A model generated the notes under the pieces. That model was not told the origin of the DNA, did no database searches, and worked only from the letters and a program-made list of their open reading frames with translations. A DNA stretch of 64,000 bases from contig SUSZ01000004.1 of the NCBI GenBank assembly GCA_015063165.1, positions 1 through 64,000 on the forward strand. Direction: 5' to 3'. The translations under genes were made by a program, and so were the position numbers. Source of the stretch: Thermoplasmata archaeon. GTDB taxonomy: Archaea > Thermoplasmatota > Thermoplasmata > Methanomassiliicoccales > Methanomethylophilaceae. Of the stretch, positions 1 through 64,000 are shown piece after piece (within the stretch, counting starts at the first letter, position 1; every line of letters begins with the position of its first letter).

Positions 1-79
1 CGGACAGGCGGCGTTCCTCTTTCTGAAGGGACTCTAGAGGAACGTGCCTCACGATCTGCAGCTCAACCGGTCTTGCCAT
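1..79 (-). CDS. Partial CDS, N-terminus only, possible transposase
   Basis: An ATG on the minus strand at 79 opens a frame with no stop to the window edge, giving 26 residues that begin MARPVELQIVRHVPLES and end in a basic, acidic mixed helix. The start looks like the N-terminus of a DNA-binding or transposase protein, but too little is present to assign a family. It is divergent from the gene that starts near 233, and the 150 bases between them are AT-rich and would hold both promoters. Confidence 0.35.
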   Translation of the reverse strand, partial: MARPVELQIVRHVPLESLQKEERRLS

Positions 80-205
80 GAATGAGCATGACAGTAGTTA
101 TTGAAATATGTTAGGTAACTAACTATAATCTATCGCAAACATTTTCGCTCAGTCTGAGGGCGCTTCCAAGGCCGAATACGGAAACCATGGGTTTTTACAG
201 AGGCC

Positions 206-215
206 CTCTATACAT
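206..215 (+). promoter_or_regulatory. TATA box upstream of the 233 start codon
   Basis: CTCTATACAT is centred about 22 bases upstream of the ATG at 233, close to the TATA-to-start spacing seen at other leaderless genes of this window. No comparable box lies upstream of the ATG at 332. This favours transcription beginning near 233. Confidence 0.45.
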
Positions 216-232
216 CGGAGCAGGATAGCCAT

Positions 233-331
233 ATGACCTACAACAGCTCGACCAATCCGGATCTCGGAACGCATGGTTCCAATCGGATCGACGCATCGAT
301 GGACGGGTTTAGGACCATTTCAGAGTAGGCT
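233..331 (+). other. In-frame upstream extension with a UAG codon (326-328)
   Basis: An ATG at 233 starts 31 codons, then TAG at 326-328, then GCT, then the ATG at 332, all in one frame with the Sel1 protein. The alanine after the TAG and the residues around it fall where the second helix of a Sel1 repeat is expected before the GD-x-x-AM segment. If UAG is read as pyrrolysine or suppressed, the protein starts at 233; if not, the leader is a 31-residue peptide and translation restarts at 332. GGAG at 218-221 could act as a ribosome binding site. Confidence 0.45.
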
Positions 332-3300
332 ATGAAAGGCGATGTGAGGGCGATGGTCCTTCTCGGCAGAGCCTATCGTGATGGAGATGGGGTCGAACAG
401 AATCTGACAAAAGCTGCAGAATGGTTCAGAAAGGCTGTCAAGATTAATGGTGATGGGGCGACTAACGAGCTTGTGAGCGTCCTGTGGAAGATCAAGACGA
501 TCGAATCATATGCGGAGGCGATGCAATTGATCCAGGAAGCTGCTGGAACCGGCGACGCTGCAGCCTTGGGACGTCTCGGCAAAGCCTATCTCGATGGGAA
601 GGGCGTCGATCAGGACTTGGAGGTAGCGGCGGACCTATGCAGAGAATCGCTGATGCGGGGAAATGCTAGGATCAAGCGCGATCTCGTCACTGCATTGTTG
701 CTGTTGTCAACGAAAGAATCCCTGGCAGAATGCGCCGATATATGCGAGGAAACCGACGAGCAATGGGCCAAGATGATATTGGCCGAGATGTATATGAGCG
801 GGTTCGGCACCGAAAAAGACATATTTCGTAGCCGGAAGCTGCTGAACCAATGCGATGCCAAATGCTGTGGCTTCAAAATGGCATTCATCGTCAATCCGCA
901 GGTCTTCGAATCCGAGGGGGTCGTATTGTGCGGCAGTCAGAGCCAGATACGCGTTCTGAAAACGATCGCGATCCAATATGCTGTTCCAACAGAAGGGTAC
1001 GTTTCGGACCGCGAATTCTCGTCCTTCTACGGACGCAGGATAGCCGCCGATGACAGGAAGCGCTATTCGGTGATGTGCATGGGCAGCCTTCCTGAGGGAT
1101 TGCCTATGGGGGATTGCCGCATATTCGATTGCGATCTGGAGAACGAATCGGGTCTCGAGCCGTTCCTTCTGCTGCGCGACGGCATCGATACGATAACGTC
1201 AAGCAGTGCCGACTCCCCTCTAATGGAACGGCTGCAAGTTCCAGACAATTGCAAGATGGATGTCGTCGAGAACTTGGAGGATATCAGCCTGACATCCTAC
1301 AACATCGTGACGAATGCTTTCAATTCGGCTGGGAAGATCCTTTACAGAGGCGGGATCAACGTCAGGTCCATCAGCTTAGACAGCTTGGAAACGAACTACC
1401 TGTCAGGAAAATGCATTTACAACCATCTCCATGATGAAAGGAAGCGGCTGCTCATATGCACCGAGGCGCCGATGGGCGATCAGTTCCGCACCCTGATACC
1501 GCGCCAGGGCTACGATCCGGATTCCAACGTCATCATGGTAAACAAGAAAGCCAGGGACCTTCCGTACATATTCGGAGTTCCAGGAATCGTCCTGGATGAC
1601 CCGTTCTACAAATTATTCCTGACATTCAGCTTGATGGACAGGCCGGAAGGCATGACGATGACCTCGGACCGCTACTACCCTGGCCTGAACTACGACAAAT
1701 TCTATTTCGGGTTTGACGGATACGCTGGAGATTGCCTGAGGCTGTCCTACAACACCAAAAGCAAGAAGAAGTGCATGAAGTGCTCGCTGCCAGAATGCGG
1801 CAAAGGGGTCCCTCCGAGATCAGTCCTTCTGAATCCGTATGGAAACTGGATAAGATCCAAGGTAGACGACGGTCTATGGAAGATGATCTCCGTATTCACC
1901 GATACGGCGGTCGAATTGAAAAGGCGCGGATACAACGTGTACACCAATGTCATGCCGGGCCAGATGGAGATAGACGGCACATCGCGCTATGATGCGACGA
2001 TAAGGGAGTTCATCGGCGATTCCAGGAATTTCGATTACGTGATATCCACGGTCACGGGATTCGTCGAGGTCTCCCTGCTGACGGATTCAGGGATCATAGT
2101 GATCAATCCCACTTCTTTCGATTTCTCCAGATTCGTGGACGACAACGACCATGAGAGGTACTGGGAGGTGAAGTGCGACAACAGCTTTAACGGGATCAAC
2201 GACAAGATTGTCGAGATCCTGGACTCAGACGACGGCCCTGTCAGGGTACCTCGTCCGAAAAAGACTATGGAGCCGCAGAGGCCGGACTTCCTTCCGATGC
2301 TTCTCGACGATATGGATTGCTATGATCCCCATATCGTCAAGTCCTTCTGCGGACTGTTCCAGGCGGACCGTCTCATGCCCTGTTGCGACGAATGCAGCTC
2401 GGTTTTCTCGAAACTTATAAAATATCACTTGATCGTGGATAGGAAATTCAACCATAGCATAGACGAGGACGTCTATCTGTTGAAGGGCCGTGTCGAGGAC
2501 GAATGGACAAGAGGCCTGTATCTCAACGCTTTATACAAGGCTTCCACGCCCGAATCGTTGGAGGAGTACGTTCGCGTCTCTTCCGAGTACAGCAGAAGGT
2601 CTGATCCGTCGGCATACTTGCTCTTGGGAAGAGCATATCGCGACGGCAAGGGCGTCGAAACGAATCTGGACAAGGCTTCGGAGCTGATGAGGGAATCGTT
2701 ATCCGCAGGGAACGAGCGGGCGATAGGGGACTTCCTGGGGGTCCTTTGGAGGATCAGGACTCCTGAAGCATATGAGGAGCTGTTCCAGACGGCCTTAAGA
2801 TATGCCGAAAAAGGGAACAGCACCGCCATGCTCTGGTGCGGAAGGGCGTACCGCGACGGAAAAGGCACCGTCCAGGATCTGGTTAAAGCATCGGATTGCT
2901 TGAGAGAGGCTTCGAAAAAGATGGGATGGGCGAAGAACGAGCTCTTCGATGTGCTATGGAAGATCGGGACACCGGAAGCGTACGAGGAGATGATTGGAGT
3001 CGCTGAAAGCCATGCCGCAACCGGCGACGGCAACGCCATCGGACGTCTGGGAAAGGCCTATCGCGAAGGAAGGGGCGTCGATGCTGACCTGTCCAAGGCG
3101 GTGGAATACCTTCGGGAAGCATCTGGAAAGGGCGTCGGCTGGGCGAAGAACGAGCTGTTCGATACCTTATGGATGGTAGGCACTCACGAAGCGTACGAGG
3201 AGATGATCCAGGTGGCAGAGGATTTCGCAGCCGCTGGGGATGCGAATGCGATGATCCGCCTGGGAAGGGCCTACCGTGACGGAAAGGGTGTAGATGTAGA

Positions 3301-3388
3301 CCTGGACAAGGCGGAGGCTCTCTTTAAGCAGGCATCGGAGAAGAGTCCTGCTGCGAAGAGGGAGCTGAAGACTATAGTTCGGTCTTGA
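332..3388 (+). CDS. Sel1-repeat protein with central glycosyltransferase-like domain
   Basis: A 1018-residue soluble protein in three parts. Residues 1 to about 170 and about 740 to 1018 are Sel1 (TPR-like) repeats, recognisable by G-R/K-AYRDGKGV motifs followed by KA-x-E-x-(L/F)-x-x-A. The middle, roughly 190-690, has a cysteine-rich patch near 480 (C-x2-C-x5-C) and then a segment starting LLNPYGNWI with LKRRGYNVYTN that resembles the second Rossmann half of GT9/heptosyltransferase-like enzymes. The same segment type occurs in the gene at 19339-20376. No signal peptide or membrane span is seen. Function is inferred as surface-glycan synthesis, with the Sel1 parts as protein-binding scaffolds. 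Stop is TGA. Coding probably extends upstream through an in-frame UAG to 233. Confidence 0.75.
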   Translation: MKGDVRAMVLLGRAYRDGDGVEQNLTKAAEWFRKAVKINGDGATNELVSVLWKIKTIESYAEAMQLIQEAAGTGDAAALGRLGKAYLDGKGVDQDLEVAADLCRESLMRGNARIKRDLVTALLLLSTKESLAECADICEETDEQWAKMILAEMYMSGFGTEKDIFRSRKLLNQCDAKCCGFKMAFIVNPQVFESEGVVLCGSQSQIRVLKTIAIQYAVPTEGYVSDREFSSFYGRRIAADDRKRYSVMCMGSLPEGLPMGDCRIFDCDLENESGLEPFLLLRDGIDTITSSSADSPLMERLQVPDNCKMDVVENLEDISLTSYNIVTNAFNSAGKILYRGGINVRSISLDSLETNYLSGKCIYNHLHDERKRLLICTEAPMGDQFRTLIPRQGYDPDSNVIMVNKKARDLPYIFGVPGIVLDDPFYKLFLTFSLMDRPEGMTMTSDRYYPGLNYDKFYFGFDGYAGDCLRLSYNTKSKKKCMKCSLPECGKGVPPRSVLLNPYGNWIRSKVDDGLWKMISVFTDTAVELKRRGYNVYTNVMPGQMEIDGTSRYDATIREFIGDSRNFDYVISTVTGFVEVSLLTDSGIIVINPTSFDFSRFVDDNDHERYWEVKCDNSFNGINDKIVEILDSDDGPVRVPRPKKTMEPQRPDFLPMLLDDMDCYDPHIVKSFCGLFQADRLMPCCDECSSVFSKLIKYHLIVDRKFNHSIDEDVYLLKGRVEDEWTRGLYLNALYKASTPESLEEYVRVSSEYSRRSDPSAYLLLGRAYRDGKGVETNLDKASELMRESLSAGNERAIGDFLGVLWRIRTPEAYEELFQTALRYAEKGNSTAMLWCGRAYRDGKGTVQDLVKASDCLREASKKMGWAKNELFDVLWKIGTPEAYEEMIGVAESHAATGDGNAIGRLGKAYREGRGVDADLSKAVEYLREASGKGVGWAKNELFDTLWMVGTHEAYEEMIQVAEDFAAAGDANAMIRLGRAYRDGKGVDVDLDKAEALFKQASEKSPAAKRELKTIVRS

Positions 3389-3567
3389 TCACTCGTAACT
3401 ATTCAGAATCCCATCTTCACTATAGTCTTACTTTATTCATGTCGTTTCGAGTCGAATTCTGGAAACGGCTCTGTCGGACCAGCGGAACTCATCATGATAA
3501 GATTCAATACAGTGCTATTCAAAGGGTTCTGAATAGTAACATCCGTAGGAAAATTACGGACAATTAA

Positions 3568-3584
3568 ATAATACGTCGTATTAT
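3568..3584. promoter_or_regulatory. Perfect 8-bp inverted repeat in promoter of the AAA/TOPRIM pair
   Basis: ATAATACG-T-CGTATTAT is a perfect palindrome with a one-base spacer. It overlaps an AT-rich TATA-like stretch (3562-3573) and ends 17 bases before the ATG at 3602. Such a site is typical of a dimeric repressor operator. No regulator gene is adjacent, so autoregulation by the module is only a guess. Confidence 0.5.
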
Positions 3585-3601
3585 CTTTGTACAGGGAGCA
3601 G

Positions 3602-4717
3602 ATGCTAAGAAGATTCAGTGTCCAGAACTATAAGAACTTCCGGAACAGGGCCACCCTGGATTTCACGAAATCCCGTGACTATCGTTACAACATCTCGTGT
3701 GTCAAGGAAGGGCTTCTGAACAAAGTGCTGGTGATGGGACGCAACGCATCCGGCAAGACCAACTTAGGCTATGCGCTGTTCGACATCGTCTACACCTTGA
3801 CGGAGAAACTCAGCGAGGAACATCAAAAGGACAAAATCAGCTTTATAAACGGAATGAGCAACTCCCCGGAAGCAGCGTTCAGCTACGAGTTCCAAAATGG
3901 CGACGACATCGTTCTTTATGAATACCGCAAGACCGAACCCTTCATAATAACTTATGAATCCTTGAGAGTGAACGACGAGAGGGTCTTCGAGTTCGACTAT
4001 CACACCGGCACCAGGGATACGGAGGGGCTTTCTCGCTACGGAGCGGAGAAGCTGAGCTTCGATTCCATCGACGGTACCCTATCGGTGCTGAAATACATCG
4101 CCAGGAGTACTCCGCAGTCCGATTCGTCCCCAATGCATTTCATCATGGATTTCGTGAGCCGCATGCTGTATTTCAGGTGCACTTACGACGGCAACAGGTT
4201 CATCGGATTCTTCGGCAACTCGGAGTTTATGAACGACTTCATTATTAACAACGGCTTGGTCAAGGATTTCCAGGATTTCCTGCTCAAAACGGGTGGGATA
4301 GACATGATGCTGGAAGTGGAACAGAGCAGCTACCAGAAGGTGCTCGTTCAAAAATTCAGATACAAGAAGATACCTTTTGAGTACAACATATCCAGCGGCA
4401 CCCATTCGTTGGAACTGTACTATTACTGGAGCAAAAGGTTCGACACCGTTTCGTTCCTGTTCATTGATGAGTTCGACGCGTATTACCATTTCGAACTGGC
4501 CGAGAGGATTGTCCGCCATGCCATCGACGTCGTGGACGTGCAGACGGTCTTCACATCCCACAATACCGGACTGGTCGATAACAACATAATGAGGCCCGAC
4601 TGCTATCTCATATTGGATAACGGCAAGCTCAGATCCTTGGCTGATTCCACCAGCAGGGAGCTCCGGGAGGCGCACAATCTGGAGAAGATGTTGCATAACG
4701 GGGAGTTCGATGAGTAA
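3602..4717 (+). CDS. AAA family ATPase (OLD/AbiL-like, AAA_15/21 type)
   Basis: A 371-residue P-loop ATPase of the SMC/OLD-like group. It opens with RRFSVQNYKNF, the usual first strand of this family. Walker A is GRNASGKT near residue 45, the ABC-type signature is SSGTHSLELYYYW near 265, Walker B is FLFIDEFDAYYH near 285, and TSHNTGL follows as the H-switch. ATG 3602 is preceded by GGGAG and is preferred over TTG 3587. The gene overlaps the next by 8 bases. Pairs of this ATPase with a TOPRIM-like protein act in abortive-infection and OLD/Gabija-type anti-phage defence; that role is inferred from family and pairing. No DNA-binding domain is visible. Confidence 0.8.
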   Translation: MLRRFSVQNYKNFRNRATLDFTKSRDYRYNISCVKEGLLNKVLVMGRNASGKTNLGYALFDIVYTLTEKLSEEHQKDKISFINGMSNSPEAAFSYEFQNGDDIVLYEYRKTEPFIITYESLRVNDERVFEFDYHTGTRDTEGLSRYGAEKLSFDSIDGTLSVLKYIARSTPQSDSSPMHFIMDFVSRMLYFRCTYDGNRFIGFFGNSEFMNDFIINNGLVKDFQDFLLKTGGIDMMLEVEQSSYQKVLVQKFRYKKIPFEYNISSGTHSLELYYYWSKRFDTVSFLFIDEFDAYYHFELAERIVRHAIDVVDVQTVFTSHNTGLVDNNIMRPDCYLILDNGKLRSLADSTSRELREAHNLEKMLHNGEFDE

Positions 4718-5495
4718 GGTTAAGCGCATCCTTATAATAGTGGAGGGGCCGAATGACGAGAAGGTGATGGTAGAGAAGCTATGGGACAGGTTCGACAAGA
4801 ATGCCGATCATCTCGTCATGGCATACGAGACCAATATCTATGTGCTGATGAGGTCTCTTTTCATCGGTGGCGTCATGGACGACGACCTGGATTTGCTGAG
4901 GTTCCTGAAATCAAAAGATGTGCCTGAGGAAAAGCGCCTGGGATTGAACGAAAGGTTCACCGATGTCTATCTGATATTCGATTTCGATCCTCATGATCCC
5001 AGAGCCGATTTTGACATGCTGAGGAAGATGCTGAGATTCTTCAACGATTCGACATCCAGGGGCAAGCTGTTCATAAACTATCCCATGATGCAATCATACA
5101 GGCACATCAGGTCCAAGAGGGACTGCGACTTCAAGGATCGCTTATCCTCTGTGGACCTTGGCAAGAAGTACAAGTCCCTGGTGGACCAGGAAGCCTGCAA
5201 AGAGCTTAAACAGATCAACCGGTCTAATCGTGGAATACTTGGATGGATAATAAGGATGCACCTGTAGAAGATGAACTACATGATCAACGGAGTGTTCAAG
5301 ATTCCTTCCTACGATGCATATTGTAGCATGACTGGCGAGACGGTGTTGGACAAACAATTGGACACCATGAATCGGTGTGGTTCGGTTTATGTTCTGAACA
5401 CATCCATGTTTCTCATAGTCGACTACTGTCCGTCATGGTTCTTCTCCGACGTGGACAAGAAGGAACGACATTCTCATACGGGAGCGGACGAATGA
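4710..5495 (+). CDS. TOPRIM-like effector of the ATPase pair, with in-frame UAG
   Basis: The first 185 residues begin with strand-loop IIVEGPNDEKVM (the TOPRIM glutamate) and carry YLIFDFDPHD near residue 88-97 (the D-x-D pair), so a TOPRIM nuclease-like fold is likely. TAG occurs at 5265-5267, but the same frame continues for 75 more codons to TGA at 5493. The continuation (NYMINGVFKIPSYDAYC, then LDKQLDTMNRCGSVYVLNTS) has the composition of a normal folded domain and matches the C-terminal style I associate with partners of such ATPases. Either UAG is decoded, giving about 261 residues, or the gene is a nonsense mutant or truncated product of 185 residues. Start codon overlaps the ATPase gene, implying coupling. 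Confidence 0.65.
5265..5267 (+). other. In-frame UAG codon inside TOPRIM-like gene
   Basis: The context is CTG-TAG-AAG-ATG. The frame stays open on both sides, and the downstream part reads as a globular protein, not as random translation. The next ATG is six bases after the TAG, so reinitiation is also possible. Confidence 0.6.
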
Positions 5496-6087
5496 TATGG
5501 TCAATGCGGATAAAATGACGCGCTCGGGATGTGTGTCGTCACGAATGTGAATGCTATCCGGATAGCCAAGGCTTCGAGTCTGATCTGTTAGCCTGGTGGG
5601 CTCGATTGTATGAATCAATAAGAATCGGAACAGAGTATGTGGCATCTTCGATGTTCCGATCTTTCGATTAAACGCTAATAAACCAACGAGTTGACGGCTA
5701 TCTATCACTACAGTTCCGCTATCGTCCTCCATCAATCATACAAGCGCGAGAGAAGACTAGAAAAGGCCTGGCCATCCGCCCGGTGCCGCGGATCCGGAGG
5801 CCGCGGGGGATGCAGAAGGCGTCAGCGCGGATGTCGATGCTAGAGAATGAGGTGGGGGGGATAGGGCCCTGTGCAGGTTGTCCGTCGACACAGGAGGCAG
5901 GCTCCCGCTGATCCGTCGGCTGGGGCAGGTCTCAGAGGTCAGACCTTGGTGGGGTCAGATCACGGTCCCTGAACGGGAGTAGGATGTTGCACAGCTTTTT
6001 ATGGATATGGCTGTAGTCCCCGGTGTTGAACTGCCTCTTGGTTACATCGATCCCAAGGTCGTCCGTTCCCCTGAATACGCGGAGTCA
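5496..6087. other. Non-coding or decayed stretch, probable IS debris
   Basis: About 590 bases without a gene I can support. Minus-strand reading downstream of the transposase fragment gives short open pieces broken by TAG and TGA, which looks like decayed coding sequence. The part from 5760 to 5990 is GC-rich, with several short self-complementary blocks. No terminal inverted repeat or target duplication could be fixed by eye. Confidence 0.4.
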
Positions 6088-6519
6088 CTAGGTGGAGGCC
6101 TCTCTGAACGTATGCAGGAACGCCCTGAGCGCGGAGTGTATATCGTTGATCCTCTTCAGGCGGTCGTGGTTGGCGGAGGACGCAGCATCGTGGAACGCGA
6201 CCTTGAGCCCCTTCATGACCCGGGGGTAGGTGCGGTGGTTGTCCGTGCAGACTATGGCCCTTTTGCACATTCTTTCCTCCAGCAGGGAGTCAGCTATGTC
6301 TACGGTCATCGCCCTACGGCAAGCCAGGTCGTATAAGAAGTCGTCCATCTCGTTGACGCCTGTGAGGACGTACACCTTGTCGTCGCTTAAGTCGTTCCTG
6401 ACGCTGTCGCCCGAGTTGTGCTGCGGCGGCTGCGGCATGGCGTTGCCGTAGTTCTTCAGGGCGACGCTCTTGAAAATCTCCGATACCGAAATTCTGCGGT
6501 GTGTTGTAATCACATTATG
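6088..6519 (-). pseudogene. IS1595 (ISXO2-like) transposase fragment
   Basis: The minus-strand frame resembles the catalytic half of IS1595-family transposases: a degenerate first motif (VSEIFKSV where the family has V-D-E-x-F/Y), then DKVYVLTGVN, then VCTDNHRTYP (second catalytic Asp), then INDIHSALRAFLHTFREAST near the C-terminus. The first catalytic Asp is replaced by Ser, the N-terminal zinc-binding part is missing, and the frame ends in adjacent TAG and TGA codons before the usual C-terminal helix. This is an inactive remnant. Confidence 0.65.
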
Positions 6520-6547
6520 AGGCCCGGACAGCGTTTTCCGAGCCTCA

Positions 6548-7081
6548 TCAACCTTCGATGGTGTCGCCCTTAGCCACTGGATGGAGCAACCCGGACAGAT
6601 CGAACATGTCCGCGTGGTAGGGTGGAACGCTAGGAACATCGATATTGAAGACCTCCAGGATTTTGCGGACGTTCTTGGTGACTTCCGATAGCCCTTTCCG
6701 TCTCCCGTATTCGAGGACGTTCAAGGTGCTGAGGGTCGCTAGGAGGTTCTGTACAGGATACCTGTCCGTGAGATTCTTTTCGCGGACCGCTACGCGGATC
6801 TCTGCTAGCATGATCTGCGATACGAACTGGATCAGGTAGTGTCCTTCCACGGTCACGCTGTCGCCAGACCTCAGGCGATCGTCCCGTTCTTTTTTGGAGT
6901 CGAAGACCTGCTCCGTGAGCCTCCTGGCGTCGTAAGCGGTCCTCATAAGCTCCCAGGTGACGTCTTGCGAGCGCAGCATCACGAACATGTCGGCGCGGTT
7001 GTCGCCGAAGGAGCGGGCTTTCTTCTTCACGGTCAAGGCGACCCTGCGGCCGTCCATTCCCTGGTCATCGACTGTTTCCAT
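6548..7081 (-). pseudogene. IS4/IS1634-type transposase, C-terminal fragment
   Basis: About 177 residues resemble the C-terminus of DDE transposases of the IS4/IS1634 group. LMRTAYDARRLTEQVFDSKK corresponds to the conserved Y-x(2)-R-x(3)-E-x-x-F-x-x-K element with the last catalytic Glu, followed by RLRSGDSVTVEGHYLIQFVS. The homologous reading starts a little further upstream, near 7110, and is then broken by TGA, so most of the protein is gone. It abuts the IS1595 fragment, suggesting nested insertions followed by decay. Confidence 0.6.
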
Positions 7082-7205
7082 AATCGTTTGTAGCGTGGTA
7101 TGAAATGCGATTCTGAAGCTTCATGATGAACGAGCTCTTGTAAGGATGTGATGGCCAAGAAATGCTCGTACGCCAAGATTGTCAGCCGCAGGACCGGAAA
7201 GGCCC

Positions 7206-10200
7206 TCAGAGCTCGAATCGTCTCTTCCTGCATACAAGCATCATCTCGTCGTTGATGAGCGAATACAGCTCGATATCGGACGTGTCGAACATGTCCATGG
7301 ACGAGAGCAGACTGACGTCGTATCCTGCTGATTCCATGTCAGAGATGACTTCAGGGAGTATCTTTCCGGTAGAAGCCAGATGCCTTGTGCCCTCCTTGTC
7401 CTTCTTGGCGTCTATCGTTATAAGGAAGAGCGAGGCGGTTCTCTTGGACATCCCTCTCATCACCATGTCCAGGTTCTCGCTCTTCGATATACTGTGGGAC
7501 ATCAGCACCACGTCCGAATCGGACCATCTGTCCACATTGGACAGGCCCGTGAAATCGAACTTGGGGCCGACGAACGATTTGAACCCTCCAGGGAAGTTGA
7601 TGAGGCTCATGCTGGAGTTCCCTGCGGAGGCGTTCCTGAGATATGCGAATACGGTGCGATGCCTCTCCAGGGATCCGCATTCAGAACAGACGGCATCATC
7701 GCGAAGGTTCTTGCCGAAAACCTGGAATCTGGGCGATATGTTGCAGCAGACCGGGCAGTACTTCATCCTGCTGGCCAGCGGCCCGCTGCGGAAGACCGAC
7801 AGCTGGTCCAGGTCGTAGACATCGCTTTCTTCGTCCGGTATCTCCGAATTCAGGAAACGGGATATCTCGACTGCCAGGCTGTCGCTCTCGCATGCTTCAG
7901 ACCGACATCCGTTCTCGGCCATCACCGAACGGATCCTCTCCAGGGACCGGGGATTATAGAGGCCTGATCTGATGTTGTCGACATTAAGCGCGACTTTCCC
8001 TGAGCCGGAGCACAGCATCAGAATCTCTTGCGAGAGCGAATCGTCCAGGTGCTGGAGCCCCGAGCGGTGCAGAAGGTCCCATGGGATCACCGAGGCGTAC
8101 CTGTCGAAGCCCTCCTTCGCTACCGATGGCCGGGGCGACGATCTGATAAGGACGGCGTCGTCATAATGAGGCGCCCCGTCGCACAGTTTCATCGTGCGGG
8201 AGTAGAAATCCGTTCCGTAGCTCATGCCACCATCGATGAATATGAACGATCTGGAGTTGGCGCATTTTTTGATCTCGGTCAAGGAGGTGCGGAAGAATTC
8301 CTGTCTCCTGATCAGGGTCACTTGAGGATCCAGATAGAAATAGGAGAAAAGGGCCTCGCCGACCTCGTCGGAAGCAATCTCGTAGCAGACTAGTTCCGAG
8401 TTCTCGGGCATCTGCTTCCTGAACTCCTCGACGCTCTCCGCGGAGCGCAGGTCCGTGCAGTCCATGAGGTAGGAGATCGCTTTGACCGAGTGCATGAACC
8501 CATCTTCCATCGAGCACCAGGGGCCGCCGTCTTCGAACAGGCTCGATATGCCGGCGATCTGAGAATCGTTGCGGCCGCCCTCCTTGTTGTCTATCCACAG
8601 GGCTTCGCTCTGGGTTCCTTCGACGTATGCCAGCTCCCTGGACGGGGCAGCCAGGACCACGGGTATCCCTGCCAGGAGCTCGTTGGTCTTCAGCCAGAGG
8701 TCGTCGCCGAAAAGGCACGTGTCCATGATGGCTTCCTCGTCGAACAGGCTTTCAGGCATGATCCCGGGGGGATACAGGACCCCTCCCGCTCCAGTGGCCA
8801 TGGCCAGCCTAGACGGGTTGCGGAAGAACGAAGGGTCGTTGAGCTTCCATTCGGAGTACGGCTTCACCTTCCCTTCCGAGAAGAGGATCCTATGCACTCT
8901 CATGGCGGAAACGGCGTTTGGGAATAGCCTGTACGATTCCATGAGCTTCTCAATGGTGTCCGGCTCGTACAGGATGTCGTCGTCCACGGTTATGACGATC
9001 TTGTCCGGGAATTCCTGCAGGGCGTAGAAGTACTTCTTGTGCGGCTTCAGGTCTCCTTTGCGGAACTGGATGTCAAGCCCGCGGCCCAACAGTGACAGGA
9101 CGCTGGCCGGAACGTCCTTTTTGCCGCCAGGGAACTGCTCCTCGGACAGCCAGAGGACTATGGCTTCCGGCTTCACGGTCTGCTTCATCAGAGTCCTGAT
9201 CGTCTGGTCTATCGTGCCCATCCTGCCCGGGTACGATGTCATAGACACTATGACGTCATCGTGTACAGCGGAAGCCGCATCGGATGATCTGGCCGGCTTT
9301 TCCCTCATCCGACGGCCGAGCCTCTTGCGCAGCTCGTACAGAGGGTACCTGTACCTGAAATTCTTTATGTAGAAGATGTCCCAGGACCAGGGATATCCGG
9401 TGTGGATGCGGTCCCCGAAGAAACTCATATCTGTCTTGTTGAGGAACTCGTTGATCTGGAAGTATATCTTCAGACGATAGAACTGGTTCGCGTCGTTGAA
9501 GAACTTCATGAAGTCCACGATGGCTTCGTTGGCCACCATGGCCTTCATCCTGTCGCTGCTCCCCTCGTAGGCTGCCATCGTCGACCTGTAGGCCTTGAAA
9601 TGGGCGTCGAAATTCACCAAGCGAGTCGTCCCTACGAGGGACTTCTTGTTGTTCATCCTGTAATACAGTAGAATGTCCTTGGTGACCATTATGCTGTCGG
9701 CCACCTGTAGCAGGGAGAAGTAGAACGATCTGTCGTTGGCACATACGATCTCGTCGTAGCGAAGGTCGTTATCTATGATCACCCTCCGTTTGGTTATCTT
9801 GTTCCAGGGAACCACGGGGCTGTGGATGAAGAACGAGGGATTGGAATTGAAGTTGGTGACGTAGTCGTTGGTATCGAAAGACCTGATGGATACGGTGGCT
9901 ATGCCTGTGTTGTTGTCGTAGCTGTACTTCTGGAAGACGCATACGTCGACGCCGGACATTTCCATCTTCCTGATTATTATGCTGTAGGCGTCCGGGACTA
10001 TCCAGTCGTCGGAATCGAGGAAATGGACGAATCTGCCGGCAGCTTTCCTCACACCTAGGTTCCTGGCAGCGCCTGCCCCTCTGGACTCCCCCCGAATGTA
10101 ATTGAAGCGCGGATCCTGGCTGCAGTATTCCTTTATGATCTCGTCGGAGCCGTCGTCGGAGCCGTCGTCCACACATATGGCTTCCCAGTCCTGGAACGAT

Positions 10201-10280
10201 TGAGTGCGAACGCTGTCGAGGCACTGGCGAAGGTAAGGGGCCGAGTTGTAGACAGGTATGACTATCGACAGGACTGGCAT
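7206..10280 (-). CDS. Multidomain glycosyltransferase (two GT-A domains plus C-terminal Zn-ribbon region)
   Basis: A 1024-residue protein if started at ATG 10280, where LSIVIPVYNSAPYL begins as in all GT2 enzymes. An open frame extends upstream but is antisense-like and rejected. Domain 1 (1-230): GT2 with VDDGSDDGS and FLDSDDW (the D-x-D site). Domain 2 (about 315-560): a second GT-A-like unit with IVSMTSYPGRM and ITVDDDILYEP. About 600-840 is unassigned. The C-terminus (about 845-1024) has MKYCPVC with C-SECGSLERHR, a zinc-ribbon module usually preceding methyltransferases, then a Rossmann-like tail with IDAKKDKEGT. It follows the methyltransferase gene by 5 bases in one operon with the nucleotide-sugar dehydrogenase. 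Likely cytoplasmic, building a surface polysaccharide. Confidence 0.8.
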   Translation of the reverse strand: MPVLSIVIPVYNSAPYLRQCLDSVRTQSFQDWEAICVDDGSDDGSDEIIKEYCSQDPRFNYIRGESRGAGAARNLGVRKAAGRFVHFLDSDDWIVPDAYSIIIRKMEMSGVDVCVFQKYSYDNNTGIATVSIRSFDTNDYVTNFNSNPSFFIHSPVVPWNKITKRRVIIDNDLRYDEIVCANDRSFYFSLLQVADSIMVTKDILLYYRMNNKKSLVGTTRLVNFDAHFKAYRSTMAAYEGSSDRMKAMVANEAIVDFMKFFNDANQFYRLKIYFQINEFLNKTDMSFFGDRIHTGYPWSWDIFYIKNFRYRYPLYELRKRLGRRMREKPARSSDAASAVHDDVIVSMTSYPGRMGTIDQTIRTLMKQTVKPEAIVLWLSEEQFPGGKKDVPASVLSLLGRGLDIQFRKGDLKPHKKYFYALQEFPDKIVITVDDDILYEPDTIEKLMESYRLFPNAVSAMRVHRILFSEGKVKPYSEWKLNDPSFFRNPSRLAMATGAGGVLYPPGIMPESLFDEEAIMDTCLFGDDLWLKTNELLAGIPVVLAAPSRELAYVEGTQSEALWIDNKEGGRNDSQIAGISSLFEDGGPWCSMEDGFMHSVKAISYLMDCTDLRSAESVEEFRKQMPENSELVCYEIASDEVGEALFSYFYLDPQVTLIRRQEFFRTSLTEIKKCANSRSFIFIDGGMSYGTDFYSRTMKLCDGAPHYDDAVLIRSSPRPSVAKEGFDRYASVIPWDLLHRSGLQHLDDSLSQEILMLCSGSGKVALNVDNIRSGLYNPRSLERIRSVMAENGCRSEACESDSLAVEISRFLNSEIPDEESDVYDLDQLSVFRSGPLASRMKYCPVCCNISPRFQVFGKNLRDDAVCSECGSLERHRTVFAYLRNASAGNSSMSLINFPGGFKSFVGPKFDFTGLSNVDRWSDSDVVLMSHSISKSENLDMVMRGMSKRTASLFLITIDAKKDKEGTRHLASTGKILPEVISDMESAGYDVSLLSSMDMFDTSDIELYSLINDEMMLVCRKRRFEL

Positions 10281-10285
10281 CTGAA

Positions 10286-10930
10286 TCAGCTGCGTTTCAT
10301 CAGGACTATCTTCTCGTAGTCCGGTATTGCACATAGCACCGACATGGGTTTTCCCACCAACTTTATGGCATCCACGACCTCCACGTCGAACCCGCATCCA
10401 GCCACGCGTTCGGGATAGTCTGAGCCGTACCTTCTGGGAGTCGATGTAAGATCGCTGGAGCCTTCGCGCATGTGCACGGAGACCATGGCTCTGCCGGTGT
10501 CCTTCAGGACTCTTCCGATCTCCTTCAGCACTTCTACGTCGTCTTGGACGCGGTGGATGATGTAGTTGGCCATGACCAGGTCGAAAGAATCGTCCGGATA
10601 GGTCAGAGGAGATATGTCGTTGAGATCGGAGATGTGGTAGTCTATGTTCTCGGCATGGTTTATCTTGTACCTGATGCTCTGCTCGGGCATCACATGCAGA
10701 ACTTTGGCCGGGGTCTCGCCAAGCCTCATGTCCATCAGATAGAGGTAGTACAGCCGAACTCTTCCGTTGGAGCCGCATTTGGGACATTTGGAATTAGGGC
10801 TGGCGTTGTCCGGGCCGGAAGCATCGAATTTTCCCAGGTAGCTGCATATTGGGCAGAAGTGGGTCGTCTCCGAGAAGTCCGGAACGTTCTTGCGTATGCA
10901 GTTCACCAGCTGGTCGCATATCCTCTCCAT
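10286..10930 (-). CDS. SAM-dependent methyltransferase with N-terminal zinc ribbon
   Basis: 214 residues. The N-terminal 60 hold CPIC and CPKCGSNGRVR, a zinc ribbon. The class I methyltransferase part has VLHVMPEQSI for the SAM loop, IDYHISDLND, and YPDDSFDLVMANYIIHRV, the classic motif IV-V region of UbiE-type enzymes. It lies 11 bases after the sugar dehydrogenase gene and 5 bases before the large glycosyltransferase, so a role in methylating a glycan is likely. The same kind of zinc ribbon recurs in the C-terminal part of the downstream protein. Confidence 0.8.
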   Translation of the reverse strand: MERICDQLVNCIRKNVPDFSETTHFCPICSYLGKFDASGPDNASPNSKCPKCGSNGRVRLYYLYLMDMRLGETPAKVLHVMPEQSIRYKINHAENIDYHISDLNDISPLTYPDDSFDLVMANYIIHRVQDDVEVLKEIGRVLKDTGRAMVSVHMREGSSDLTSTPRRYGSDYPERVAGCGFDVEVVDAIKLVGKPMSVLCAIPDYEKIVLMKRS

Positions 10931-10941
10931 GCGCTCTCACC

Positions 10942-12129
10942 TCAGTTGTTTCCGAAGACATCTCTTGTGAAAACACGATCCTCCACATCTTTCAGAAGCG
11001 GATCGCGGCGGTTGGTGACGATGACGGTAGACATCCTCTTGAATTCGTCCAGATCGCGGACGATCCTATATCCCATGAACTCGTCCTCAGCGACCGTGGG
11101 CTCGTAGACGACGACCTCGCCGCCCTTCTTCTTCATGACTTCCATGATCTTCAGCGTGCTGGATTCGCGGAAGTTGTCCGAATCCTTCTTCATGGCCAGA
11201 CGGAACACTCCGATCACAGGCTCTTCCACGCCATCCGCCTTTTCCATGACCTTCTCTGCGATGTACCTTATCCTGATGGCGTTCGACTCCACGACAGCAT
11301 CGATGATCTTATTAGGGACTCCTGCAAAGCTCGCCCTCAGCTGCTTGGTGTCTTTGGGGAGACAGTATCCTCCGTATCCGAAGGACGGGTTGTTGTAGTA
11401 GTCGCCGATACGGGGATCGAGGCACACCCCCTTGATTATCTCGCCGGAGTCGAGCCCATTCTCCTCCGCGAAGGTATCCAGCTCGTTGAAATAAGCCACT
11501 CTGACGGCCAGATATGTGTTGGCGAACAGCTTTATCGCCTCTGCTTCCGTCGGTTTTGTGATGAGGATAGGTATTTCTTCTTTGAGTGCGCATTCTTTCA
11601 GTAGACCTGCGAACATCTCCGCGTCCTTTTTCAGCTCTGGGGATGAGCCTACCACTATCCTTGAAGGATAGAGGTTGTCGTAGAGCGCCTTTCCTTCTCT
11701 GAGGAATTCCGGCGAAAAGACTATCCTGAGCTTTGGATGTTTTTTCGACATCGACTCTGTGAATCCCATGGGTATGGTGGACTTGATGATGACCAGGGGG
11801 TCGCTGCCGACAGTCTCTACCTGATTCAGAACCGATTCCACAGAACGCGTGTCGAAGCTGTTGGTGTCCACATCGTAGTTCGTAGGAGTCGCGACTATCA
11901 CTATGTCCGCTTTCTTATATGCTGAATCCCCGTCAGTCGTGGCATGCAGGTCCAGCTTTCCACTGGAAAGGAACTCGGATATCTCCTTGTCCACGATAGG
12001 CGATCTGCCGGAATTGACCAGCTCCACTTTCGAAGGCACCACGTCAACTGACGTCACCTGGTTTTTCTGCGCTAAAAGAGTGGCCAGCGAAAGGCCCACA
12101 TACCCCATTCCGGCAACAGCTATTCTCAT
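10942..12129 (-). CDS. ugd: UDP-glucose/GDP-mannose dehydrogenase family protein
   Basis: A 395-residue NAD-dependent nucleotide-sugar dehydrogenase that oxidises C6 of a nucleotide hexose to a uronic acid. The N-terminal Rossmann motif is AVAGMGYVGLS, EFLREGKALYDN is the family's substrate loop, and GGYCLPKDT near residue 250 contains the catalytic Cys. The length matches single-domain Ugd enzymes. ATG 12129 is chosen over TTG 12144 because the TATA box at 12150-12157 sits 21-28 bases upstream. First gene of a three-gene glycan operon. Substrate (UDP-Glc against another hexose) cannot be told from sequence by eye. Confidence 0.9.
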   Translation of the reverse strand: MRIAVAGMGYVGLSLATLLAQKNQVTSVDVVPSKVELVNSGRSPIVDKEISEFLSSGKLDLHATTDGDSAYKKADIVIVATPTNYDVDTNSFDTRSVESVLNQVETVGSDPLVIIKSTIPMGFTESMSKKHPKLRIVFSPEFLREGKALYDNLYPSRIVVGSSPELKKDAEMFAGLLKECALKEEIPILITKPTEAEAIKLFANTYLAVRVAYFNELDTFAEENGLDSGEIIKGVCLDPRIGDYYNNPSFGYGGYCLPKDTKQLRASFAGVPNKIIDAVVESNAIRIRYIAEKVMEKADGVEEPVIGVFRLAMKKDSDNFRESSTLKIMEVMKKKGGEVVVYEPTVAEDEFMGYRIVRDLDEFKRMSTVIVTNRRDPLLKDVEDRVFTRDVFGNN

Positions 12130-12149
12130 CGGTCTGTCATTCAATCAAC

Positions 12150-12157
12150 AATATAAA
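12150..12157 (-). promoter_or_regulatory. TATA box for the sugar dehydrogenase operon
   Basis: On the minus strand the stretch reads GATTTATAT, centred about 25 bases upstream of ATG 12129, implying an essentially leaderless mRNA. The remaining intergenic bases to 12417 show no ORF or obvious structure. Confidence 0.6.
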
Positions 12158-12417
12158 TCTAAATCGATTGCCGTCGCACTCATGTCTTCGTGAATCGTTG
12201 CTAACAGGTAGCTGACTGGTATCGACTCATGCAGCAGATGGTTCCGTGTGGCTCGGGCTATAATCATTGTATCGGCTTCATATTAGAATCTCAATGAATC
12301 ATGCTTGCACTTGTGATGTAAGGATTCAATCTGGAGGATTATAGAGAATCATCGGCTTGCGGAAGCTTGAATCTTTGAGCATTTTTCGCTTCTGATGCTA
12401 ACATTGGGGGTATACTA

Positions 12418-13875
12418 TCAAGCAACCATCGTCGCGAGTCTTTTCAGGTTCTCGGAAGCTACCTTCGAGCCCATGCGCTCTGCCTTCTCGAAGAGGGTCC
12501 TGGCTTTTTCATAGTCCTTTTCGACTCCCTTGCCGTACATATAGGCCCTTCCCATGCGTATTATGGCGTTGACGTTGTCCTCTTCGAAGAGCTGCTTGAT
12601 CGTCTTTATCCCTTCGGCATAAGATTCTTCTGTGCCGATTGCCCACAGGGTGTCGAAGAGCTCGTTCATGGACGACCTGTTGCCTTTGGATATGGACTCC
12701 TTAAGGAGCTTCTCCGATCTGGAGAGGTCCTTCTCCACGAACTTTCCTACACGATACGCCTTGCCCAGATGCATAAGGGCTGCGGGATCGCCCTTGTCCG
12801 CCCATTCCTCGATCTCTTCCAACAGCCTGGAGCGCTCTTCAGGATCATCGGTGCTCCAGATCGCGGCAAAAGACCGCTGCCTCTCTTTCGTTTCTTTTTC
12901 GAGAGCCTTGGCTTCCTTACGGGAATCCTTCTCCTTCTTCAGCAATGCCGTTCTTTCTGCGTTCGGAATGCCGATTGTCTTCCGTTCTCCCTTGCGTATC
13001 GAATCCAGCACCTTCTCGCATTCGGACAGCATCGTCTTGCATCTCTCTTTGGCGAGAGCACGGTCAGGGTGGCATTCCACTATGCATTGGATGGCGTTCA
13101 GCGCGTATTTGTAATATTCAGAAACATAGTGTACCGACGATTTCCCCCATCTGTGGTTCTCGTCTCCCAGGTTTCCCTTAGGATAGTTCACGCAGTAGCA
13201 GCCGGTCATCTCCTTGAACCTGTTCGTCATTTCGATCTCGTACTTGACAGTCCTGGTCTTCGGCTTCCCGAGGATGACCTCGGAATCCTTGTTGATGTAA
13301 TCGCATTCCTCCCTGCCGTCGATGAGGATTATCCTGTCTCCGTATCTGCTCTTGAGGAATTCGACCAGCTTCTCCAAGACTGGCCCATTATCGACGTCGA
13401 AGTACGAGATGTGCCTGTACGTGAGGTCCGGATTCCTCTTCTTCAGGACCCCAGCTTTGGTGGCATCTCCCAGGGGGCCTCCGGAGGTCATATACTCGGT
13501 GCCTTCCTTCGTCCTGACTTCGATTAGACCGTACACCATGGTCCTGACGTCGAGAACGATCCATTCGGCCTCGCTCTCAGCAAGTGTCTTCAGAACAGTC
13601 TTGTTCGTGTCGGCGGTTATGCATCTCCTGTAGAAGCCGCGATCCTCGACATTGGTTCCAGCCAGATCGTCCTCTTCCATGTCCTCGATGACATGCTCGG
13701 AGTAGGCCGCTGCGAACGAGCACTCCTGGAAGAAATGGTCGACGACGAAGCGGCTTTTGGGAACGTCTTGGATCGTGCATCCCTCGAAACCGCCGGTGAC
13801 GGTGCCTATGCCGAAGATATCCCTCGAGAGGCAGCATCCCCAGATGTCAACATGGGTGGTTTTGTCTGAAGACAT
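12418..13875 (-). CDS. DUF6270-like protein with C-terminal Sel1 repeats
   Basis: 485 residues. The first 280 resemble DUF6270, a SGNH-hydrolase-like family found in bacterial capsule loci: it opens with DIWGCCLSRDIFG, later VLDVRTMVYG, IILIDGREECD, and a terminal HRWGKSSVHYV block that could supply the His. A charged helical linker (about 285-345) precedes two Sel1 repeats with LGKAYRVGKFV and MGRAYMYGKGV. No signal peptide, so cytoplasmic. It is divergent from the ABC exporter genes and shares their short promoter region. Possible role: acyl or other modification of glycan precursors; inferred only. Confidence 0.7.
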   Translation of the reverse strand: MSSDKTTHVDIWGCCLSRDIFGIGTVTGGFEGCTIQDVPKSRFVVDHFFQECSFAAAYSEHVIEDMEEDDLAGTNVEDRGFYRRCITADTNKTVLKTLAESEAEWIVLDVRTMVYGLIEVRTKEGTEYMTSGGPLGDATKAGVLKKRNPDLTYRHISYFDVDNGPVLEKLVEFLKSRYGDRIILIDGREECDYINKDSEVILGKPKTRTVKYEIEMTNRFKEMTGCYCVNYPKGNLGDENHRWGKSSVHYVSEYYKYALNAIQCIVECHPDRALAKERCKTMLSECEKVLDSIRKGERKTIGIPNAERTALLKKEKDSRKEAKALEKETKERQRSFAAIWSTDDPEERSRLLEEIEEWADKGDPAALMHLGKAYRVGKFVEKDLSRSEKLLKESISKGNRSSMNELFDTLWAIGTEESYAEGIKTIKQLFEEDNVNAIIRMGRAYMYGKGVEKDYEKARTLFEKAERMGSKVASENLKRLATMVA

Positions 13876-13976
13876 AGCGACCGCACGTACATGGTGACGT
13901 ATAATAGGTTTGTCCGATTAGCTGTCAGGAAGATTCAGGTTAGGGTTATATACGCTGGTCCGTTGATGTGGTCCGC
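13876..13976. promoter_or_regulatory. Divergent promoter region with two TATA boxes
   Basis: On the minus strand CTATTATACG (core 13901-13906) lies about 27 bases before the ATG at 13875. On the plus strand GGTTATATACG (core 13946-13953) lies about 27 bases before the ATG at 13977. Both transcripts would be leaderless. Confidence 0.65.
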
Positions 13977-14792
13977 ATGGATAATCCGCCGGCCCCTTCG
14001 TCGTCCATGTTCTCCGTGAAGGACAAGCTGAAGGAGCTCTACGAGTACAGGAACGTCATGAGGTCCCTTGTCGAGAAGAGCCTTTTCGGCAAGTACAAGA
14101 ACTCGGCCCTGGGATTCCTGTGGCACTTCGCTATGCCGATGGTGTATATCGTCCTCTGTTTCTTCATCAACACCGAGGTGAGGGACAGGTCGGAGTACTA
14201 CTGGATCCTCGTGGCCAGCGGAATCATGATCTTCCATATGCTCTCCGGCTCCGTCGCGGGCGGAACGACCTGCTTCACAGGCAACTCGGGGATCATCAAG
14301 AAGATGTACATCCCCAAGGAGATCCTGGTGTTCTCCAGCGCCACCGTGAAGCTCATAATCACCGTGATAGGATACGTCATAATCATCGCGCTGGTGGCCA
14401 TTTCCGGATACGGGGTCAACCTTCTGGGTCTGCTCCTCATCCCGTTCCTGCTGATAGCGGTCTACTTCTTCAGCGTGGGAAGCATGCTCATTCTTTCTTC
14501 GATAAACGTCTATTTCCGCGACCTCCAGTACTTCCTGGGCTCCCTGGGAATAGCGTTCTTCGTGTTCAGCCCTATACGCAACATAGCGGCCGAGGTTGAA
14601 GGAATAAGGGCGACGATATTCTGGCTCAATCCGTTCACATATTACCTGGAAGCGTTCCATTCCATCATCTATTTAAAAGAGATTCCCGATTTGTTCGTGC
14701 TTTGCATGTGCTTCCTCCTGCCTGTAATGTTCATGCTCGCAGGAATAATCGTGTTCAATTACCTAAAGCGCGGATTCGTGGAGAGATTGTGA
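13977..14792 (+). CDS. ABC-2 type polysaccharide/teichoic-acid exporter permease (Wzm/TagG-like)
   Basis: 271 residues with an N-terminal cytoplasmic amphipathic segment (SLVEKSLFGKYKNSALGFLW, the usual ABC2 entry) and six hydrophobic spans between about residues 45 and 265. It forms the membrane channel that moves a lipid-linked glycan across the cytoplasmic membrane. Start at ATG 13977 is supported by the TATA spacing. The next gene, the ATPase, starts at the last base of its stop codon (TGATG), as expected for a tightly coupled pair. Confidence 0.9.
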   Translation: MDNPPAPSSSMFSVKDKLKELYEYRNVMRSLVEKSLFGKYKNSALGFLWHFAMPMVYIVLCFFINTEVRDRSEYYWILVASGIMIFHMLSGSVAGGTTCFTGNSGIIKKMYIPKEILVFSSATVKLIITVIGYVIIIALVAISGYGVNLLGLLLIPFLLIAVYFFSVGSMLILSSINVYFRDLQYFLGSLGIAFFVFSPIRNIAAEVEGIRATIFWLNPFTYYLEAFHSIIYLKEIPDLFVLCMCFLLPVMFMLAGIIVFNYLKRGFVERL

Positions 14793-16762
14793 TGAAGAAG
14801 GGAAACGCGATCGAGCTCAAGAACGTCAGCAAATCGTTCAGGCTCGAGGTGATGTCCGACAAGAAGGGCAAGCTCGGAAAGAACAAGACCGTCACGACCT
14901 CCAACGTGGTGTTCGAGAACCTCAGCCTCGAGGTCAAGAAGGGGGAGGTCCTGGGAGTCCTCGGAAGGAACGGAAGCGGGAAGAGCACCCTTCTGAGCAT
15001 CATGGCCAAGATTCTCGAGCCCGATTCCGGAACCGTCGAGGTCGAAGGAAAGGTAGCCAGCATCCTTGCGCTAGGGATGGGATTCCATGGAGAGATGTCC
15101 GGAAGGGAGAACATCTACCTCAAGGGGGAGCTCTACGGGTTCAGCAGGAAGGAGATGGACGAGAAGGTCGAGGAGATCATCGACTTCACTGGCATCAGGA
15201 AGTACATCGACAACCCGCTCAAGACCTATTCGTCGGGAATGTCCGGAAGGCTCGCCTTCGCCATCATGCTCCACGTCAACGCCGACGTCATGCTCGTGGA
15301 CGAGGTCCTGAGCACCGGAGACGCCAGCTACTCCGCCAAGGCCAGCACCGCCTTCAAGAAGATAATGAAGCAGGGCAAGACCGTCGTCTTCGTCTCGCAC
15401 AACATGAGCGCGGTCACCGAGATGTGCTCGCGCGTCATCTGGATTGAGAAGGGGAAGATCGTCGCGGAAGGAAAGCCGAAGGTCGTCTGCGCCAAGTACA
15501 CCAAGGCCCTGTCCGAATCCTACGACGTCGTCTACGACCAGGCCCTGTCCGGCGTCGCCAGCGCGCAGTACCGTCTCGCCATGATGTACAGGGACGGAAA
15601 GGACGTCGAGAAGGACGACGAGCAGTACAAGGAATGGATGAAGAAGGCCGCCGACCAGGGCCACGTGGACGCACAGGTGGCCTACGCCGACATCCTCTAC
15701 GATTCAGGCACAGAGGAGGACCTCTCCGAGGCTCTCATCCTATACCAGTCCGCCGCGGACAAGGGCAACAGCTCCGCCCGCATGAAGGTCTCGTCCTTCG
15801 CGGGAAGCAACGAATCCGACCCTGACAGGGCGGAGATATTGGAGATATGCAGGGCCATGGCCGAGTCCGGGAATCCATCGGACGTCACCCGCTACGCCGC
15901 CGTGCTTCTGAAGACGGCATGGAACGAGGAGGACCGCAAGAAGGCCTACGAGAAGTACATGGAGGCCTCCGAGGACGGCAACCCCGATGTGTACTACCAG
16001 CTGGCCATCATGCGCAGGGACGGCATAGGCACCAAGAAGAGCACCGACGGATACCTGGAGATGCTCCATAAGGCGGCAGAAGCCGGCCATCTCAAATCCA
16101 TGTCCGACCTCGCCACGATGTACCAGGAGGGGAAGCTCCTGGAGCCCGACGAGAAGAAGGCGTTCCGGTGGCACATGAAGGCCGCCAGGAACGGAAGCGT
16201 GTCGAGCCAGTATCGCGTCGCCTGCATGTACAGGGACGGCGAAGGCGTCGAGATGGACAAGGAGAAGTCGGAGAAATGGTTCCACATCTATTCCCATGCG
16301 GTCATCGCCCAGTACCAGATGGTCGCGGCAGATGTGATCAAATTCCGTCCCGGCACGGACGCCGACCCGGACGAGCTGATCACGAAGGCCGCCATGGCCT
16401 ACAACCCGAGGGCGATCACGGCTCTGGCTTCGATCTACGCGTCCGGAAGCAACAGGATCGCCGACAAGGAGAGGGCAAAGCAATGCTACCTCAAAGCAGC
16501 CGAGCAGCCCGGGACCCCTCGCATGATACTGGGCGATATGTACTACGAGGGCAGGATCTTCGACCAGGACTTCGCCAAGGCGGCGGAGATGTACCTCAGC
16601 TGCTCCTACGTCCTCGATCTGGACAGGTGCTACAGGATGTACCTGATGTTCAAGGACGGCATAGGGGTGGAGAAGGACATGGCCGAGGCCAAGAAGTATC
16701 TCAAGCGCGCGGCCGCGAAAGGCCACAGGGAAGCCCGCAGGATACTGGGACTGAGCTACTGA
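14792..16762 (+). CDS. ABC exporter ATPase (Wzt/TagH-like) fused to Sel1 repeats
   Basis: 656 residues. Residues 1-245 are the ATPase: Walker A GRNGSGKST near 56-65, TYSSGMSGRLAF signature near 145, Walker B VMLVDEVLSTGD near 166, and FVSHNMSAVTE as H-loop. After about 250 the usual glycan-binding C-terminal domain of Wzt is absent; instead roughly ten Sel1 repeats follow (for example RLAMMYRDGKDV, CMYRDGEGVEMDKEKSEKW, MFKDGIGVEKDMAEAKKY). The repeats may recruit the Sel1 or glycan enzymes encoded nearby. Partner permease is immediately upstream. The fusion is unusual for this transporter family as I know it. Confidence 0.88.
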   Translation: MKKGNAIELKNVSKSFRLEVMSDKKGKLGKNKTVTTSNVVFENLSLEVKKGEVLGVLGRNGSGKSTLLSIMAKILEPDSGTVEVEGKVASILALGMGFHGEMSGRENIYLKGELYGFSRKEMDEKVEEIIDFTGIRKYIDNPLKTYSSGMSGRLAFAIMLHVNADVMLVDEVLSTGDASYSAKASTAFKKIMKQGKTVVFVSHNMSAVTEMCSRVIWIEKGKIVAEGKPKVVCAKYTKALSESYDVVYDQALSGVASAQYRLAMMYRDGKDVEKDDEQYKEWMKKAADQGHVDAQVAYADILYDSGTEEDLSEALILYQSAADKGNSSARMKVSSFAGSNESDPDRAEILEICRAMAESGNPSDVTRYAAVLLKTAWNEEDRKKAYEKYMEASEDGNPDVYYQLAIMRRDGIGTKKSTDGYLEMLHKAAEAGHLKSMSDLATMYQEGKLLEPDEKKAFRWHMKAARNGSVSSQYRVACMYRDGEGVEMDKEKSEKWFHIYSHAVIAQYQMVAADVIKFRPGTDADPDELITKAAMAYNPRAITALASIYASGSNRIADKERAKQCYLKAAEQPGTPRMILGDMYYEGRIFDQDFAKAAEMYLSCSYVLDLDRCYRMYLMFKDGIGVEKDMAEAKKYLKRAAAKGHREARRILGLSY

Positions 16763-16851
16763 CGGCTAGTCAATGTTGTAGGCCATGGACATAAAAGCCC
16801 ACACTTTAGCAAGCAATGCAGATTATTTTACATTGGTCCGATTTCGGGCAA

Positions 16852-16864
16852 ATACTATTATAAC
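16852..16864 (+). promoter_or_regulatory. TATA box for the sugar-activation operon
   Basis: ATACTATTATAAC is centred about 27 bases before ATG 16887, which identifies 16887 as the start and not the in-frame upstream ATG at 16785. Confidence 0.6.
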
Positions 16865-16886
16865 GTTTCAACCGTTAGGGAACGAC

Positions 16887-18386
16887 ATGGGTGCGCTCGA
16901 ATATGTGATCGTCCAGGCGGGCGGGATGGGAACCCGTCTCAAAGGGTATACCAGAAACAAGCCCAAGGCGATCGTCCCTATCCACAACAAACCGATGGTA
17001 TTCCATCTGTTCGACAAGTTCCACGGCTGCAAGTTCGAGATAATCGGAGACTACAAGGTGGACGTCCTGAGGAAATACCTGGATGTGTTCTCCAAGGAGG
17101 ACTGTATCCTGGTGGATACCGGAGGCAAGAAGGGCACATGTTCGGGAATCAAGAGCGCGCTTTCTCACGTTCCGGAAGGGAAGAGGTTCATGCTCATCTG
17201 GTGCGACCTCGTCCTCGACCCCCATCTGGAAATCCCTGACGGCGACGGCAACCTCATCGGCCTCTCCGAGAAGTTCGAGTGCCGCTGGTCCATGAAGGAC
17301 GGCAAGCTGGTGGAGGAGCCCAGCTCCGAGAGCGGAGTCGCGGGAGTCTTCGTGTTCAACGACAAGAAGGCTCTCGAGAACATCCCAGAGGAGGGCGAGT
17401 TCGTCCGCTGGCTCTCCAACTCCGGCATAGAGCTGGATTCGTTCTACATCGGAGACAGCAAGGAGTACGGACTCGAGAAGCTCATCCCCAGGATCGAAGG
17501 CGGCAAGTGCAGGCCTTTCAACGAGGTCAAGATAAAGGGGGACAGGCTCGTCAAGAGGGGAATCGACGAGCAGGGCATCAAGCTCGCCAAGCGCGAGAGG
17601 GCCTGGTACAAGTACGTCAGCCAGTTCGACGGCATCGCCACGCCCCGGATATACAACTTCGAGCCGCTCGAGATGGAGCTGGTGAACGGCAAGAACATCT
17701 TCGTCTACGACTTCGACGCCGAGACCAAGAGAGAGGTCCTCGGGAAGATGGTAGGCGCTCTGAAGCATCTCCATGCCCAGGCCAGCGCGCCTGTCGATCA
17801 GACGAGTCTGGACATGGCCTACTACGACAAGACCTTGGACCGCATCAACGTGGTGAAGGACCTCATCCCCCACGCCGACGAGGAGCGCATCGTCATCAAC
17901 GGCAGGAGCTGCCGCAACGTGTTCTTCCACCTCGACGAGCTGAAGGAGAGGATCGGGAGCCTCACCTGCGACGAGTTCAAGCTCATCCACGGGGACTGCA
18001 CGTTCTCGAACATGATGCTCCGCGAAGGTAAGGAGCCCGTGTTCATCGACCCCCGCGGCTACTTCGGCAGGACCGAGATATTCGGCGACCCCGCCTACGA
18101 CTGGGCGAAGATGTACTATTCCCTCAAGGGGAACTACGACAAGTTCAACATCCGCAAGTTCGACCTCGACATAAAGGACGAGGTCACCCTTACGATAGAG
18201 TCGAACGGCTGGGAGGACATGGAGGAGGAATACCTCGACCTGATAAGGGACGAGGTCTCCCCAGAGGAGATCAAGCTCCTCCATGCCCTCATCTGGCTCT
18301 CTCTTACTACGTACGCATGGGAGGACTACGACTCCATATGCGGCGCATTCTACAATGGATTATGGTATCTGGAGGAAGTGCTATGA
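16887..18386 (+). CDS. Bifunctional sugar nucleotidyltransferase / APH-type kinase
   Basis: 499 residues. The N-terminal 230 are a sugar-1-phosphate nucleotidyltransferase: VIVQAGGMGTRLKGYTRNKP (G-x-G-T-R loop, then the KP lysine) and WCDLVLDP for metal binding. The C-terminal 260 are a choline-kinase/APH-like phosphotransferase with LIHGDCTFSNMML (catalytic HGD and Asn) and VFIDPRGYFG (metal Asp). It would phosphorylate and activate a sugar or polyol in one chain. The next gene, a SIS isomerase, overlaps by ATGA. The exact sugar is unknown. LicC/LicA-like activation of a phospho-alcohol is an alternative. Confidence 0.82.
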   Translation: MGALEYVIVQAGGMGTRLKGYTRNKPKAIVPIHNKPMVFHLFDKFHGCKFEIIGDYKVDVLRKYLDVFSKEDCILVDTGGKKGTCSGIKSALSHVPEGKRFMLIWCDLVLDPHLEIPDGDGNLIGLSEKFECRWSMKDGKLVEEPSSESGVAGVFVFNDKKALENIPEEGEFVRWLSNSGIELDSFYIGDSKEYGLEKLIPRIEGGKCRPFNEVKIKGDRLVKRGIDEQGIKLAKRERAWYKYVSQFDGIATPRIYNFEPLEMELVNGKNIFVYDFDAETKREVLGKMVGALKHLHAQASAPVDQTSLDMAYYDKTLDRINVVKDLIPHADEERIVINGRSCRNVFFHLDELKERIGSLTCDEFKLIHGDCTFSNMMLREGKEPVFIDPRGYFGRTEIFGDPAYDWAKMYYSLKGNYDKFNIRKFDLDIKDEVTLTIESNGWEDMEEEYLDLIRDEVSPEEIKLLHALIWLSLTTYAWEDYDSICGAFYNGLWYLEEVL

Positions 18387-18970
18387 ACGATTATTTCAAG
18401 GGAATCATGGACGTCGTGAACAAGTCTATCGAAGAGCTCGACATCGAGACCTTCAACAGGCTGGAAGACGACGTCGTGGCGACCCTCAACGGAAAAGGCA
18501 AGGTCGTCATCACCGGTCTCGGAAAGAACGCTCCTATATGCGAGAAGTTCGTCGGGACCATGCTCTCGTTCGGACTGGAATCCACGTTCCTCCACACCAA
18601 CACGGCTGTGCACGGGGACCTGGGAACCGTCCGCGACGACGACATCGTCATCATCCTTTCCAAGAGCGGGGAGACCGACGAGTCGATCCGTCTCCTCGAA
18701 TATCTCAAAAAGCGTAATTGCAAGATCTGGGCCATCACATTCGATGCCGAGAGCACCCTTGCAGTCAAATCTCCCAACACGCTCGTCATTACGATGGACC
18801 ATGAGGGGGACAAATGGAACAAGGTCCCCAACAACTCCACCACCTTGTACCTCATAGTCCTGCAGGCCCTCGCCATGCAGGTCTCGGACAGGATGGGCGT
18901 GACCAAGAAAGATTTCTTGAGGAACCACCCCGGAGGAGCCATCGGGAAAGATGAAGAAAATGAACAATAA
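18383..18970 (+). CDS. SIS-domain sugar-phosphate isomerase (KdsD/GutQ-like, no CBS domains)
   Basis: 195 residues covering one SIS domain: VITGLGKNAPICEKF (phosphosugar loop), LHTNTAVHGDLGTV and IILSKSGETDESIRL, then the C-terminal NHPGGAIGK that marks arabinose-5-phosphate isomerase-type proteins. The two CBS domains of classical KdsD are lacking. It is translationally coupled to the nucleotidyltransferase/kinase upstream and overlaps the HAD gene downstream by 20 bases, so the three probably make one activated sugar. Confidence 0.85.
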   Translation: MNDYFKGIMDVVNKSIEELDIETFNRLEDDVVATLNGKGKVVITGLGKNAPICEKFVGTMLSFGLESTFLHTNTAVHGDLGTVRDDDIVIILSKSGETDESIRLLEYLKKRNCKIWAITFDAESTLAVKSPNTLVITMDHEGDKWNKVPNNSTTLYLIVLQALAMQVSDRMGVTKKDFLRNHPGGAIGKDEENEQ

Positions 18971-19337
18971 GCTCGTTCTGTCGCCCCTGGGAAAGACTTG
19001 GCTGTTCGACATCGACGGTACCATCGTCAAGCACAACGGGTACAAGATCGACGGCCACGACACCTTCCTTGAGGGCGCTCGCGAGTTCCTCCTGTCCATC
19101 CCTGACACGGACAGGATAATCTTCCTAACTTCCCGCGAGGAGCGTTACATCCCGGACACCGAGAGGTTCCTCAGGGACGCAGGCATCCGCTGGGACGAGA
19201 TGATCTGCGGCCTCCCTTACGGCGAGAGGATCGTCGTCAACGACATGAAGCCGTCCGGGCTGAAGATGTCAGTAGCCGTCGATCTCGTCAGGGACGCCCC
19301 GTTCGATTTCGAATACGAGATAGACGAGGACCTCTGA
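18951..19337 (+). CDS. Small HAD-superfamily phosphatase
   Basis: 128 residues. Motif I is WLFDIDGTIV, motif II is FLTSREERYI, and motif IV is probably VNDMKPSGL. No cap domain, as in GmhB-, KdsC- or PNKP-like phosphatases. Start at 18951 or ATG 18960; both overlap the SIS gene. Likely removes a phosphate from the intermediate made by its operon partners. It ends one base before the convergent glycosyltransferase gene. Confidence 0.8.
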   Translation: MKKMNNKLVLSPLGKTWLFDIDGTIVKHNGYKIDGHDTFLEGAREFLLSIPDTDRIIFLTSREERYIPDTERFLRDAGIRWDEMICGLPYGERIVVNDMKPSGLKMSVAVDLVRDAPFDFEYEIDEDL

Positions 19338-19338
19338 A

Positions 19339-20376
19339 TCATTCGGATTCCATGCTGTGGTATTTCTCCCACTCGCGGACCTGCTTGATTATCTTGTCCT
19401 TCAGCTTGAGGAACTCCACGCCTTCGTACTCCATCTCGATGGCGTCGTCGCTCAGACCCATTCCGTTCAGGCTGAAGTAGTCGATGTTGCGGCCCTCTCC
19501 CCAGAACTGGTAGGGCTGGTACACCACGATCTTGCACATGTTGAACGAGCTCGTGACGTCGCACAAGCCGCTGCGGGATGCGATGAGGTATCCTCCGTAC
19601 TCGCAGAAGTCCCTGAGGTCCTTGTACGTGGGGCACACCTCGAGGGTCCCCACGACGGGGCGCTCGTTCTCGTTGCCGCAGTTGGTGCAGACGGTGAATC
19701 CCAGGAGCTTGAGGTCGTGCACGAGCTCGATCCAGAACCATTGCGGGAGCATGCTGAGGGTGTTGACGTAAGGAGCCAGGAGCACGTTCCTTCCAGGCTT
19801 CAATCCGTTGTCTTCGAAGAACTTGGACACGCTTTCTTTGGCGTCGCTGAACTTGGGCTGCGCCATCCTTAGATAGGGGTCGTTGAAGACTCCAGCCTTG
19901 TACATGTCCATGAAGTTGAACCCGTTGTAGTTCCTCATGTTGTCCATCATGATCCCGGTGGTGCCGTAGGCGGCCTGGTGGGTGATGACGATGTCCAGGT
20001 TCTCCGGTCCGAGCATGTCGCACATGCGCATGAGGTTGTTCATCTCGGCCTGGTCCAGCGCTCTGACGTCCTCGAACCCGAAGAGGGATGCCACATTCTT
20101 CGCCGCGCCTCCTACGACGCACACGGTGGCCTCCTTGACGCGGTCGGGACCGATCTTGGCAGCTAGCAGCCCGGTGGCGAGGTAGACGTCTCCTGTACCG
20201 TTGTAGGAGCACACGTAGGTCTTCCCGCCCTCCCTGTCGTTGGCCACCTTCCTGTAGAGCTTCCACCAGTTGTACGTCTGGTACTTGAAGAAGATGTGCT
20301 GGAACAGGTTGGTGTTGTCCCTGAGCATGATCCGCTTGAACTTCCTGATCAAACGGTACTTGAGGTTTCCGCCCAT
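19339..20376 (-). CDS. GT9-like glycosyltransferase
   Basis: 345 residues. The N-terminal half has YVCSYNGTGDVYLATGLLA, resembling the opening of heptosyltransferase-type GT-B enzymes. The C-terminal half starts with NVLLAPYVNTLSMLP and contains LKLLGFTVCTNCGNEN and ASRSGLCDVTSSFN, the donor-binding loop region (the family has a G/S-rich turn and Asp here). Start ATG 20376 overlaps the upstream stop in TGATG. Its C-terminal half resembles the middle of the Sel1 protein at 332-3388. Donor is unknown; a heptose-like donor from the neighbouring operon is a plausible guess. Confidence 0.7.
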   Translation of the reverse strand: MGGNLKYRLIRKFKRIMLRDNTNLFQHIFFKYQTYNWWKLYRKVANDREGGKTYVCSYNGTGDVYLATGLLAAKIGPDRVKEATVCVVGGAAKNVASLFGFEDVRALDQAEMNNLMRMCDMLGPENLDIVITHQAAYGTTGIMMDNMRNYNGFNFMDMYKAGVFNDPYLRMAQPKFSDAKESVSKFFEDNGLKPGRNVLLAPYVNTLSMLPQWFWIELVHDLKLLGFTVCTNCGNENERPVVGTLEVCPTYKDLRDFCEYGGYLIASRSGLCDVTSSFNMCKIVVYQPYQFWGEGRNIDYFSLNGMGLSDDAIEMEYEGVEFLKLKDKIIKQVREWEKYHSMESE

Positions 20377-20930
20377 CACGGCGCCTCCTTCATGATCTCC
20401 ATCGTGGCAGGATCGCTGCTGGAGTAGTCGAATCTGCGGATGATCTGCCTGTAAGGGATGATGAAATAGATCCCGATGGCGACGATCTGCTCCACAGTCA
20501 GATCCTTCACTCCGACCAGATGCTTCGCGTTGCGGGTGACAGGGTGCCTCAGCGAGACTATGACGAACTTGGAGTCGTCCTCGGTGAGCTTGAGATAGGT
20601 GATGAGGTCGTCCATCTCCTTGTCCGAGACTATGACGATGTCCCTTATCTTGGGAGTGAACTGGTCAGCCACCTTCATGACCCCGGGGCTGCTGGTGACG
20701 ATGAGGGCCTCCTTCAGAAGGTTCCTGACGAGGTACTCGTCGAGATACAGCAGGCCGTAGTAGTTCACCTTGCCGTCGCTCTCAGGGAATATGACGAGCT
20801 TCGCATCCTTGTCGAGCTTGGAGCTGAATCTTTCGTAGATCTTCCTCCCCTCGCGACATTTGATGTTCGCATCCCATATGTTTCCGTTGAAAGTCTTCCT
20901 GTCGATTATGGTATCCGCCCCGTCACTCGC
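20376..20930 (-). CDS. Uncharacterised glycan-locus protein, start codon unclear
   Basis: The frame runs from a TAG at 20931-20933 to TGA at 20376 and reads like protein throughout, for example DRKTFNGNIWDANIKC, then KLVIFPESDGKVNYYG. The C-terminal 130 residues include DIVIVSDKEMDDLI and VIVSLRHPVTRNAKH, with strand-turn spacing reminiscent of GT-B or phosphosugar-binding folds. The first ordinary start codon, GTG at 20768, would discard about 55 residues that appear real. ATA at 20907-20909, preceded by GGCGGA, is one non-standard option; coupling to the upstream gene, whose stop overlaps, is another. No family recognised. Confidence 0.55.
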   Translation of the reverse strand, partial: ASDGADTIIDRKTFNGNIWDANIKCREGRKIYERFSSKLDKDAKLVIFPESDGKVNYYGLLYLDEYLVRNLLKEALIVTSSPGVMKVADQFTPKIRDIVIVSDKEMDDLITYLKLTEDDSKFVIVSLRHPVTRNAKHLVGVKDLTVEQIVAIGIYFIIPYRQIIRRFDYSSSDPATMEIMKEAP

Positions 20931-22470
20931 CTATCCTGACGAATCTCACCATCTTGTAGTTCCTGATGTTGCTGTTCTTGGGCAGCCATCCGAGCCTGTG
21001 TATCCTGATCTCCTTGTCGTCGGGGCATCCCTCGAACAGGCCCATGCCGAACTCGGGGGGCTCCACGGACAGGAAGTACAGGCTCCTGAGCGAGGCGCAG
21101 AACGTGAACGCGTAGTCTCCCACCTCGCGCACGTTCATCTGGAATGTGATGTTGGGGAGGCTCCTGCAGTTGTGGAACGCCTGGAACCCTATGGTCTCCA
21201 CGGAGAGGGGGAGGTCCACCCAGGTCAGGTTCACGCAGTCGTAGAACGCTCCGGCTCCGATGTTCTTGATGCCCTGTTCCACCACGGCTTCGAAGATGCC
21301 CACGACGTATTTGTGCCAGGGCGCCGAGCAGACGTTGTTGTCGACCATCTGCTCCATGATCCCGTCCCCGCCGGTGATGGGCCTGATGGTAAGGACCCCG
21401 TTCCTGAGGATCCAATCGAGGTCCTCGGTGCTGCCGCTGACGTCGAAGGTGACCCTGGCGTTCTCTCCGATGTTAGTGTCGTTGAGGGTCGTGGCATCCT
21501 TCCATCCAGGTCCCTTGAGGGTGATGATCTTCGCGCCGGGAACGGTGTCAAACATATGGAACCCGAGTTCGGGGGTGACCAGGCTGGCCAGATGGATGAG
21601 CTCCATAGAGGTGCAGTATGTGAACGCGAAATCGCCGATCTTCCTGACGGAGGACGGCAGGATGAGGGACTCCAAGCTTCTGCAGTTATGGAACGCCTGC
21701 TTCCCTACGATCTCGACCTCGGGGATCTCGACCTTCTTGAGATAGGTGCAGTCGAAGAAGAGGCCGTCGTTGAGCTGTTTGAATCCGGAGTTGACCGTGG
21801 CCGAATGGATCCCTGTGCGGTACTTGTGCCAGGGCGCTGAGCAGACATTGTCCTTCACGAAGGGCTTGTACTCGGAGTTCTTGTCCCTGCTCATGGAGAG
21901 CTTTAGAAGCCCTTCCGCGATGGACCAGGTGATGTTGTCGCTCCTTCCGCCGATCTCGAAGGTGATCTTCCCGTTGTTTCCGATGCTCTCGTCTCCGAAC
22001 ACATCGGAATCTATCCCCTGTCCGTACAGGGTGACTATGCTCTCGGACTCGTTGAAGGTCTCGAATAGGCGCTTCCCCACTGTCGGAGGCTCCCTGGAGG
22101 TGAAAGTGATGGATTTGAGAGAAGCGCAGAACGTGAAGGCGAAGTCGTCGATGGACTCCAGGCCGCTGGGCAGGACCAGGCTCTTCAGCTTCTCGCAGTT
22201 GTGGAACGCCTGGAGCTTGATGGACCTGACCGATTCGGGGATTGTGATGCGCTCCATCTTGTAGCAGTCGTAGAACGCCCCAGCTCCGATCGAGGTGATT
22301 CCCTCCGACATGATGACCTCGGAGATCTTGCTCCTCTCGGCGTACCAAGGGCTGGAACAGATGTTGTCCTTGACGTAGTCAGCCATGTCTCCTTTTTCGG
22401 CGGCTTCGATGTAAAGGGTGTTGTCCTCTATTCTCCACCGGAGGTTATCCGTTGTTATGAAGTCGGTCAT
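20923..22470 (-). CDS. BspA-type leucine-rich repeat protein (LRR_5), cytoplasmic
   Basis: 515 residues in three tandem modules of about 165. Each has a strand-rich lead (W-x-I-x(4)-L-x-I), a V-x-DN-x-CSAPWHKY element, and then LRR_5 repeats with GAFYDC, AFHNC and DFAFT-x-C-x-SL cores. BspA-type LRR proteins are usually secreted adhesins, but this one starts MTDFITTDNLRWRIED with no signal peptide or anchor. It is first in an operon with two glycan genes. A scaffold or regulatory role inside the cell is possible; function unknown. Confidence 0.75.
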   Translation of the reverse strand: MTDFITTDNLRWRIEDNTLYIEAAEKGDMADYVKDNICSSPWYAERSKISEVIMSEGITSIGAGAFYDCYKMERITIPESVRSIKLQAFHNCEKLKSLVLPSGLESIDDFAFTFCASLKSITFTSREPPTVGKRLFETFNESESIVTLYGQGIDSDVFGDESIGNNGKITFEIGGRSDNITWSIAEGLLKLSMSRDKNSEYKPFVKDNVCSAPWHKYRTGIHSATVNSGFKQLNDGLFFDCTYLKKVEIPEVEIVGKQAFHNCRSLESLILPSSVRKIGDFAFTYCTSMELIHLASLVTPELGFHMFDTVPGAKIITLKGPGWKDATTLNDTNIGENARVTFDVSGSTEDLDWILRNGVLTIRPITGGDGIMEQMVDNNVCSAPWHKYVVGIFEAVVEQGIKNIGAGAFYDCVNLTWVDLPLSVETIGFQAFHNCRSLPNITFQMNVREVGDYAFTFCASLRSLYFLSVEPPEFGMGLFEGCPDDKEIRIHRLGWLPKNSNIRNYKMVRFVRIGE

Positions 22471-22510
22471 GATAAGGTCCGTGCTCCTTTAGTCAAGTAA
22501 TCCGTTCATC

Positions 22511-22522
22511 CTATTTTATTCT
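22511..22522 (-). promoter_or_regulatory. TATA box for the LRR/GT9-like operon
   Basis: The minus strand reads AGAATAAAATAG about 46 bases before ATG 22470. The short leader contains AAAGGAG as a possible ribosome binding site. Confidence 0.45.
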
Positions 22523-22580
22523 GTCATGGAAAAAGTCTCGTCTGGATGCTAGCATGGACGGAACGCGATGCCGATGGTAT

Positions 22581-22592
22581 TGTTTTTATCAT
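22581..22592 (+). promoter_or_regulatory. TATA box upstream of the HAD gene
   Basis: TGTTTTTATCAT predicts a start of transcription near 22612, leaving a leader of about 30 bases before the small ORF at 22646. Confidence 0.45.
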
Positions 22593-22645
22593 ATGGACCA
22601 GTTGAGGATGCATCGGTCGCCGTTACATGGGCGGGGGTGCAAAGG

Positions 22646-22711
22646 ATGAAGTTTCTGTCGCTGTTCGAATCTCCGGGTCTCGCGCCCTTCGCTGGCGGTG
22701 CATCCTTATGA
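22646..22711 (+). CDS. Possible 21-codon leader ORF coupled to HAD gene
   Basis: ATG 22646 is preceded by GGGGGTG, one of the better Shine-Dalgarno matches here. It encodes MKFLSLFESPGLAPFAGGAS plus Leu and stops in TTATGA, where the HAD gene's ATG (22708) overlaps the stop. It may only serve to deliver ribosomes to the HAD gene. Length is too short for independent support. Confidence 0.3.
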   Translation: MKFLSLFESPGLAPFAGGASL

Positions 22712-24468
22712 CGTACATCCCGGCAACGTTCGAGGGCCTGGACCTGGACGATCTTCCGGAGTACGTCTCGTTCGACGCCTTCGACACCCTGGTCCTGAGG
22801 CCGTTCCTGAGGCCCACCGACCTGTTCAAGCACATGGAGGCCGCCGGAATGGCGCCCAAAGGATTCGCGGAGGCCCGTGTGAAGGCGGAAGCGGATGCAA
22901 GGAAGCTCCATCGCAGGGAGATAACCCTGGACGAGATCTACGCCTTGTTGGGTGACGACATGCAGGTTGCGGACGTCGAGGTCCAGCAGGAGCTGGCGGT
23001 ATGCCAGGGGAACCCCGAGACCATAGCCCTCGCCGACGAGATAGTCCGCCGTGGCGGCAAGGTGATCGTGACCTCCGACATGTACCTCCCGAAATCCGTG
23101 GTGGTGTCGATCCTGGACAGGTGCGGGGTGAGGAACCTCAGCGGGGTGTTCATCTCCAACGACATGGGGGCCAGCAAGTACTGTGGCGATATCTTCCCGA
23201 AGGTGCTGTCTGCGCTCGGGATAACCCCGGACAGGATGGTCCACGTGGGCGACAACCGCCGCGCCGACGTGGACATGGCCGCCCGCCACGGCATCAAAGG
23301 CGTGTTCTACCCACGTCAGACAGACAGGTACTTCAAGTCCAACCCGATGGCGAAGGAGTTCATCGGACGCGGGCGCGATCTGGACCGTTCGATAATAATC
23401 GGCATGGACGTCCTCCGCTGGTGCGGCGTCCTCGGAGAGAAGGGCGACGACGTCCACGAGCTGGGATACCGCTACGGCGGGCCCATGATGGCCGCTTACG
23501 CCACGTATCTTCTCGGCAGGATACCTGCATCCTCCCGCGCCCTGTTCGTCTCCAGGGACGGCTACAACCTCATGAGGGTGTACTCCGAGCTGGACCCGGA
23601 TAGGAAGGATCTGGCGTACATCCACGCCCAGAGGCTCCTGGCGTACATCTTCACCGACATCCACATCCCGTTCGGGCCGCTGGAGCTGAAGGGCAAGGCT
23701 CTCAACAGGTTCGAGCACCAGAAGGTGGACAGGTGGATGAGCTACCAGCTGAGCTACTTCAAGGACGATCTTGGGCTGGAGAAGATCCCCGAGGACCCCT
23801 ACGAGAAGGCGAGGATCTACAACGGGAGGATCGACGAGATCGACGCGCTCCGCAGGAAGGCTGCCGAAGCCTATTCCGCTTACGTAAAGTCCTACGTGGA
23901 CGACGGTGACGTCCATCTGGTGGACTGCACTACGATGAAGTTCACCTCCCAGAAGCTCATCGAGAGGATGTCGGGAAGAAGGGTGAAAGGCCATTACTTC
24001 GTGAGCCTGGCCGACGCCGACCTGGACTACGACTCGTACCATTACCGCGACAGGTTCGTGTTCGGATGGTCCCGCATCAACGTCCCGGAGTTCTTCATGA
24101 GCTCTCCGGAGCCTCCGATCGAGGGATGGAAGAACGGCTCTCCTGTGTACATGGAGGATGTACCGGCATGGGAGAGGAGCCGCTGCGAGATGTACGAAGG
24201 CATAACCCGGGGCGAATGCGGCTATGCCAAGGCGTTGAGGTCCATCTTCGGGGACCATCTGCCGGAGATGGGCTACGACTCCGTGACGAGCTGGTCCATG
24301 CTCTCCGCGGATTCCAGATGCGAGTACCGCCCCATCCTGGACGGCATGAAGTGGGCTTCCGGCCCGGACCACTCCGACTGGTCGCCTCTGATCCCGGGGC
24401 TGAAGGACCTGAAGTTCCTCGCGAAGAAGCTCATAACGGACATCATAGCCAAGATGAACTCGGCCTGA
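22708..24468 (+). CDS. Large HAD-superfamily protein of surface-glycan locus
   Basis: 586 residues from ATG 22708; the upstream in-frame ATG 22627 would add a non-protein-like stretch. The N-terminal 230 are a HAD domain: SFDAFDTLV (motif I), IVTSDMYLPKSV (motif II), and HVGDNRRADVDMAARHG (motif IV). The remaining 350 residues form an uncharacterised domain often attached to this HAD type in capsule and glycan clusters, starting near YGGPMMAAYATYLLGR and FVSRDGYNLMRV. It likely removes phosphate from, or processes, a glycan intermediate. Convergent with the next glycosyltransferase. Confidence 0.75.
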   Translation: MTYIPATFEGLDLDDLPEYVSFDAFDTLVLRPFLRPTDLFKHMEAAGMAPKGFAEARVKAEADARKLHRREITLDEIYALLGDDMQVADVEVQQELAVCQGNPETIALADEIVRRGGKVIVTSDMYLPKSVVVSILDRCGVRNLSGVFISNDMGASKYCGDIFPKVLSALGITPDRMVHVGDNRRADVDMAARHGIKGVFYPRQTDRYFKSNPMAKEFIGRGRDLDRSIIIGMDVLRWCGVLGEKGDDVHELGYRYGGPMMAAYATYLLGRIPASSRALFVSRDGYNLMRVYSELDPDRKDLAYIHAQRLLAYIFTDIHIPFGPLELKGKALNRFEHQKVDRWMSYQLSYFKDDLGLEKIPEDPYEKARIYNGRIDEIDALRRKAAEAYSAYVKSYVDDGDVHLVDCTTMKFTSQKLIERMSGRRVKGHYFVSLADADLDYDSYHYRDRFVFGWSRINVPEFFMSSPEPPIEGWKNGSPVYMEDVPAWERSRCEMYEGITRGECGYAKALRSIFGDHLPEMGYDSVTSWSMLSADSRCEYRPILDGMKWASGPDHSDWSPLIPGLKDLKFLAKKLITDIIAKMNSA

Positions 24469-24486
24469 TCGTCTCTTGCCCTCGAG

Positions 24487-25497
24487 CTAGACCGGAACGT
24501 AGGACCTTCCGGACCTGTAGAACACCAGCGCGAACCACGTCCTCATCATGAGGTAGTACACAGGCGGGAACATGCGCTGGAACAGCCCCTCCATGACGGC
24601 CATCCTGCTCGGGGTCCTCTTGAGCATCTCCCTCTGCTCCTCTCCGCAGGCGTACCTCCCGAAGGTCCTGAACGTGAGATGGCCGGACGACCTTATCCTC
24701 AGGAGGCTGAACCTGGTGCGGAAGAACTCCTCCTCGGGGAACCCTTCGATGTATTTCTCGAGGTTGTCGTACCTGACCAGCTCGGTGAGCCCTCTGCGGT
24801 CCTTGTCCTTCTTGTCGTTGCAGACGGAGCCGGGGGTTATCATGTACTTGTACAGCGGCTTGTAGTCGAAGCACACCTTCTCGGCGTGGAGCAGGGACTT
24901 GTAGGTGAACGAGATGTCCTCGCAGATCCCCTCCTCGAACCTTATGCCGTTCTTCAGGACCATCTCCCTGCGGTAGAGCATCGACCAGGACGCCACAGGG
25001 TACCTCTCCGTGGCTCTGAGCTTCGCCGCGGCTATGCCGTCCATGGCGCATACCTTGTACCTTCTGTCGTCCTCCTCGATCGGGGAGCGGTCGGTGGAGT
25101 ACCTGAAGTTGCATCCGACCACGTCGGCGTTCTCGGAATCGGCGATCCCCATGAGCTCCTCGAGATAATGGAGCGAGGGCTTGTCGTCGACGTCCAGGAA
25201 CCACATGTAGTCCCCCTTCGCACGCTCCAGGCCGTGGTTCTTGGAGCCTCCCAGCTCTCCCACGTCGCGGTACTCGTACACCGTGGCGCGGGGCATCTTG
25301 GCGGCCATCTCCCGGGAGATCTCCAGGGTCTTGTCCTCGCTCCTGTCGGATACGATCAGAAGCACCTCGATGTCCTTGTAGGTCTGCTCCATGGTGTACT
25401 CGCAGATGGACCTGACGAACTCCTCTCCGTTCAGCACGCAGATTATGACGCTGACCCTCGGATGGAATTCTGGCGGCTCCCCCGCGACGTTTGACAT
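24487..25497 (-). CDS. GT2 family glycosyltransferase
   Basis: 336 residues. VSVIICVLNGEEFVRSIC opens the GT-A fold, GGSKNHGLERAKGDYMWFLD and DVDDKP give the nucleotide and D-x-D metal site near residues 85-108, and EEGICEDISFTYK is the acceptor-side acidic motif. The hydrophobic C-terminus (FPPVYYLMMRTWFALVFYR) may touch the membrane. It is the only gene in the window that ends in TAG. Reading through it would run about 645 codons antisense to the HAD gene, so here TAG must act as a stop. It lies 33 bases after the GTPase-like membrane gene. Confidence 0.88.
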   Translation of the reverse strand: MSNVAGEPPEFHPRVSVIICVLNGEEFVRSICEYTMEQTYKDIEVLLIVSDRSEDKTLEISREMAAKMPRATVYEYRDVGELGGSKNHGLERAKGDYMWFLDVDDKPSLHYLEELMGIADSENADVVGCNFRYSTDRSPIEEDDRRYKVCAMDGIAAAKLRATERYPVASWSMLYRREMVLKNGIRFEEGICEDISFTYKSLLHAEKVCFDYKPLYKYMITPGSVCNDKKDKDRRGLTELVRYDNLEKYIEGFPEEEFFRTRFSLLRIRSSGHLTFRTFGRYACGEEQREMLKRTPSRMAVMEGLFQRMFPPVYYLMMRTWFALVFYRSGRSYVPV

Positions 25498-25530
25498 GGG
25501 ACTGCTGACTTGATTGGATGTCGCCGTATA

Positions 25531-26973
25531 TCATCTGTTCGCAATCTCGGACAGCCCGAGGGACTCCGACAGGTCCTTGTCCGAGCTCTCCAGGATCCAG
25601 AGGAACGGATATGCGGCGGTGGCCGAGTTCCTGCCGATGGAGCACACCGAGAAGAAGCGGACGTTCTCGAACACGGTCTCGGCGGTGTTCACGAAGGTCT
25701 CTCCGCCTTTGGAGATGATGTATCCCCTCACGTCGTCGTCCTCGAGGTTGGTGGCGTCCCTTCTGGAGGCCACTATCGCGAGCCTGGACTTGAACACTGT
25801 CCCGGGCCTGGCCCCCTTGATGAGCGCGTACATCCCGTAGAACGTGTTGAACGCCTCGATCACATCGGGGCCGTCCGTCGACCCGAGGCGGGTGGGGTCC
25901 AGCACGAATATCACCCCGTCGACGTACTTGTAGTACTCCTCGAACAGGGTCTTCTCCAGGCTGGGTCTGAACTCGCTCCCGGCGATGTCGTTTATCACCA
26001 GCTCGGTCTCGTGCGTCCCGATCGGCTTGAAGAACATGCACTGGGACAGCTTCTCCTTGGACTCGGTGGAGTTGACCACGTCCTTGGAGGCCCTGGCTTC
26101 GGCCGAGATGTCCTCGGTGGCGGTCTGGGCGGGTATCCCGGCCTTCTTCGCCCTGGTCAGAAGGCTGTCCACCCCTGCGAGCATGAGCGTCGTCTTCCCG
26201 GAGCCCACCGCTCCCGCCATGGCTATGCACACGGGACGGGCCTCCTGGGTCTCGATGGGCTCCATGCAGTACGGGCACCTGGTCTTCAGGTCGGTCCTGC
26301 TTCCGGCCGTGCAGGGCACCTCGTCCCCGTTGTTGCAGGTCTGGGTCTTTATCCCGTATATCCCGGGAACAGGGTAGTCCAGGATGAGCCCGCATGCGCA
26401 GACGACCTGGGGGCGGGCGAAGTCCCTCTTGCAGTGGGGGCAGATCCCGAACCCGGTGCTCTCCCTGTAGGCGAGCCTCTCCTTCTTGACGGCCGAAGAG
26501 ATCTTCGCGGAGACTATGAGCCTGGCTGCTATGAACGGTACTATCAGGGTCACGGTCAGCATGATGGACCAGACGGCGTAGAACGGAAGCAGGACGACAG
26601 GGATGACGACGAGGGCCTTGCTCTTCTTCCAGGCGGAGGTGATGAGCCCCCACGGAGCGAATATCCCGCGCAGGAACGCGTTGGGCCTGTGGGTCCAGAG
26701 GTACTGGACAGGATTCGTCCTGCCCATCACGTCCAGAGGCTCGCTGGTGAACATCCCCCACACGGAGAGCGCGATGCCGCCCAGGGCGACAGCGAAATTG
26801 ACAGGCAGAGGGGCCACGAAGCCGCTGTAGGGCCCGTGGATGGTGGCGATCCCAGGGATGACCGTGCCCGCGTCGCCTTCGAAGCTGAGCACCGTCAGCA
26901 CGAACGCTAAGGCGGTGTACGCCATGGCGACGCCGTAGACCGCTCCGACGATCGTCTTGTTCGTTCCGTTCAT
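25531..26973 (-). CDS. Membrane protein with zinc ribbons and GTPase-like P-loop domain
   Basis: 480 residues. Hydrophobic spans near 8-32, 50-75 and 115-150, then two zinc ribbons (CPHC with CACG; CPYC further on), then a P-loop domain: CIAMAGAVGSGKTTLM (Walker A, near 252), ELVINDIAGSEFRPS (G3-like D-x-A-G) and DGVIFVLDPTRLG. This resembles the double-GTPase/TRAFAC-type domains found in bacterial conflict and membrane systems. No clear NKxD motif is seen. Membrane-attached, domain facing the cytoplasm is inferred. Function unknown. Confidence 0.7.
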   Translation of the reverse strand: MNGTNKTIVGAVYGVAMAYTALAFVLTVLSFEGDAGTVIPGIATIHGPYSGFVAPLPVNFAVALGGIALSVWGMFTSEPLDVMGRTNPVQYLWTHRPNAFLRGIFAPWGLITSAWKKSKALVVIPVVLLPFYAVWSIMLTVTLIVPFIAARLIVSAKISSAVKKERLAYRESTGFGICPHCKRDFARPQVVCACGLILDYPVPGIYGIKTQTCNNGDEVPCTAGSRTDLKTRCPYCMEPIETQEARPVCIAMAGAVGSGKTTLMLAGVDSLLTRAKKAGIPAQTATEDISAEARASKDVVNSTESKEKLSQCMFFKPIGTHETELVINDIAGSEFRPSLEKTLFEEYYKYVDGVIFVLDPTRLGSTDGPDVIEAFNTFYGMYALIKGARPGTVFKSRLAIVASRRDATNLEDDDVRGYIISKGGETFVNTAETVFENVRFFSVCSIGRNSATAAYPFLWILESSDKDLSESLGLSEIANR

Positions 26974-26995
26974 GGGAGGGGAGTATGTCGATTCA

Positions 26996-27003
26996 TGTTA
27001 AAA
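26996..27003 (-). promoter_or_regulatory. TATA box for GTPase-like gene
   Basis: The minus strand reads TTTTAACA, centred about 26 bases upstream of ATG 26973. The same octamer occurs upstream of the small ORF at 55460. Confidence 0.6.
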
Positions 27004-27056
27004 CAGATGCTAAGGACCAGGGCTTCCGGCGGTGTTCTGAGGACACCTAGACAACA

Positions 27057-27066
27057 GATTTAAGAC
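27057..27066 (+). promoter_or_regulatory. TATA box for BIG2 protein gene
   Basis: GATTTAAGAC is centred about 26 bases before the GTG start at 27088, supporting a leaderless message and that start. Confidence 0.5.
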
Positions 27067-27087
27067 CAGATTGCGATAGTTCCCACG

Positions 27088-30000
27088 GTGTTCTGTTTGA
27101 ACCGTTCCGCCTTAGTCCTGTTGATAGCCGTAGTGGCGGCCTTTTGCCTGTTGCCCGTGATGTTGGACGACGATTCCGATGCCGTAGGGTCAGCCGTCAT
27201 AGGCGGCACTTCGTATCCGTCAGTTGAAGATGCTCTGAATGCAAGTAAATCGGGAGACGTGGTCTATGTCGTCCCGGAAGCGGTCACCGATGGGTCGACG
27301 ACAACGTTGAACGCCTCGCTGTCCTCCGACGCCACGGTCAAGAAAGGGGTCACGCTGGTCGTCCCGTATTCCGAGGTCAGGAACCCCACCGGAACGGCGG
27401 ACGGAGACGGCAACGCCACCGCCAAGATAGCCGGCAACGACCATCGCTACATGGTCTTCACCATCGACAGCAAAGCCACCCTCACAGTGCAGGGAGACTT
27501 CATAGTGGGCGGAATTCTCTCGAAATCCTTCACATTCGACTACCAGGGTCACACCTCCGGCGACTTCGCCCGCCTGTGGCTGGACGGAAGAATCGTGGTG
27601 GCGGACGGGGGTGTCCTCCACTGCTACGGTTCCATCATGGGAGGAGGAACGATCAGCCTCCAGGACGGAGCCGAGCTGTACGAGCCCTTCGTGGTCACCG
27701 ACTACGTCGGAGGGGACCTGGTCTACGTGTCCTGGGAGAAGGGGCAGTCCTTCTTCAACAGGTACGCCTTCCCGAACATCCAGACCAAGCTCACCATGAC
27801 TTCGGGAGCCACCGTGTACGGGATGATCAACCTCTTCGCCAACAAGACCTACAACAAGGCCGTCGAGCCGATAGTCTCCGACAGCGAGGGGTTCATCATC
27901 CTCGACAAGGGCTCCACCCTGACCGCCACATACAACAGGGGTGCCAACCTGACGGCCTATGTCGGCGACCAGACCGAGGCCGAGAAGGAGGACGCCTGGG
28001 CCAGCAACATCTATCCCGACATCGGGAAGAAGATCATCAGGATAACCGGCGGAGCATCGTTCGGGTCCATCTGCCCGGAGGTCCAGGGAAGGTTTGCGAA
28101 TTCGGCCGACACCATCTTCTCCGTGCCCTACAACTTCGACATAACCCTCCAGGACGGGACCTACGCCATCGGCAACGACCTCAGATTCCTTCCCGGATCC
28201 AGGCTGGTCGTGGACAAGACCGCCACCCTCGACGTCGACGCAAAGCTCCTGATGTACGACGGACTGGTGAGCAAGGAGTTCAGGGACAAGTACTATCCCA
28301 CCACCGCCATCCTCGACTACAGGAGCGAATACTACAGCAACATCGCCGTCCTCGTGGTCAACGGGACCATGAACATCAACGGGACGTTCACCGGGCTCAT
28401 CCAGTGCACCAGCGCGGGCGGAACCGTGAACGTCGGAAGCAAGGCGGTCCTCTCGCTGGACGACCAGCCCTTCGGAGCGAAGGGATCTTTCAATGGTGGC
28501 GCCATTCTAGACAACGTGTCGTACATGGATCTCCGCGCCTTCGCGATGGACGCCTACGGCAAGAAGGTAGATCTCGTGGCAGGGAAGACCTACACGTCCA
28601 CCAACGCCTCGAAGCACACGTTGGATTCATTCTCCTGCACCGATCCCGCGACGGGGAAGACCATCACCGTGGATCTCGACCAGGCCGTCACCGGCTCCTG
28701 GTATTCCGGGACCCTTTCCGTCAAGTACAGCCTCAACGGGGGAACCGGAACCGTCCCCACGGATCTCAACAGGTACGAGCCCGGAGCGACCGTCGTGGTC
28801 CTCGGGCAGAACGGCATAACCAAGAGCGGAGCCCAGTTCTCCGGATGGTGCACCAACGCAGCCGGAACCGGGACCACCTATTCCCCGAACCAGACGTTCA
28901 AGATCGCCTCCAACACGACCCTCTACGCCAAGTGGACCGTCCCTGTCAGCGGAATCAACCTCGACAAGAGCGAAGCGTCCCTGGAGAAGGGCGAGACCCT
29001 CACCCTGAAGGCCACCGTCACCCCGGCAGGCGCCGACACCACCGTCAAGTGGTCCACCAGCAACGCCAAGGTGGCTACCGTCAATAACGGAAAGGTCGCC
29101 GCCGTCTCGGCAGGAAAGGCAATCATCACCGCGACCACCACCGACGGCGGATACAAGGCCACATGCGAGGTGACCGTTACTGGATCCATAGAGGTCACCG
29201 GCGTCGCTCTCGACAAGACCTCTGCCGCCATGGAGGTCGGAGACAGCCTCACGCTCAAGGCCACCGTGTCCCCCAGCAACGCCACCGACAAGACCGTGGT
29301 ATGGACCACCAGCAGCTCCAAGGTAGCCACGGTGGACGGAGGCGTCGTCAAGGCGGTCTCCGTCGGAACCGCCACGATAACCGCGACCACCGCCGACGGC
29401 GGCCACAAGGCCTCATGCAAGGTCACCGTCAGCGTTCCGACCATCAAGGTCACCGGAGTGGACCTCGCCTCCTCCAAGGAGACGATCGGGGAAGGAAACA
29501 CCATCGTCCTGGCCTACGAGATAAGCCCCGGCAACGCCACGGACCAGAGCGTCACCTGGACCTCCAGCAACACCAAGGTGGCCACCGTCTCCAACGGAGT
29601 CGTCAAGGGTATCTCCGCAGGAACCGCCACGATAACCATCACCACCACCGACGGATCCTACAAGGACACCTGCGAGATCACCGTCAGGAGCGCCGTTATC
29701 GAGGTCACGGGCATCAGCCTGAACGTGCATGACGTCACCATCGAGGAAGGAGCTTACGCCGCTCTCGTCGCGACCGTCACGCCTTCCAACGCCACCACCA
29801 AATCGGTCGTGTGGTACAGCATGGACACGTCTGTGGCCACCGTGGGCAACGACGGAAACGTCTACGGAGTCGCTCCCGGAACGACATCCGTCAAGGTCTC
29901 CACCGCCGACGGGAAATTCGTCGACGAATGCAAGGTGACCGTCACCGAGATCGATACGCCTGTCGATTCCGTCGCTGTGACCCCCAGCAGCGCCAGCATC

Positions 30001-31071
30001 AACATCGGCTATACGAAGGAGTTCACGTTCAAGGTGTCGCCTTCTGGAGCCGAGTGGAGCACCGTAGCATGGACGTCCTCGGACCCATCCATAGCCAGCG
30101 TCGTCGACGGGAAGGTCACCGGCCTGTCCGAGGGAGAGGTCACGATAACCGTCTCCGTGGACGGGGTGAAGGGCACCAGCACCCTGTCCGTCATAGACCC
30201 GGACGTCCCTGTAACGGGAGTGTCCCTGGACACCTCCGAGGCCTCCGTCAGGGTAGGCGAATCCGTTGTGCTGAAAGCCACCATCACGCCGTCCGACGCT
30301 ACCGACAAGGTTGTCTACTGGACTACAAACGATTCGAACATCGCTACAGTTTCCGACGGAAAGGTCACAGGGGTGTCCGAAGGCATCGCTACCATAACCG
30401 TTCTGACATCCGACGGAGGATACAGTGCGATTTGTACTGTGAACGTCTTCGATGATGAGGTGAAAGTCACCGGAGTCACTCTTGACAAGGAATCCGCATC
30501 CTTCGCCATAGGCGAAACGCTCATTCTGACGGCCACTGTGGAGCCTTCCGACGCTACCGACAAGGATGTCTTCTGGACGACAAGCAACTCCAGCATCGCC
30601 CTCGTCGAGGACGGGGTCGTGACCGGGGTCATCACAGGAAGCGCTGTGATCACCGTCACCACCGAGGACGGAAGCTTCAGCGCCCAGTGCAAGGTCGACG
30701 TCCTTCCCGCCGTGGTCCACGTCACCAGCATCGCCCTCGACAAGACCAAGCTGGTCATGGACAGCGGGGATTCCGCCAGCCTCAAGGCCACCGTGCTGCC
30801 CGCCGAAGCCTCCAACAGGGCCGTCGTCTGGGCGACCAGCGACAAGACCGTGGCGACCGTCTCCGACGGCGTAGTGAAGGCCATAAACGCCGGAACGGCC
30901 ACCATCACGGCCACCACCGAGGACGGCGGACTCGCGGCAACCTGCGCGGTAACTGTCGAGACGCCCTCCTCCGGCGGAGACAACAGCGCTCTGATATACG
31001 CGGTCATAGGCATAGCCGCCATCATGGGCGTGCTGGCCGTCGCGCTGATCTTCAAGAGGAAAACCGCTTGA
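27088..31071 (+). CDS. Secreted, membrane-anchored adhesin-like protein with eight BIG2 repeats
   Basis: 1327 residues, GTG start. A signal peptide spans 1-30 (hydrophobic ALVLLIAVVAAFCLLPVML, then acidic residues). About 30-540 is a beta-rich, probably beta-helical region. Residues about 545-615 are a Listeria-Bacteroides repeat (YSLNGGTGTVPTDLN to NTTLYAKWTV). Eight BIG2 Ig-like repeats follow, each with V-T-G-V-x-L, T-x-A-T-V-x-P, V-x-W-T-(T/S)-S and G-x-A-T-I-T. The C-terminus is SGGDNSALIY, a membrane span, then KRK. It would sit on the outer face of the membrane and bind ligands or host/community surfaces; role inferred. Confidence 0.88.
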   Translation: MFCLNRSALVLLIAVVAAFCLLPVMLDDDSDAVGSAVIGGTSYPSVEDALNASKSGDVVYVVPEAVTDGSTTTLNASLSSDATVKKGVTLVVPYSEVRNPTGTADGDGNATAKIAGNDHRYMVFTIDSKATLTVQGDFIVGGILSKSFTFDYQGHTSGDFARLWLDGRIVVADGGVLHCYGSIMGGGTISLQDGAELYEPFVVTDYVGGDLVYVSWEKGQSFFNRYAFPNIQTKLTMTSGATVYGMINLFANKTYNKAVEPIVSDSEGFIILDKGSTLTATYNRGANLTAYVGDQTEAEKEDAWASNIYPDIGKKIIRITGGASFGSICPEVQGRFANSADTIFSVPYNFDITLQDGTYAIGNDLRFLPGSRLVVDKTATLDVDAKLLMYDGLVSKEFRDKYYPTTAILDYRSEYYSNIAVLVVNGTMNINGTFTGLIQCTSAGGTVNVGSKAVLSLDDQPFGAKGSFNGGAILDNVSYMDLRAFAMDAYGKKVDLVAGKTYTSTNASKHTLDSFSCTDPATGKTITVDLDQAVTGSWYSGTLSVKYSLNGGTGTVPTDLNRYEPGATVVVLGQNGITKSGAQFSGWCTNAAGTGTTYSPNQTFKIASNTTLYAKWTVPVSGINLDKSEASLEKGETLTLKATVTPAGADTTVKWSTSNAKVATVNNGKVAAVSAGKAIITATTTDGGYKATCEVTVTGSIEVTGVALDKTSAAMEVGDSLTLKATVSPSNATDKTVVWTTSSSKVATVDGGVVKAVSVGTATITATTADGGHKASCKVTVSVPTIKVTGVDLASSKETIGEGNTIVLAYEISPGNATDQSVTWTSSNTKVATVSNGVVKGISAGTATITITTTDGSYKDTCEITVRSAVIEVTGISLNVHDVTIEEGAYAALVATVTPSNATTKSVVWYSMDTSVATVGNDGNVYGVAPGTTSVKVSTADGKFVDECKVTVTEIDTPVDSVAVTPSSASINIGYTKEFTFKVSPSGAEWSTVAWTSSDPSIASVVDGKVTGLSEGEVTITVSVDGVKGTSTLSVIDPDVPVTGVSLDTSEASVRVGESVVLKATITPSDATDKVVYWTTNDSNIATVSDGKVTGVSEGIATITVLTSDGGYSAICTVNVFDDEVKVTGVTLDKESASFAIGETLILTATVEPSDATDKDVFWTTSNSSIALVEDGVVTGVITGSAVITVTTEDGSFSAQCKVDVLPAVVHVTSIALDKTKLVMDSGDSASLKATVLPAEASNRAVVWATSDKTVATVSDGVVKAINAGTATITATTEDGGLAATCAVTVETPSSGGDNSALIYAVIGIAAIMGVLAVALIFKRKTA

Positions 31072-31077
31072 GCCATC

Positions 31078-31107
31078 CGGAGGGGAGGAAACGCATCCTC
31101 CCCTCCG
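31078..31107 (+). terminator. Strong hairpin after BIG2 gene
   Basis: A perfect 12-bp stem (CGGAGGGGAGGA and its complement) with a six-base loop starts seven bases after the TGA. The following sequence is moderately T-rich. Confidence 0.6.
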
Positions 31108-31149
31108 TTCCAAGGCCTTTTGAAAACCGTCTTTCCCTCTGCTCCTTTT

Positions 31150-31161
31150 ATTATAAAAATA
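31150..31161 (+). promoter_or_regulatory. TATA box for second BIG2 gene
   Basis: TTATAAAAATAT is the best TATA match in the window. It predicts transcription from near 31182 with a leader of 40-70 bases. Confidence 0.6.
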
Positions 31162-31253
31162 TACGAACCCATACCTTTTATTATGTGACGGCATACTGTG
31201 AGCATCAGAGCCCCGGGGACCGTATGGTTTTCGAGCCTGGTTCAGTGATTCAA

Positions 31254-34200
31254 ATGAAATACAGCAACGTGTTCGTCATCGCCGTGCTGGTATCCGTCTT
31301 CGCTGCAGGCTTCGTCTGCATAGCGGATGACGCCGAAGCAACCCCGTCCAACTCGGGCGAGGCCTTCGTCGAGGATATCAACACGCTACTGAAAGGATCT
31401 ATCGGTGACGACATCGCTCAGGCAACTTATTCTGAGGGTGTCGTCGAGATCCTTGTCGATCCGTCTTACGCTTCGCTTGTCCCTCTCGTCGATACGGCAG
31501 AGCTGAAAGCGAAGGCCCTCCAGACCTTCCTCACTTACGATTCCTTCTACCTGGACGGAGTCTATTACGTCCAGGACGGAACTCCCTATGTGGATGAAGG
31601 CGTCGAAGCCGGACTCCGCATCGCCGGACAGATCCAGCAGACTCTCTGCGTTTCCGAGCCCGGACTCATCACCGTTTACGAGAGCGAATCCTTCCAGATA
31701 GCCAAGGAAGGCTACGGCACCTTCAGTGGACAGATCGTCCTCAAGGTCCTCGCCGATCAGGACGACCTTGATTTCGCAAGGACTGTCAGCGACTACGCAT
31801 ACATCGATCCCGCCACTGGCCACGCATACCTCGAAGTGGTCCTCTACGGAATCGACAGGGACCTCACCATCGCCGAGACCCTCAAAGTCTACAGCCAGTA
31901 CACCGCCGACAGGTTCTTTGGAGCGGAGCACGCAGGCAAGGTCAACATGATCTGCCAGAAGCTCCTCGAGTACCCTGGAGTCGTCAACTCCGCATCCATC
32001 TTCTGGAACACCGACGGCACCGACTACGGGATCGCCATCGCGGACTTCCAGCCTGGAGAGGGTGTCGACGCCTTCCAGAAGCTCGCCAGCGGACTTTACA
32101 ACAGCATGGCCTACGTTGAAGGATTCGTCGACGGATGGGACATGCCCGTCAAGACCTTCCAGGACGCTGTTACCGGAAACTACGTCGTCGATGACGGTGT
32201 CGCAGCCGCCGGATACCACGCCGATGATTCCCATGTTATCACCATCACCGCAGACTTCGATGCCACCATCGTTCCCGGATACTACAACTCCGGAATGGCT
32301 TTCGTCGACGACATGAACAGGTTCTTCGAGAGGCTCTTCCAGAGCGACATTGTGGCATTCGGTACATACAGCGACGAGAACCTTGCGTTCCACTTCGACT
32401 ACAGCTCCGTCTACGACAGGAGCCTCGACATCGAAATCGATGACACTCTCGAGGAGATGGCTGCGACCATCCTCAACTCCTACAGCCTCTTCTCCATCGA
32501 CGGCACCGATTTCGTCGTTGACGGAAAGCCTCAAACCTCCTCCGTCCACAAGCTCCTGTACATCATGGCAGACATGGCTAACGCCGTTCGCAACGCCTCC
32601 CCTGGAGTAGTCAAGATCTACGAGTCCAACGACCTCTCCGTCAAGCATATGCTCTGGCCTCAGTACAACGGCGGAGTCTATCTCACGACCGATCTCGATC
32701 AGTTCACCATCGATGCGGTTAACTACATCGCCAAGTTCATCAGTGTCGACCCCGAGACCCTCACTATCTCGGTCAAGGCCTACGTATACGGACTGGACGA
32801 TACCTACACCGCAGAGGACCTGGCGTTCATCTACAGCCATGTCACCGCCAAGCAGGTCTTCGATGACAGGTTCGTCGATTACATCAACTGGGGCTGCGAG
32901 AACCTCATGGACGAGGGTGCTCCCTATGCGACGTACTTCTCCATCGTTTGGGAAGACAACGCTAACAACATGTACAAGCTCGCTCTGAACGAGTTCACTC
33001 CCGGAGAGGGAAAGGATGCCTTCCAGAAGCTCCTCGCCGGAATCTACAACAGCATGAACCAGAGCCCCGCCGGTTTCGAGAACGGATGGGACGTCCCTGT
33101 CTCGGCTTTCGAAATCGCCGAGAACCGCTACGTCGCCGAGGGATACGGAGTCATGTCCCTTCCGGGATACAGCTCGTTCAGCGTCCCTGTGATCGCTGAC
33201 CTCACCACGCTCGACCGTCCCTACGACATCAACATCGTGGATCCCGAGCACGCCACCATCATCATCGTCCCCAACATCAACCCTATCAAGGTCCCTGTTG
33301 TTGTGATCCCCGATGACGGATACGAGGTCGAGAAGGTCATCGTCGTCATCGACGGAAAGGAGTACGACATCACCGAGACCGGATACTTCGAGCTCACCGG
33401 CGATGCCACCATCTCCGCCGAAGTCAAGCCTACCGGATACGTTCCTGTCGCCGGAGTCAACATCTACGTTGACACGATCACCATGACCGTCGGAGAGAGC
33501 AAGACTGTGCCCTACGCCGTCCTGCCCTCTGACGCCTCCAATAAGGCCGTCACCTGGTCTACCAGCAACAGCAACGTCGCCACCGTCAGCAACGGAATCG
33601 TCACCGGAGTCGCCCCCGGAACCGCGACCATCACCGTCACCACCGTCGACGGAGGATACACCGACACCTGCACTGTCACGGTCAATCCGTACGTGCCTCC
33701 CGTCGTCCACGTCACCGGAGTCACCCTCAACGTAGACTCCCTGACCCTCACTGTTGGAGACGAGGCCACCCTGACCGCTACCGTCGCTCCTTCCAACGCG
33801 ACCAACAAGACCGTCTACTGGTCCACCAGCGATGCTTCCATCGCTACCGTCAGCAACGGAGTCGTCAAGGCCCTCAAGGCTGGAACCGCGACCATCACCG
33901 TCAGGACCGCCGATGGAAACTTCACCGACACCTGTACCGTCACCGTCAAGGCAGCCGTCATCCCCGTCACCGGAGTCACCCTCGACGTAGACTCCCTGAC
34001 CCTCACTGTTGGAGACGAGGCCACCCTGACCGCTACCGTCGCTCCTTCCAACGCGACCAACAAGACCGTCTACTGGTCCACCAGCGATGCTTCCATCGCT
34101 ACCGTCAGCAACGGAGTCGTCAAGGCCCTCAAGGCTGGAACCGCGACCATCACCGTCAGGACCGCCGATGGAAACTTCACCGACACCTGTACCGTCACCG

Positions 34201-35081
34201 TCAAGGCAGCTGCCATCCCCGTCACCGGAGTCACCCTCGACCAGACCTCCAAGACCATCGAGCTCGGAGAGGAGCTCACCCTGACCGCCACCGTTCTGCC
34301 TTACAACGCGACCAACAAGACCGTCTACTGGTCCACCAGCGATGCTTCCATCGCGACCGTCGACAACGGAATCGTCAGAGGAGTCGGAGCCGGAACCGCG
34401 ACCATCACCGTCAGGACCGCTGACGGAGGATTCACCGCGACCTGCGAGGTCACCGTCAGCGGAGACATCAAGGTCACCGGAGTCACTGTCGGACCCTCCA
34501 CCGCTACCGTCGCCATCGGCAACACCGTCACTCTTGTCGCGTCCATCATTCCTTACAACGCGACCAACCAGAACGTCTCATGGTCCTCCAGCGATTCCTC
34601 GATCGCCTCCGTCGACAAGAACGGAGTCGTCACCGGAATCAAGGAGGGAACCGCTGTCATCACCGTCACCACCGAGGACGGAGGATACACTGCGACCAGC
34701 ACCGTTACCGTTGAGAAGAGTTCTGTCGTCCCCGTCACCGGAGTCAAGCTCGACAAGACCACCGCCAGCATCGCCGTAGGAGAGACTGTCACCCTGACCG
34801 CCACCGTCCTGCCCAGCGACGCTACCAACAAGAACATCACTTGGTCCACCAGCAACAGCAAGGTCGCCACCGTCTCCAACGGAGTCGTCAAGGCTGTCGC
34901 CGCAGGAAACGCTACCATCACCGTAACCACCGAGGATGGAAGCCACACCGCGACCTGTGAGCTCACCGTTACCGAGAAGTCTCCTTCTGGAGGAGACAAC
35001 ACTCTCCTCTACGTCGGAATCGCTGCAGCGATCATCCTTGTGATCCTTGCTGCCTTCCTCCTGATGAGGAGAAGATCCTGA
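31254..35081 (+). CDS. Secreted, membrane-anchored protein with duplicated N-domain and six BIG2 repeats
   Basis: 1275 residues from ATG 31254, which opens the signal peptide (NVFVIAVLVSVFAAGFVCIA); ATG 31224 would add ten residues before it. Residues about 35-330 and 340-650 are two copies of one domain, each with a DQ/DLD strand, a YxYGxD turn and a closing GEG-x-DAFQKL then YNSM segment. A short hinge domain precedes six BIG2 repeats (about 735-1235). The end is SGGDNTLLYVG, a membrane span and MRRRS. Repeats 2 and 3 are nearly identical at DNA level. An extracellular adhesin-like role is inferred. Confidence 0.88.
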   Translation: MKYSNVFVIAVLVSVFAAGFVCIADDAEATPSNSGEAFVEDINTLLKGSIGDDIAQATYSEGVVEILVDPSYASLVPLVDTAELKAKALQTFLTYDSFYLDGVYYVQDGTPYVDEGVEAGLRIAGQIQQTLCVSEPGLITVYESESFQIAKEGYGTFSGQIVLKVLADQDDLDFARTVSDYAYIDPATGHAYLEVVLYGIDRDLTIAETLKVYSQYTADRFFGAEHAGKVNMICQKLLEYPGVVNSASIFWNTDGTDYGIAIADFQPGEGVDAFQKLASGLYNSMAYVEGFVDGWDMPVKTFQDAVTGNYVVDDGVAAAGYHADDSHVITITADFDATIVPGYYNSGMAFVDDMNRFFERLFQSDIVAFGTYSDENLAFHFDYSSVYDRSLDIEIDDTLEEMAATILNSYSLFSIDGTDFVVDGKPQTSSVHKLLYIMADMANAVRNASPGVVKIYESNDLSVKHMLWPQYNGGVYLTTDLDQFTIDAVNYIAKFISVDPETLTISVKAYVYGLDDTYTAEDLAFIYSHVTAKQVFDDRFVDYINWGCENLMDEGAPYATYFSIVWEDNANNMYKLALNEFTPGEGKDAFQKLLAGIYNSMNQSPAGFENGWDVPVSAFEIAENRYVAEGYGVMSLPGYSSFSVPVIADLTTLDRPYDINIVDPEHATIIIVPNINPIKVPVVVIPDDGYEVEKVIVVIDGKEYDITETGYFELTGDATISAEVKPTGYVPVAGVNIYVDTITMTVGESKTVPYAVLPSDASNKAVTWSTSNSNVATVSNGIVTGVAPGTATITVTTVDGGYTDTCTVTVNPYVPPVVHVTGVTLNVDSLTLTVGDEATLTATVAPSNATNKTVYWSTSDASIATVSNGVVKALKAGTATITVRTADGNFTDTCTVTVKAAVIPVTGVTLDVDSLTLTVGDEATLTATVAPSNATNKTVYWSTSDASIATVSNGVVKALKAGTATITVRTADGNFTDTCTVTVKAAAIPVTGVTLDQTSKTIELGEELTLTATVLPYNATNKTVYWSTSDASIATVDNGIVRGVGAGTATITVRTADGGFTATCEVTVSGDIKVTGVTVGPSTATVAIGNTVTLVASIIPYNATNQNVSWSSSDSSIASVDKNGVVTGIKEGTAVITVTTEDGGYTATSTVTVEKSSVVPVTGVKLDKTTASIAVGETVTLTATVLPSDATNKNITWSTSNSKVATVSNGVVKAVAAGNATITVTTEDGSHTATCELTVTEKSPSGGDNTLLYVGIAAAIILVILAAFLLMRRRS
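33711..34220 (+). repeat. Near-identical tandem duplication, 2 x 255 bp, inside BIG2 region
   Basis: Units 33711-33965 and 33966-34220 each encode 85 residues. By eye they differ only at an AAC/GAC codon near the start and at a few bases before the end (GTC/GCC, with a silent change beside it). The next unit, from 34221, shares only parts. This points to a very recent duplication or ongoing gene conversion. Confidence 0.85.
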
Positions 35082-35097
35082 ACGGATAAACCTTAAA

Positions 35098-35113
35098 GGG
35101 GGCTCCGGCCCCC
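35098..35113 (+). terminator. GC hairpin after second BIG2 gene
   Basis: GGGGGC-TCCG-GCCCCC, 17 bases after the stop, with T-rich tracts from about 35146. Confidence 0.5.
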
Positions 35114-35259
35114 ATCAAACATAGGCCCTGAAAAACGGGCCACCTTACTTTTCTTCTATAATCATCCGAATATGTTCCTAGCGATAGGACGACCTAGTAT
35201 CAGAACTATGGAACAGAAATAATCAGCAAAAAAAGGGATTTGGGAAGGGGTTTCTGCGA

Positions 35260-36579
35260 TCAGGCGCATTCGTTCTTGTACGTCTGGCATCTCTCGAGGA
35301 ACTCCTCAGGCAGAGCCTTGTTGGAATAGTAGTACAGATGGGGGAAGCCCGCAATCATGTGACCGTCGTCGTGGATGCAGGCGTAGGAGGCTCCTGATGG
35401 CTTGGTTGCCGTCCAGTCTTCTCCGCAGTTGTCGCTTTCCCAGTAGTGGAACTCGTGGCCCTTGCACCAGAGGCCGGTCCTGTTGGACTTGAACGTGGCG
35501 TAGCCGAACCTGACGAGCTTGTTGGAGTTGTCGCTGCCGCCGTTGACCACGTCGCACATGCGGTACACCATGCCGTTCCTGTCGGTCATCAGGGTGTGGA
35601 GGTACATGAACCCGCCGCACTCTGCCATGCAGGGCATTCCGCCGTCCAGCTTCGCCTTTATGTCGTTCCTCATGGACTCGTTCCTCTCGAGCTTGAGGGC
35701 GTGGAGCTCGGGATATCCTCCGGGAAGGATTATCCCGTCGACTTCGGGGAGCCTCTCGTCTTCGATCGGGGAGAAGCTGATCACCTCGGCCCCCATCCTT
35801 CTCAGCAGCTCGAGGTTGTCCTCGTAGATGAAGCAGAACGCTTCGTCGTCGGCTATGCCTACCCTGACACCCTCGTAGGCGCGAGGCACATCAGGGATGG
35901 AATACGCGAGCTCGGGAGCGCTCTTGGCGAGATCTATGAGAGCGTCCATGTCCAAGGTCTTCTCCAGCACGTCGGCGAGCCTGTTGAGCTTCTCCTTGAG
36001 GTTCTCGACCTCTCCGGGAAGGACCAGTCCGAGGTGTCTGCTCTCGAGGACGAGGTCGTTGACCTTCGGAACGTATCCGATGGCTTTCACGCCCATCTTC
36101 TCTGCCTGGGGAGCGATCGTCTTGAACACGCGCTCCGACATCCTGTTGAAGATGACCCCTTTGATGTTGTTCTCCTTGAACCTGAGGAATCCCTGGAGGA
36201 CCGGGAGCACGGAAAGGCTGGCTCCGCGGCAGTCGATCAGAAGTACGACAGGGGTGTCGGTCTTCATCGAGACGTCGTAGGAGCTGGCCTCCGAGCTGTC
36301 TATCTTGAACCCGTCGTAGAATCCCATGACTCCTTCGATGACGGAGATGTCGCAGCCCTCGGATCCTTTCGAGAACAGGTATCTGAGCGTGGGTTCGTCC
36401 GTGAAGAACGCGTCCAGGTTCTTGGATCTGGTCCCGATGATGCGGCTGTGGAACATCGGATCGATGTAATCGGGTCCGCACTTGAACGAAGCGGTCTTCA
36501 GCTTCCTGTTCACCAAGGCCTGGAGCACTCCGCATGTCACGAGCGTCTTTCCGCTTCCGCTGGCTGGCGCGGCGATCAT
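35260..36579 (-). CDS. cbiA: Cobyrinate a,c-diamide synthase
   Basis: 439 residues. It amidates the a and c side chains of cob(II)yrinate using glutamine and ATP; homologous enzymes (CfbB) amidate Ni-sirohydrochlorin for F430. The N-terminal P-loop is AAPASGSGKT, followed by KCGPDYIDPMFH, and the C-terminal class I glutaminase-like part has ILPGGYPELHA and CMAECGGFMYL with the catalytic Cys. The ATG at 36579 removes part of the first strand: the preceding codons read ISCPRF, as expected for the family, so translation may begin slightly upstream, at a non-ATG codon. Last gene of the tetrapyrrole operon. CbiA against CfbB cannot be decided here. Confidence 0.9.
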   Translation of the reverse strand: MIAAPASGSGKTLVTCGVLQALVNRKLKTASFKCGPDYIDPMFHSRIIGTRSKNLDAFFTDEPTLRYLFSKGSEGCDISVIEGVMGFYDGFKIDSSEASSYDVSMKTDTPVVLLIDCRGASLSVLPVLQGFLRFKENNIKGVIFNRMSERVFKTIAPQAEKMGVKAIGYVPKVNDLVLESRHLGLVLPGEVENLKEKLNRLADVLEKTLDMDALIDLAKSAPELAYSIPDVPRAYEGVRVGIADDEAFCFIYEDNLELLRRMGAEVISFSPIEDERLPEVDGIILPGGYPELHALKLERNESMRNDIKAKLDGGMPCMAECGGFMYLHTLMTDRNGMVYRMCDVVNGGSDNSNKLVRFGYATFKSNRTGLWCKGHEFHYWESDNCGEDWTATKPSGASYACIHDDGHMIAGFPHLYYYSNKALPEEFLERCQTYKNECA

Positions 36580-36593
36580 GAATCTGGGGCAGC

Positions 36594-38555
36594 TTATTTT
36601 CTCACCACCGATATATAGACTGGATTCTGAGCGGTCATGAGGTGGTACCTGCCCGCGCGTCTGGCCTTGGACACGTTGACGCAGACGGTCTCCTCCTCCA
36701 CGAGGCCGGCTCCGCGGATGACCTCCATGGTCTCCGAGAGTGTCTCGATGGTGACCGAGTTGATCACGATGCGAACCCGGGGGTTCTTCTCTATGAGGCA
36801 GTCCACGATCTCCTTGAGGTTGCCCGAGGACCCTCCGATGAACGCATGGGTGGGCGCAGGGAGGTCCCTCATCGCTTCAGGCGCGAGTCCCCTTATGACC
36901 TCGACGTTGGGCGTGCAGAGCTTCCTCTTGTTGACCTCTATGAGGTCCGCGGCGACGTCCTCCTTCTCGATGGCGTACACCTTCCCTTCTGGGCAGCACA
37001 GCGCCATCGCGATAGAAACAGAGCCTGTTCCGGCTCCGACGTCATATGCGACGGAATCCGGAGAGAGACGGAGCTTGGCGACGGAAAGCGACCTCACGTC
37101 GCTCTTGGTCATGGGGGCGTCCCCTCTGGTGAAGTCCTCGTCGGGTATCCAGACGGGACATGCGGTATCGGGGGAAGGATTCTCCACGACCGCGGCGCAG
37201 AGCTCTCCGAACTCAACGTCCAGAAGCTCCTTCGGGGAGCCGGAGACAATCTTCTCGTCGGGGTATCCGAGGTTCTGGCCTATGGTGACCGTCACATTAG
37301 GAAGATACTCGTTAAGCTCCTGGCACAGGGCGCGGGCCCCGGTGCTGCCGGTCAGAAGAGCGAAGGTGCGGCGGCTGGTGCGAACGCTTCCGGTGACGTT
37401 GAACTCGCGTCCGTGGGCGCTGGTGAGGCGGACGTCCTGCCAGGGGACCCCCATCTTGGAGCAGAGGTATGCGACGGTGGAGATTCCGCACTCCACGTTG
37501 ACGTCGTACCCTTTCAGGGCTTCCAGGAGCTTCTTGGCTCCGCTGTAGAACCCGATGTCCCCGGATAGCAGGATGGCGACATCGTTGTAATTGGGATTCT
37601 TGTCGAGGTACTCGGCTATCTCGGCCGCGCGGTACTCCACCAGGGTGTCCTTCCCGCTCACGCCGGCCGTGCGGAGCATCCTCTCTGCTCCGATGACCAG
37701 GTCCGCCCTATCGACTATCTTGGACGACCTGACGGTCATCCCGTCCTCTCCCATGCCTATTCCGATAAGGCTGACCCTTCTCCTGCAGATGTCCTTGATA
37801 TCCAGTTCCAACACCTCTTCCAGCTTGTGTACCGCGTCCGCGTAACTCAGTCCGTTGTCCGGGGGCCTCGCTATGAGAACGATCCTCGCCCCGGTCTTCT
37901 CCGCGGCGGAGACCTTCTCGGGGAATCCTCCCGAAGGTCCGGAATCCTTGGTGACTATCCATTTCGCTCCGATCTGGTTGATCAGGGCTACGTTGGATTC
38001 CTCGGAGAACGGCCCCTGGGCGCAGACGAGGTTCTTACCCTCGAATCCCAGCGAGGCGCATTTCTCCATCGATGCCAGGGTCGACAGAACGCGTATGACG
38101 ACCCTCTCCTTGTAATCGGGAATGTGAATGTATTCCTCGGCCTCTTTCGAGCCGGTTGTGACCAGGACGATGCCTTCGGTCCCGGAAAGGAACTCGGCGG
38201 CCTCCTTCACGCTTCCGACGACGACCATCCCGTCCTGAGCCGAGGCGTCCCTGAGGATCCTCACCAGCTGGGTGCCGGTGGCCTCGCACGCCTGTCTGAT
38301 GTGCTCGGAGATGACGGAAGCGTAAGGATGGGTGGCGTCAACCACGACGGAGCATCCCTTGTTGCGGATCTCCCTCGCGATGCCTTCAGCACCGCCGCAG
38401 CTTCCCACCTGGATGTCGTCGATGCCGTCCCCGTCCATCACTTCCGCGCCGAACCCGGTCGCGACGCGCACGTGGACGTCCGCTCCGGCCTCGTCGAGCA
38501 TCTTCGCGATGGACCTCCCTTCTGTGGTCCCGGAGAAAACGAGAACGTCCTTCAT
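36594..38555 (-). CDS. cbiJET: CbiJ-CbiE-CbiT fusion: precorrin-6 reductase / C5,15-methyltransferase / decarboxylase
   Basis: 653 residues in three domains. 1-250: precorrin-6A reductase (CobK/CbiJ) with VFSGTTEGRSIAKML and VVDATHPYASVISE. About 255-460: CbiE, the C5-methylating SAM methyltransferase of the tetrapyrrole family, with LIGIGMGEDGMTV and AILLSGDIGFYSGA. About 465-653: CbiT, a Rossmann methyltransferase/decarboxylase with MTKSDVRSLSVAKL, VGAGTGSVSIAMA and AFIGGSSGNLKEI. CbiE-CbiT fusions (CobL) are common; joining CbiJ in front makes three consecutive steps in one chain. It ends in TAA 14 bases before cbiA and begins 1 base after cbiG's stop. Confidence 0.92.
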   Translation of the reverse strand: MKDVLVFSGTTEGRSIAKMLDEAGADVHVRVATGFGAEVMDGDGIDDIQVGSCGGAEGIAREIRNKGCSVVVDATHPYASVISEHIRQACEATGTQLVRILRDASAQDGMVVVGSVKEAAEFLSGTEGIVLVTTGSKEAEEYIHIPDYKERVVIRVLSTLASMEKCASLGFEGKNLVCAQGPFSEESNVALINQIGAKWIVTKDSGPSGGFPEKVSAAEKTGARIVLIARPPDNGLSYADAVHKLEEVLELDIKDICRRRVSLIGIGMGEDGMTVRSSKIVDRADLVIGAERMLRTAGVSGKDTLVEYRAAEIAEYLDKNPNYNDVAILLSGDIGFYSGAKKLLEALKGYDVNVECGISTVAYLCSKMGVPWQDVRLTSAHGREFNVTGSVRTSRRTFALLTGSTGARALCQELNEYLPNVTVTIGQNLGYPDEKIVSGSPKELLDVEFGELCAAVVENPSPDTACPVWIPDEDFTRGDAPMTKSDVRSLSVAKLRLSPDSVAYDVGAGTGSVSIAMALCCPEGKVYAIEKEDVAADLIEVNKRKLCTPNVEVIRGLAPEAMRDLPAPTHAFIGGSSGNLKEIVDCLIEKNPRVRIVINSVTIETLSETMEVIRGAGLVEEETVCVNVSKARRAGRYHLMTAQNPVYISVVRK

Positions 38556-38556
38556 G

Positions 38557-39582
38557 TCAGAACCTCAGCTGAAGGTCCGTCTGGCACAGGGCGACGGTCA
38601 TCCCATCGGAGGCGGTCTTGTGGCGGACTATGGTGCCACCGCGGGCTTTCACGGCGGACCTCTCGCATACGCAGTCCACCGCTGTCACGGATTTGACGAA
38701 GTTGGACGAAGAGAACTTCCCTTCGAGGCTCATGAGCTCCTCGGCGGAGAAGAACATGACGGGGCATTTGAATTCGGGCGCGAGCTCCAGCACCGCCCTC
38801 TCGTCGGATTTCAGGTCGACGCTCGAGATGGAGCCCACCCTTTCGGGGGCTATCCCGTCCTCCTCGAGGATCTTCTTCACGAACGCCAGCATCTTTGCGG
38901 GGTCGGTCCCCCTCTTGCATCCCACTCCGACGGAGATGTCCATCGGAACGAGGTTGAACGTGTTGTCGAACGGGTGCTCTGTAGGGTCGCGGGAGATGCG
39001 TATCCCGAAGTCCCCGGATTCGGCCAGGGTCAAGCCTCTGGGCAGGTCTCCTTCGACGGGCAGCTCCGACGAGAATCCCACGAACTTGTCCTCGAGGACC
39101 TTGGACGAGGCGATCTGCACCTTGTGCAGGTTGGTTATCCTGAGGCTGTTCTCGGTGGCGAACACATCGACGGAGAACTTCCCGTTGAGGTCGGTGGCGG
39201 TCGTCACGACAGGGGTGGATCCGATCCCGGCGGCTATCCTGTTGGCGAGCTTGTTGCATCCGCCTATGTGTCCCGAGAGCAGCGCGATGGTGAACTTCCC
39301 ATGCTCGTCCACGCAGACCACGGCGGGGTCGACGTCCTTGGACTTCACATAGGGCGCGATGAGCCTGGCCGCGATCCCGGTGGCTCCGACGAACACGAGG
39401 GCGTCGCTGTCCTCGAACCTCTGGCGGGTCCACTCGTCCGAAGTGGTCTTTATCCTCTCTACTCCTTCCACCTCGTGGGCGGTCTTGCATTGGACGGAGA
39501 CGTCGTCGCCTTCGAGGGCCTCTCTGATCCTTAGGGCGGTCCTGCATCCGTTCGCCGTGAAAGCTATGATTGATATCCTCAT
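38557..39582 (-). CDS. cbiG: Cobalt-precorrin 5A hydrolase
   Basis: 341 residues from ATG 39582. It opens the ring-A lactone and releases acetaldehyde in the anaerobic corrin pathway. The N-terminal part has ALVFVGATGIAARLIAP and LLSGHIGGCNKLA, and the C-terminal CbiG_C part has ISVGVGCKRGTDPAKM. The long frame extending upstream to 40503 is antisense-like filler over cbiD and is discarded. Start overlaps cbiD's stop in ATGA. Confidence 0.93.
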   Translation of the reverse strand: MRISIIAFTANGCRTALRIREALEGDDVSVQCKTAHEVEGVERIKTTSDEWTRQRFEDSDALVFVGATGIAARLIAPYVKSKDVDPAVVCVDEHGKFTIALLSGHIGGCNKLANRIAAGIGSTPVVTTATDLNGKFSVDVFATENSLRITNLHKVQIASSKVLEDKFVGFSSELPVEGDLPRGLTLAESGDFGIRISRDPTEHPFDNTFNLVPMDISVGVGCKRGTDPAKMLAFVKKILEEDGIAPERVGSISSVDLKSDERAVLELAPEFKCPVMFFSAEELMSLEGKFSSSNFVKSVTAVDCVCERSAVKARGGTIVRHKTASDGMTVALCQTDLQLRF

Positions 39583-40727
39583 CTGCTGGTCGCCTCCTCT
39601 ATGAGCTGGTCGGCGAGCTCGGTCTTGCCGAGCAGGCCGTACACCGAAGAGAACATCACCGCGCCGGTCCTGATCTTTCTGCCGGTGCGATGGTTCATGT
39701 AGAACTGGATCTTCTCCATCAGGAGCGCGCAGGTCCTCTCCATGAGTCCCGGCTCCGTCAGGAAGCTGAGGGCGTCGTCGGTGGAGATGCAACCGAGGAC
39801 CTTCTTCACGGTCTCGATGTCCGCTCCGGAGAGGGCGGCGTTCGCCGCGATGACCTCCATCCTGCAGTCCGCGTTGCGGGAATGGGTGTTCATGATCCCG
39901 CCCGCCACCTTGACGATCTTCCCTATGTTGGAGATCAGAACGACGTCGGTTCCGAGAGCGACCGCGTGGTCGAGCATCTCGCCGACGAAGTTGCTGCATT
40001 TGACGCACATGCCGTCGTCTATCCCGGGGATGGAGTCGCTGAACTCCTTTCCGTAGTTCCCGGGGACTACGATGAGGACCTTCTCGCCAGCAGCCGCGTG
40101 CACATCCATCTCCTTGTGGATGGATGCGATGAGGGCCCTCTCGCTCATGGGCTCGACGATTCCGCTGGTGCCGAGAATGGATATCCCATCCACGATCCCG
40201 AGACGGGGGTTGAACGTCTTGGATGCGATCTCCTCCCCTTCCGGAACGGAGACTATGACAGAGAATCCGCCCTTGTAGCCGAACGACAGGGCTATGTCCT
40301 CCAGAGATTCGCGCATCATGCTCCTGGGCACCTTGTTGATGGCGGCGTTCCCTGGAGGCTGGTCCAGGCCCTTCCTGGTGACCCTTCCGACCCCTTTGCC
40401 GCCGTCGATGGCGATGCCGCTGTCGGTCAGGGTGACCTCGGAGAACACCAGGGTCCCATGTGTGGCGTCCTGGTCGTCCCCTCCGTCCTTCCTGACGGCG
40501 CAAGAAGCCTTGCCGTCGCCCATCGAAGGCGATTCGACGGGAAGATGGAGGAGTATGCCCTTAGGGGTGAGAATCTCGACGGTCTCGGGGAACTCCCCGG
40601 ATAGAACGGCGATGGCGGATGCCTTCGTCGCCGCGGCGGCACAGGTCCCTGTGGTGTGTCCGCACCTCATGCGACGGGTTCCGACTTGGATGTAATTGCC
40701 ATCGGCCTCCTCGGTTCCTCTATCCAT
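39579..40727 (-). CDS. cbiD: Cobalt-precorrin-5B C1-methyltransferase
   Basis: 382 residues. Characteristic MRCGHTTGTCAAAATKA near the N-terminus, RVTRKGLDQPPGNAAIN and LISNIGKIVKVAGGIMNTHS. Methylates C1 after CbiG acts. ATG 40727 lies about 26 bases after a TATA-like box, so it probably heads its own leaderless transcript in addition to read-through from the upstream genes. Confidence 0.93.
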   Translation of the reverse strand: MDRGTEEADGNYIQVGTRRMRCGHTTGTCAAAATKASAIAVLSGEFPETVEILTPKGILLHLPVESPSMGDGKASCAVRKDGGDDQDATHGTLVFSEVTLTDSGIAIDGGKGVGRVTRKGLDQPPGNAAINKVPRSMMRESLEDIALSFGYKGGFSVIVSVPEGEEIASKTFNPRLGIVDGISILGTSGIVEPMSERALIASIHKEMDVHAAAGEKVLIVVPGNYGKEFSDSIPGIDDGMCVKCSNFVGEMLDHAVALGTDVVLISNIGKIVKVAGGIMNTHSRNADCRMEVIAANAALSGADIETVKKVLGCISTDDALSFLTEPGLMERTCALLMEKIQFYMNHRTGRKIRTGAVMFSSVYGLLGKTELADQLIEEATSR

Positions 40728-40747
40728 GTGGAATGGATACTTAATCC

Positions 40748-40759
40748 ATATATTAATTA
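40748..40759 (-). promoter_or_regulatory. Internal promoter before cbiD
   Basis: The minus strand reads TTAATTAATATAT in the only large gap (124 bases) of the tetrapyrrole operon, spaced for a start at cbiD's ATG. The rest of the gap shows no other feature. Confidence 0.5.
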
Positions 40760-40851
40760 AACGTTCCTAATCAGAATCGAGGATTCGGGCGTTAACATAT
40801 GACGCCAGAATATTGCAGAATATGGTTCTCGGCAGCAGCGTCGACGATCGC

Positions 40852-41619
40852 TCAGGCATCGTTCTCGGAGCGCCTTTCCGATGCGGACAACGCCTTCTCC
40901 CATTTCTCCATGGTCAGGAACGACGAACCGGTGTTGGCCTCCATCCTCTTCCACATGGAGTACGGGGCGGAGAACGACATCTCCTCCGGGCGGACGAACT
41001 TCCTGGCGTACAGGTCCGTCATGCCGAGGATGGCATGGGGGTCGTCCGATTCCCCCTCTCCCTTGGGGATGACGTAGATCTCCTGGCAGGCGTGCGCGTG
41101 GAGGATCTTCACAGCCGATCCCGGGGTCTTCTTGTCGTATCCGGCGAGGATGATCAGAGCGGACAGACGGGTCGGATCCACAAGAAGCGAGACGACCTCG
41201 ATAGGCGCTCCCTTGGCCTCAGCGACAGAAAGGGGCTCGAAGACGATGGCGTCCTTCAGGTCGGGGAAGTCCTTTATCTCGGACATCTGGGCGAGGGCGG
41301 CGTCGCTGTCGACGTACTCCCTCTGTCCTCCGCTTCCGGCGTGGTGCATGTCCTTGCGCGCCTCTTCGGGGACGACGGAGCATGACCATGCGCTGCGCTG
41401 CCTGCTCGGTATGGGGCCGAATCCCAGGCCGCTGACGCCTCCGTGGCAGAAGACGTGCTCCCTGTCGGCGGCGCAGGTCTTCCCGTTCCTGAAGGCCATC
41501 AGGAACAGCGGAGGGATGCTGCAGTGCCCGCTGGGTATGTGGGCGCCTTCGGGTATGCTCGGGGCCCTGTATATGGCTACAGGCTCGCATTTCATCCTGA
41601 GTAGTTCCGCTATGGTCAT
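40852..41619 (-). CDS. DUF169 family protein
   Basis: 255 residues typical of DUF169: IAELLRMKCEPVAIYR at the start, CSIPPLFLMAFRNGKTCAAD, HGGVSGLGFGP, and FEPLSVAEAK, with several conserved cysteines and histidines that could bind metal or a cluster. Its place between hemD and cbiD suggests a link with tetrapyrrole or metallocofactor chemistry, but the family has no defined function that I can state. Confidence 0.8.
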   Translation of the reverse strand: MTIAELLRMKCEPVAIYRAPSIPEGAHIPSGHCSIPPLFLMAFRNGKTCAADREHVFCHGGVSGLGFGPIPSRQRSAWSCSVVPEEARKDMHHAGSGGQREYVDSDAALAQMSEIKDFPDLKDAIVFEPLSVAEAKGAPIEVVSLLVDPTRLSALIILAGYDKKTPGSAVKILHAHACQEIYVIPKGEGESDDPHAILGMTDLYARKFVRPEEMSFSAPYSMWKRMEANTGSSFLTMEKWEKALSASERRSENDA

Positions 41620-41642
41620 GTCCGTTCCTCTCTCTAAACTGT

Positions 41643-42413
41643 TTATGATTCGGATATCGCGACCAGCATGTCCTTGAACGTGGTCTTCTCCGGCACGATG
41701 GCAGGGGGATGTCCGAGCTCGGCGAGCCTCAGAGCGGTCGGCTTCCCTATGGCAGCGAGCTTTATGCTGTCCAGAAGGGCGTCAGCACGGTCTCCGAACC
41801 TCTCCTTCATGCTGTTCACGAACATCGACGCGGACATCGGGCTGGTGAAGGCCATCACGTCCAGGTCGCCGGATTCGATGGCGTCCAGTATCCGGGCCAG
41901 CTCGTCGGTCATCCCGGCCTCCTCGAGGCGGTAGGCGGCGAACTCTAGCACCCAGGCTCCCGCTTTGAAGAGCCCTTCGCGGAGCACGTCCGTTCCGGAA
42001 TCCGACCTGACGAGGATGATCGTCTTCCCCTTCGCCTTCTTCGAGAGCATGTCGACGACGCCGTAGGAGCTGTAGTCGTCTTGCGGCATCATCCCGGCTT
42101 TCAGGCCGTGCGCCCTGAGGACGTCGGAGGTATGGGGCCCGATGGATACGATCGAGCATCCGCTGAAGATGGTGACGAACTTCTCGTCCCCCCATCTGGC
42201 GCAGCAGGCCTCCACCGCGGTTCCCGACCCGAACACGGCGTAGTCCACCATTCCCGAGGTGAGGGACGCCTCGGCGGAGCTGTAAGCGGCGTCCGTCCCC
42301 TCCAGTATCCTGAGGGAAGGGGCGGCGAGGACCGACATACCGAGGGACTCGGCCAGCTCCACCGATTCGGCGATCTTGTCCGCAGGACGGGTGAAAGCCA
42401 TCCTTATGGTCAT
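41643..42413 (-). CDS. hemD: Uroporphyrinogen-III synthase
   Basis: 256 residues. It cyclises hydroxymethylbilane with inversion of ring D. The two-domain HemD pattern is present: FTRPADKIAESVELAE at the start, FGSGTAVEACCARWG, IVSIGPHTSDVLRAHGLKAG, and the C-terminal FTSPMSASMFV with IGKPTALRLAELG. Start overlaps the end of cobA (ATGA). Confidence 0.88.
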   Translation of the reverse strand: MTIRMAFTRPADKIAESVELAESLGMSVLAAPSLRILEGTDAAYSSAEASLTSGMVDYAVFGSGTAVEACCARWGDEKFVTIFSGCSIVSIGPHTSDVLRAHGLKAGMMPQDDYSSYGVVDMLSKKAKGKTIILVRSDSGTDVLREGLFKAGAWVLEFAAYRLEEAGMTDELARILDAIESGDLDVMAFTSPMSASMFVNSMKERFGDRADALLDSIKLAAIGKPTALRLAELGHPPAIVPEKTTFKDMLVAISES

Positions 42414-43153
42414 CTGAGGTCCCCGAGCACGTCGTGAAGGGTGGCGACGGTGCCTATGACCATGATCCCGGGGGCGCTGAGGCCCTTGGTGTCGATGGTC
42501 TCCTTCAGCTTGGAGACGACGGTGCGCTCGATCCTCTGCTGGGGGGTGGATCCGTTGGTGATGATGGCCGCAGGGGTCTGGGGGTCCATTCCGCCGGCGA
42601 TGAGCTCGTTGGAGATGTGGTCCGCGTTGCCCATCCCCATGAGGATGACGAGGGTCCCATGCCCTCCGACGAGCGCCCTCCAGTTGATGCGGTCCTCGTC
42701 CCTGTCAGCCTTCTCGTGGCCGGTCAGGAAGGTGACCAGAGGGGTGTGGTCCCTGTGGGTCACGGGGATTCCGCACAGCTCGGGCACGGAGATGGTAGAG
42801 GAGATCCCAGGAACGACGTGGACCTCGAGCCCGGCTTTCCTGAGCTCCTCGGCCTCCTCCGCTCCGCGTCCGAACATGAACGGGTCTCCTCCCTTGAGAC
42901 GGACGACCATCTTCCCGGCCTCGGCCAGCTCCACGAGCTTGGCGTTGGTCTGGTCCTGGGTCATGGTGTGGTTCCCGCCCCTCTTTCCTGCGTCTATGAG
43001 CACGACGCCCTCTTTGCAGCTGTCGAGGATCTCGTGGTTGGCCAGAGCGTCGTAGACGACGACATCGGCTTTCCTGATGAGGTCCGCGGCTTTCACAGTG
43101 AGCAGGCCGGGGTCCCCGGGTCCTGCGCCTACAAGATACACTTTTCCAGTCAT
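42410..43153 (-). CDS. cobA: Uroporphyrinogen-III C-methyltransferase (SUMT)
   Basis: 247 residues. It adds methyls at C2 and C7 to give precorrin-2. Motifs: YLVGAGPGDPGLLTVKA, VVRLKGGDPFMFGRGAEEAE, VVPGISSTISVPELCGIPVT and LVILMGMGN. Stand-alone, not fused to HemD or CysG. Two bases separate it from hemC upstream. Confidence 0.94.
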   Translation of the reverse strand: MTGKVYLVGAGPGDPGLLTVKAADLIRKADVVVYDALANHEILDSCKEGVVLIDAGKRGGNHTMTQDQTNAKLVELAEAGKMVVRLKGGDPFMFGRGAEEAEELRKAGLEVHVVPGISSTISVPELCGIPVTHRDHTPLVTFLTGHEKADRDEDRINWRALVGGHGTLVILMGMGNADHISNELIAGGMDPQTPAAIITNGSTPQQRIERTVVSKLKETIDTKGLSAPGIMVIGTVATLHDVLGDLR

Positions 43154-43155
43154 TC

Positions 43156-44022
43156 TCAGTTGCCTCCTTTCAGCTTGTCGGCGATGTTCTCTATGTCGCT
43201 CTGGCTGTATTCGTATGGAATCCTCTCGTGGATCCTAACTGGTTTGTCGGTGAACGCGTAGGAGACGGCGTTCACGTCGAATCCGGAGACCATCTTCCTC
43301 ACGTTTATCCCGACGGGGGAGGAGCATCCGGCTTTCAGCGCCCTCATGATGGAGCGCTCGATTGTGACGCATTCCCTGGTGACCTTGTCGTCTATCTTCG
43401 ACAGGAGCTCCAGCGTTTCCTTGTCATCGGACCTGCACTCGATCGCGACCGCTCCCTGGGCGGGGGCGGGGATGAAGAATGTGGGGTCCAGCGAATGGGC
43501 CTCCCTGTCTATCCCCATGCGGTACAGTCCGGCCTTGGCGAGGACCAGCGCGTCGCAGTCCCCGCGGTCCAGCTTCTCCATCCTGGTGTGGATGTTGCCT
43601 CTCATGGGGACGCATTCGACGTCCGGCCTGGCCTCTTTGATGAGGGAGATGCGGCGTATGGACGAGGTCCCCACCTTGGCTCCCTGGGGAAGGGTGTCTA
43701 TGGAATACGGGAGCATGACGTCCTCGACGGGGTCCCTCCTCATCACCGCTCCTATGGTCAGACCGTCCTCCATGTCTATGGGGACGTCCTTGAGCGAGTT
43801 GACGGAGATGTCGATGGCCTTGCTCTTGATGGCGGCGTCCAGCTCTCTGACGAAGGCTCCGACGACGCTCATCTTGTCCAGGGAAGAGGTGAGATCGATG
43901 TCACCCAGGGATTTTATCCCGATGACGTCCAGGTCTCCCTCGTATCCTGCTTTGCGCATGGCGTCGACGAACATCTCGGTCTGCCTCATGGCCAGAGCGC
44001 TCTCTCTGGATCCCACCTTCAT
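43156..44022 (-). CDS. hemC: Porphobilinogen deaminase (hydroxymethylbilane synthase)
   Basis: 288 residues from ATG 44022, overlapping hemL's stop. It starts KVGSRESALAMRQTEMF; substrate-binding arginines lie in GTSSIRRISL, and the dipyrromethane cofactor Cys is in LKAGCSSPVGINV. GTG 44031 is an alternative start adding three residues. Confidence 0.94.
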   Translation of the reverse strand: MKVGSRESALAMRQTEMFVDAMRKAGYEGDLDVIGIKSLGDIDLTSSLDKMSVVGAFVRELDAAIKSKAIDISVNSLKDVPIDMEDGLTIGAVMRRDPVEDVMLPYSIDTLPQGAKVGTSSIRRISLIKEARPDVECVPMRGNIHTRMEKLDRGDCDALVLAKAGLYRMGIDREAHSLDPTFFIPAPAQGAVAIECRSDDKETLELLSKIDDKVTRECVTIERSIMRALKAGCSSPVGINVRKMVSGFDVNAVSYAFTDKPVRIHERIPYEYSQSDIENIADKLKGGN

Positions 44023-45287
44023 GCCTTGCACCCCCTCATGAACGAGTCGAACGCTTCTGCGACGATCCTGGCGTCGTCGGCGGTGTGCGCGGTGGACATG
44101 AACTCGACTTCGAGCGCGGAAGGCGGCAGGTAGACCTTGTTGTCCAGCATGTGGGCGAAGAGCTTCGCGAACAGCGTCCTGTCGACTCCGTTAGCCTCGG
44201 TTCCGTTGCTGATGGATTCGGCTCCGACTCCGATGGAGAACATGGATCCGACGCTGTTGATGCATCCTTTTACGCCGCTGTCGGCGAGGGAGTCCCTCAT
44301 GGAGGCCACGAGGTCCGCGGTGGCCTTGTTCAGGGCGTCGTATCTGCCGTGCATGTACTTCAGGAGGGCGAGTCCCGCGGCGGCGCTGACAGGGTTGCCT
44401 GCGAAGGTACCGGCGGCGTACACCTTTCCTGCGGGGGCGACGTTCTCCATGATGTCCTTCCTTCCGCCGAAGGCTCCGGCGGGGAATCCTCCTCCGATGA
44501 TCTTTCCCATCGTGGTGAGGTCGGGGGTGACTCTGAGCATCTTCTGGGCGCCTCCCTCGGAGAGCCTGAACCCGGTGATGACCTCGTCGAAGATCAGGAG
44601 CACGTCGTGCGCCTTGGTGATCTTCCTGACCTCTTCGAGATATCCTTTCTTAGGAGGGACGACTCCGACGTTTCCGAGAACGGGCTCCATGATGATGGCG
44701 GCGATGTCCTCGTTGCCGTCCAGGAGGTTCTCCAGCATGGCCGCGTCGTTGTATTCGACAGCGTAGGTGTTCTTCACGGCGTCCGCGGGGACCCCTGCCG
44801 AGCCGGGAAGGCCCTGGGCCGAGCCCGAGCCGGCGGCTATCAGGACGGCGTCGTGGGCTCCGTGGAACCCTCCGTTGATCTTGACGATGCCGTTCCTTCC
44901 GGTGTATCCCCTTGCGAGCCTGATGGCGTGCATGGTCGCTTCGGTCCCGGAGCAGGCCAGGCGGACCATGTCGCAGCAGGGCATCTGCTTGGCTATCGTC
45001 TCTATGAGGGCCAGCTCGGGCTCGGAAGGGGCTCCGTAGACGGTTCCCTTGGAGAGCCTCTCCCTGGCGGCGTCGATGACCTCGGGGCAGGCGTGTCCTG
45101 CGATGAGGGGGCCGTAGGCCATGCAGAGGTCGACGTAGTCGTTCCCGTCGACGTCCTTGATGTGCGAGCCGCATCCTCCGTCGATGAACAGGGGGTTGGG
45201 GGAGAACGCCCTTACAGGGCTGGAGACTCCTCCGGGCGTGAGGGCTTTGGAACGGGAGTAGAGCTCCTCGGACCTGGGGTCCCTCAT
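44019..45287 (-). CDS. hemL: Glutamate-1-semialdehyde 2,1-aminomutase
   Basis: 422 residues, class III PLP aminotransferase fold. LTPGGVSSPVRAF and HIKDVDGNDYVDL at the start, LLIFDEVITGFRLSEGGAQK for the PLP Asp, and TMGKIIGGGFPAGAFGG with the Schiff-base Lys. Makes 5-aminolevulinate. ATGA overlap with hemB. Confidence 0.95.
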   Translation of the reverse strand: MRDPRSEELYSRSKALTPGGVSSPVRAFSPNPLFIDGGCGSHIKDVDGNDYVDLCMAYGPLIAGHACPEVIDAARERLSKGTVYGAPSEPELALIETIAKQMPCCDMVRLACSGTEATMHAIRLARGYTGRNGIVKINGGFHGAHDAVLIAAGSGSAQGLPGSAGVPADAVKNTYAVEYNDAAMLENLLDGNEDIAAIIMEPVLGNVGVVPPKKGYLEEVRKITKAHDVLLIFDEVITGFRLSEGGAQKMLRVTPDLTTMGKIIGGGFPAGAFGGRKDIMENVAPAGKVYAAGTFAGNPVSAAAGLALLKYMHGRYDALNKATADLVASMRDSLADSGVKGCINSVGSMFSIGVGAESISNGTEANGVDRTLFAKLFAHMLDNKVYLPPSALEVEFMSTAHTADDARIVAEAFDSFMRGCKA

Positions 45288-46264
45288 CTCCTATCCCTCA
45301 GCAGCCTGGCAGCCTCTTTCGCGTAGTAGGTGATGATGATGTCCGCGCCCGCTCTCTTGATCCCGAGCAGGGACTCCATCATGATCCTCTCCTCGTCGAT
45401 CCATCCGTTCTTGGCGGCTGCCTTCATCATCGCGTACTCTCCGGAGACCTGGTAGGCGGCTATGGGGAGGTCGTAGGTGTTGGCGGCGTCGCGGATGATG
45501 TCGAGGTAGGGTCCAGCAGGCTTCACCATGATGATGTCGCATCCCTCTGCGACGTCCAGGTCGATCTCGCGCATTGCCTCCTTTCTGTTCCCGCAGGGCA
45601 TCTGGTATCCTGCGCGGTTGCCCTTTCCGGGCGCGGAGCAGGCCACATCCCTGAAGGGTCCGTAGTATGCGCTGTAGAACTTCGCGCTGTACGCCATGAT
45701 GGGGACCTCGTCGAAGCCGGCCTCGTCGAGAGCCTGGCGGATGGCGGCGATCTGGCCGTCCATCATTCCGCTGGGAGCGATCATGTCGGCCCCTGCCGCC
45801 GCCTGGGAGACGGCGATCTTCTTGTAGTACTCCAGGGTCTTGTCGTTGTCGACGGCTCCGTCCACTCCGAGGATCCCGCAGTGCCCGTGGTCGGTGTATT
45901 CGCACATGCACAGGTCGGCGATGACCAGCAGGTCCGAGGCAGCCTTCAGGCCTCTGATGGCTTTCTGGACGACTCCGTCGTCGGCGTAGGCGTCGCATCC
46001 TTTGGCGTCTTTCTTGGCGGGGACTCCGAATACGAGCACGGAGCTGACTCCGGCGTCCTCGATCTCCTTTGCGATGATGTCGTATCCGGATAGGGGGTAT
46101 GTGACGACTCCGGGCATCGAGTCCGTTGTCTTGGGCTCGGTTATGTTGGCGTCGAAGAACAGGGGGAGCACGAGCTCTGCCGGGTCCAGCCTAGTCTCCG
46201 CGACAAGGTCTCTCATCTTCTGGCTCGTTCTGAGCCTTCTCATGCGCATCTGAGGAAACATCAT
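45284..46264 (-). CDS. hemB: Porphobilinogen synthase (ALA dehydratase)
   Basis: 326 residues from ATG 46264, which follows GGAAGGTG at good spacing; GTG 46273 is possible. LVLPLFFD and SMPGVVTYPL at the start, DLCMCEYTDHGHCGI (the metal-binding cysteine cluster, so probably zinc-dependent), AYSAKFYSAYYGPFRD (first Lys) and IIMVKPAGPYLDII (Schiff-base Lys). Confidence 0.95.
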   Translation of the reverse strand: MMFPQMRMRRLRTSQKMRDLVAETRLDPAELVLPLFFDANITEPKTTDSMPGVVTYPLSGYDIIAKEIEDAGVSSVLVFGVPAKKDAKGCDAYADDGVVQKAIRGLKAASDLLVIADLCMCEYTDHGHCGILGVDGAVDNDKTLEYYKKIAVSQAAAGADMIAPSGMMDGQIAAIRQALDEAGFDEVPIMAYSAKFYSAYYGPFRDVACSAPGKGNRAGYQMPCGNRKEAMREIDLDVAEGCDIIMVKPAGPYLDIIRDAANTYDLPIAAYQVSGEYAMMKAAAKNGWIDEERIMMESLLGIKRAGADIIITYYAKEAARLLRDRR

Positions 46265-46265
46265 T

Positions 46266-47510
46266 TCATTCACCTTCCAGGCCGAACAGGACTCTGACAG
46301 CTCTGCACGTATCCCAGTCTCCGTTCCTTGAAGCCTTTCTCATGTTAATGTATAATTCTGAAGTAAGGTTGTTTAGCAGCGCTCTCGAGAAGTCCTCCAG
46401 CACCCGGTCCGGGTCGGCGGTCTTCATGCGGGTCTTGGCCTCGGCCAGCTCGCGCTCCTTGATCTGTCCCAGCTTTATGCTGAGCGAGCGGATGAGCTCG
46501 TTGGCGGTGGACTCCGCGCGCTCCTTCTCGATCTTGGCCAGCTCCTGCCTGATAATGTGCTCGGCCTCCTGGATCTCCGCGGTCCTCTTGGCCACGTTGT
46601 CCATGGCTATGTTCTGGAGGGAGTCCATGGTCTCGAGGGAGACCCCGGGTATGTCGCCGACCTCCTTCTCCACGTTGCGGGGGACGGAGACGTCGATGAA
46701 CAGGAGGGGTCTGTCGCGCCTGTTCGTCATCGCTTCCAGGACGTTGCCGTAGTGGACGACGCAGTGGGGGGCTGATGTGGCCACAAGGACGAGATCGCTG
46801 TCCGCGACGACGTCGTGCATGCGGTCCCAGGTCATAGCGGTCCCGTTCAGCTGCTCGGCCAGGATGGTGGCGTTGTGGAACGTGCGGTTGGAGACGAAGA
46901 CCGTCTTGGGGCTCTTTCCGACCAGGTTCTTGGCGATGACGGTGGCCATGTCGCCCGCTCCGAGGATGGCGACGGTCTTCCCGTCCAGGGTCCCGAACCT
47001 CTGCTCGGCCAGCTCGACTGCTGCCGATCCTACCGATACCGCCCCTTTGTTGAGGGCGGTCTCGGACCTCACGCGCTTCCCGACGACCAGCGCATGGTCG
47101 AAGAGATAGGAGAGCATGCTGCCGATGTGCCCCTCGGCACGGGCGTTGATGTAGCTGTCCCTCATCTGGTGCTGGATCTGGTCCTCTCCGACAATGAGGG
47201 ACTCCAGTCCGCAGATGACGCGGAACAGGTGCTTGATGCTGCTGTAGTCCTCGAGGACGAAGGAGACGTTCCCGGCCTCCTCGGGGATGTAGTCCTTGGA
47301 AAGCTGGGCGAAGACGTCCTTCACGGTGGGGTTGTCCTCGGTGGCGGTGTAGACCTCGAAGCGGTTGCAGGTCCTCACGATGAGGTACTCGTTGATCGCG
47401 TCGCATCCTTTCATCATCCCGTCTGCTGTCTTCTCCAGCTTCGAGATGATGCCGTTCAGGCCTTCCACGCCTCCTGCCGAGGTGTGGGTCACATGGAAAC
47501 TGACTATCAT
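46266..47510 (-). CDS. hemA: Glutamyl-tRNA reductase
   Basis: 414 residues from ATG 47510, overlapping sirC's stop. YLIVRTCNRFEVYTA holds the catalytic Cys, ICGLESLIVGEDQIQHQM the active-site loop, GAGDMATVIAKNL the NADPH site, and the C-terminus is the helical dimerisation domain. First committed step from Glu-tRNA to all tetrapyrroles. The apparent upstream extension to 47960 is a shadow over sirC. Confidence 0.95.
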   Translation of the reverse strand: MIVSFHVTHTSAGGVEGLNGIISKLEKTADGMMKGCDAINEYLIVRTCNRFEVYTATEDNPTVKDVFAQLSKDYIPEEAGNVSFVLEDYSSIKHLFRVICGLESLIVGEDQIQHQMRDSYINARAEGHIGSMLSYLFDHALVVGKRVRSETALNKGAVSVGSAAVELAEQRFGTLDGKTVAILGAGDMATVIAKNLVGKSPKTVFVSNRTFHNATILAEQLNGTAMTWDRMHDVVADSDLVLVATSAPHCVVHYGNVLEAMTNRRDRPLLFIDVSVPRNVEKEVGDIPGVSLETMDSLQNIAMDNVAKRTAEIQEAEHIIRQELAKIEKERAESTANELIRSLSIKLGQIKERELAEAKTRMKTADPDRVLEDFSRALLNNLTSELYINMRKASRNGDWDTCRAVRVLFGLEGE

Positions 47511-48130
47511 TCTTTCACCTTCTTCTCTGCTATGGCATACGCCGATTCCGAATCGCCCGAGCGCAGGGCATCCCAGACGCTGTCGTCGTGGAGGATGTCG
47601 TAGAGGACCTTGGCGCGGTCCTTCTGCTGGGCTATCGATTCCATCACCACGGGCCTTATGCGGACCATGAGCTCCATCATCCTGTCCAGGCTCTCGTCCA
47701 GGACAGGCTCGATCAGGTCCACCACATAGGGCGGGAAGGCCGGGACCTTGCCCTCGGACGAGACGCACACGGAGTAGTCCCTCCTCCTGATCGTGGAAGG
47801 GATGAGGACGTCCCCTCCTCCGTGGGCGGAGTTCACGAGGATCCCCATCTCCATGGCGGTGTCCCGGATCATGGCGTTGAGCTGCTTGCTGTCCGTGGAT
47901 GCCATGGCTATGAAGGAGCCGGCGGCCTGCTGCCTGACGGTCTCCGGAGTTATCTCGCACAGGATGACCTCGTTCGCGAGGCTCTCGATCTCGGGGAGCA
48001 CCTCCCTGGCCACGACGCGTATGCGGAAGCCGTCGAAGTGCCTTATCTTCCTGAGGGCGACGTTGCCCCCGCCGAAGACGGTGACGAGCCTGTCGCCAGG
48101 AGCGATGTATATCGGCGCCATGCGGGCCAT
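47507..48130 (-). CDS. sirC: Precorrin-2 dehydrogenase (SirC/Met8-like)
   Basis: 207 residues. NAD-binding VFGGGNVALRKIRHF, SFIAMASTDSKQLN, VNSAHGGGDVLIPS and VCVSSEGKVPAFPPYV match the CysG N-terminal/Met8 type. Oxidises precorrin-2 to sirohydrochlorin, branch point to F430, siroheme and cobalt corrins. The chelatase residues of Met8 cannot be judged by eye. Confidence 0.88.
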   Translation of the reverse strand: MARMAPIYIAPGDRLVTVFGGGNVALRKIRHFDGFRIRVVAREVLPEIESLANEVILCEITPETVRQQAAGSFIAMASTDSKQLNAMIRDTAMEMGILVNSAHGGGDVLIPSTIRRRDYSVCVSSEGKVPAFPPYVVDLIEPVLDESLDRMMELMVRIRPVVMESIAQQKDRAKVLYDILHDDSVWDALRSGDSESAYAIAEKKVKE

Positions 48131-48131
48131 T

Positions 48132-48845
48132 TCATTCGCCCTTTCCGATGCTCTTCTTGATGATCAGGGTGGTGAAGTACCCGTACTGTCTGCCTTCGTC
48201 GACGGGACCGACGTACTCGTCAGGCATGCCGACGTTGCTGATGATTGTCATGCACTCGGCTCCGATGCCGCGCTCCTCCATCATGCCGAGGATCTTCTCG
48301 ACGCTCTTCCCGGCCTTCATGACGACGACGTTGTCGAACCTGTCCAGGGCCTCTCCGACCATGGGGTTGTCCTTGGCGGAGGGAACGACCGCCAGGCATT
48401 CGTCTCCGAGGGTGAGGGGAACGCGCGCCTTGGCTGCTCCTCCGCAGAACGCAGGGATTCCGGGGACGATCTCGGTCTCGTACCCCTTGTTGCGGACGTA
48501 CTCCTCGAGATACATGAACGTGCTGTAGATGGAGACGTCTCCGAGGGTGATCAGAGAGACGTCCTTCCCCTGGTCGAGATAGGTTATGATCTCGTCTCCG
48601 GCGACCCTTCCGAACTCCCAGTAGTCGCTGTTGTTCCCGGTCATCCCGAACAGGAGGTCGACGATCTCCACGTTGCTCAGGTCCACTACGGGCTTGACGA
48701 TGCTGAAGGCGGTGCTGGTCTCCCCTTTCTTCTTGACAGGGTTGGCGAGGATCGCGTTCGTCTCGATGAGCCTCTTGGCCTTCAGGGTGAGGAGCTCGGG
48801 GTCTCCAGGGCCCACTCCGATTCCGTACAGCTTCCCTTTGCTCAA
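48132..48845 (-). CDS. cbiL: Cobalt-factor II / precorrin-2 C20-methyltransferase
   Basis: 237 residues. It starts at TTG 48845 (TTGA overlap with cbiH's stop), giving SKGKLYGIGVGPGDPELLTL, the tetrapyrrole methylase opening; no ATG is available. Further VSLITLGDVSIYSTFMYL and VPGIPAFCGGAAKARVPL are CbiL/CobI features. The frame upstream of the TTG is antisense-like. Confidence 0.9.
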   Translation of the reverse strand: MSKGKLYGIGVGPGDPELLTLKAKRLIETNAILANPVKKKGETSTAFSIVKPVVDLSNVEIVDLLFGMTGNNSDYWEFGRVAGDEIITYLDQGKDVSLITLGDVSIYSTFMYLEEYVRNKGYETEIVPGIPAFCGGAAKARVPLTLGDECLAVVPSAKDNPMVGEALDRFDNVVVMKAGKSVEKILGMMEERGIGAECMTIISNVGMPDEYVGPVDEGRQYGYFTTLIIKKSIGKGE

Positions 48846-49603
48846 AGCACACCCTCCATGCGTCCTTTCTCGCGGTATCCGCGGGGAGTGATCATGAGGC
48901 CGTCGCGGACGTAGGTGTTGCTGTTCCCGATGATGACGATGGAGAACATGTCGACGTCGGCGTCCTTGAGCTTTCCGAGGGTGGTGAGCTGCTTTTTCTC
49001 GCCCTCCCTTCCGGCGTTCCTTACGACTCCGACAGGGGTGTCGGCGGAGCGGTATTTCATGAGGATGTCGGCCGCCTGCTCGAGGTAGTCTGTCCTCTTC
49101 TTGCTCTTGGGGTTGTAGAGGGCTACGATGAAGTCCCCTTGGCCTGCGCAGTCGACCCTCTTCATGATGAGGTCGATGGGGGTCATGAGGTCGGACAGGC
49201 TGATGATGGCGAGGTCGTGCATCAGAGGGGCTCCGAGGACGGAAGCCGCGGTGGACGCTGCGGTCATCCCGGGGACGACGTCGATGTCGATATCGGCGTT
49301 CATCTCGGCGGCGACCTCGTAGACGATCCCGGCCATGCCGTATATCCCGGAGTCTCCGCTGCTGACCATGGCGACCTTCTGGCCTTTCATGGCCTCCTCC
49401 ACGGCCATCTTGCATCTCTCGACCTCCCTCATCATTCCGGTGGAGATGTACTGCGTGTCTTTGGGGAAGTATCCCTTGATCATGTCGATGTAGGCGGTGT
49501 ATCCGATGACCTTGTCGGCTTCGCGGATGGTCTTCTCCGCGCGGATGGTCATGTTCTCGAGGGCTCCGGGCCCGAAACCGACCACAGAAAGCTTTCCTTT
49601 CAT
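48842..49603 (-). CDS. cbiH: Cobalt-precorrin-3 C17-methyltransferase
   Basis: 253 residues from ATG 49603, preceded by GGGAGG eight bases away. LSVVGFGPGALENMT, YTAYIDMIKGYFP, VSSGDSGIYGMAG and VVPGMTAASTAASVLGAPLMHD are CbiH/CobJ motifs. Catalyses ring contraction with C17 methylation. First gene of the operon. The usual neighbours cbiF and cbiC are not found here. Confidence 0.93.
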   Translation of the reverse strand: MKGKLSVVGFGPGALENMTIRAEKTIREADKVIGYTAYIDMIKGYFPKDTQYISTGMMREVERCKMAVEEAMKGQKVAMVSSGDSGIYGMAGIVYEVAAEMNADIDIDVVPGMTAASTAASVLGAPLMHDLAIISLSDLMTPIDLIMKRVDCAGQGDFIVALYNPKSKKRTDYLEQAADILMKYRSADTPVGVVRNAGREGEKKQLTTLGKLKDADVDMFSIVIIGNSNTYVRDGLMITPRGYREKGRMEGVL

Positions 49604-49695
49604 GTTCAGAGCCTCCCGGAAACGGCTGGCTCGAGTCTGCTCACGCTTGTGTAACTGTCCGAAAAACCTGTCATGGGGGGTGGAGAAAACATCCG

Positions 49696-49720
49696 TGTTT
49701 ATTATCATTACTTAATAAAA
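49696..49720 (-). promoter_or_regulatory. Promoter of the tetrapyrrole operon
   Basis: The minus strand contains TTTATTAAGTAATGATAATA, with two overlapping TATA-like cores. It overlaps the end of the zinc-ribbon gene. The leader to cbiH is about 70 bases and shows no B12-box-like element that I can recognise. Confidence 0.45.
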
Positions 49721-50062
49721 GGAAAACGAACGAGACGCTCGTCTGCGGACCCTGTTCCCGCACTTGGGGCAGATTTCCGCTTTTCTGTTGATCACCGCAT
49801 CGCAGAATATGCAGAACTTGACGTCCTGAGGCTTCTCTGCGATGGTTCCGTCCTCGTTCTCGATAGGCGGCTTCATCATGTTTATGGTGTATCCGCAGTC
49901 TGGACACTTGTCCCCCGCCAAAGTCTTCGTCAGAATGTACACTATGCCTGGAACGATTCCTAGCACGAGCAGAGCGATCATGGTCACCAGGGATTTGGAA
50001 TCCCAGACTTCCTTGACGAGCACGTTCTTCCCGCATCTTGGACAGTACATGGTGTACGACAT
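49712..50062 (-). CDS. Zinc-ribbon membrane protein
   Basis: 116 residues. MYCPRCGKNV and CPDCGY ribbons flank one or two hydrophobic spans (LVTMIALLVLGIVPGIVYIL), and the tail has CIFCDAVINRKAEICPKCGN, another ribbon, then a basic end. ATG 50062 is used; the longer frame upstream lacks protein character. Possibly a small membrane adaptor. Function unknown. Confidence 0.7.
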   Translation of the reverse strand: MSYTMYCPRCGKNVLVKEVWDSKSLVTMIALLVLGIVPGIVYILTKTLAGDKCPDCGYTINMMKPPIENEDGTIAEKPQDVKFCIFCDAVINRKAEICPKCGNRVRRRASRSFSFY

Positions 50063-50214
50063 TACGGATATGTAATCGGATGCGACATTAATAAGCGTTA
50101 TACAGGAAGGCCCGTTCGCGCGCATCGTTTCACTTCTAAGAATCTGTTGGGTATCAAGGCATGTTGAAATATGATTTCCGCAGATTGTCCAGCGACACTG
50201 CAAAAGGTGAGAAC

Positions 50215-52656
50215 ATGACATGCGGTAGATTCGAGAGTTCATCGTCGAAGATCGCGGTCGCGCTGGCCCTGGTCTTCGTACTTTCCGCGGCCGTGGTCGG
50301 GTTCGACTCGGCGGAAACGGATGCAGATCCTACGGCGGATCAGGTCGTCGAGCAGGGATTCGAGCAGATCCTGTCCATCGTTTCGGCCAGCCTCTATGCC
50401 GAGCCTTCGCACTATGCCACCGTCATCGACGGGGATTACCCGGTGAACAGGGTCCTCAGCTACCTGGATGACGTCGTCCTCAAGGACGGGGCGGCCCTCG
50501 AGTTCTCCGGATCCTCTTCCCTGATAGTGAAGAACCTGTTCATCGACGGAACGGTCAAATTCGTTAACAAGGACGGCTCTGACAGCAGCCTGTACGTGAA
50601 TAACCTCTACGTCGGAGGGGTCCGCTTCAACACCGGGGCCGTCAAGATAACAACCGACGGCACGGTCACCGTGACCGGAAGCACCGATGGAACCGGTTTC
50701 TACGACCCATCCACAGGCAAGCTGGACGCTTCCAGGGGCATCAAGGGATCAGTCGACGCCAAGGTGTACATCGAAGGCGACTCGATCGTCGCAGAGGGCA
50801 TCATGAGATCCATCACCATCTATTCAGGCGGCAGTTCGCCAGCCGTCTCCGTATCGGGCTCCATGGACCTCACCGGCTTCTACAACAGCCTTATCAACAG
50901 CATGAAAGGCGTACCCGCGGACGAGATGACCGCCAAGCTTGTCGACTTCATGTACAATAAGCTCGTCTACCCGTCCCTGGACCTGGACGTGGCGATAGCC
51001 AAGATGGAATCGTCCGGATCCACCATCGAGGACGTGAGCGCGAGCATCGTCTCCAGCCCTTCGTCCAAGCTCGTCACCGTCAAGGCCAGCGTCGGCTCCC
51101 TCAGCGGAGCCGCAGAAATCAAGGATGCGGAGTCCGTGGTGAAGCTCTCCGTCCTGAAGGCCGAGATCTCCGGAAGCGTCGGGTCCCTTCACATCGCGGA
51201 CCAGTATAACGACACGGATCTGACCTACAAGGGAATGGAGTTCGACGTCTCCATGAGAGGAGACAGGTTCGTCGAGATGGCCTCCAGGTATCCCCAATAC
51301 GGCAACGTGCGCGCATTCCTCGACGCTGTTGCATCATCGGACATGTCCGTTGCCGGAACGGTCCATCTCGAGGCCGATTCCATGACAGGGAAGGCCCATG
51401 CCACCATCGACGGCGCAGCTGCGACGGTGGAGTACTCCATCGATTCGATATCCTATGATTCGGAAGTCGATTCCGACAGAGGATCCGAGATAAAGGGGAC
51501 AGTGGGAAGTCTGTCTTTCCGGAGCACCAGCGGATTCGAAAGCAACAGCGTATCCTTGGACAACTATCATGTGGACGTCTCCACCACCGGAAAGAACGTC
51601 CTGTCCTTCCTGAGGTATGTTCCTGTTCCTGACAGCAGAGGCCAGCAGAAGGAGATCGACTACGAGGCCATCGCGATAGACGTCCTAGACGGCCAGAGCG
51701 TCAAGGGAGAGGTCTGGTTCAAGGCGCTGGAAGTGGAGAGCCGGGCCTCGTCCAATGGAAAGAACATCAGGAGCGAGGAGATAACCAGGATCGCCGGAGA
51801 CGATTCGAAGAACGTCTCTCTGAAGATGGACACCTCCATAGTTGCCGATGCAGCATCTAGGATGATCAAGGCTACCGGAACCTACGACCTGGACTTCAGC
51901 AAGTCCGCCACGCTCTATTACAAGTCCTACAGCGGCACCAGCGCTGGATTCGAGGGAACCGAGGTCATCATAGAAGGGCCCACCGCCGACATCCAGGACC
52001 TCGTCATCGAGGGCAAGGCATCCGACTTCAAGGATAGGATGAAGGCTGCGAGCACAGCTTCGCTCAAGGTCTCGGTCACCTCCGACATAGTCCTCAACAG
52101 CTGGGCCAGCCAGGGAACGTCCGCTTACGGCGAGACCCTCGACATGGACGATGTCAGCTTCACCACCACCGTGATCGACCTCGATTCCGTCAGGAAGGGC
52201 GACATACCCGCCACCGCCGGCGGAACCATCGTCGTGACCTCTTACAAGATGGCGGATCGCGGAACCGGGAGCTACAGCGAGTTCTCCGATTTCGCAGCCA
52301 AGGCCGAGAGCACCAGCTCCATCGGAGGGGTGTCCTTCGACTATCAGCCTGGCCAGTCCGTTAACGCCCTTTACATCGGCGATGCGACCTCCACCATCGG
52401 AGGCACCGAGAAGAAGTACACGGAAGTCTCGAAGGAGGCCCCTGTGGCGTACCTCTCCAAGAACGCGGCCGGGTTCTACGAGGTCTATGACAGGAGCCAG
52501 GCCGTCGCCGACGAGATCCCGGTGTACAACGTCGAGGGCAAGGCCGTATCCGACAGCGACAACACCATGCTCTACGTGGCGATAGCCATCATCGTGCTCG
52601 TGGTGGCGGTACTGGCCGCTTACTTCATATTGAAGAGGCGCGGAAGCGGAGCTTGA
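50215..52656 (+). CDS. Surface protein A, signal peptide and C-terminal anchor
   Basis: 813 residues from ATG 50215, chosen because GGTGAGAACATG is identical to the start region of its paralogue at 52894. Signal peptide (IAVALALVFVLSAAVVGF), acidic linker, then a beta-rich ectodomain without known domains: SLIVKNLFIDGTVKFVNKDG, FYDPSTGKLDASRGIKG, a repeated D-x-S-x-A-x-G theme. C-terminus SDNTMLYVAIA, membrane span, LKRRGSGA. The domain order matches the next gene across most of its length. Likely a major envelope or S-layer-like component. Ligand unknown. Confidence 0.8.
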   Translation: MTCGRFESSSSKIAVALALVFVLSAAVVGFDSAETDADPTADQVVEQGFEQILSIVSASLYAEPSHYATVIDGDYPVNRVLSYLDDVVLKDGAALEFSGSSSLIVKNLFIDGTVKFVNKDGSDSSLYVNNLYVGGVRFNTGAVKITTDGTVTVTGSTDGTGFYDPSTGKLDASRGIKGSVDAKVYIEGDSIVAEGIMRSITIYSGGSSPAVSVSGSMDLTGFYNSLINSMKGVPADEMTAKLVDFMYNKLVYPSLDLDVAIAKMESSGSTIEDVSASIVSSPSSKLVTVKASVGSLSGAAEIKDAESVVKLSVLKAEISGSVGSLHIADQYNDTDLTYKGMEFDVSMRGDRFVEMASRYPQYGNVRAFLDAVASSDMSVAGTVHLEADSMTGKAHATIDGAAATVEYSIDSISYDSEVDSDRGSEIKGTVGSLSFRSTSGFESNSVSLDNYHVDVSTTGKNVLSFLRYVPVPDSRGQQKEIDYEAIAIDVLDGQSVKGEVWFKALEVESRASSNGKNIRSEEITRIAGDDSKNVSLKMDTSIVADAASRMIKATGTYDLDFSKSATLYYKSYSGTSAGFEGTEVIIEGPTADIQDLVIEGKASDFKDRMKAASTASLKVSVTSDIVLNSWASQGTSAYGETLDMDDVSFTTTVIDLDSVRKGDIPATAGGTIVVTSYKMADRGTGSYSEFSDFAAKAESTSSIGGVSFDYQPGQSVNALYIGDATSTIGGTEKKYTEVSKEAPVAYLSKNAAGFYEVYDRSQAVADEIPVYNVEGKAVSDSDNTMLYVAIAIIVLVVAVLAAYFILKRRGSGA

Positions 52657-52677
52657 AGAAAACTTTTAAATAAAAGC

Positions 52678-52719
52678 CAGGGACCGGAGGTCGCGAGGGC
52701 CTCGGCCCCTGCATTTTTC
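52678..52719 (+). terminator. Hairpin plus T-run after surface protein A
   Basis: CAGGGACCGGAGG pairs with CCTCGGCCCCTG around a nine-base loop, with one mismatch and one bulge, and is followed by CATTTTTCC. Confidence 0.6.
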
Positions 52720-52843
52720 CTGCGTTTCCCGATATGCCAGACCCAGTGGTTTTGTTATCGGAATACATAATGATTTAGTCATAGGACATTAAAAGGAGCA
52801 TAGGTTTTGTCAATAATTGGATGTATTCTCATCATTAGGACAC

Positions 52844-52856
52844 TTTAAAATAATAT
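52844..52856 (+). promoter_or_regulatory. TATA box for surface protein B
   Basis: TTTAAAATAATAT predicts a start near 52876 and a leader of about 18 bases that ends in GGTGAGAAC before the ATG. Confidence 0.55.
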
Positions 52857-52893
52857 CTAACCGATAATTCACTGTCACTATTTCGGTGAGAAC

Positions 52894-55314
52894 ATGAATA
52901 GCACAAAAACCCTCAGGTATTCCAAGTGGATCGCGGCGGCTATCGCCCTGATCTTCATGTGTACCGCTGTGGCTGTCGTCTCCGATTCCGCAACCGCGGC
53001 CGAGGACGATCCGGCCAGCACCCTGGACGTCGATGATCTCTTCACCCTGGGTGCCTCCCTGCTTTATTCGAAGACCTACGCAGAACCCGCATCCGATGCC
53101 ACCGTCATCTCCGGCAACTACGATGTGAGCAGCTCCAAGAGCATCAGCTGCATCAGCCTTGTGGACGGCGCGGTTCTCAACTTCTCCAACTCTGCGGTCC
53201 TGACCACCGATGCTCTGTTCATCGATGGAAACGTCAAGCTCGTCAACACCGACGGCTCCGACGTTTCGATCGCGGCCTCCAAGATCTACCTCTCCAACTT
53301 CAGCGCCATGTCTGGCGAATCCATCCTCGGATTCGACAAGACCGTCACCATCGATTCCGCTGCCAGCCAGTCCGGATTCTACGACCCCGCCACCTCGGCT
53401 TTCGACCCTTCCAAGGGAATCAAGCTGTCCGGCGAGGCATCCATCTTCACCGATGGAACCTTGACCATCACCCAAGGAAACAACGTCGTCAACCTGTACT
53501 CCGAGAGCGGTGCCGCAGCTGTTTCCATGACCTTCTCCATCGATCTCACCGACATGTACAAGAGCATGAAGGAGAAGCTCGATGGCGCTTCTCTCGACGA
53601 CATCTACGTCGTCCTCGTCGATTACATGTACAACAGCCTGGTGTACCCCGAGATAGCCATGGATATGGACATCGCCAACATCAGCGGCGCCTTCGGAAAG
53701 ATGAAGGGCGTCGTCGTCTCCCTGAAGTCCGGTCAGACCAGCAAGATGATCGAGATCGAGGCGGCCATCGCCAGCAGCGAAGGCCAGCTCCAGTGCACCA
53801 ACCTCAAGGCCGGCGCCTCCCTGTCCCTCATAAAGGCGAAGGTCTACGCCACCGCCGACGAGCTCACAGTCAAGAACGACAAGGGATACGAAAAGCCTCT
53901 CGTCGTCAAGCTCGACACCATGAACCTCGAGCTCTCCACCAGGGGAGACAAGATCATCCAGGTCATCGCCGAGAACTACAACCCCGATGACCTCCAGGCC
54001 ATGTTCGACTCCCTCGCCGCTTCCGACATGGACCTCGACAGCAACTTCAAGCTCATCGCAAACTCCATATCCGTTACTGGAAACACGAACGCTGACACCA
54101 GCGTCGATTGCACCGCCAAGGGCGTCAGCCTGACCAGCGACAACAACACCAAGACCGGATCAAAGGTCGACATATCCGTCGAAGATCTCTTCTGCAAGAC
54201 CGTATCCGAGAAGGATACCACCGTCAAGATGAACGATTTCAACGGAGATCTCAGCGTCAAGTATGGAAAGAACCTCCTCGAGGTCTTCAAGTTCGTCAAG
54301 GTCATTCCCCCTAACAACAACGGTGACAATCCCAAGGTCGATTTCGACAAGATCGGAGCGGCCACTTACCTCCTCAACGGTGCCACCGCTAAGGGAAACA
54401 TCGGCATCGGAACCTTCGAAGCCGTCATGAACGATGCCGTCGCCGTGAAGGAGTTCTCTCTCACCGGCACCAGCGGAAACAACTTCTCCACGCCCATCGA
54501 CGCGAAGATCACCACCGATTCCGCCACCAACGCCTTCAACATGACCGCTGACCTCACACCTCAGTTCTCAGAAAAGGCCAAGCTTTACGCGAGGAGCTAC
54601 CAGACGTACGGCGGAGCCTTCGAAGGCAACGAAGTGACCCTCAGCAACATAACCCTCAACACCGAGACTCTGACCGTGAACGGAACCATCGCCCAGCCTG
54701 CGGTCGTCACGCAGTCCTCCATGCCTTTCACCTTGACTGCTGACGTCGACACCAAGAGCTGGAAGTCCGCCGAAACGGGAACCGCCGCCTACGGACAGGC
54801 CATCGACATGTCCTCCGCTGTCATGAAGAGCAACATCAACGCCCCATATGTGTTGACACCCCTGTTCCAGTCTGGACGCGACATCTCCATCAGCCACTAC
54901 GCCATCAACGATCGCGGAACCGAAGCCATCAGCAGCTTCGACGACTTCGTCGCCAAGGCGGACGTCACCGACACCCTCAAGGGTTCCGAGTTCAAGAGTG
55001 CCCACAACGACGACGGCTCTCTCAAGTCCCTGTCCACCGCCAACACCGTCACAGTCCTCAACGGAACCGAGACGAAGTACACCGAGATCTCCGACACCAA
55101 GCCTGTGACATACCTCGTATCCGGCGAAGACGGTTACTACGACATCACCGCCGATGCCAGCGCGGCCGGCGCGACTCCCGTCTACAACACTGAAGCCACT
55201 CCCGCGCCCTCCAGCGGCGGCGACAACACGATGATGTACATCGCTATCGCCATCATAGCGATAATCCTCATCGCGCTGATCGCTTACTTCCTGATGAAGA
55301 AGCGCAACGCCTGA
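52894..55314 (+). CDS. Surface protein B, paralogue of A
   Basis: 806 residues. Signal peptide (WIAAAIALIFMCTAVAVV) then SDSATAAEDDP. The ectodomain parallels protein A: LTTDALFIDGNVKLVNTDG, SGFYDPATSAFDPSKGIKL, MYKSMKEKLDGASLDDIYV, TKYTEISDTKPVTYL. The C-terminus is SGGDNTMMYIAIA, a membrane span and MKKRNA. Codon choice is strongly biased to C-ending codons, as expected of a highly expressed gene. Likely an envelope protein working alongside A. Confidence 0.82.
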   Translation: MNSTKTLRYSKWIAAAIALIFMCTAVAVVSDSATAAEDDPASTLDVDDLFTLGASLLYSKTYAEPASDATVISGNYDVSSSKSISCISLVDGAVLNFSNSAVLTTDALFIDGNVKLVNTDGSDVSIAASKIYLSNFSAMSGESILGFDKTVTIDSAASQSGFYDPATSAFDPSKGIKLSGEASIFTDGTLTITQGNNVVNLYSESGAAAVSMTFSIDLTDMYKSMKEKLDGASLDDIYVVLVDYMYNSLVYPEIAMDMDIANISGAFGKMKGVVVSLKSGQTSKMIEIEAAIASSEGQLQCTNLKAGASLSLIKAKVYATADELTVKNDKGYEKPLVVKLDTMNLELSTRGDKIIQVIAENYNPDDLQAMFDSLAASDMDLDSNFKLIANSISVTGNTNADTSVDCTAKGVSLTSDNNTKTGSKVDISVEDLFCKTVSEKDTTVKMNDFNGDLSVKYGKNLLEVFKFVKVIPPNNNGDNPKVDFDKIGAATYLLNGATAKGNIGIGTFEAVMNDAVAVKEFSLTGTSGNNFSTPIDAKITTDSATNAFNMTADLTPQFSEKAKLYARSYQTYGGAFEGNEVTLSNITLNTETLTVNGTIAQPAVVTQSSMPFTLTADVDTKSWKSAETGTAAYGQAIDMSSAVMKSNINAPYVLTPLFQSGRDISISHYAINDRGTEAISSFDDFVAKADVTDTLKGSEFKSAHNDDGSLKSLSTANTVTVLNGTETKYTEISDTKPVTYLVSGEDGYYDITADASAAGATPVYNTEATPAPSSGGDNTMMYIAIAIIAIILIALIAYFLMKKRNA

Positions 55315-55334
55315 ACCAGACCTTAAACGAAACC

Positions 55335-55366
55335 GCAGGCTCCCGGTCGCAAAGTCCGGGGCCTGC
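55335..55366 (+). terminator. Hairpin after surface protein B
   Basis: GCAGGC-T-CCCGG pairs with CCGGG-GCCTGC (11 bp, one bulge, nine-base loop) and is followed by ATCTTTCCTGTTCTT. Confidence 0.65.
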
Positions 55367-55425
55367 ATCTTTCCTGTTCTTGCTGCCCGTGTGTTGTGCT
55401 ATGACGCATGTGGATCTTCGCGCCA

Positions 55426-55434
55426 CTTTTAACA
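55426..55434 (+). promoter_or_regulatory. TATA box upstream of small ORF
   Basis: CTTTTAACA is centred about 30 bases before ATG 55460. TTTTAACA is also the box of the GTPase-like gene at 26973. Confidence 0.45.
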
Positions 55435-55459
55435 ACCGCCTCTTGTCTTCACAGCACCC

Positions 55460-55738
55460 ATGTTCAGAGGACAGGTTGAGGTCATCCGCACCAAGCTCAG
55501 ACTTTGTGAGAGAAACGGTCTGAAACACTATTATTTCAATGATTGGGATCGTTTCTTCAATCCGGATTAGGACATGATGTGCCATTATCGCTGGGCGGGG
55601 TATGTGACATATCGTTTCAGGACGAAAGGACACGTCGCTGAAACGGGAAATCCGCGTTTCGACGAGATCCTGGTGGCCATAGCCATCGATGAGAGGGCCG
55701 GTTTCCCAGGAAGCGACATCCACAGCTGTCTGGGATGA
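55460..55738 (+). CDS. Candidate small protein with internal UAG
   Basis: ATG 55460 starts 36 codons (MFRGQVEVIRTKLRLCERN to FFNPD), then TAG at 55568-55570, then 55 more codons in the same frame (DMMCHYRWAGYVTYRFRTKG to DIHSCLG) before TGA at 55736. Both halves are rich in aromatic and basic residues. A TATA box at the right distance supports transcription. No family recognised. By chance alone an open frame of this size free of TAA and TGA is not rare, so the call rests on the promoter and on other in-frame UAGs in the window. The remaining bases of 55315-55788 hold only the terminator and TATA box. Confidence 0.35.
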
Positions 55739-55788
55739 TGATGGGCAGGGCTCGGGCGGAAAAGCGTCCGGACCCTGCTTCGATCGTT

Positions 55789-56580
55789 TCAATTGCGGCT
55801 GCTGTCGTAGGCCGCCATGTGCTCCATGAACTCCTTCTGATAGAGCGACGGCTTCACTATATGGCCGGTGTTGGGCAGCCTGAGGACCTTGCAGTCGGGG
55901 ATCCTGTCGGAGATGTAGTCTCCGAGCTTGGGCTCGACCATGATGTCGCTCAGACCATGGATGGATAGGGTGGGCACCTTGATGGAGGTCAGCTTCTCCC
56001 TGGTGTCGAACTCGTCGAGGGCGCCCATCTGGTCCTTCAGGCCCTTCGGATCGAGCCCCTTCAGAGACCTGAGCACCTTTCCTTTCGCTTCCAGCTCGGA
56101 GAAGAAGTCCTCGGTGAAGCAGAAGGCGTTGGTCATCATGTTGATGTACTCGGGATCTCCGCCGCGGAGGGCGCAGTCCACGATGCCGTTCATGAAGTAG
56201 CTGGACCTGGCAGGCCTGTAGGGGTAGGCGGACACCAGGGTGAGCGTTATGAGCCTCTCGGGGTGCTGTATCGCGAACTCCTGCGCGATGTGGCCTCCCA
56301 TGGACCATCCGAGCATATGGGTCCTGAACACGCGGAGGTGGTCCATCAGAGCGAGGAGGTCGTCCACGAACTCCTGCGCCTTTATGCCTTCCTTGGGGTA
56401 CTCGGTGGTCCCTGCGCCCCTGTTGTCGAAGACGATGACCCTGTACTTCTGCGAGAGTTCGGGGATCAGCTGCTTGAAGAAGGTCGTGTCTCCGGAGAAT
56501 CCGGTCACCAGAACGACCGGGGTCCCCTCTCCCTCTTCTTCATAATGCATCCTAATTCCGTTCAACTCTGCGTATGGCAT
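55789..56580 (-). CDS. Alpha/beta hydrolase
   Basis: 263 residues from ATG 56580. VVLVTGFSGDTTFF supplies the oxyanion region, MLGWSMGGHIAQEFA the nucleophile Ser elbow, HGLSDIMVEP the acid and NTGHIVKPS the His. Resembles small-molecule esterases, C-C hydrolases and 3-oxoadipate enol-lactonase-like proteins; substrate unknown. CTATATAG at 56600-56607 is a TATA box spaced for a leaderless start at 56580. Confidence 0.85.
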   Translation of the reverse strand: MPYAELNGIRMHYEEEGEGTPVVLVTGFSGDTTFFKQLIPELSQKYRVIVFDNRGAGTTEYPKEGIKAQEFVDDLLALMDHLRVFRTHMLGWSMGGHIAQEFAIQHPERLITLTLVSAYPYRPARSSYFMNGIVDCALRGGDPEYINMMTNAFCFTEDFFSELEAKGKVLRSLKGLDPKGLKDQMGALDEFDTREKLTSIKVPTLSIHGLSDIMVEPKLGDYISDRIPDCKVLRLPNTGHIVKPSLYQKEFMEHMAAYDSSRN

Positions 56581-56613
56581 GGTGTCCACCCGATTCTTTC
56601 TATATAGAAAAAA

Positions 56614-57177
56614 TCATGCGTTACGGATTTTCTTCCCGTCGCTGAAAGCGTTACCGACGATTTCTCCGAACGAGTAGTACTTCTTGTTCACGGTGTCGTA
56701 GGTGATCGGCTTTAACTTCTTAGGATCTATCTTTCCGTCGGTCAGGACGCTCTCGTCGGCGCAGACGTTCACGATCTCTCCGATGAGGAGGCAGGTGGCG
56801 TCGTCGTAGCTGATCAGCTTGCACTCCACGGACAGGGGCAGCTCCTTTATGAGGGGCGCATCCACGTTCTCGCTCTTCTCCGCATGGAATCCAGCCTTGG
56901 CGAACTTGTCGGGGACGTCGTTCCCTGAGACTATCCCGACGTAGTCGCACTCGGCTACGCGGTCCTCGGTCGCCATGCTGACGACGAAGGCCTTCTTCTT
57001 GACGATGTTGGCGGTGGTCTTGTGGGTCTGGTCGAGGCAGATGGAGATCCTGTTCTCCTCCGCGATCCCTCCCCAGGCGGCGTTCATGGCGTTCGGGACG
57101 CCGTTCTCGTCGTAGGTCGATATGATGAAGACTGGCATCGGGTAGACGCAAGGCTTCGCTCCGAAGTTTTTCCTCAT
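56614..57177 (-). CDS. Flavoredoxin-like flavin reductase domain protein
   Basis: 187 residues of the FMN-binding split-barrel flavin reductase family: VYPMPVFIISTYDENG, NAMNAAWGGIAEENRISI, KTTANIVKKKAFVVSMA and GNDVPDKFAKAGF. Methanogen homologues are flavoproteins in electron transfer. The start is preceded by AGGAGAG. Divergent from cysS across a 65-base AT-rich promoter. Confidence 0.88.
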   Translation of the reverse strand: MRKNFGAKPCVYPMPVFIISTYDENGVPNAMNAAWGGIAEENRISICLDQTHKTTANIVKKKAFVVSMATEDRVAECDYVGIVSGNDVPDKFAKAGFHAEKSENVDAPLIKELPLSVECKLISYDDATCLLIGEIVNVCADESVLTDGKIDPKKLKPITYDTVNKKYYSFGEIVGNAFSDGKKIRNA

Positions 57178-57212
57178 GTGTTGTCTCTCCTGGGAGCTGG
57201 CACAGGGTGCAA

Positions 57213-57224
57213 CCTTATTTATTA
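57213..57224. promoter_or_regulatory. Shared TATA region between flavoredoxin-like gene and cysS
   Basis: CCTTATTTATTA is about 26 bases upstream of the tandem ATG-ATG at 57243/57246 on the plus strand. The complementary TAATAAATAAGG can serve the divergent gene. Confidence 0.5.
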
Positions 57225-57242
57225 TTCTGCAATATGGACGGA

Positions 57243-58694
57243 ATGATGTCCCTAGTCATCCATAACACGCTGACCAATTCCAAAGAAGAGTTCGTGACCG
57301 TAGAGCCCGGCAAGGTCCGGATGTACGTCTGCGGGGTCACCGTATATGACGACATCCACATGGGACATGCCAGGAGCATGATCGTCTTCGACATGGTCGC
57401 CCGCTACCTCAGGTACCTGGGGTACGATGTCACCCACGTAACCAACTTCACCGACGTGGACGACAAGATAATCAAGAGGGCGGCCGAGAGAGGAGTCGAG
57501 CCGCTCCAGCTCTCCGCTGAGTACATCGAGAAGTACTTCGAGGACGCGGCGAAGCTGGGAATCAACAGGGCAGACATCTACCCCAAGGCGAGCGAGTGCA
57601 TCGGCGACATCATCGAGATGGTCCAGAAGATCATCGACAGCGGATTCGGATACGTCACAGAGGAGGGAAGCGTCTACTTCTCCGTCCGCAAGGTGAAGGA
57701 CTACGGGAAGCTCAGCAAGAGGAAGCTGGACGACATGCAGCAGTCCGAGCGCGTCCAGTCCGGCGAGAAGAAGCTGGACGAGAACAAGCAGGACCCCATG
57801 GACTTCGCTATCTGGAAGGCTGCCAAGCCTGGAGAGTGCACCTGGGACTCCCCCTGGGGACCCGGAAGGCCCGGATGGCATATCGAGTGCTCAGCGATGA
57901 TCTCCAAATACCTCGGAAAGACCATCGACATCCACGGCGGAGGGAACGATCTCATCTTCCCTCATCACGAGAACGAGATCCTGCAGACCGAAGCGGTCAC
58001 CGGAGCGCCTCTCTCCAACTACTGGATGCACAACGGGATGCTGATCGTCCGCGGACAGGGGATGAGCGAAGCGGAGAAGATGTCCAAGTCCAAGGGCAAC
58101 TTCTTCACCGTCAAGGACGTCTCCAAGAAGTTCGACACCCAGACCATCAGGTTCTACTTCCTCAACGCGCACTACATGAGCGAGCTCGAGTACAGCGAGG
58201 CCATCCTCCAGGACTCCAAGGTTGCTCTTTCCAGGCTCATCAACAACTACACCGACCTCCTGGCGTACGCCAAGACCGCTCCCGAGGGAGACGCCGAGGC
58301 GGACGACTGCTGCGACCTCATCGAGGGCTACAGGCAGGCGTTCAGGGACGCCATGGACGACGACTTCAACACCCGCGCGGCGATCGAGGTCCTCTTCCAG
58401 ATGGCGAGGGCCACCAACAGGGCGATGGGAGAGAAGACGCTCTCCAAGAAGGCTGCCGAGAGGCATATCAAGCTGATCGACGAGTTCAACGGCATACTGA
58501 ACATCATCCCCGAGCCCAAGGCTAACGCGGACGACGGCACTCTGGATGCAGTGATGGACATCCTCATCGACCTCCGCGCGGAGATGAGGAAGAACAAGAT
58601 GTACAACTTCGCGGACATGATACGCGACAGGCTCGCAGACGCGGGTATCCGCCTCGAGGACTCCGGAGACGGAGCGAAATGGAAGAAGGTCTGA
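57243..58694 (+). CDS. cysS: Cysteinyl-tRNA synthetase
   Basis: 483 residues. Charges tRNA-Cys. MYVCGVTVYDDIHMGHARS carries the zinc Cys and the HIGH-type motif, GRPGWHIECSAM the second zinc Cys, HGGGNDLIFPHHENE the zinc His/Glu, and EKMSKSKGNF the KMSKS loop. Start taken at 57243 from TATA spacing; 57234 and 57246 are close alternatives. The next gene begins inside its 3' end. Confidence 0.95.
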   Translation: MMSLVIHNTLTNSKEEFVTVEPGKVRMYVCGVTVYDDIHMGHARSMIVFDMVARYLRYLGYDVTHVTNFTDVDDKIIKRAAERGVEPLQLSAEYIEKYFEDAAKLGINRADIYPKASECIGDIIEMVQKIIDSGFGYVTEEGSVYFSVRKVKDYGKLSKRKLDDMQQSERVQSGEKKLDENKQDPMDFAIWKAAKPGECTWDSPWGPGRPGWHIECSAMISKYLGKTIDIHGGGNDLIFPHHENEILQTEAVTGAPLSNYWMHNGMLIVRGQGMSEAEKMSKSKGNFFTVKDVSKKFDTQTIRFYFLNAHYMSELEYSEAILQDSKVALSRLINNYTDLLAYAKTAPEGDAEADDCCDLIEGYRQAFRDAMDDDFNTRAAIEVLFQMARATNRAMGEKTLSKKAAERHIKLIDEFNGILNIIPEPKANADDGTLDAVMDILIDLRAEMRKNKMYNFADMIRDRLADAGIRLEDSGDGAKWKKV

Positions 58695-59704
58695 ATAAGA
58701 AGGCTATCCTGGCCCTCGGAGGGGGAGTCCGCCTTCCCGAGGGCTTCGTCCTCCCGTTCAGGATATCCCATTCAACCGCAGGCCCCGGCGCCGGATTCGG
58801 CTCGGCGGTCTTCGCCTTCGGGAAGTACAGGGTGAAGAAGGCGGTGTCCTACTCCGCAGGCGAGTTCGAGCTCGTGGTCGACGGCGACAGGCTGTCCATG
58901 ACCCGCAGGGGAGAGCCCTTCATAGACGAGATCAGGCTGGAGCCGGTGGTGCGCCACAGCCCCGAGCAGGCGTTCTTCAACCTCGATCCGAGGTGCATGT
59001 TCCATTGCGCCTACTGCAGCTCCCCTCTGCTGGACCCGTCCGAGGACAAGCATCTGTCCACCGAGAAGATTATGGAGATGCTGGAGGAGTCCGATTCCCA
59101 GTACGGGTTCAGGTGCGTCTCGTTCACCAGCGGAGTCGTCGGGAGCATCCAGCAGACCGTAGACAGGATGACGGAAGCGGTGAAGGCTGTTAAAGCCAGA
59201 TTCCCTGACGTCCCTATCGGAGTGGAGCCCTACGTTGTAACGAGGGAGCAGGTGCAGCAGCTGAAGGACGCCGGCGCGGAGGAGATCAAGATAAACGTCG
59301 AGTCTCCGAGCAGGGAGATATTCCAGCGCGTATGTCCCGATCTGGACTACGACGGCATCTGGGAGATGCTGGGCATCGCAGTGGAGATATTCGGAAGGGG
59401 AAAGGTCACCTCCAACATCATCTTCGGGATGGGCGAGACCGACGAGCAGATGGAGCAGGTCATGGACCGCTTGTGCTCCATGGGCGTGATCCCCGGGATA
59501 AGGGCCCTCAGGACCAACACGATCAACATGGAGTCCATGGGCGAGGTCCTGCAGGGCGTGGAGCGTGCGACGCCCCAGAGAGCCGTTCTCTTGGCCCAGA
59601 AGCAGAAGGAATGCATGGTCAGGCATGGGTTCGACCACATGCCTCTGAAGACCATGTGCATGGGCTGCGGATGCTGCGACCTGGTGCCGTTCGTGGATTT
59701 CTGA
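58679..59704 (+). CDS. Radical SAM protein
   Basis: 341 residues, overlapping cysS by 16 bases. The cluster motif is CMFHCAYCSSP (C-x3-C-x2-C) at about residue 105, after a 90-residue N-terminal domain. TSGVVGSIQQTVDRM and IKINVESPSREIFQRV follow the barrel strands as in biotin-synthase-like enzymes. The C-terminus has CMGCGCCDLVPF, four cysteines that could hold a second cluster. The substrate is unknown; pairing with cysS is the only context. Confidence 0.85.
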   Translation: MEEGLNKKAILALGGGVRLPEGFVLPFRISHSTAGPGAGFGSAVFAFGKYRVKKAVSYSAGEFELVVDGDRLSMTRRGEPFIDEIRLEPVVRHSPEQAFFNLDPRCMFHCAYCSSPLLDPSEDKHLSTEKIMEMLEESDSQYGFRCVSFTSGVVGSIQQTVDRMTEAVKAVKARFPDVPIGVEPYVVTREQVQQLKDAGAEEIKINVESPSREIFQRVCPDLDYDGIWEMLGIAVEIFGRGKVTSNIIFGMGETDEQMEQVMDRLCSMGVIPGIRALRTNTINMESMGEVLQGVERATPQRAVLLAQKQKECMVRHGFDHMPLKTMCMGCGCCDLVPFVDF

Positions 59705-59712
59705 ATCCAGGC

Positions 59713-60636
59713 TCAGCTCTTCTGGCGGATCCTGCTCTGCGCTTCAGCCAGAAGCTCGCAGGACTTGCATCTGTTCCCCACGGTGGGCTCTCCGCACTCG
59801 CAGAGCTTCAGATTCGAGGGTGGAAGCTCCCTGTACAGCATCGGACGGAGGGTGTCGTACGACGACAGTATGCTGAACTTCGATCCCGGGGAGCGGTCCT
59901 CGAGGTCGTCCACGATGTCGCGGTACTGGTTGCGGAGGGCCTCCTGCCAGTAGGGGCATTCGCCGTCCCAGAACTCCATTCCGGACACCAGCGCGTAAAG
60001 AAGGGTCTCCTTCTCGGGGATCGTTCTCAACGGGAGGAACCTAGGTATCAGCCCAGGCTGGATCTTCTCGTGGGGGCCCAGGCGGGCAAGCCTCTCGACG
60101 TCGCCTCTGACGAAGTTCATCATGATGGACTGGGCCATGTCATCGAGATTATGGCCGGTGGCCAGATACTTGGCTCCGATCTTCCTGGCCTCGTCGTTCA
60201 TGAGCCTCCTGCGGAACACCCCGCAATAGGTGCAGGGGCTGCTGCTTCCGGATATGGGGGCAATCTCGTCCATGGTGACGTCCAGCTCTTTGAAACTCCT
60301 GAGGTGGAAGAAGATGTCGTTCTCCTCGCAGTACCTCCTGACGATGTCCACGCTGGGTGGACGGTACCCTTCGATGCCCTCGTCTATGGTGATCGCATGC
60401 ACTTCCACCCCGTTCCTGGGGCCGAAGACGGATGCTATCATTTTCAGGGCCACCATGCTGTCCTTTCCGCCGGAGACAGCCACGGCCAGCTTGTCGCCGT
60501 TGTATACGTGGATCTGCTTGCGGATCTCCTTCTTCACCCGCTTGTCGACGTAGCGCATGAAGTGCTCACCGCAGAGGTGGGTGCCGTTGTAGCGGACGAA
60601 CGTGACCGCATCGTTGCGGCAGAGGTCGCATCTCAT
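59713..60636 (-). CDS. TtuA/NcsA-type tRNA 2-thiolation protein
   Basis: 307 residues. PP-loop VAVSGGKDSMVALKM, N-terminal zinc finger CDLC with CGEHF, middle SSPCTYCGVFRRRLM (cluster or active-site cysteines), ATGHNLDDMAQSI, and C-terminal zinc finger CECGEPTVGNRCKSC. Adenylates and thiolates a tRNA uridine. ATGA overlap with the Cdc6 gene. Confidence 0.9.
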   Translation of the reverse strand: MRCDLCRNDAVTFVRYNGTHLCGEHFMRYVDKRVKKEIRKQIHVYNGDKLAVAVSGGKDSMVALKMIASVFGPRNGVEVHAITIDEGIEGYRPPSVDIVRRYCEENDIFFHLRSFKELDVTMDEIAPISGSSSPCTYCGVFRRRLMNDEARKIGAKYLATGHNLDDMAQSIMMNFVRGDVERLARLGPHEKIQPGLIPRFLPLRTIPEKETLLYALVSGMEFWDGECPYWQEALRNQYRDIVDDLEDRSPGSKFSILSSYDTLRPMLYRELPPSNLKLCECGEPTVGNRCKSCELLAEAQSRIRQKS

Positions 60637-61811
60637 CGTTTTGCCTCTTTGGAAGACTTCTCGAGAAGGGCCTCCATCTTCTCCGACAGCACCTTAGAGG
60701 GGATGCTGGGCAGCGAGATGAGGGTGGTCCTCCCGTTGGAGTCGTTGAGGACGACGGTGGATATGACGCCGAGCTTCTCGATGTCCTGAACGTAGGTCCA
60801 GAACTGGGTGTGCTTCCTCGGGGTCTCGTTGTACTCCTCGCACACGATCGCATACGTCTTTTCGGCGGCTGTGATGTTGATGTAGCGTGACTTCTTGATG
60901 GCCCTGGATATGGCCAGGAGTGTCAGCATCCTGCTCTTGTCCAGCGTCTTGAGCTTGGATTCGGACACCGTGCTGTATATCATCGCCTCGGCTCCGCGGA
61001 CATGCTCCGCATCGATCTCCTCGGCCCCCTCGCTCTCGGCCATGTTGGCCGCCTTGTCCAGGAGCTCGATGGCCATCCTGGCGTCGCCGTACACGGCGGA
61101 GCTCTCGGCTATCATGTCGATGGGCTCGTCGCCGATCTTGCCGGGGATGATGCCTACGTTGGACCTCTGTATGACGATCTCCCTGAGCTCGTCGCGGTCG
61201 TACTTGTCGAAGAGGACGGAGTTCGCGCGGCGGAACGAGGAGAAGGAAGCCTCGTCCAGCATGTTCAGGAGGGGCTCCTGGGATATCATGATGAGGGAGA
61301 CGGTGCGCCCGACGCTGGGCCCACCTTCGGTGAAACGGGATATCTGGTAGACGAGGTCCATGGAGTTCTTCTTCAGGAGGACGTCCACCTCGTCCAGGAC
61401 TATGATCATGTCCTTTCCCTCGTTCGAGATGTGCTGTCTGAGGGCCCTCCATATCTGGTCCGGGGAGAATCCTCTCTCGGGGAATCCCTTGTCGAAGTGC
61501 TGGACCATCTGCAGGAGCACCGCAGCCTCGGAGTTCCTGCTGCGGCAGTTGACGAATATGATGTCGATGGGCGAGCCTTTGACTGAGCAGTACTCCGACA
61601 GGTCCCTGCAGAAGCATTTCGCAGCCGCCGTCTTCCCGGTACCGACCGGTCCCATGAGCATCGCGGTGCAAGGCCTTCCGTACTCTGCCAGAGGGCGGAA
61701 GAGAAGCTCAAGGGTATCGAGCTGCTCGTTCCTGCCGATGAGCTTGTCAGGGACGTAGTCGTAGTCGAACACCCTGGCGTCACGGATTATCTTGGAGCCG
61801 CGTTCGTACAT
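60633..61811 (-). CDS. Orc1/Cdc6-like replication initiator ATPase
   Basis: 392 residues. DKLIGRNEQLDTLELLFRP opens the AAA+ domain; Walker A is GPVGTGKTAAAKCF, Walker B is DMIIVLDEVDVLLKK, sensor 1 is SLIMISQEP, sensor 2 is VYGDARMAIELLDKAA. The C-terminal winged helix has YNETPRKHTQFWTYVQDIEK. Binds origins and loads MCM. It is inside an operon, not next to a long AT-rich region, so any origin would lie upstream of the operon or elsewhere. Confidence 0.92.
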   Translation of the reverse strand: MYERGSKIIRDARVFDYDYVPDKLIGRNEQLDTLELLFRPLAEYGRPCTAMLMGPVGTGKTAAAKCFCRDLSEYCSVKGSPIDIIFVNCRSRNSEAAVLLQMVQHFDKGFPERGFSPDQIWRALRQHISNEGKDMIIVLDEVDVLLKKNSMDLVYQISRFTEGGPSVGRTVSLIMISQEPLLNMLDEASFSSFRRANSVLFDKYDRDELREIVIQRSNVGIIPGKIGDEPIDMIAESSAVYGDARMAIELLDKAANMAESEGAEEIDAEHVRGAEAMIYSTVSESKLKTLDKSRMLTLLAISRAIKKSRYINITAAEKTYAIVCEEYNETPRKHTQFWTYVQDIEKLGVISTVVLNDSNGRTTLISLPSIPSKVLSEKMEALLEKSSKEAKR

Positions 61812-61812
61812 C

Positions 61813-62775
61813 TCAATTCCTGCTGTAACGGGTGAATCCTGAGCACGGGAGGACTTTTATCCCTTCCTTCTCCCAGAGGTCGCAGATCAGGTTGACGCCT
61901 ATGGAGTCGCAGGACATGTGCCCGGACACCACGAGGTTGATGTTGTATTTCCTGGCCTCGTCGTAGTGGTTGTCGGGGAAGTGCATGCATATGACTGTTC
62001 CCACCCCGGCTTCGGCCAGCTTCTCGTAGGATTCCTTGGAGAACGAGGTCCCGCCGGTCATCTTGCACATGATCTTGCCGCAGCGCGACTCCCCGGAGCC
62101 GACCATTATCGTCGGAGGGGAGTTGTATCTGGCGGCTTCCCTGACCTCCGGTTGGGTGTACAGGGCGTTGATGACGTCCTTGAGCCTGCAAGGATTGCTG
62201 TCCTCCATGAGGCGGGTGAGATGGTCCTGGACCATGTTGTCGGCAGGGCAGTGGATGTTGAACAGGGGTATTCCAAGAAGCTTGGCTGCGTCGACCCCTT
62301 GGTTGTAGTTGGATCCCATGACTCCGCGGAGGACCTCCTCCCTGCGGGGGGAGACGACCCCTTCGGCGACGTTTATCGGCATCCCGGCGCTGTGGAATAT
62401 GTCGGGGATGACGTCCATGACCTCGGGGAAGCGGGTGCGGGCGGTTCCGATAGGGTGGTGGGCCACCACAGCGGAGATGTCCCTGCCCTTCTCCTTGAGC
62501 CTGTCCGCCAGAAGGATCTCAGCTGGACCGATGTCTATACCCCACATCATGGTGTCCGCCTCGATGTCCTTGGCCTCCTCGGAGAGGGCGGAGAAGCGGG
62601 AATCCGTGTATGGGTTCCAGAGGCGTTCCATGTCGTAGAGGTCCTTCCTGTCTTCGGGAAGATTGTCGTACGCCTCCTTGGCGCGGTCGAGGACTCTGCG
62701 GACCTCGGATTGCGGGCGCGGATCCTTCGAAATTCCGGCCTCTATGGCCATTCTGTAGGCGTCGTAGACTTTCAT
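61813..62775 (-). CDS. NIF3-like (NGG1-interacting factor 3) protein
   Basis: 320 residues. AVVAHHPIGTART and the C-terminal VVSGHMSCDSIGVN give the metal-binding His/Asp set of the NIF3/GTP cyclohydrolase I type 2-like fold. AGVGTVICMHFPDNHY is the mid-core. Dinuclear metal protein of uncertain function. Heads the operon with Orc1/Cdc6 and the tRNA thiolase, one base ahead of the former. Confidence 0.8.
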   Translation of the reverse strand: MKVYDAYRMAIEAGISKDPRPQSEVRRVLDRAKEAYDNLPEDRKDLYDMERLWNPYTDSRFSALSEEAKDIEADTMMWGIDIGPAEILLADRLKEKGRDISAVVAHHPIGTARTRFPEVMDVIPDIFHSAGMPINVAEGVVSPRREEVLRGVMGSNYNQGVDAAKLLGIPLFNIHCPADNMVQDHLTRLMEDSNPCRLKDVINALYTQPEVREAARYNSPPTIMVGSGESRCGKIMCKMTGGTSFSKESYEKLAEAGVGTVICMHFPDNHYDEARKYNINLVVSGHMSCDSIGVNLICDLWEKEGIKVLPCSGFTRYSRN

Positions 62776-62862
62776 GTACGGGGGTAACGATGAATGCGAT
62801 AATTAAACATCCTATGAACAGGGGTGTTTCAGGGTTTAACTTCCTGCGATACGATGCTATGG

Positions 62863-62870
62863 CTTTATAT
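62863..62870 (+). promoter_or_regulatory. TATA box for candidate RNA
   Basis: CTTTATAT is centred about 26 bases before 62893, exactly where the enclosing stem of the candidate RNA begins. Confidence 0.45.
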
Positions 62871-62892
62871 CATTTGGAAGCATCAAAAATTC

Positions 62893-63000
62893 TGGAACGT
62901 GTAGCGATAAGACCTGTTCTCCATGCGCAGAGGAGACCCCGAGCGCCTTCAACTTGATATTAGACGGGCCCGCGTCAGGACGTAGTGCCTGCTCGTTCCA
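62893..63000 (+). ncRNA. Candidate structured non-coding RNA
   Basis: TGGAACG (62893-62899) pairs perfectly with CGTTCCA (62994-63000), enclosing 94 bases with internal hairpins (TCTCC/GGAGA near 62930; CAGG/CCTG near 62975-62990). A TATA box sits 26 bases upstream. It is not a tRNA: no T-loop consensus and no CCA-like end in the right place. No ORF covers it. Family unknown. Confidence 0.35.
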
Positions 63001-63003
63001 CCC

Positions 63004-63495
63004 TTATTCCACGTCATACATCCACTTCCAGTGCACTATCCAGCCGATGAGCATCCCTGTTCCGGCCCCGGAGACTATCCCTGTTGCGAACCTGGTCTCC
63101 ATGAGGTTGTCGAAATAGGGGTCGATGAACCATTCCACGACAGTGAACAGCATCATGACGACGGACATGGCGAGCCATCTGTTGTCGAAGTATGCGTTTA
63201 TGCGCCAAGACAGGCAGAACAGGCATCCTAGCGTGAGGCCGAAGATCAGCCCGATGTCCCTTGAGCACACGGGCATCTGCGATCCGTTGAGGATGAAGCT
63301 CCTGTCCTGTTCCTGGTGGCAGAGGATGTCTCCGATCAGGTACGGGAAGTCCGAGACGCTCCAGGAGTGGTCTATGAAGCATGGCGAGCCGTCCAGGCTG
63401 TGGTACATGCCGTACGGCGCTACTAGCGGGGCTATGACGAACATCGCCGTCATGAACCCGGCCATGACGGCCAAGGCGAGCATCACATTTCTCAT
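63004..63495 (-). CDS. DUF2085 membrane protein
   Basis: 163 residues. Four or so hydrophobic spans; the DUF2085 signature ILCHQEQDRSFILNGSQMPV followed by CSRDIGLIFGLTLG is clear, with conserved Cys-His and Cys-Ser-Arg. Extracytoplasmic metal or redox role is often suspected but unproven. Start ATG 63495 overlaps the stop of the upstream gene. Confidence 0.85.
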   Translation of the reverse strand: MRNVMLALAVMAGFMTAMFVIAPLVAPYGMYHSLDGSPCFIDHSWSVSDFPYLIGDILCHQEQDRSFILNGSQMPVCSRDIGLIFGLTLGCLFCLSWRINAYFDNRWLAMSVVMMLFTVVEWFIDPYFDNLMETRFATGIVSGAGTGMLIGWIVHWKWMYDVE

Positions 63496-63944
63496 GGCTT
63501 CTCCACTATGCCGGCTCTTCTGCAGTATTTCAGGCAGAGCATGGACGAGATCTTCAGCATCTTCTCGTACCAGTCGTACATGTCCTCCCAGGAGTCTATG
63601 TCGCGTACGTCCCAGAGGGCTTCGGTCAGGAGCCTCCTCTCCTTGGTGTTCCCCTTGTCGGGCGTGAACAGGCTCTCCGCCCTCCTGGTGAACTCCTCGG
63701 CGTGGTCCAGGATGACGGCCGGATCGCGGAAGCCCTCCCTCATGCGGATCTCGAACCATGCTATGTTCTCCGAGACTCCGGCGATGAGGACGATGCCTTT
63801 GACCCCCATGTCGAAGCGGAGCCTGTCCTTCTTCGAGGGCTTGTCGGATTTGATGTTGGCCAGGTCCTCCACCCTGTCGCTGAGGCCGCTCCAGAAGCAT
63901 AGGAGCATGTTCGCTCTCGCCTCGTCCTCGTACCTTTTGTCCAT
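63492..63944 (-). CDS. Small helical protein, partner of DUF2085 gene
   Basis: 150 residues, mostly charged helices (KSDKPSKKDRLRFDMGVKG, then WEDMYDWYEKMLKISSML), no signal peptide. I recognise no family. ATGA coupling with the DUF2085 gene suggests a joint function. GTTAAATCTA (63964-63973, minus strand) is a TATA box spaced for a leaderless start. Confidence 0.65.
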   Translation of the reverse strand: MDKRYEDEARANMLLCFWSGLSDRVEDLANIKSDKPSKKDRLRFDMGVKGIVLIAGVSENIAWFEIRMREGFRDPAVILDHAEEFTRRAESLFTPDKGNTKERRLLTEALWDVRDIDSWEDMYDWYEKMLKISSMLCLKYCRRAGIVEKP

Positions 63945-64000
63945 ATGCCAACAACTACAGCCATAGATTTAACCGATGCCGTCGATAGGGGAAGCATGCC

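Follow-up and report, generated by a model that had tools for sequence, protein, structure and literature searches.

A probable pyrrolysine codon near the 5' end of a Sel1-repeat protein gene in a Methanomethylophilaceae archaeon

Reading frame and Sel1 homology across the UAG

Does a Sel1-repeat protein whose frame is open on both sides of a single TAG begin at the ATG chosen by a standard gene finder, or upstream of the TAG? The question concerns positions 233-3388 (+) of the window, the whole stretch of 64,000 nucleotides analysed, with which contig C45 begins (genome of 2.28 Mb in 67 contigs). The standard gene finder started the ORF at ATG 332 (332-334, +), and the ORF 332-3388 had 1018 codons; only one codon separated this ATG from the in-frame TAG 326-328 (+). 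ATG 233-235, TAG 326-328, ATG 332-334 and the stop TGA 3386-3388 shared a reading frame, which from 233 to 3385 was interrupted by no stop other than TAG 326-328. The positions of the stops thus confirmed the proposal of the first-pass annotation that the frame of ATG 233 joins the annotated ORF through one TAG. The upstream extension through TAG 326-328 reached both ATG 299 (299-301, +), a third in-frame start located 5' of the TAG and absent from the first-pass annotation, and ATG 233 (233-235, +), the most upstream start possible. The frame was closed 5' by TGA 155, and 158-233 contained no other in-frame ATG, GTG or TTG. With the UAG read as pyrrolysine, at residue 32 counted from ATG 233, the extended ORF (233-3388, +) would encode 1051 residues, with N-terminal Sel1 repeats, a middle domain without a family assignment and C-terminal Sel1 repeats.

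The protein matched the Sel1 family of Pfam (PF08238) with 114 bits against a cut-off of 30.7. The Sel1 profile aligned FRTISE-X-AMKGD with helix A of a Sel1 repeat, across UAG 326, and the codons FRTISE-O-AMK of this helix in the first repeat spanned 308-337 (+). With a profile that was not independent of this protein (five of its sister repeats were in the seed, the first repeat itself being left out), the score across the UAG was reached by 2 of 3000 residue shuffles, 2 of 3000 wrong-frame pieces and 16 of 3000 intergenic open frames, and the chance of the helix A homology was about 0.0007-0.005. At least some of the intergenic exceedances were probably undetected Sel1 pieces, as the best of them scored 85.6. 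The homology 5' of the UAG was short: the profile alignment covered six residues there, and pairwise alignments reached at most about 15. In 43 distinct alignments the match started six or more residues ahead of the UAG, and almost all of these (query self-match included) had a sense residue opposite it.

A sense codon at the position of the UAG in related Sel1 proteins had been named by the first-pass annotation as a comparison to make, and the answer obtained was partial. Sister repeats had sense residues there, namely Tyr (TAC 2588 and TAT 2801), His, Phe or Ala; a full-length orthologue was found neither among 31 congeners nor in genome_contigs with the 332-2400 protein as query, and the comparison was among paralogous repeats only. 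When residues 1-216 were modelled by AF2 with Lys in place of the UAG, from a shallow alignment of four rows, all from this protein, residues 23-34 formed a confident helix and residues 1-16 were predicted to be disordered (pLDDT < 50). The solved folds closest to the model were Sel1 proteins. The profile alignment, the shuffles, the sister repeats and the modelled helix agreed with the earlier observation that the residues straddling the TAG fit the helix preceding the first Sel1 motif, and the helix A homology spanning the UAG placed the beginning of the repeat 5' of ATG 332, as had been suggested.

The middle domain (about residues 210-675 of the extended protein; window 860-2250, +) was flanked by Sel1 repeats and belonged to a family present in this genus, whose members were 24-28% identical to the copy in the window. 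The protein had been labelled a glycosyltransferase by the first-pass annotation, and neither Pfam nor PDB sequence searches of the middle domain supported the label, with no Pfam family at E up to 1 and no match to a PDB sequence at E < 0.28. A single-sequence structure model of the domain was unusable (pLDDT 30). By sequence, the glycosyltransferase identity of the middle domain is unproven, and a resemblance at the level of the fold may exist.

Pyrrolysine machinery and in-frame UAG codons in the genome

The genome, that of a gut methanogen, contained pylS (255 bits, over the cut-off; the encoded PylS was short, 273 aa), a tRNA-Pyl with a CUA anticodon, a pylB ORF and the start of pylC beside tRNA-Pyl/pylS as read from ORF translations, a pylD match over the cut-off, and two mtmB genes, each with one TAG inside. 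PylS was up to 93% identical to the PylS of MAGs named Methanomethylophilaceae or Methanomassiliicoccaceae, several of them from ruminants.

In a sample of 621 kb, predicted ORFs ended with TGA (78%), TAA (12%) or TAG (10%). A coding-like extension past the stop was present in 22 of 46 ORFs ended by TAG vs. 38 of 405 ended by TGA or TAA (P about 1e-9; same 621-kb sample). A profile made from 46 repeats, taken from this genome and related ones, together with the five seed repeats of this protein, found a TAG inside nine Sel1 domains; no domain was broken by TGA or TAA. Two other Sel1 proteins, L069 and L072, had a TAG in the same helix (helix A); in both (frame from 8913, +, and frame from 14612, -, respectively) sister repeats often had Trp (TGG) opposite the TAG.

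In-frame TAG codons were also found outside Sel1 repeats. Three paralogues of the middle domain from two genomes (L009, L026 and L088) had an in-frame TAG at the same position (ELOCTINP in L026 and L088), where others had Lys or Arg, and this TAG appears to be a stronger example than UAG 326 of a pyrrolysine codon conserved outside the methyltransferases. In L027, a TAG occupied the position at which relatives have Lys in PGTKRYE. Profile homology of a PDC-M12B-like gene a short way downstream in the window (4710-5495, +) ran across an in-frame TAG at 5265-5267. It seems from these results that UAG is read as sense in many genes of this genome, as a matter of routine.

Two further loci of the window were recorded. 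At 3587-5495 (+), an AAA ATPase (PADLOC PDC-M12A, E 3e-108) was followed by the PDC-M12B-like protein (E 3e-51), a candidate anti-phage defence pair with a putative pyrrolysine codon. At 22516-25497 (-), the frame of a large protein that includes a domain of glycosyltransferase family 2 contained TAGs at residues 337 and 983, one or both of them with coding-like sequence on either side.

UAG 326 itself is likely read as sense, with the real start upstream of it, at ATG 233 or ATG 299. A tRNA-Pyl charged by PylS would decode UAG 326 and place pyrrolysine within helix A of the first Sel1 repeat, at what would be a tolerant position, occupied by Tyr, Phe, His, Ala and others in sister repeats. 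The simplest origin would be a one-base change of TAC or TAT to TAG. The pyrrolysine would probably not be catalytic, and it is taken as a neutral substitution because UAG would be efficiently suppressed in this lineage. A search for a pyrrolysine insertion element 3' of UAG 326 found RNA structure that was not unusual (z -1.26; 326-425); decoding by PylS/tRNA-Pyl competes with the release factor and does not require an RNA element (PMC9499178).

Start codon and alternative readings

Between the two starts upstream of UAG 326, the weight of the evidence was divided about evenly. Of the three candidate starts, only ATG 233 was preceded by a Shine-Dalgarno-like sequence, GGAG at -16. The first-pass annotation had supported ATG 233 with a TATA box about 22 bases upstream (TCTATACA, 207-214, +). 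The TATA tetramer was indeed present at 209-212, 21-24 nt before ATG 233; the best 8-mer near ATG 233, TATACATC at 209, had a weak score and started at -24, off the peak of -31 to -27 measured upstream of well-bounded starts of leaderless-type genes of the genome. The TATA box was rejected as support for a start at ATG 233 for its weak match and off-peak spacing. Taken literally, TATA 209 would place the start of the transcript near 236-239, downstream of ATG 233. The strongest TATA-like site of the leader, and the best such 8-mer of 1-330, was TTGAAATA at 101, within an A+T-rich stretch (85-150, +), a candidate promoter from which the leader would be about 100 nt long. A sigma-70 promoter scan gave one match, at 101-129, which is irrelevant for an archaeon. 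A short ORF from ATG 187 to TAG 226 (MGFYRGPLYIGAG; 187-228, +) ended just 5' of ATG 233 and may be due to chance.

That the UAG is read and translation starts at ATG 299, giving MDGFRTISE-Pyl-AMKGD without the disordered tail, is a substantial possibility short of probable. ATG 299 encodes residue 23, exactly the first residue of the predicted helix A, after the low-confidence residues 1-16, and this start accounts for the helix as well as ATG 233 does; within the same genome, the Sel1 protein L034 can begin equally far from its first Gly-Asp; and a transcript starting as TATA 209 would imply would lack ATG 233. No Shine-Dalgarno-like sequence preceded 299, whereas GGAG precedes 233.

Both of these starts imply reading through the UAG. 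With a start at ATG 332, the TAG would simply be a stop within the 5' leader, and the likeness to the helix would be a product of chance or a remnant of a once longer repeat; this reading is rather unlikely. Some results count in its favour. The codon score of 233-325 was near zero, within the lowest 5% of coding pieces and the lowest 18% of N-terminal pieces, and was reached by 40% of intergenic open frames, so that the codon usage of these 31 codons was uninformative either way, which leaves room for a start at ATG 332. Among genes whose nearest stop upstream was TAG, 34% had beyond it an open stretch of 20 or more codons led by an ATG, and for TGA the share was 32%. Extensions of this kind past a stop, TGA included, are seen in roughly one gene in three and are commonplace; what goes beyond chance at this locus is that the Sel1 helix homology continues through the TAG. 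The cbiD gene (39579-40859, -) and a nucleotidyltransferase/APH-like protein gene (16773-18386, +) also had a TAG near the 5' end, in a sequence that was probably just leader, and the two caution against extending a gene by its frame alone. Against ATG 332 stood the low chance of the helix homology given above. Initiation at this codon would also cost repeat 1 the greater part of its helix A; the N-terminus would fall midway along the helix, and none of the compared Sel1 proteins with a first repeat near the N-terminus clearly starts in this way. In addition, ATG 332 was without a Shine-Dalgarno-like sequence, and no TATA-like 8-mer at leaderless distance from it was among the best sites.

It is improbable that the two products are alternatives switched by the supply of pyrrolysine, with ample Pyl-tRNA giving the extended protein and, otherwise, termination at UAG 326 and reinitiation at ATG 332 giving a product without the first Sel1 helix. 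The distance of just one codon between UAG 326 and the next in-frame ATG, and the intact ORF beyond, would suit such an arrangement; it was a single case with no sign of selection for it, and most other in-frame TAGs in Sel1 domains lay deep inside genes without an ATG at such a distance. Least probable of all, a sequencing or assembly error would have made the TAG from TAC, TAT or another codon near the end of the contig (the TAG is 326 bases from its first base), an explanation not needed in view of the many in-frame TAGs deep within contigs of the same genome.

Relation to known pyrrolysine and Sel1 proteins

The preferred reading, a probable 5' extension through a pyrrolysine codon, resembles cases already known in close relatives. 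For Ca. Methanomethylophilus alvus, pyrrolysine candidates outside the methyltransferases were listed in 2014, among them the Sel-1 protein AGI86303.1 and a member of glycosyltransferase family 29, and were explained as suppressed UAGs becoming tolerated mutations (Borrel et al. 2014, PMC4153887, Table 7). The protein studied here is like AGI86303.1 in being a Sel1-repeat protein with an in-frame UAG, other than a methylamine methyltransferase, from the same order and with the same pyl machinery; the likeness implies no orthology. Unlike in AGI86303.1, the UAG is at the extreme 5' end, where it conceals the start and does not divide the gene in two.

As proposed for UAG 326, the amber codon of mtmB, mtbB and mttB is decoded by PylS/tRNA-Pyl. 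In those methyltransferases pyrrolysine is catalytic and conserved, whereas UAG 326 falls on a variable position of the helix and is probably neutral. The closest matches of the repeats in sequence and fold were the solved Sel1 proteins 4bwr, 6ok3, 8sxq and 1ouv (HcpC), which share the helix-loop-helix solenoid; the protein of the window differs from them by extra helices, which result in units of about 70 residues, and by the middle domain unmatched by Pfam or PDB.

Some archaea reportedly use all of their UAG codons as pyrrolysine, according to a report from 2025. If UAG 326 is read as proposed, pyrrolysine decoding can mask true N-termini and not C-terminal halves alone: a standard gene caller resumes at the following ATG and drops the N-terminal end. 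The dozens of in-frame UAGs of this genome, several of them in Sel1 proteins, support the idea of UAG drifting as a tolerated sense codon in the proteome of gut Methanomethylophilaceae.
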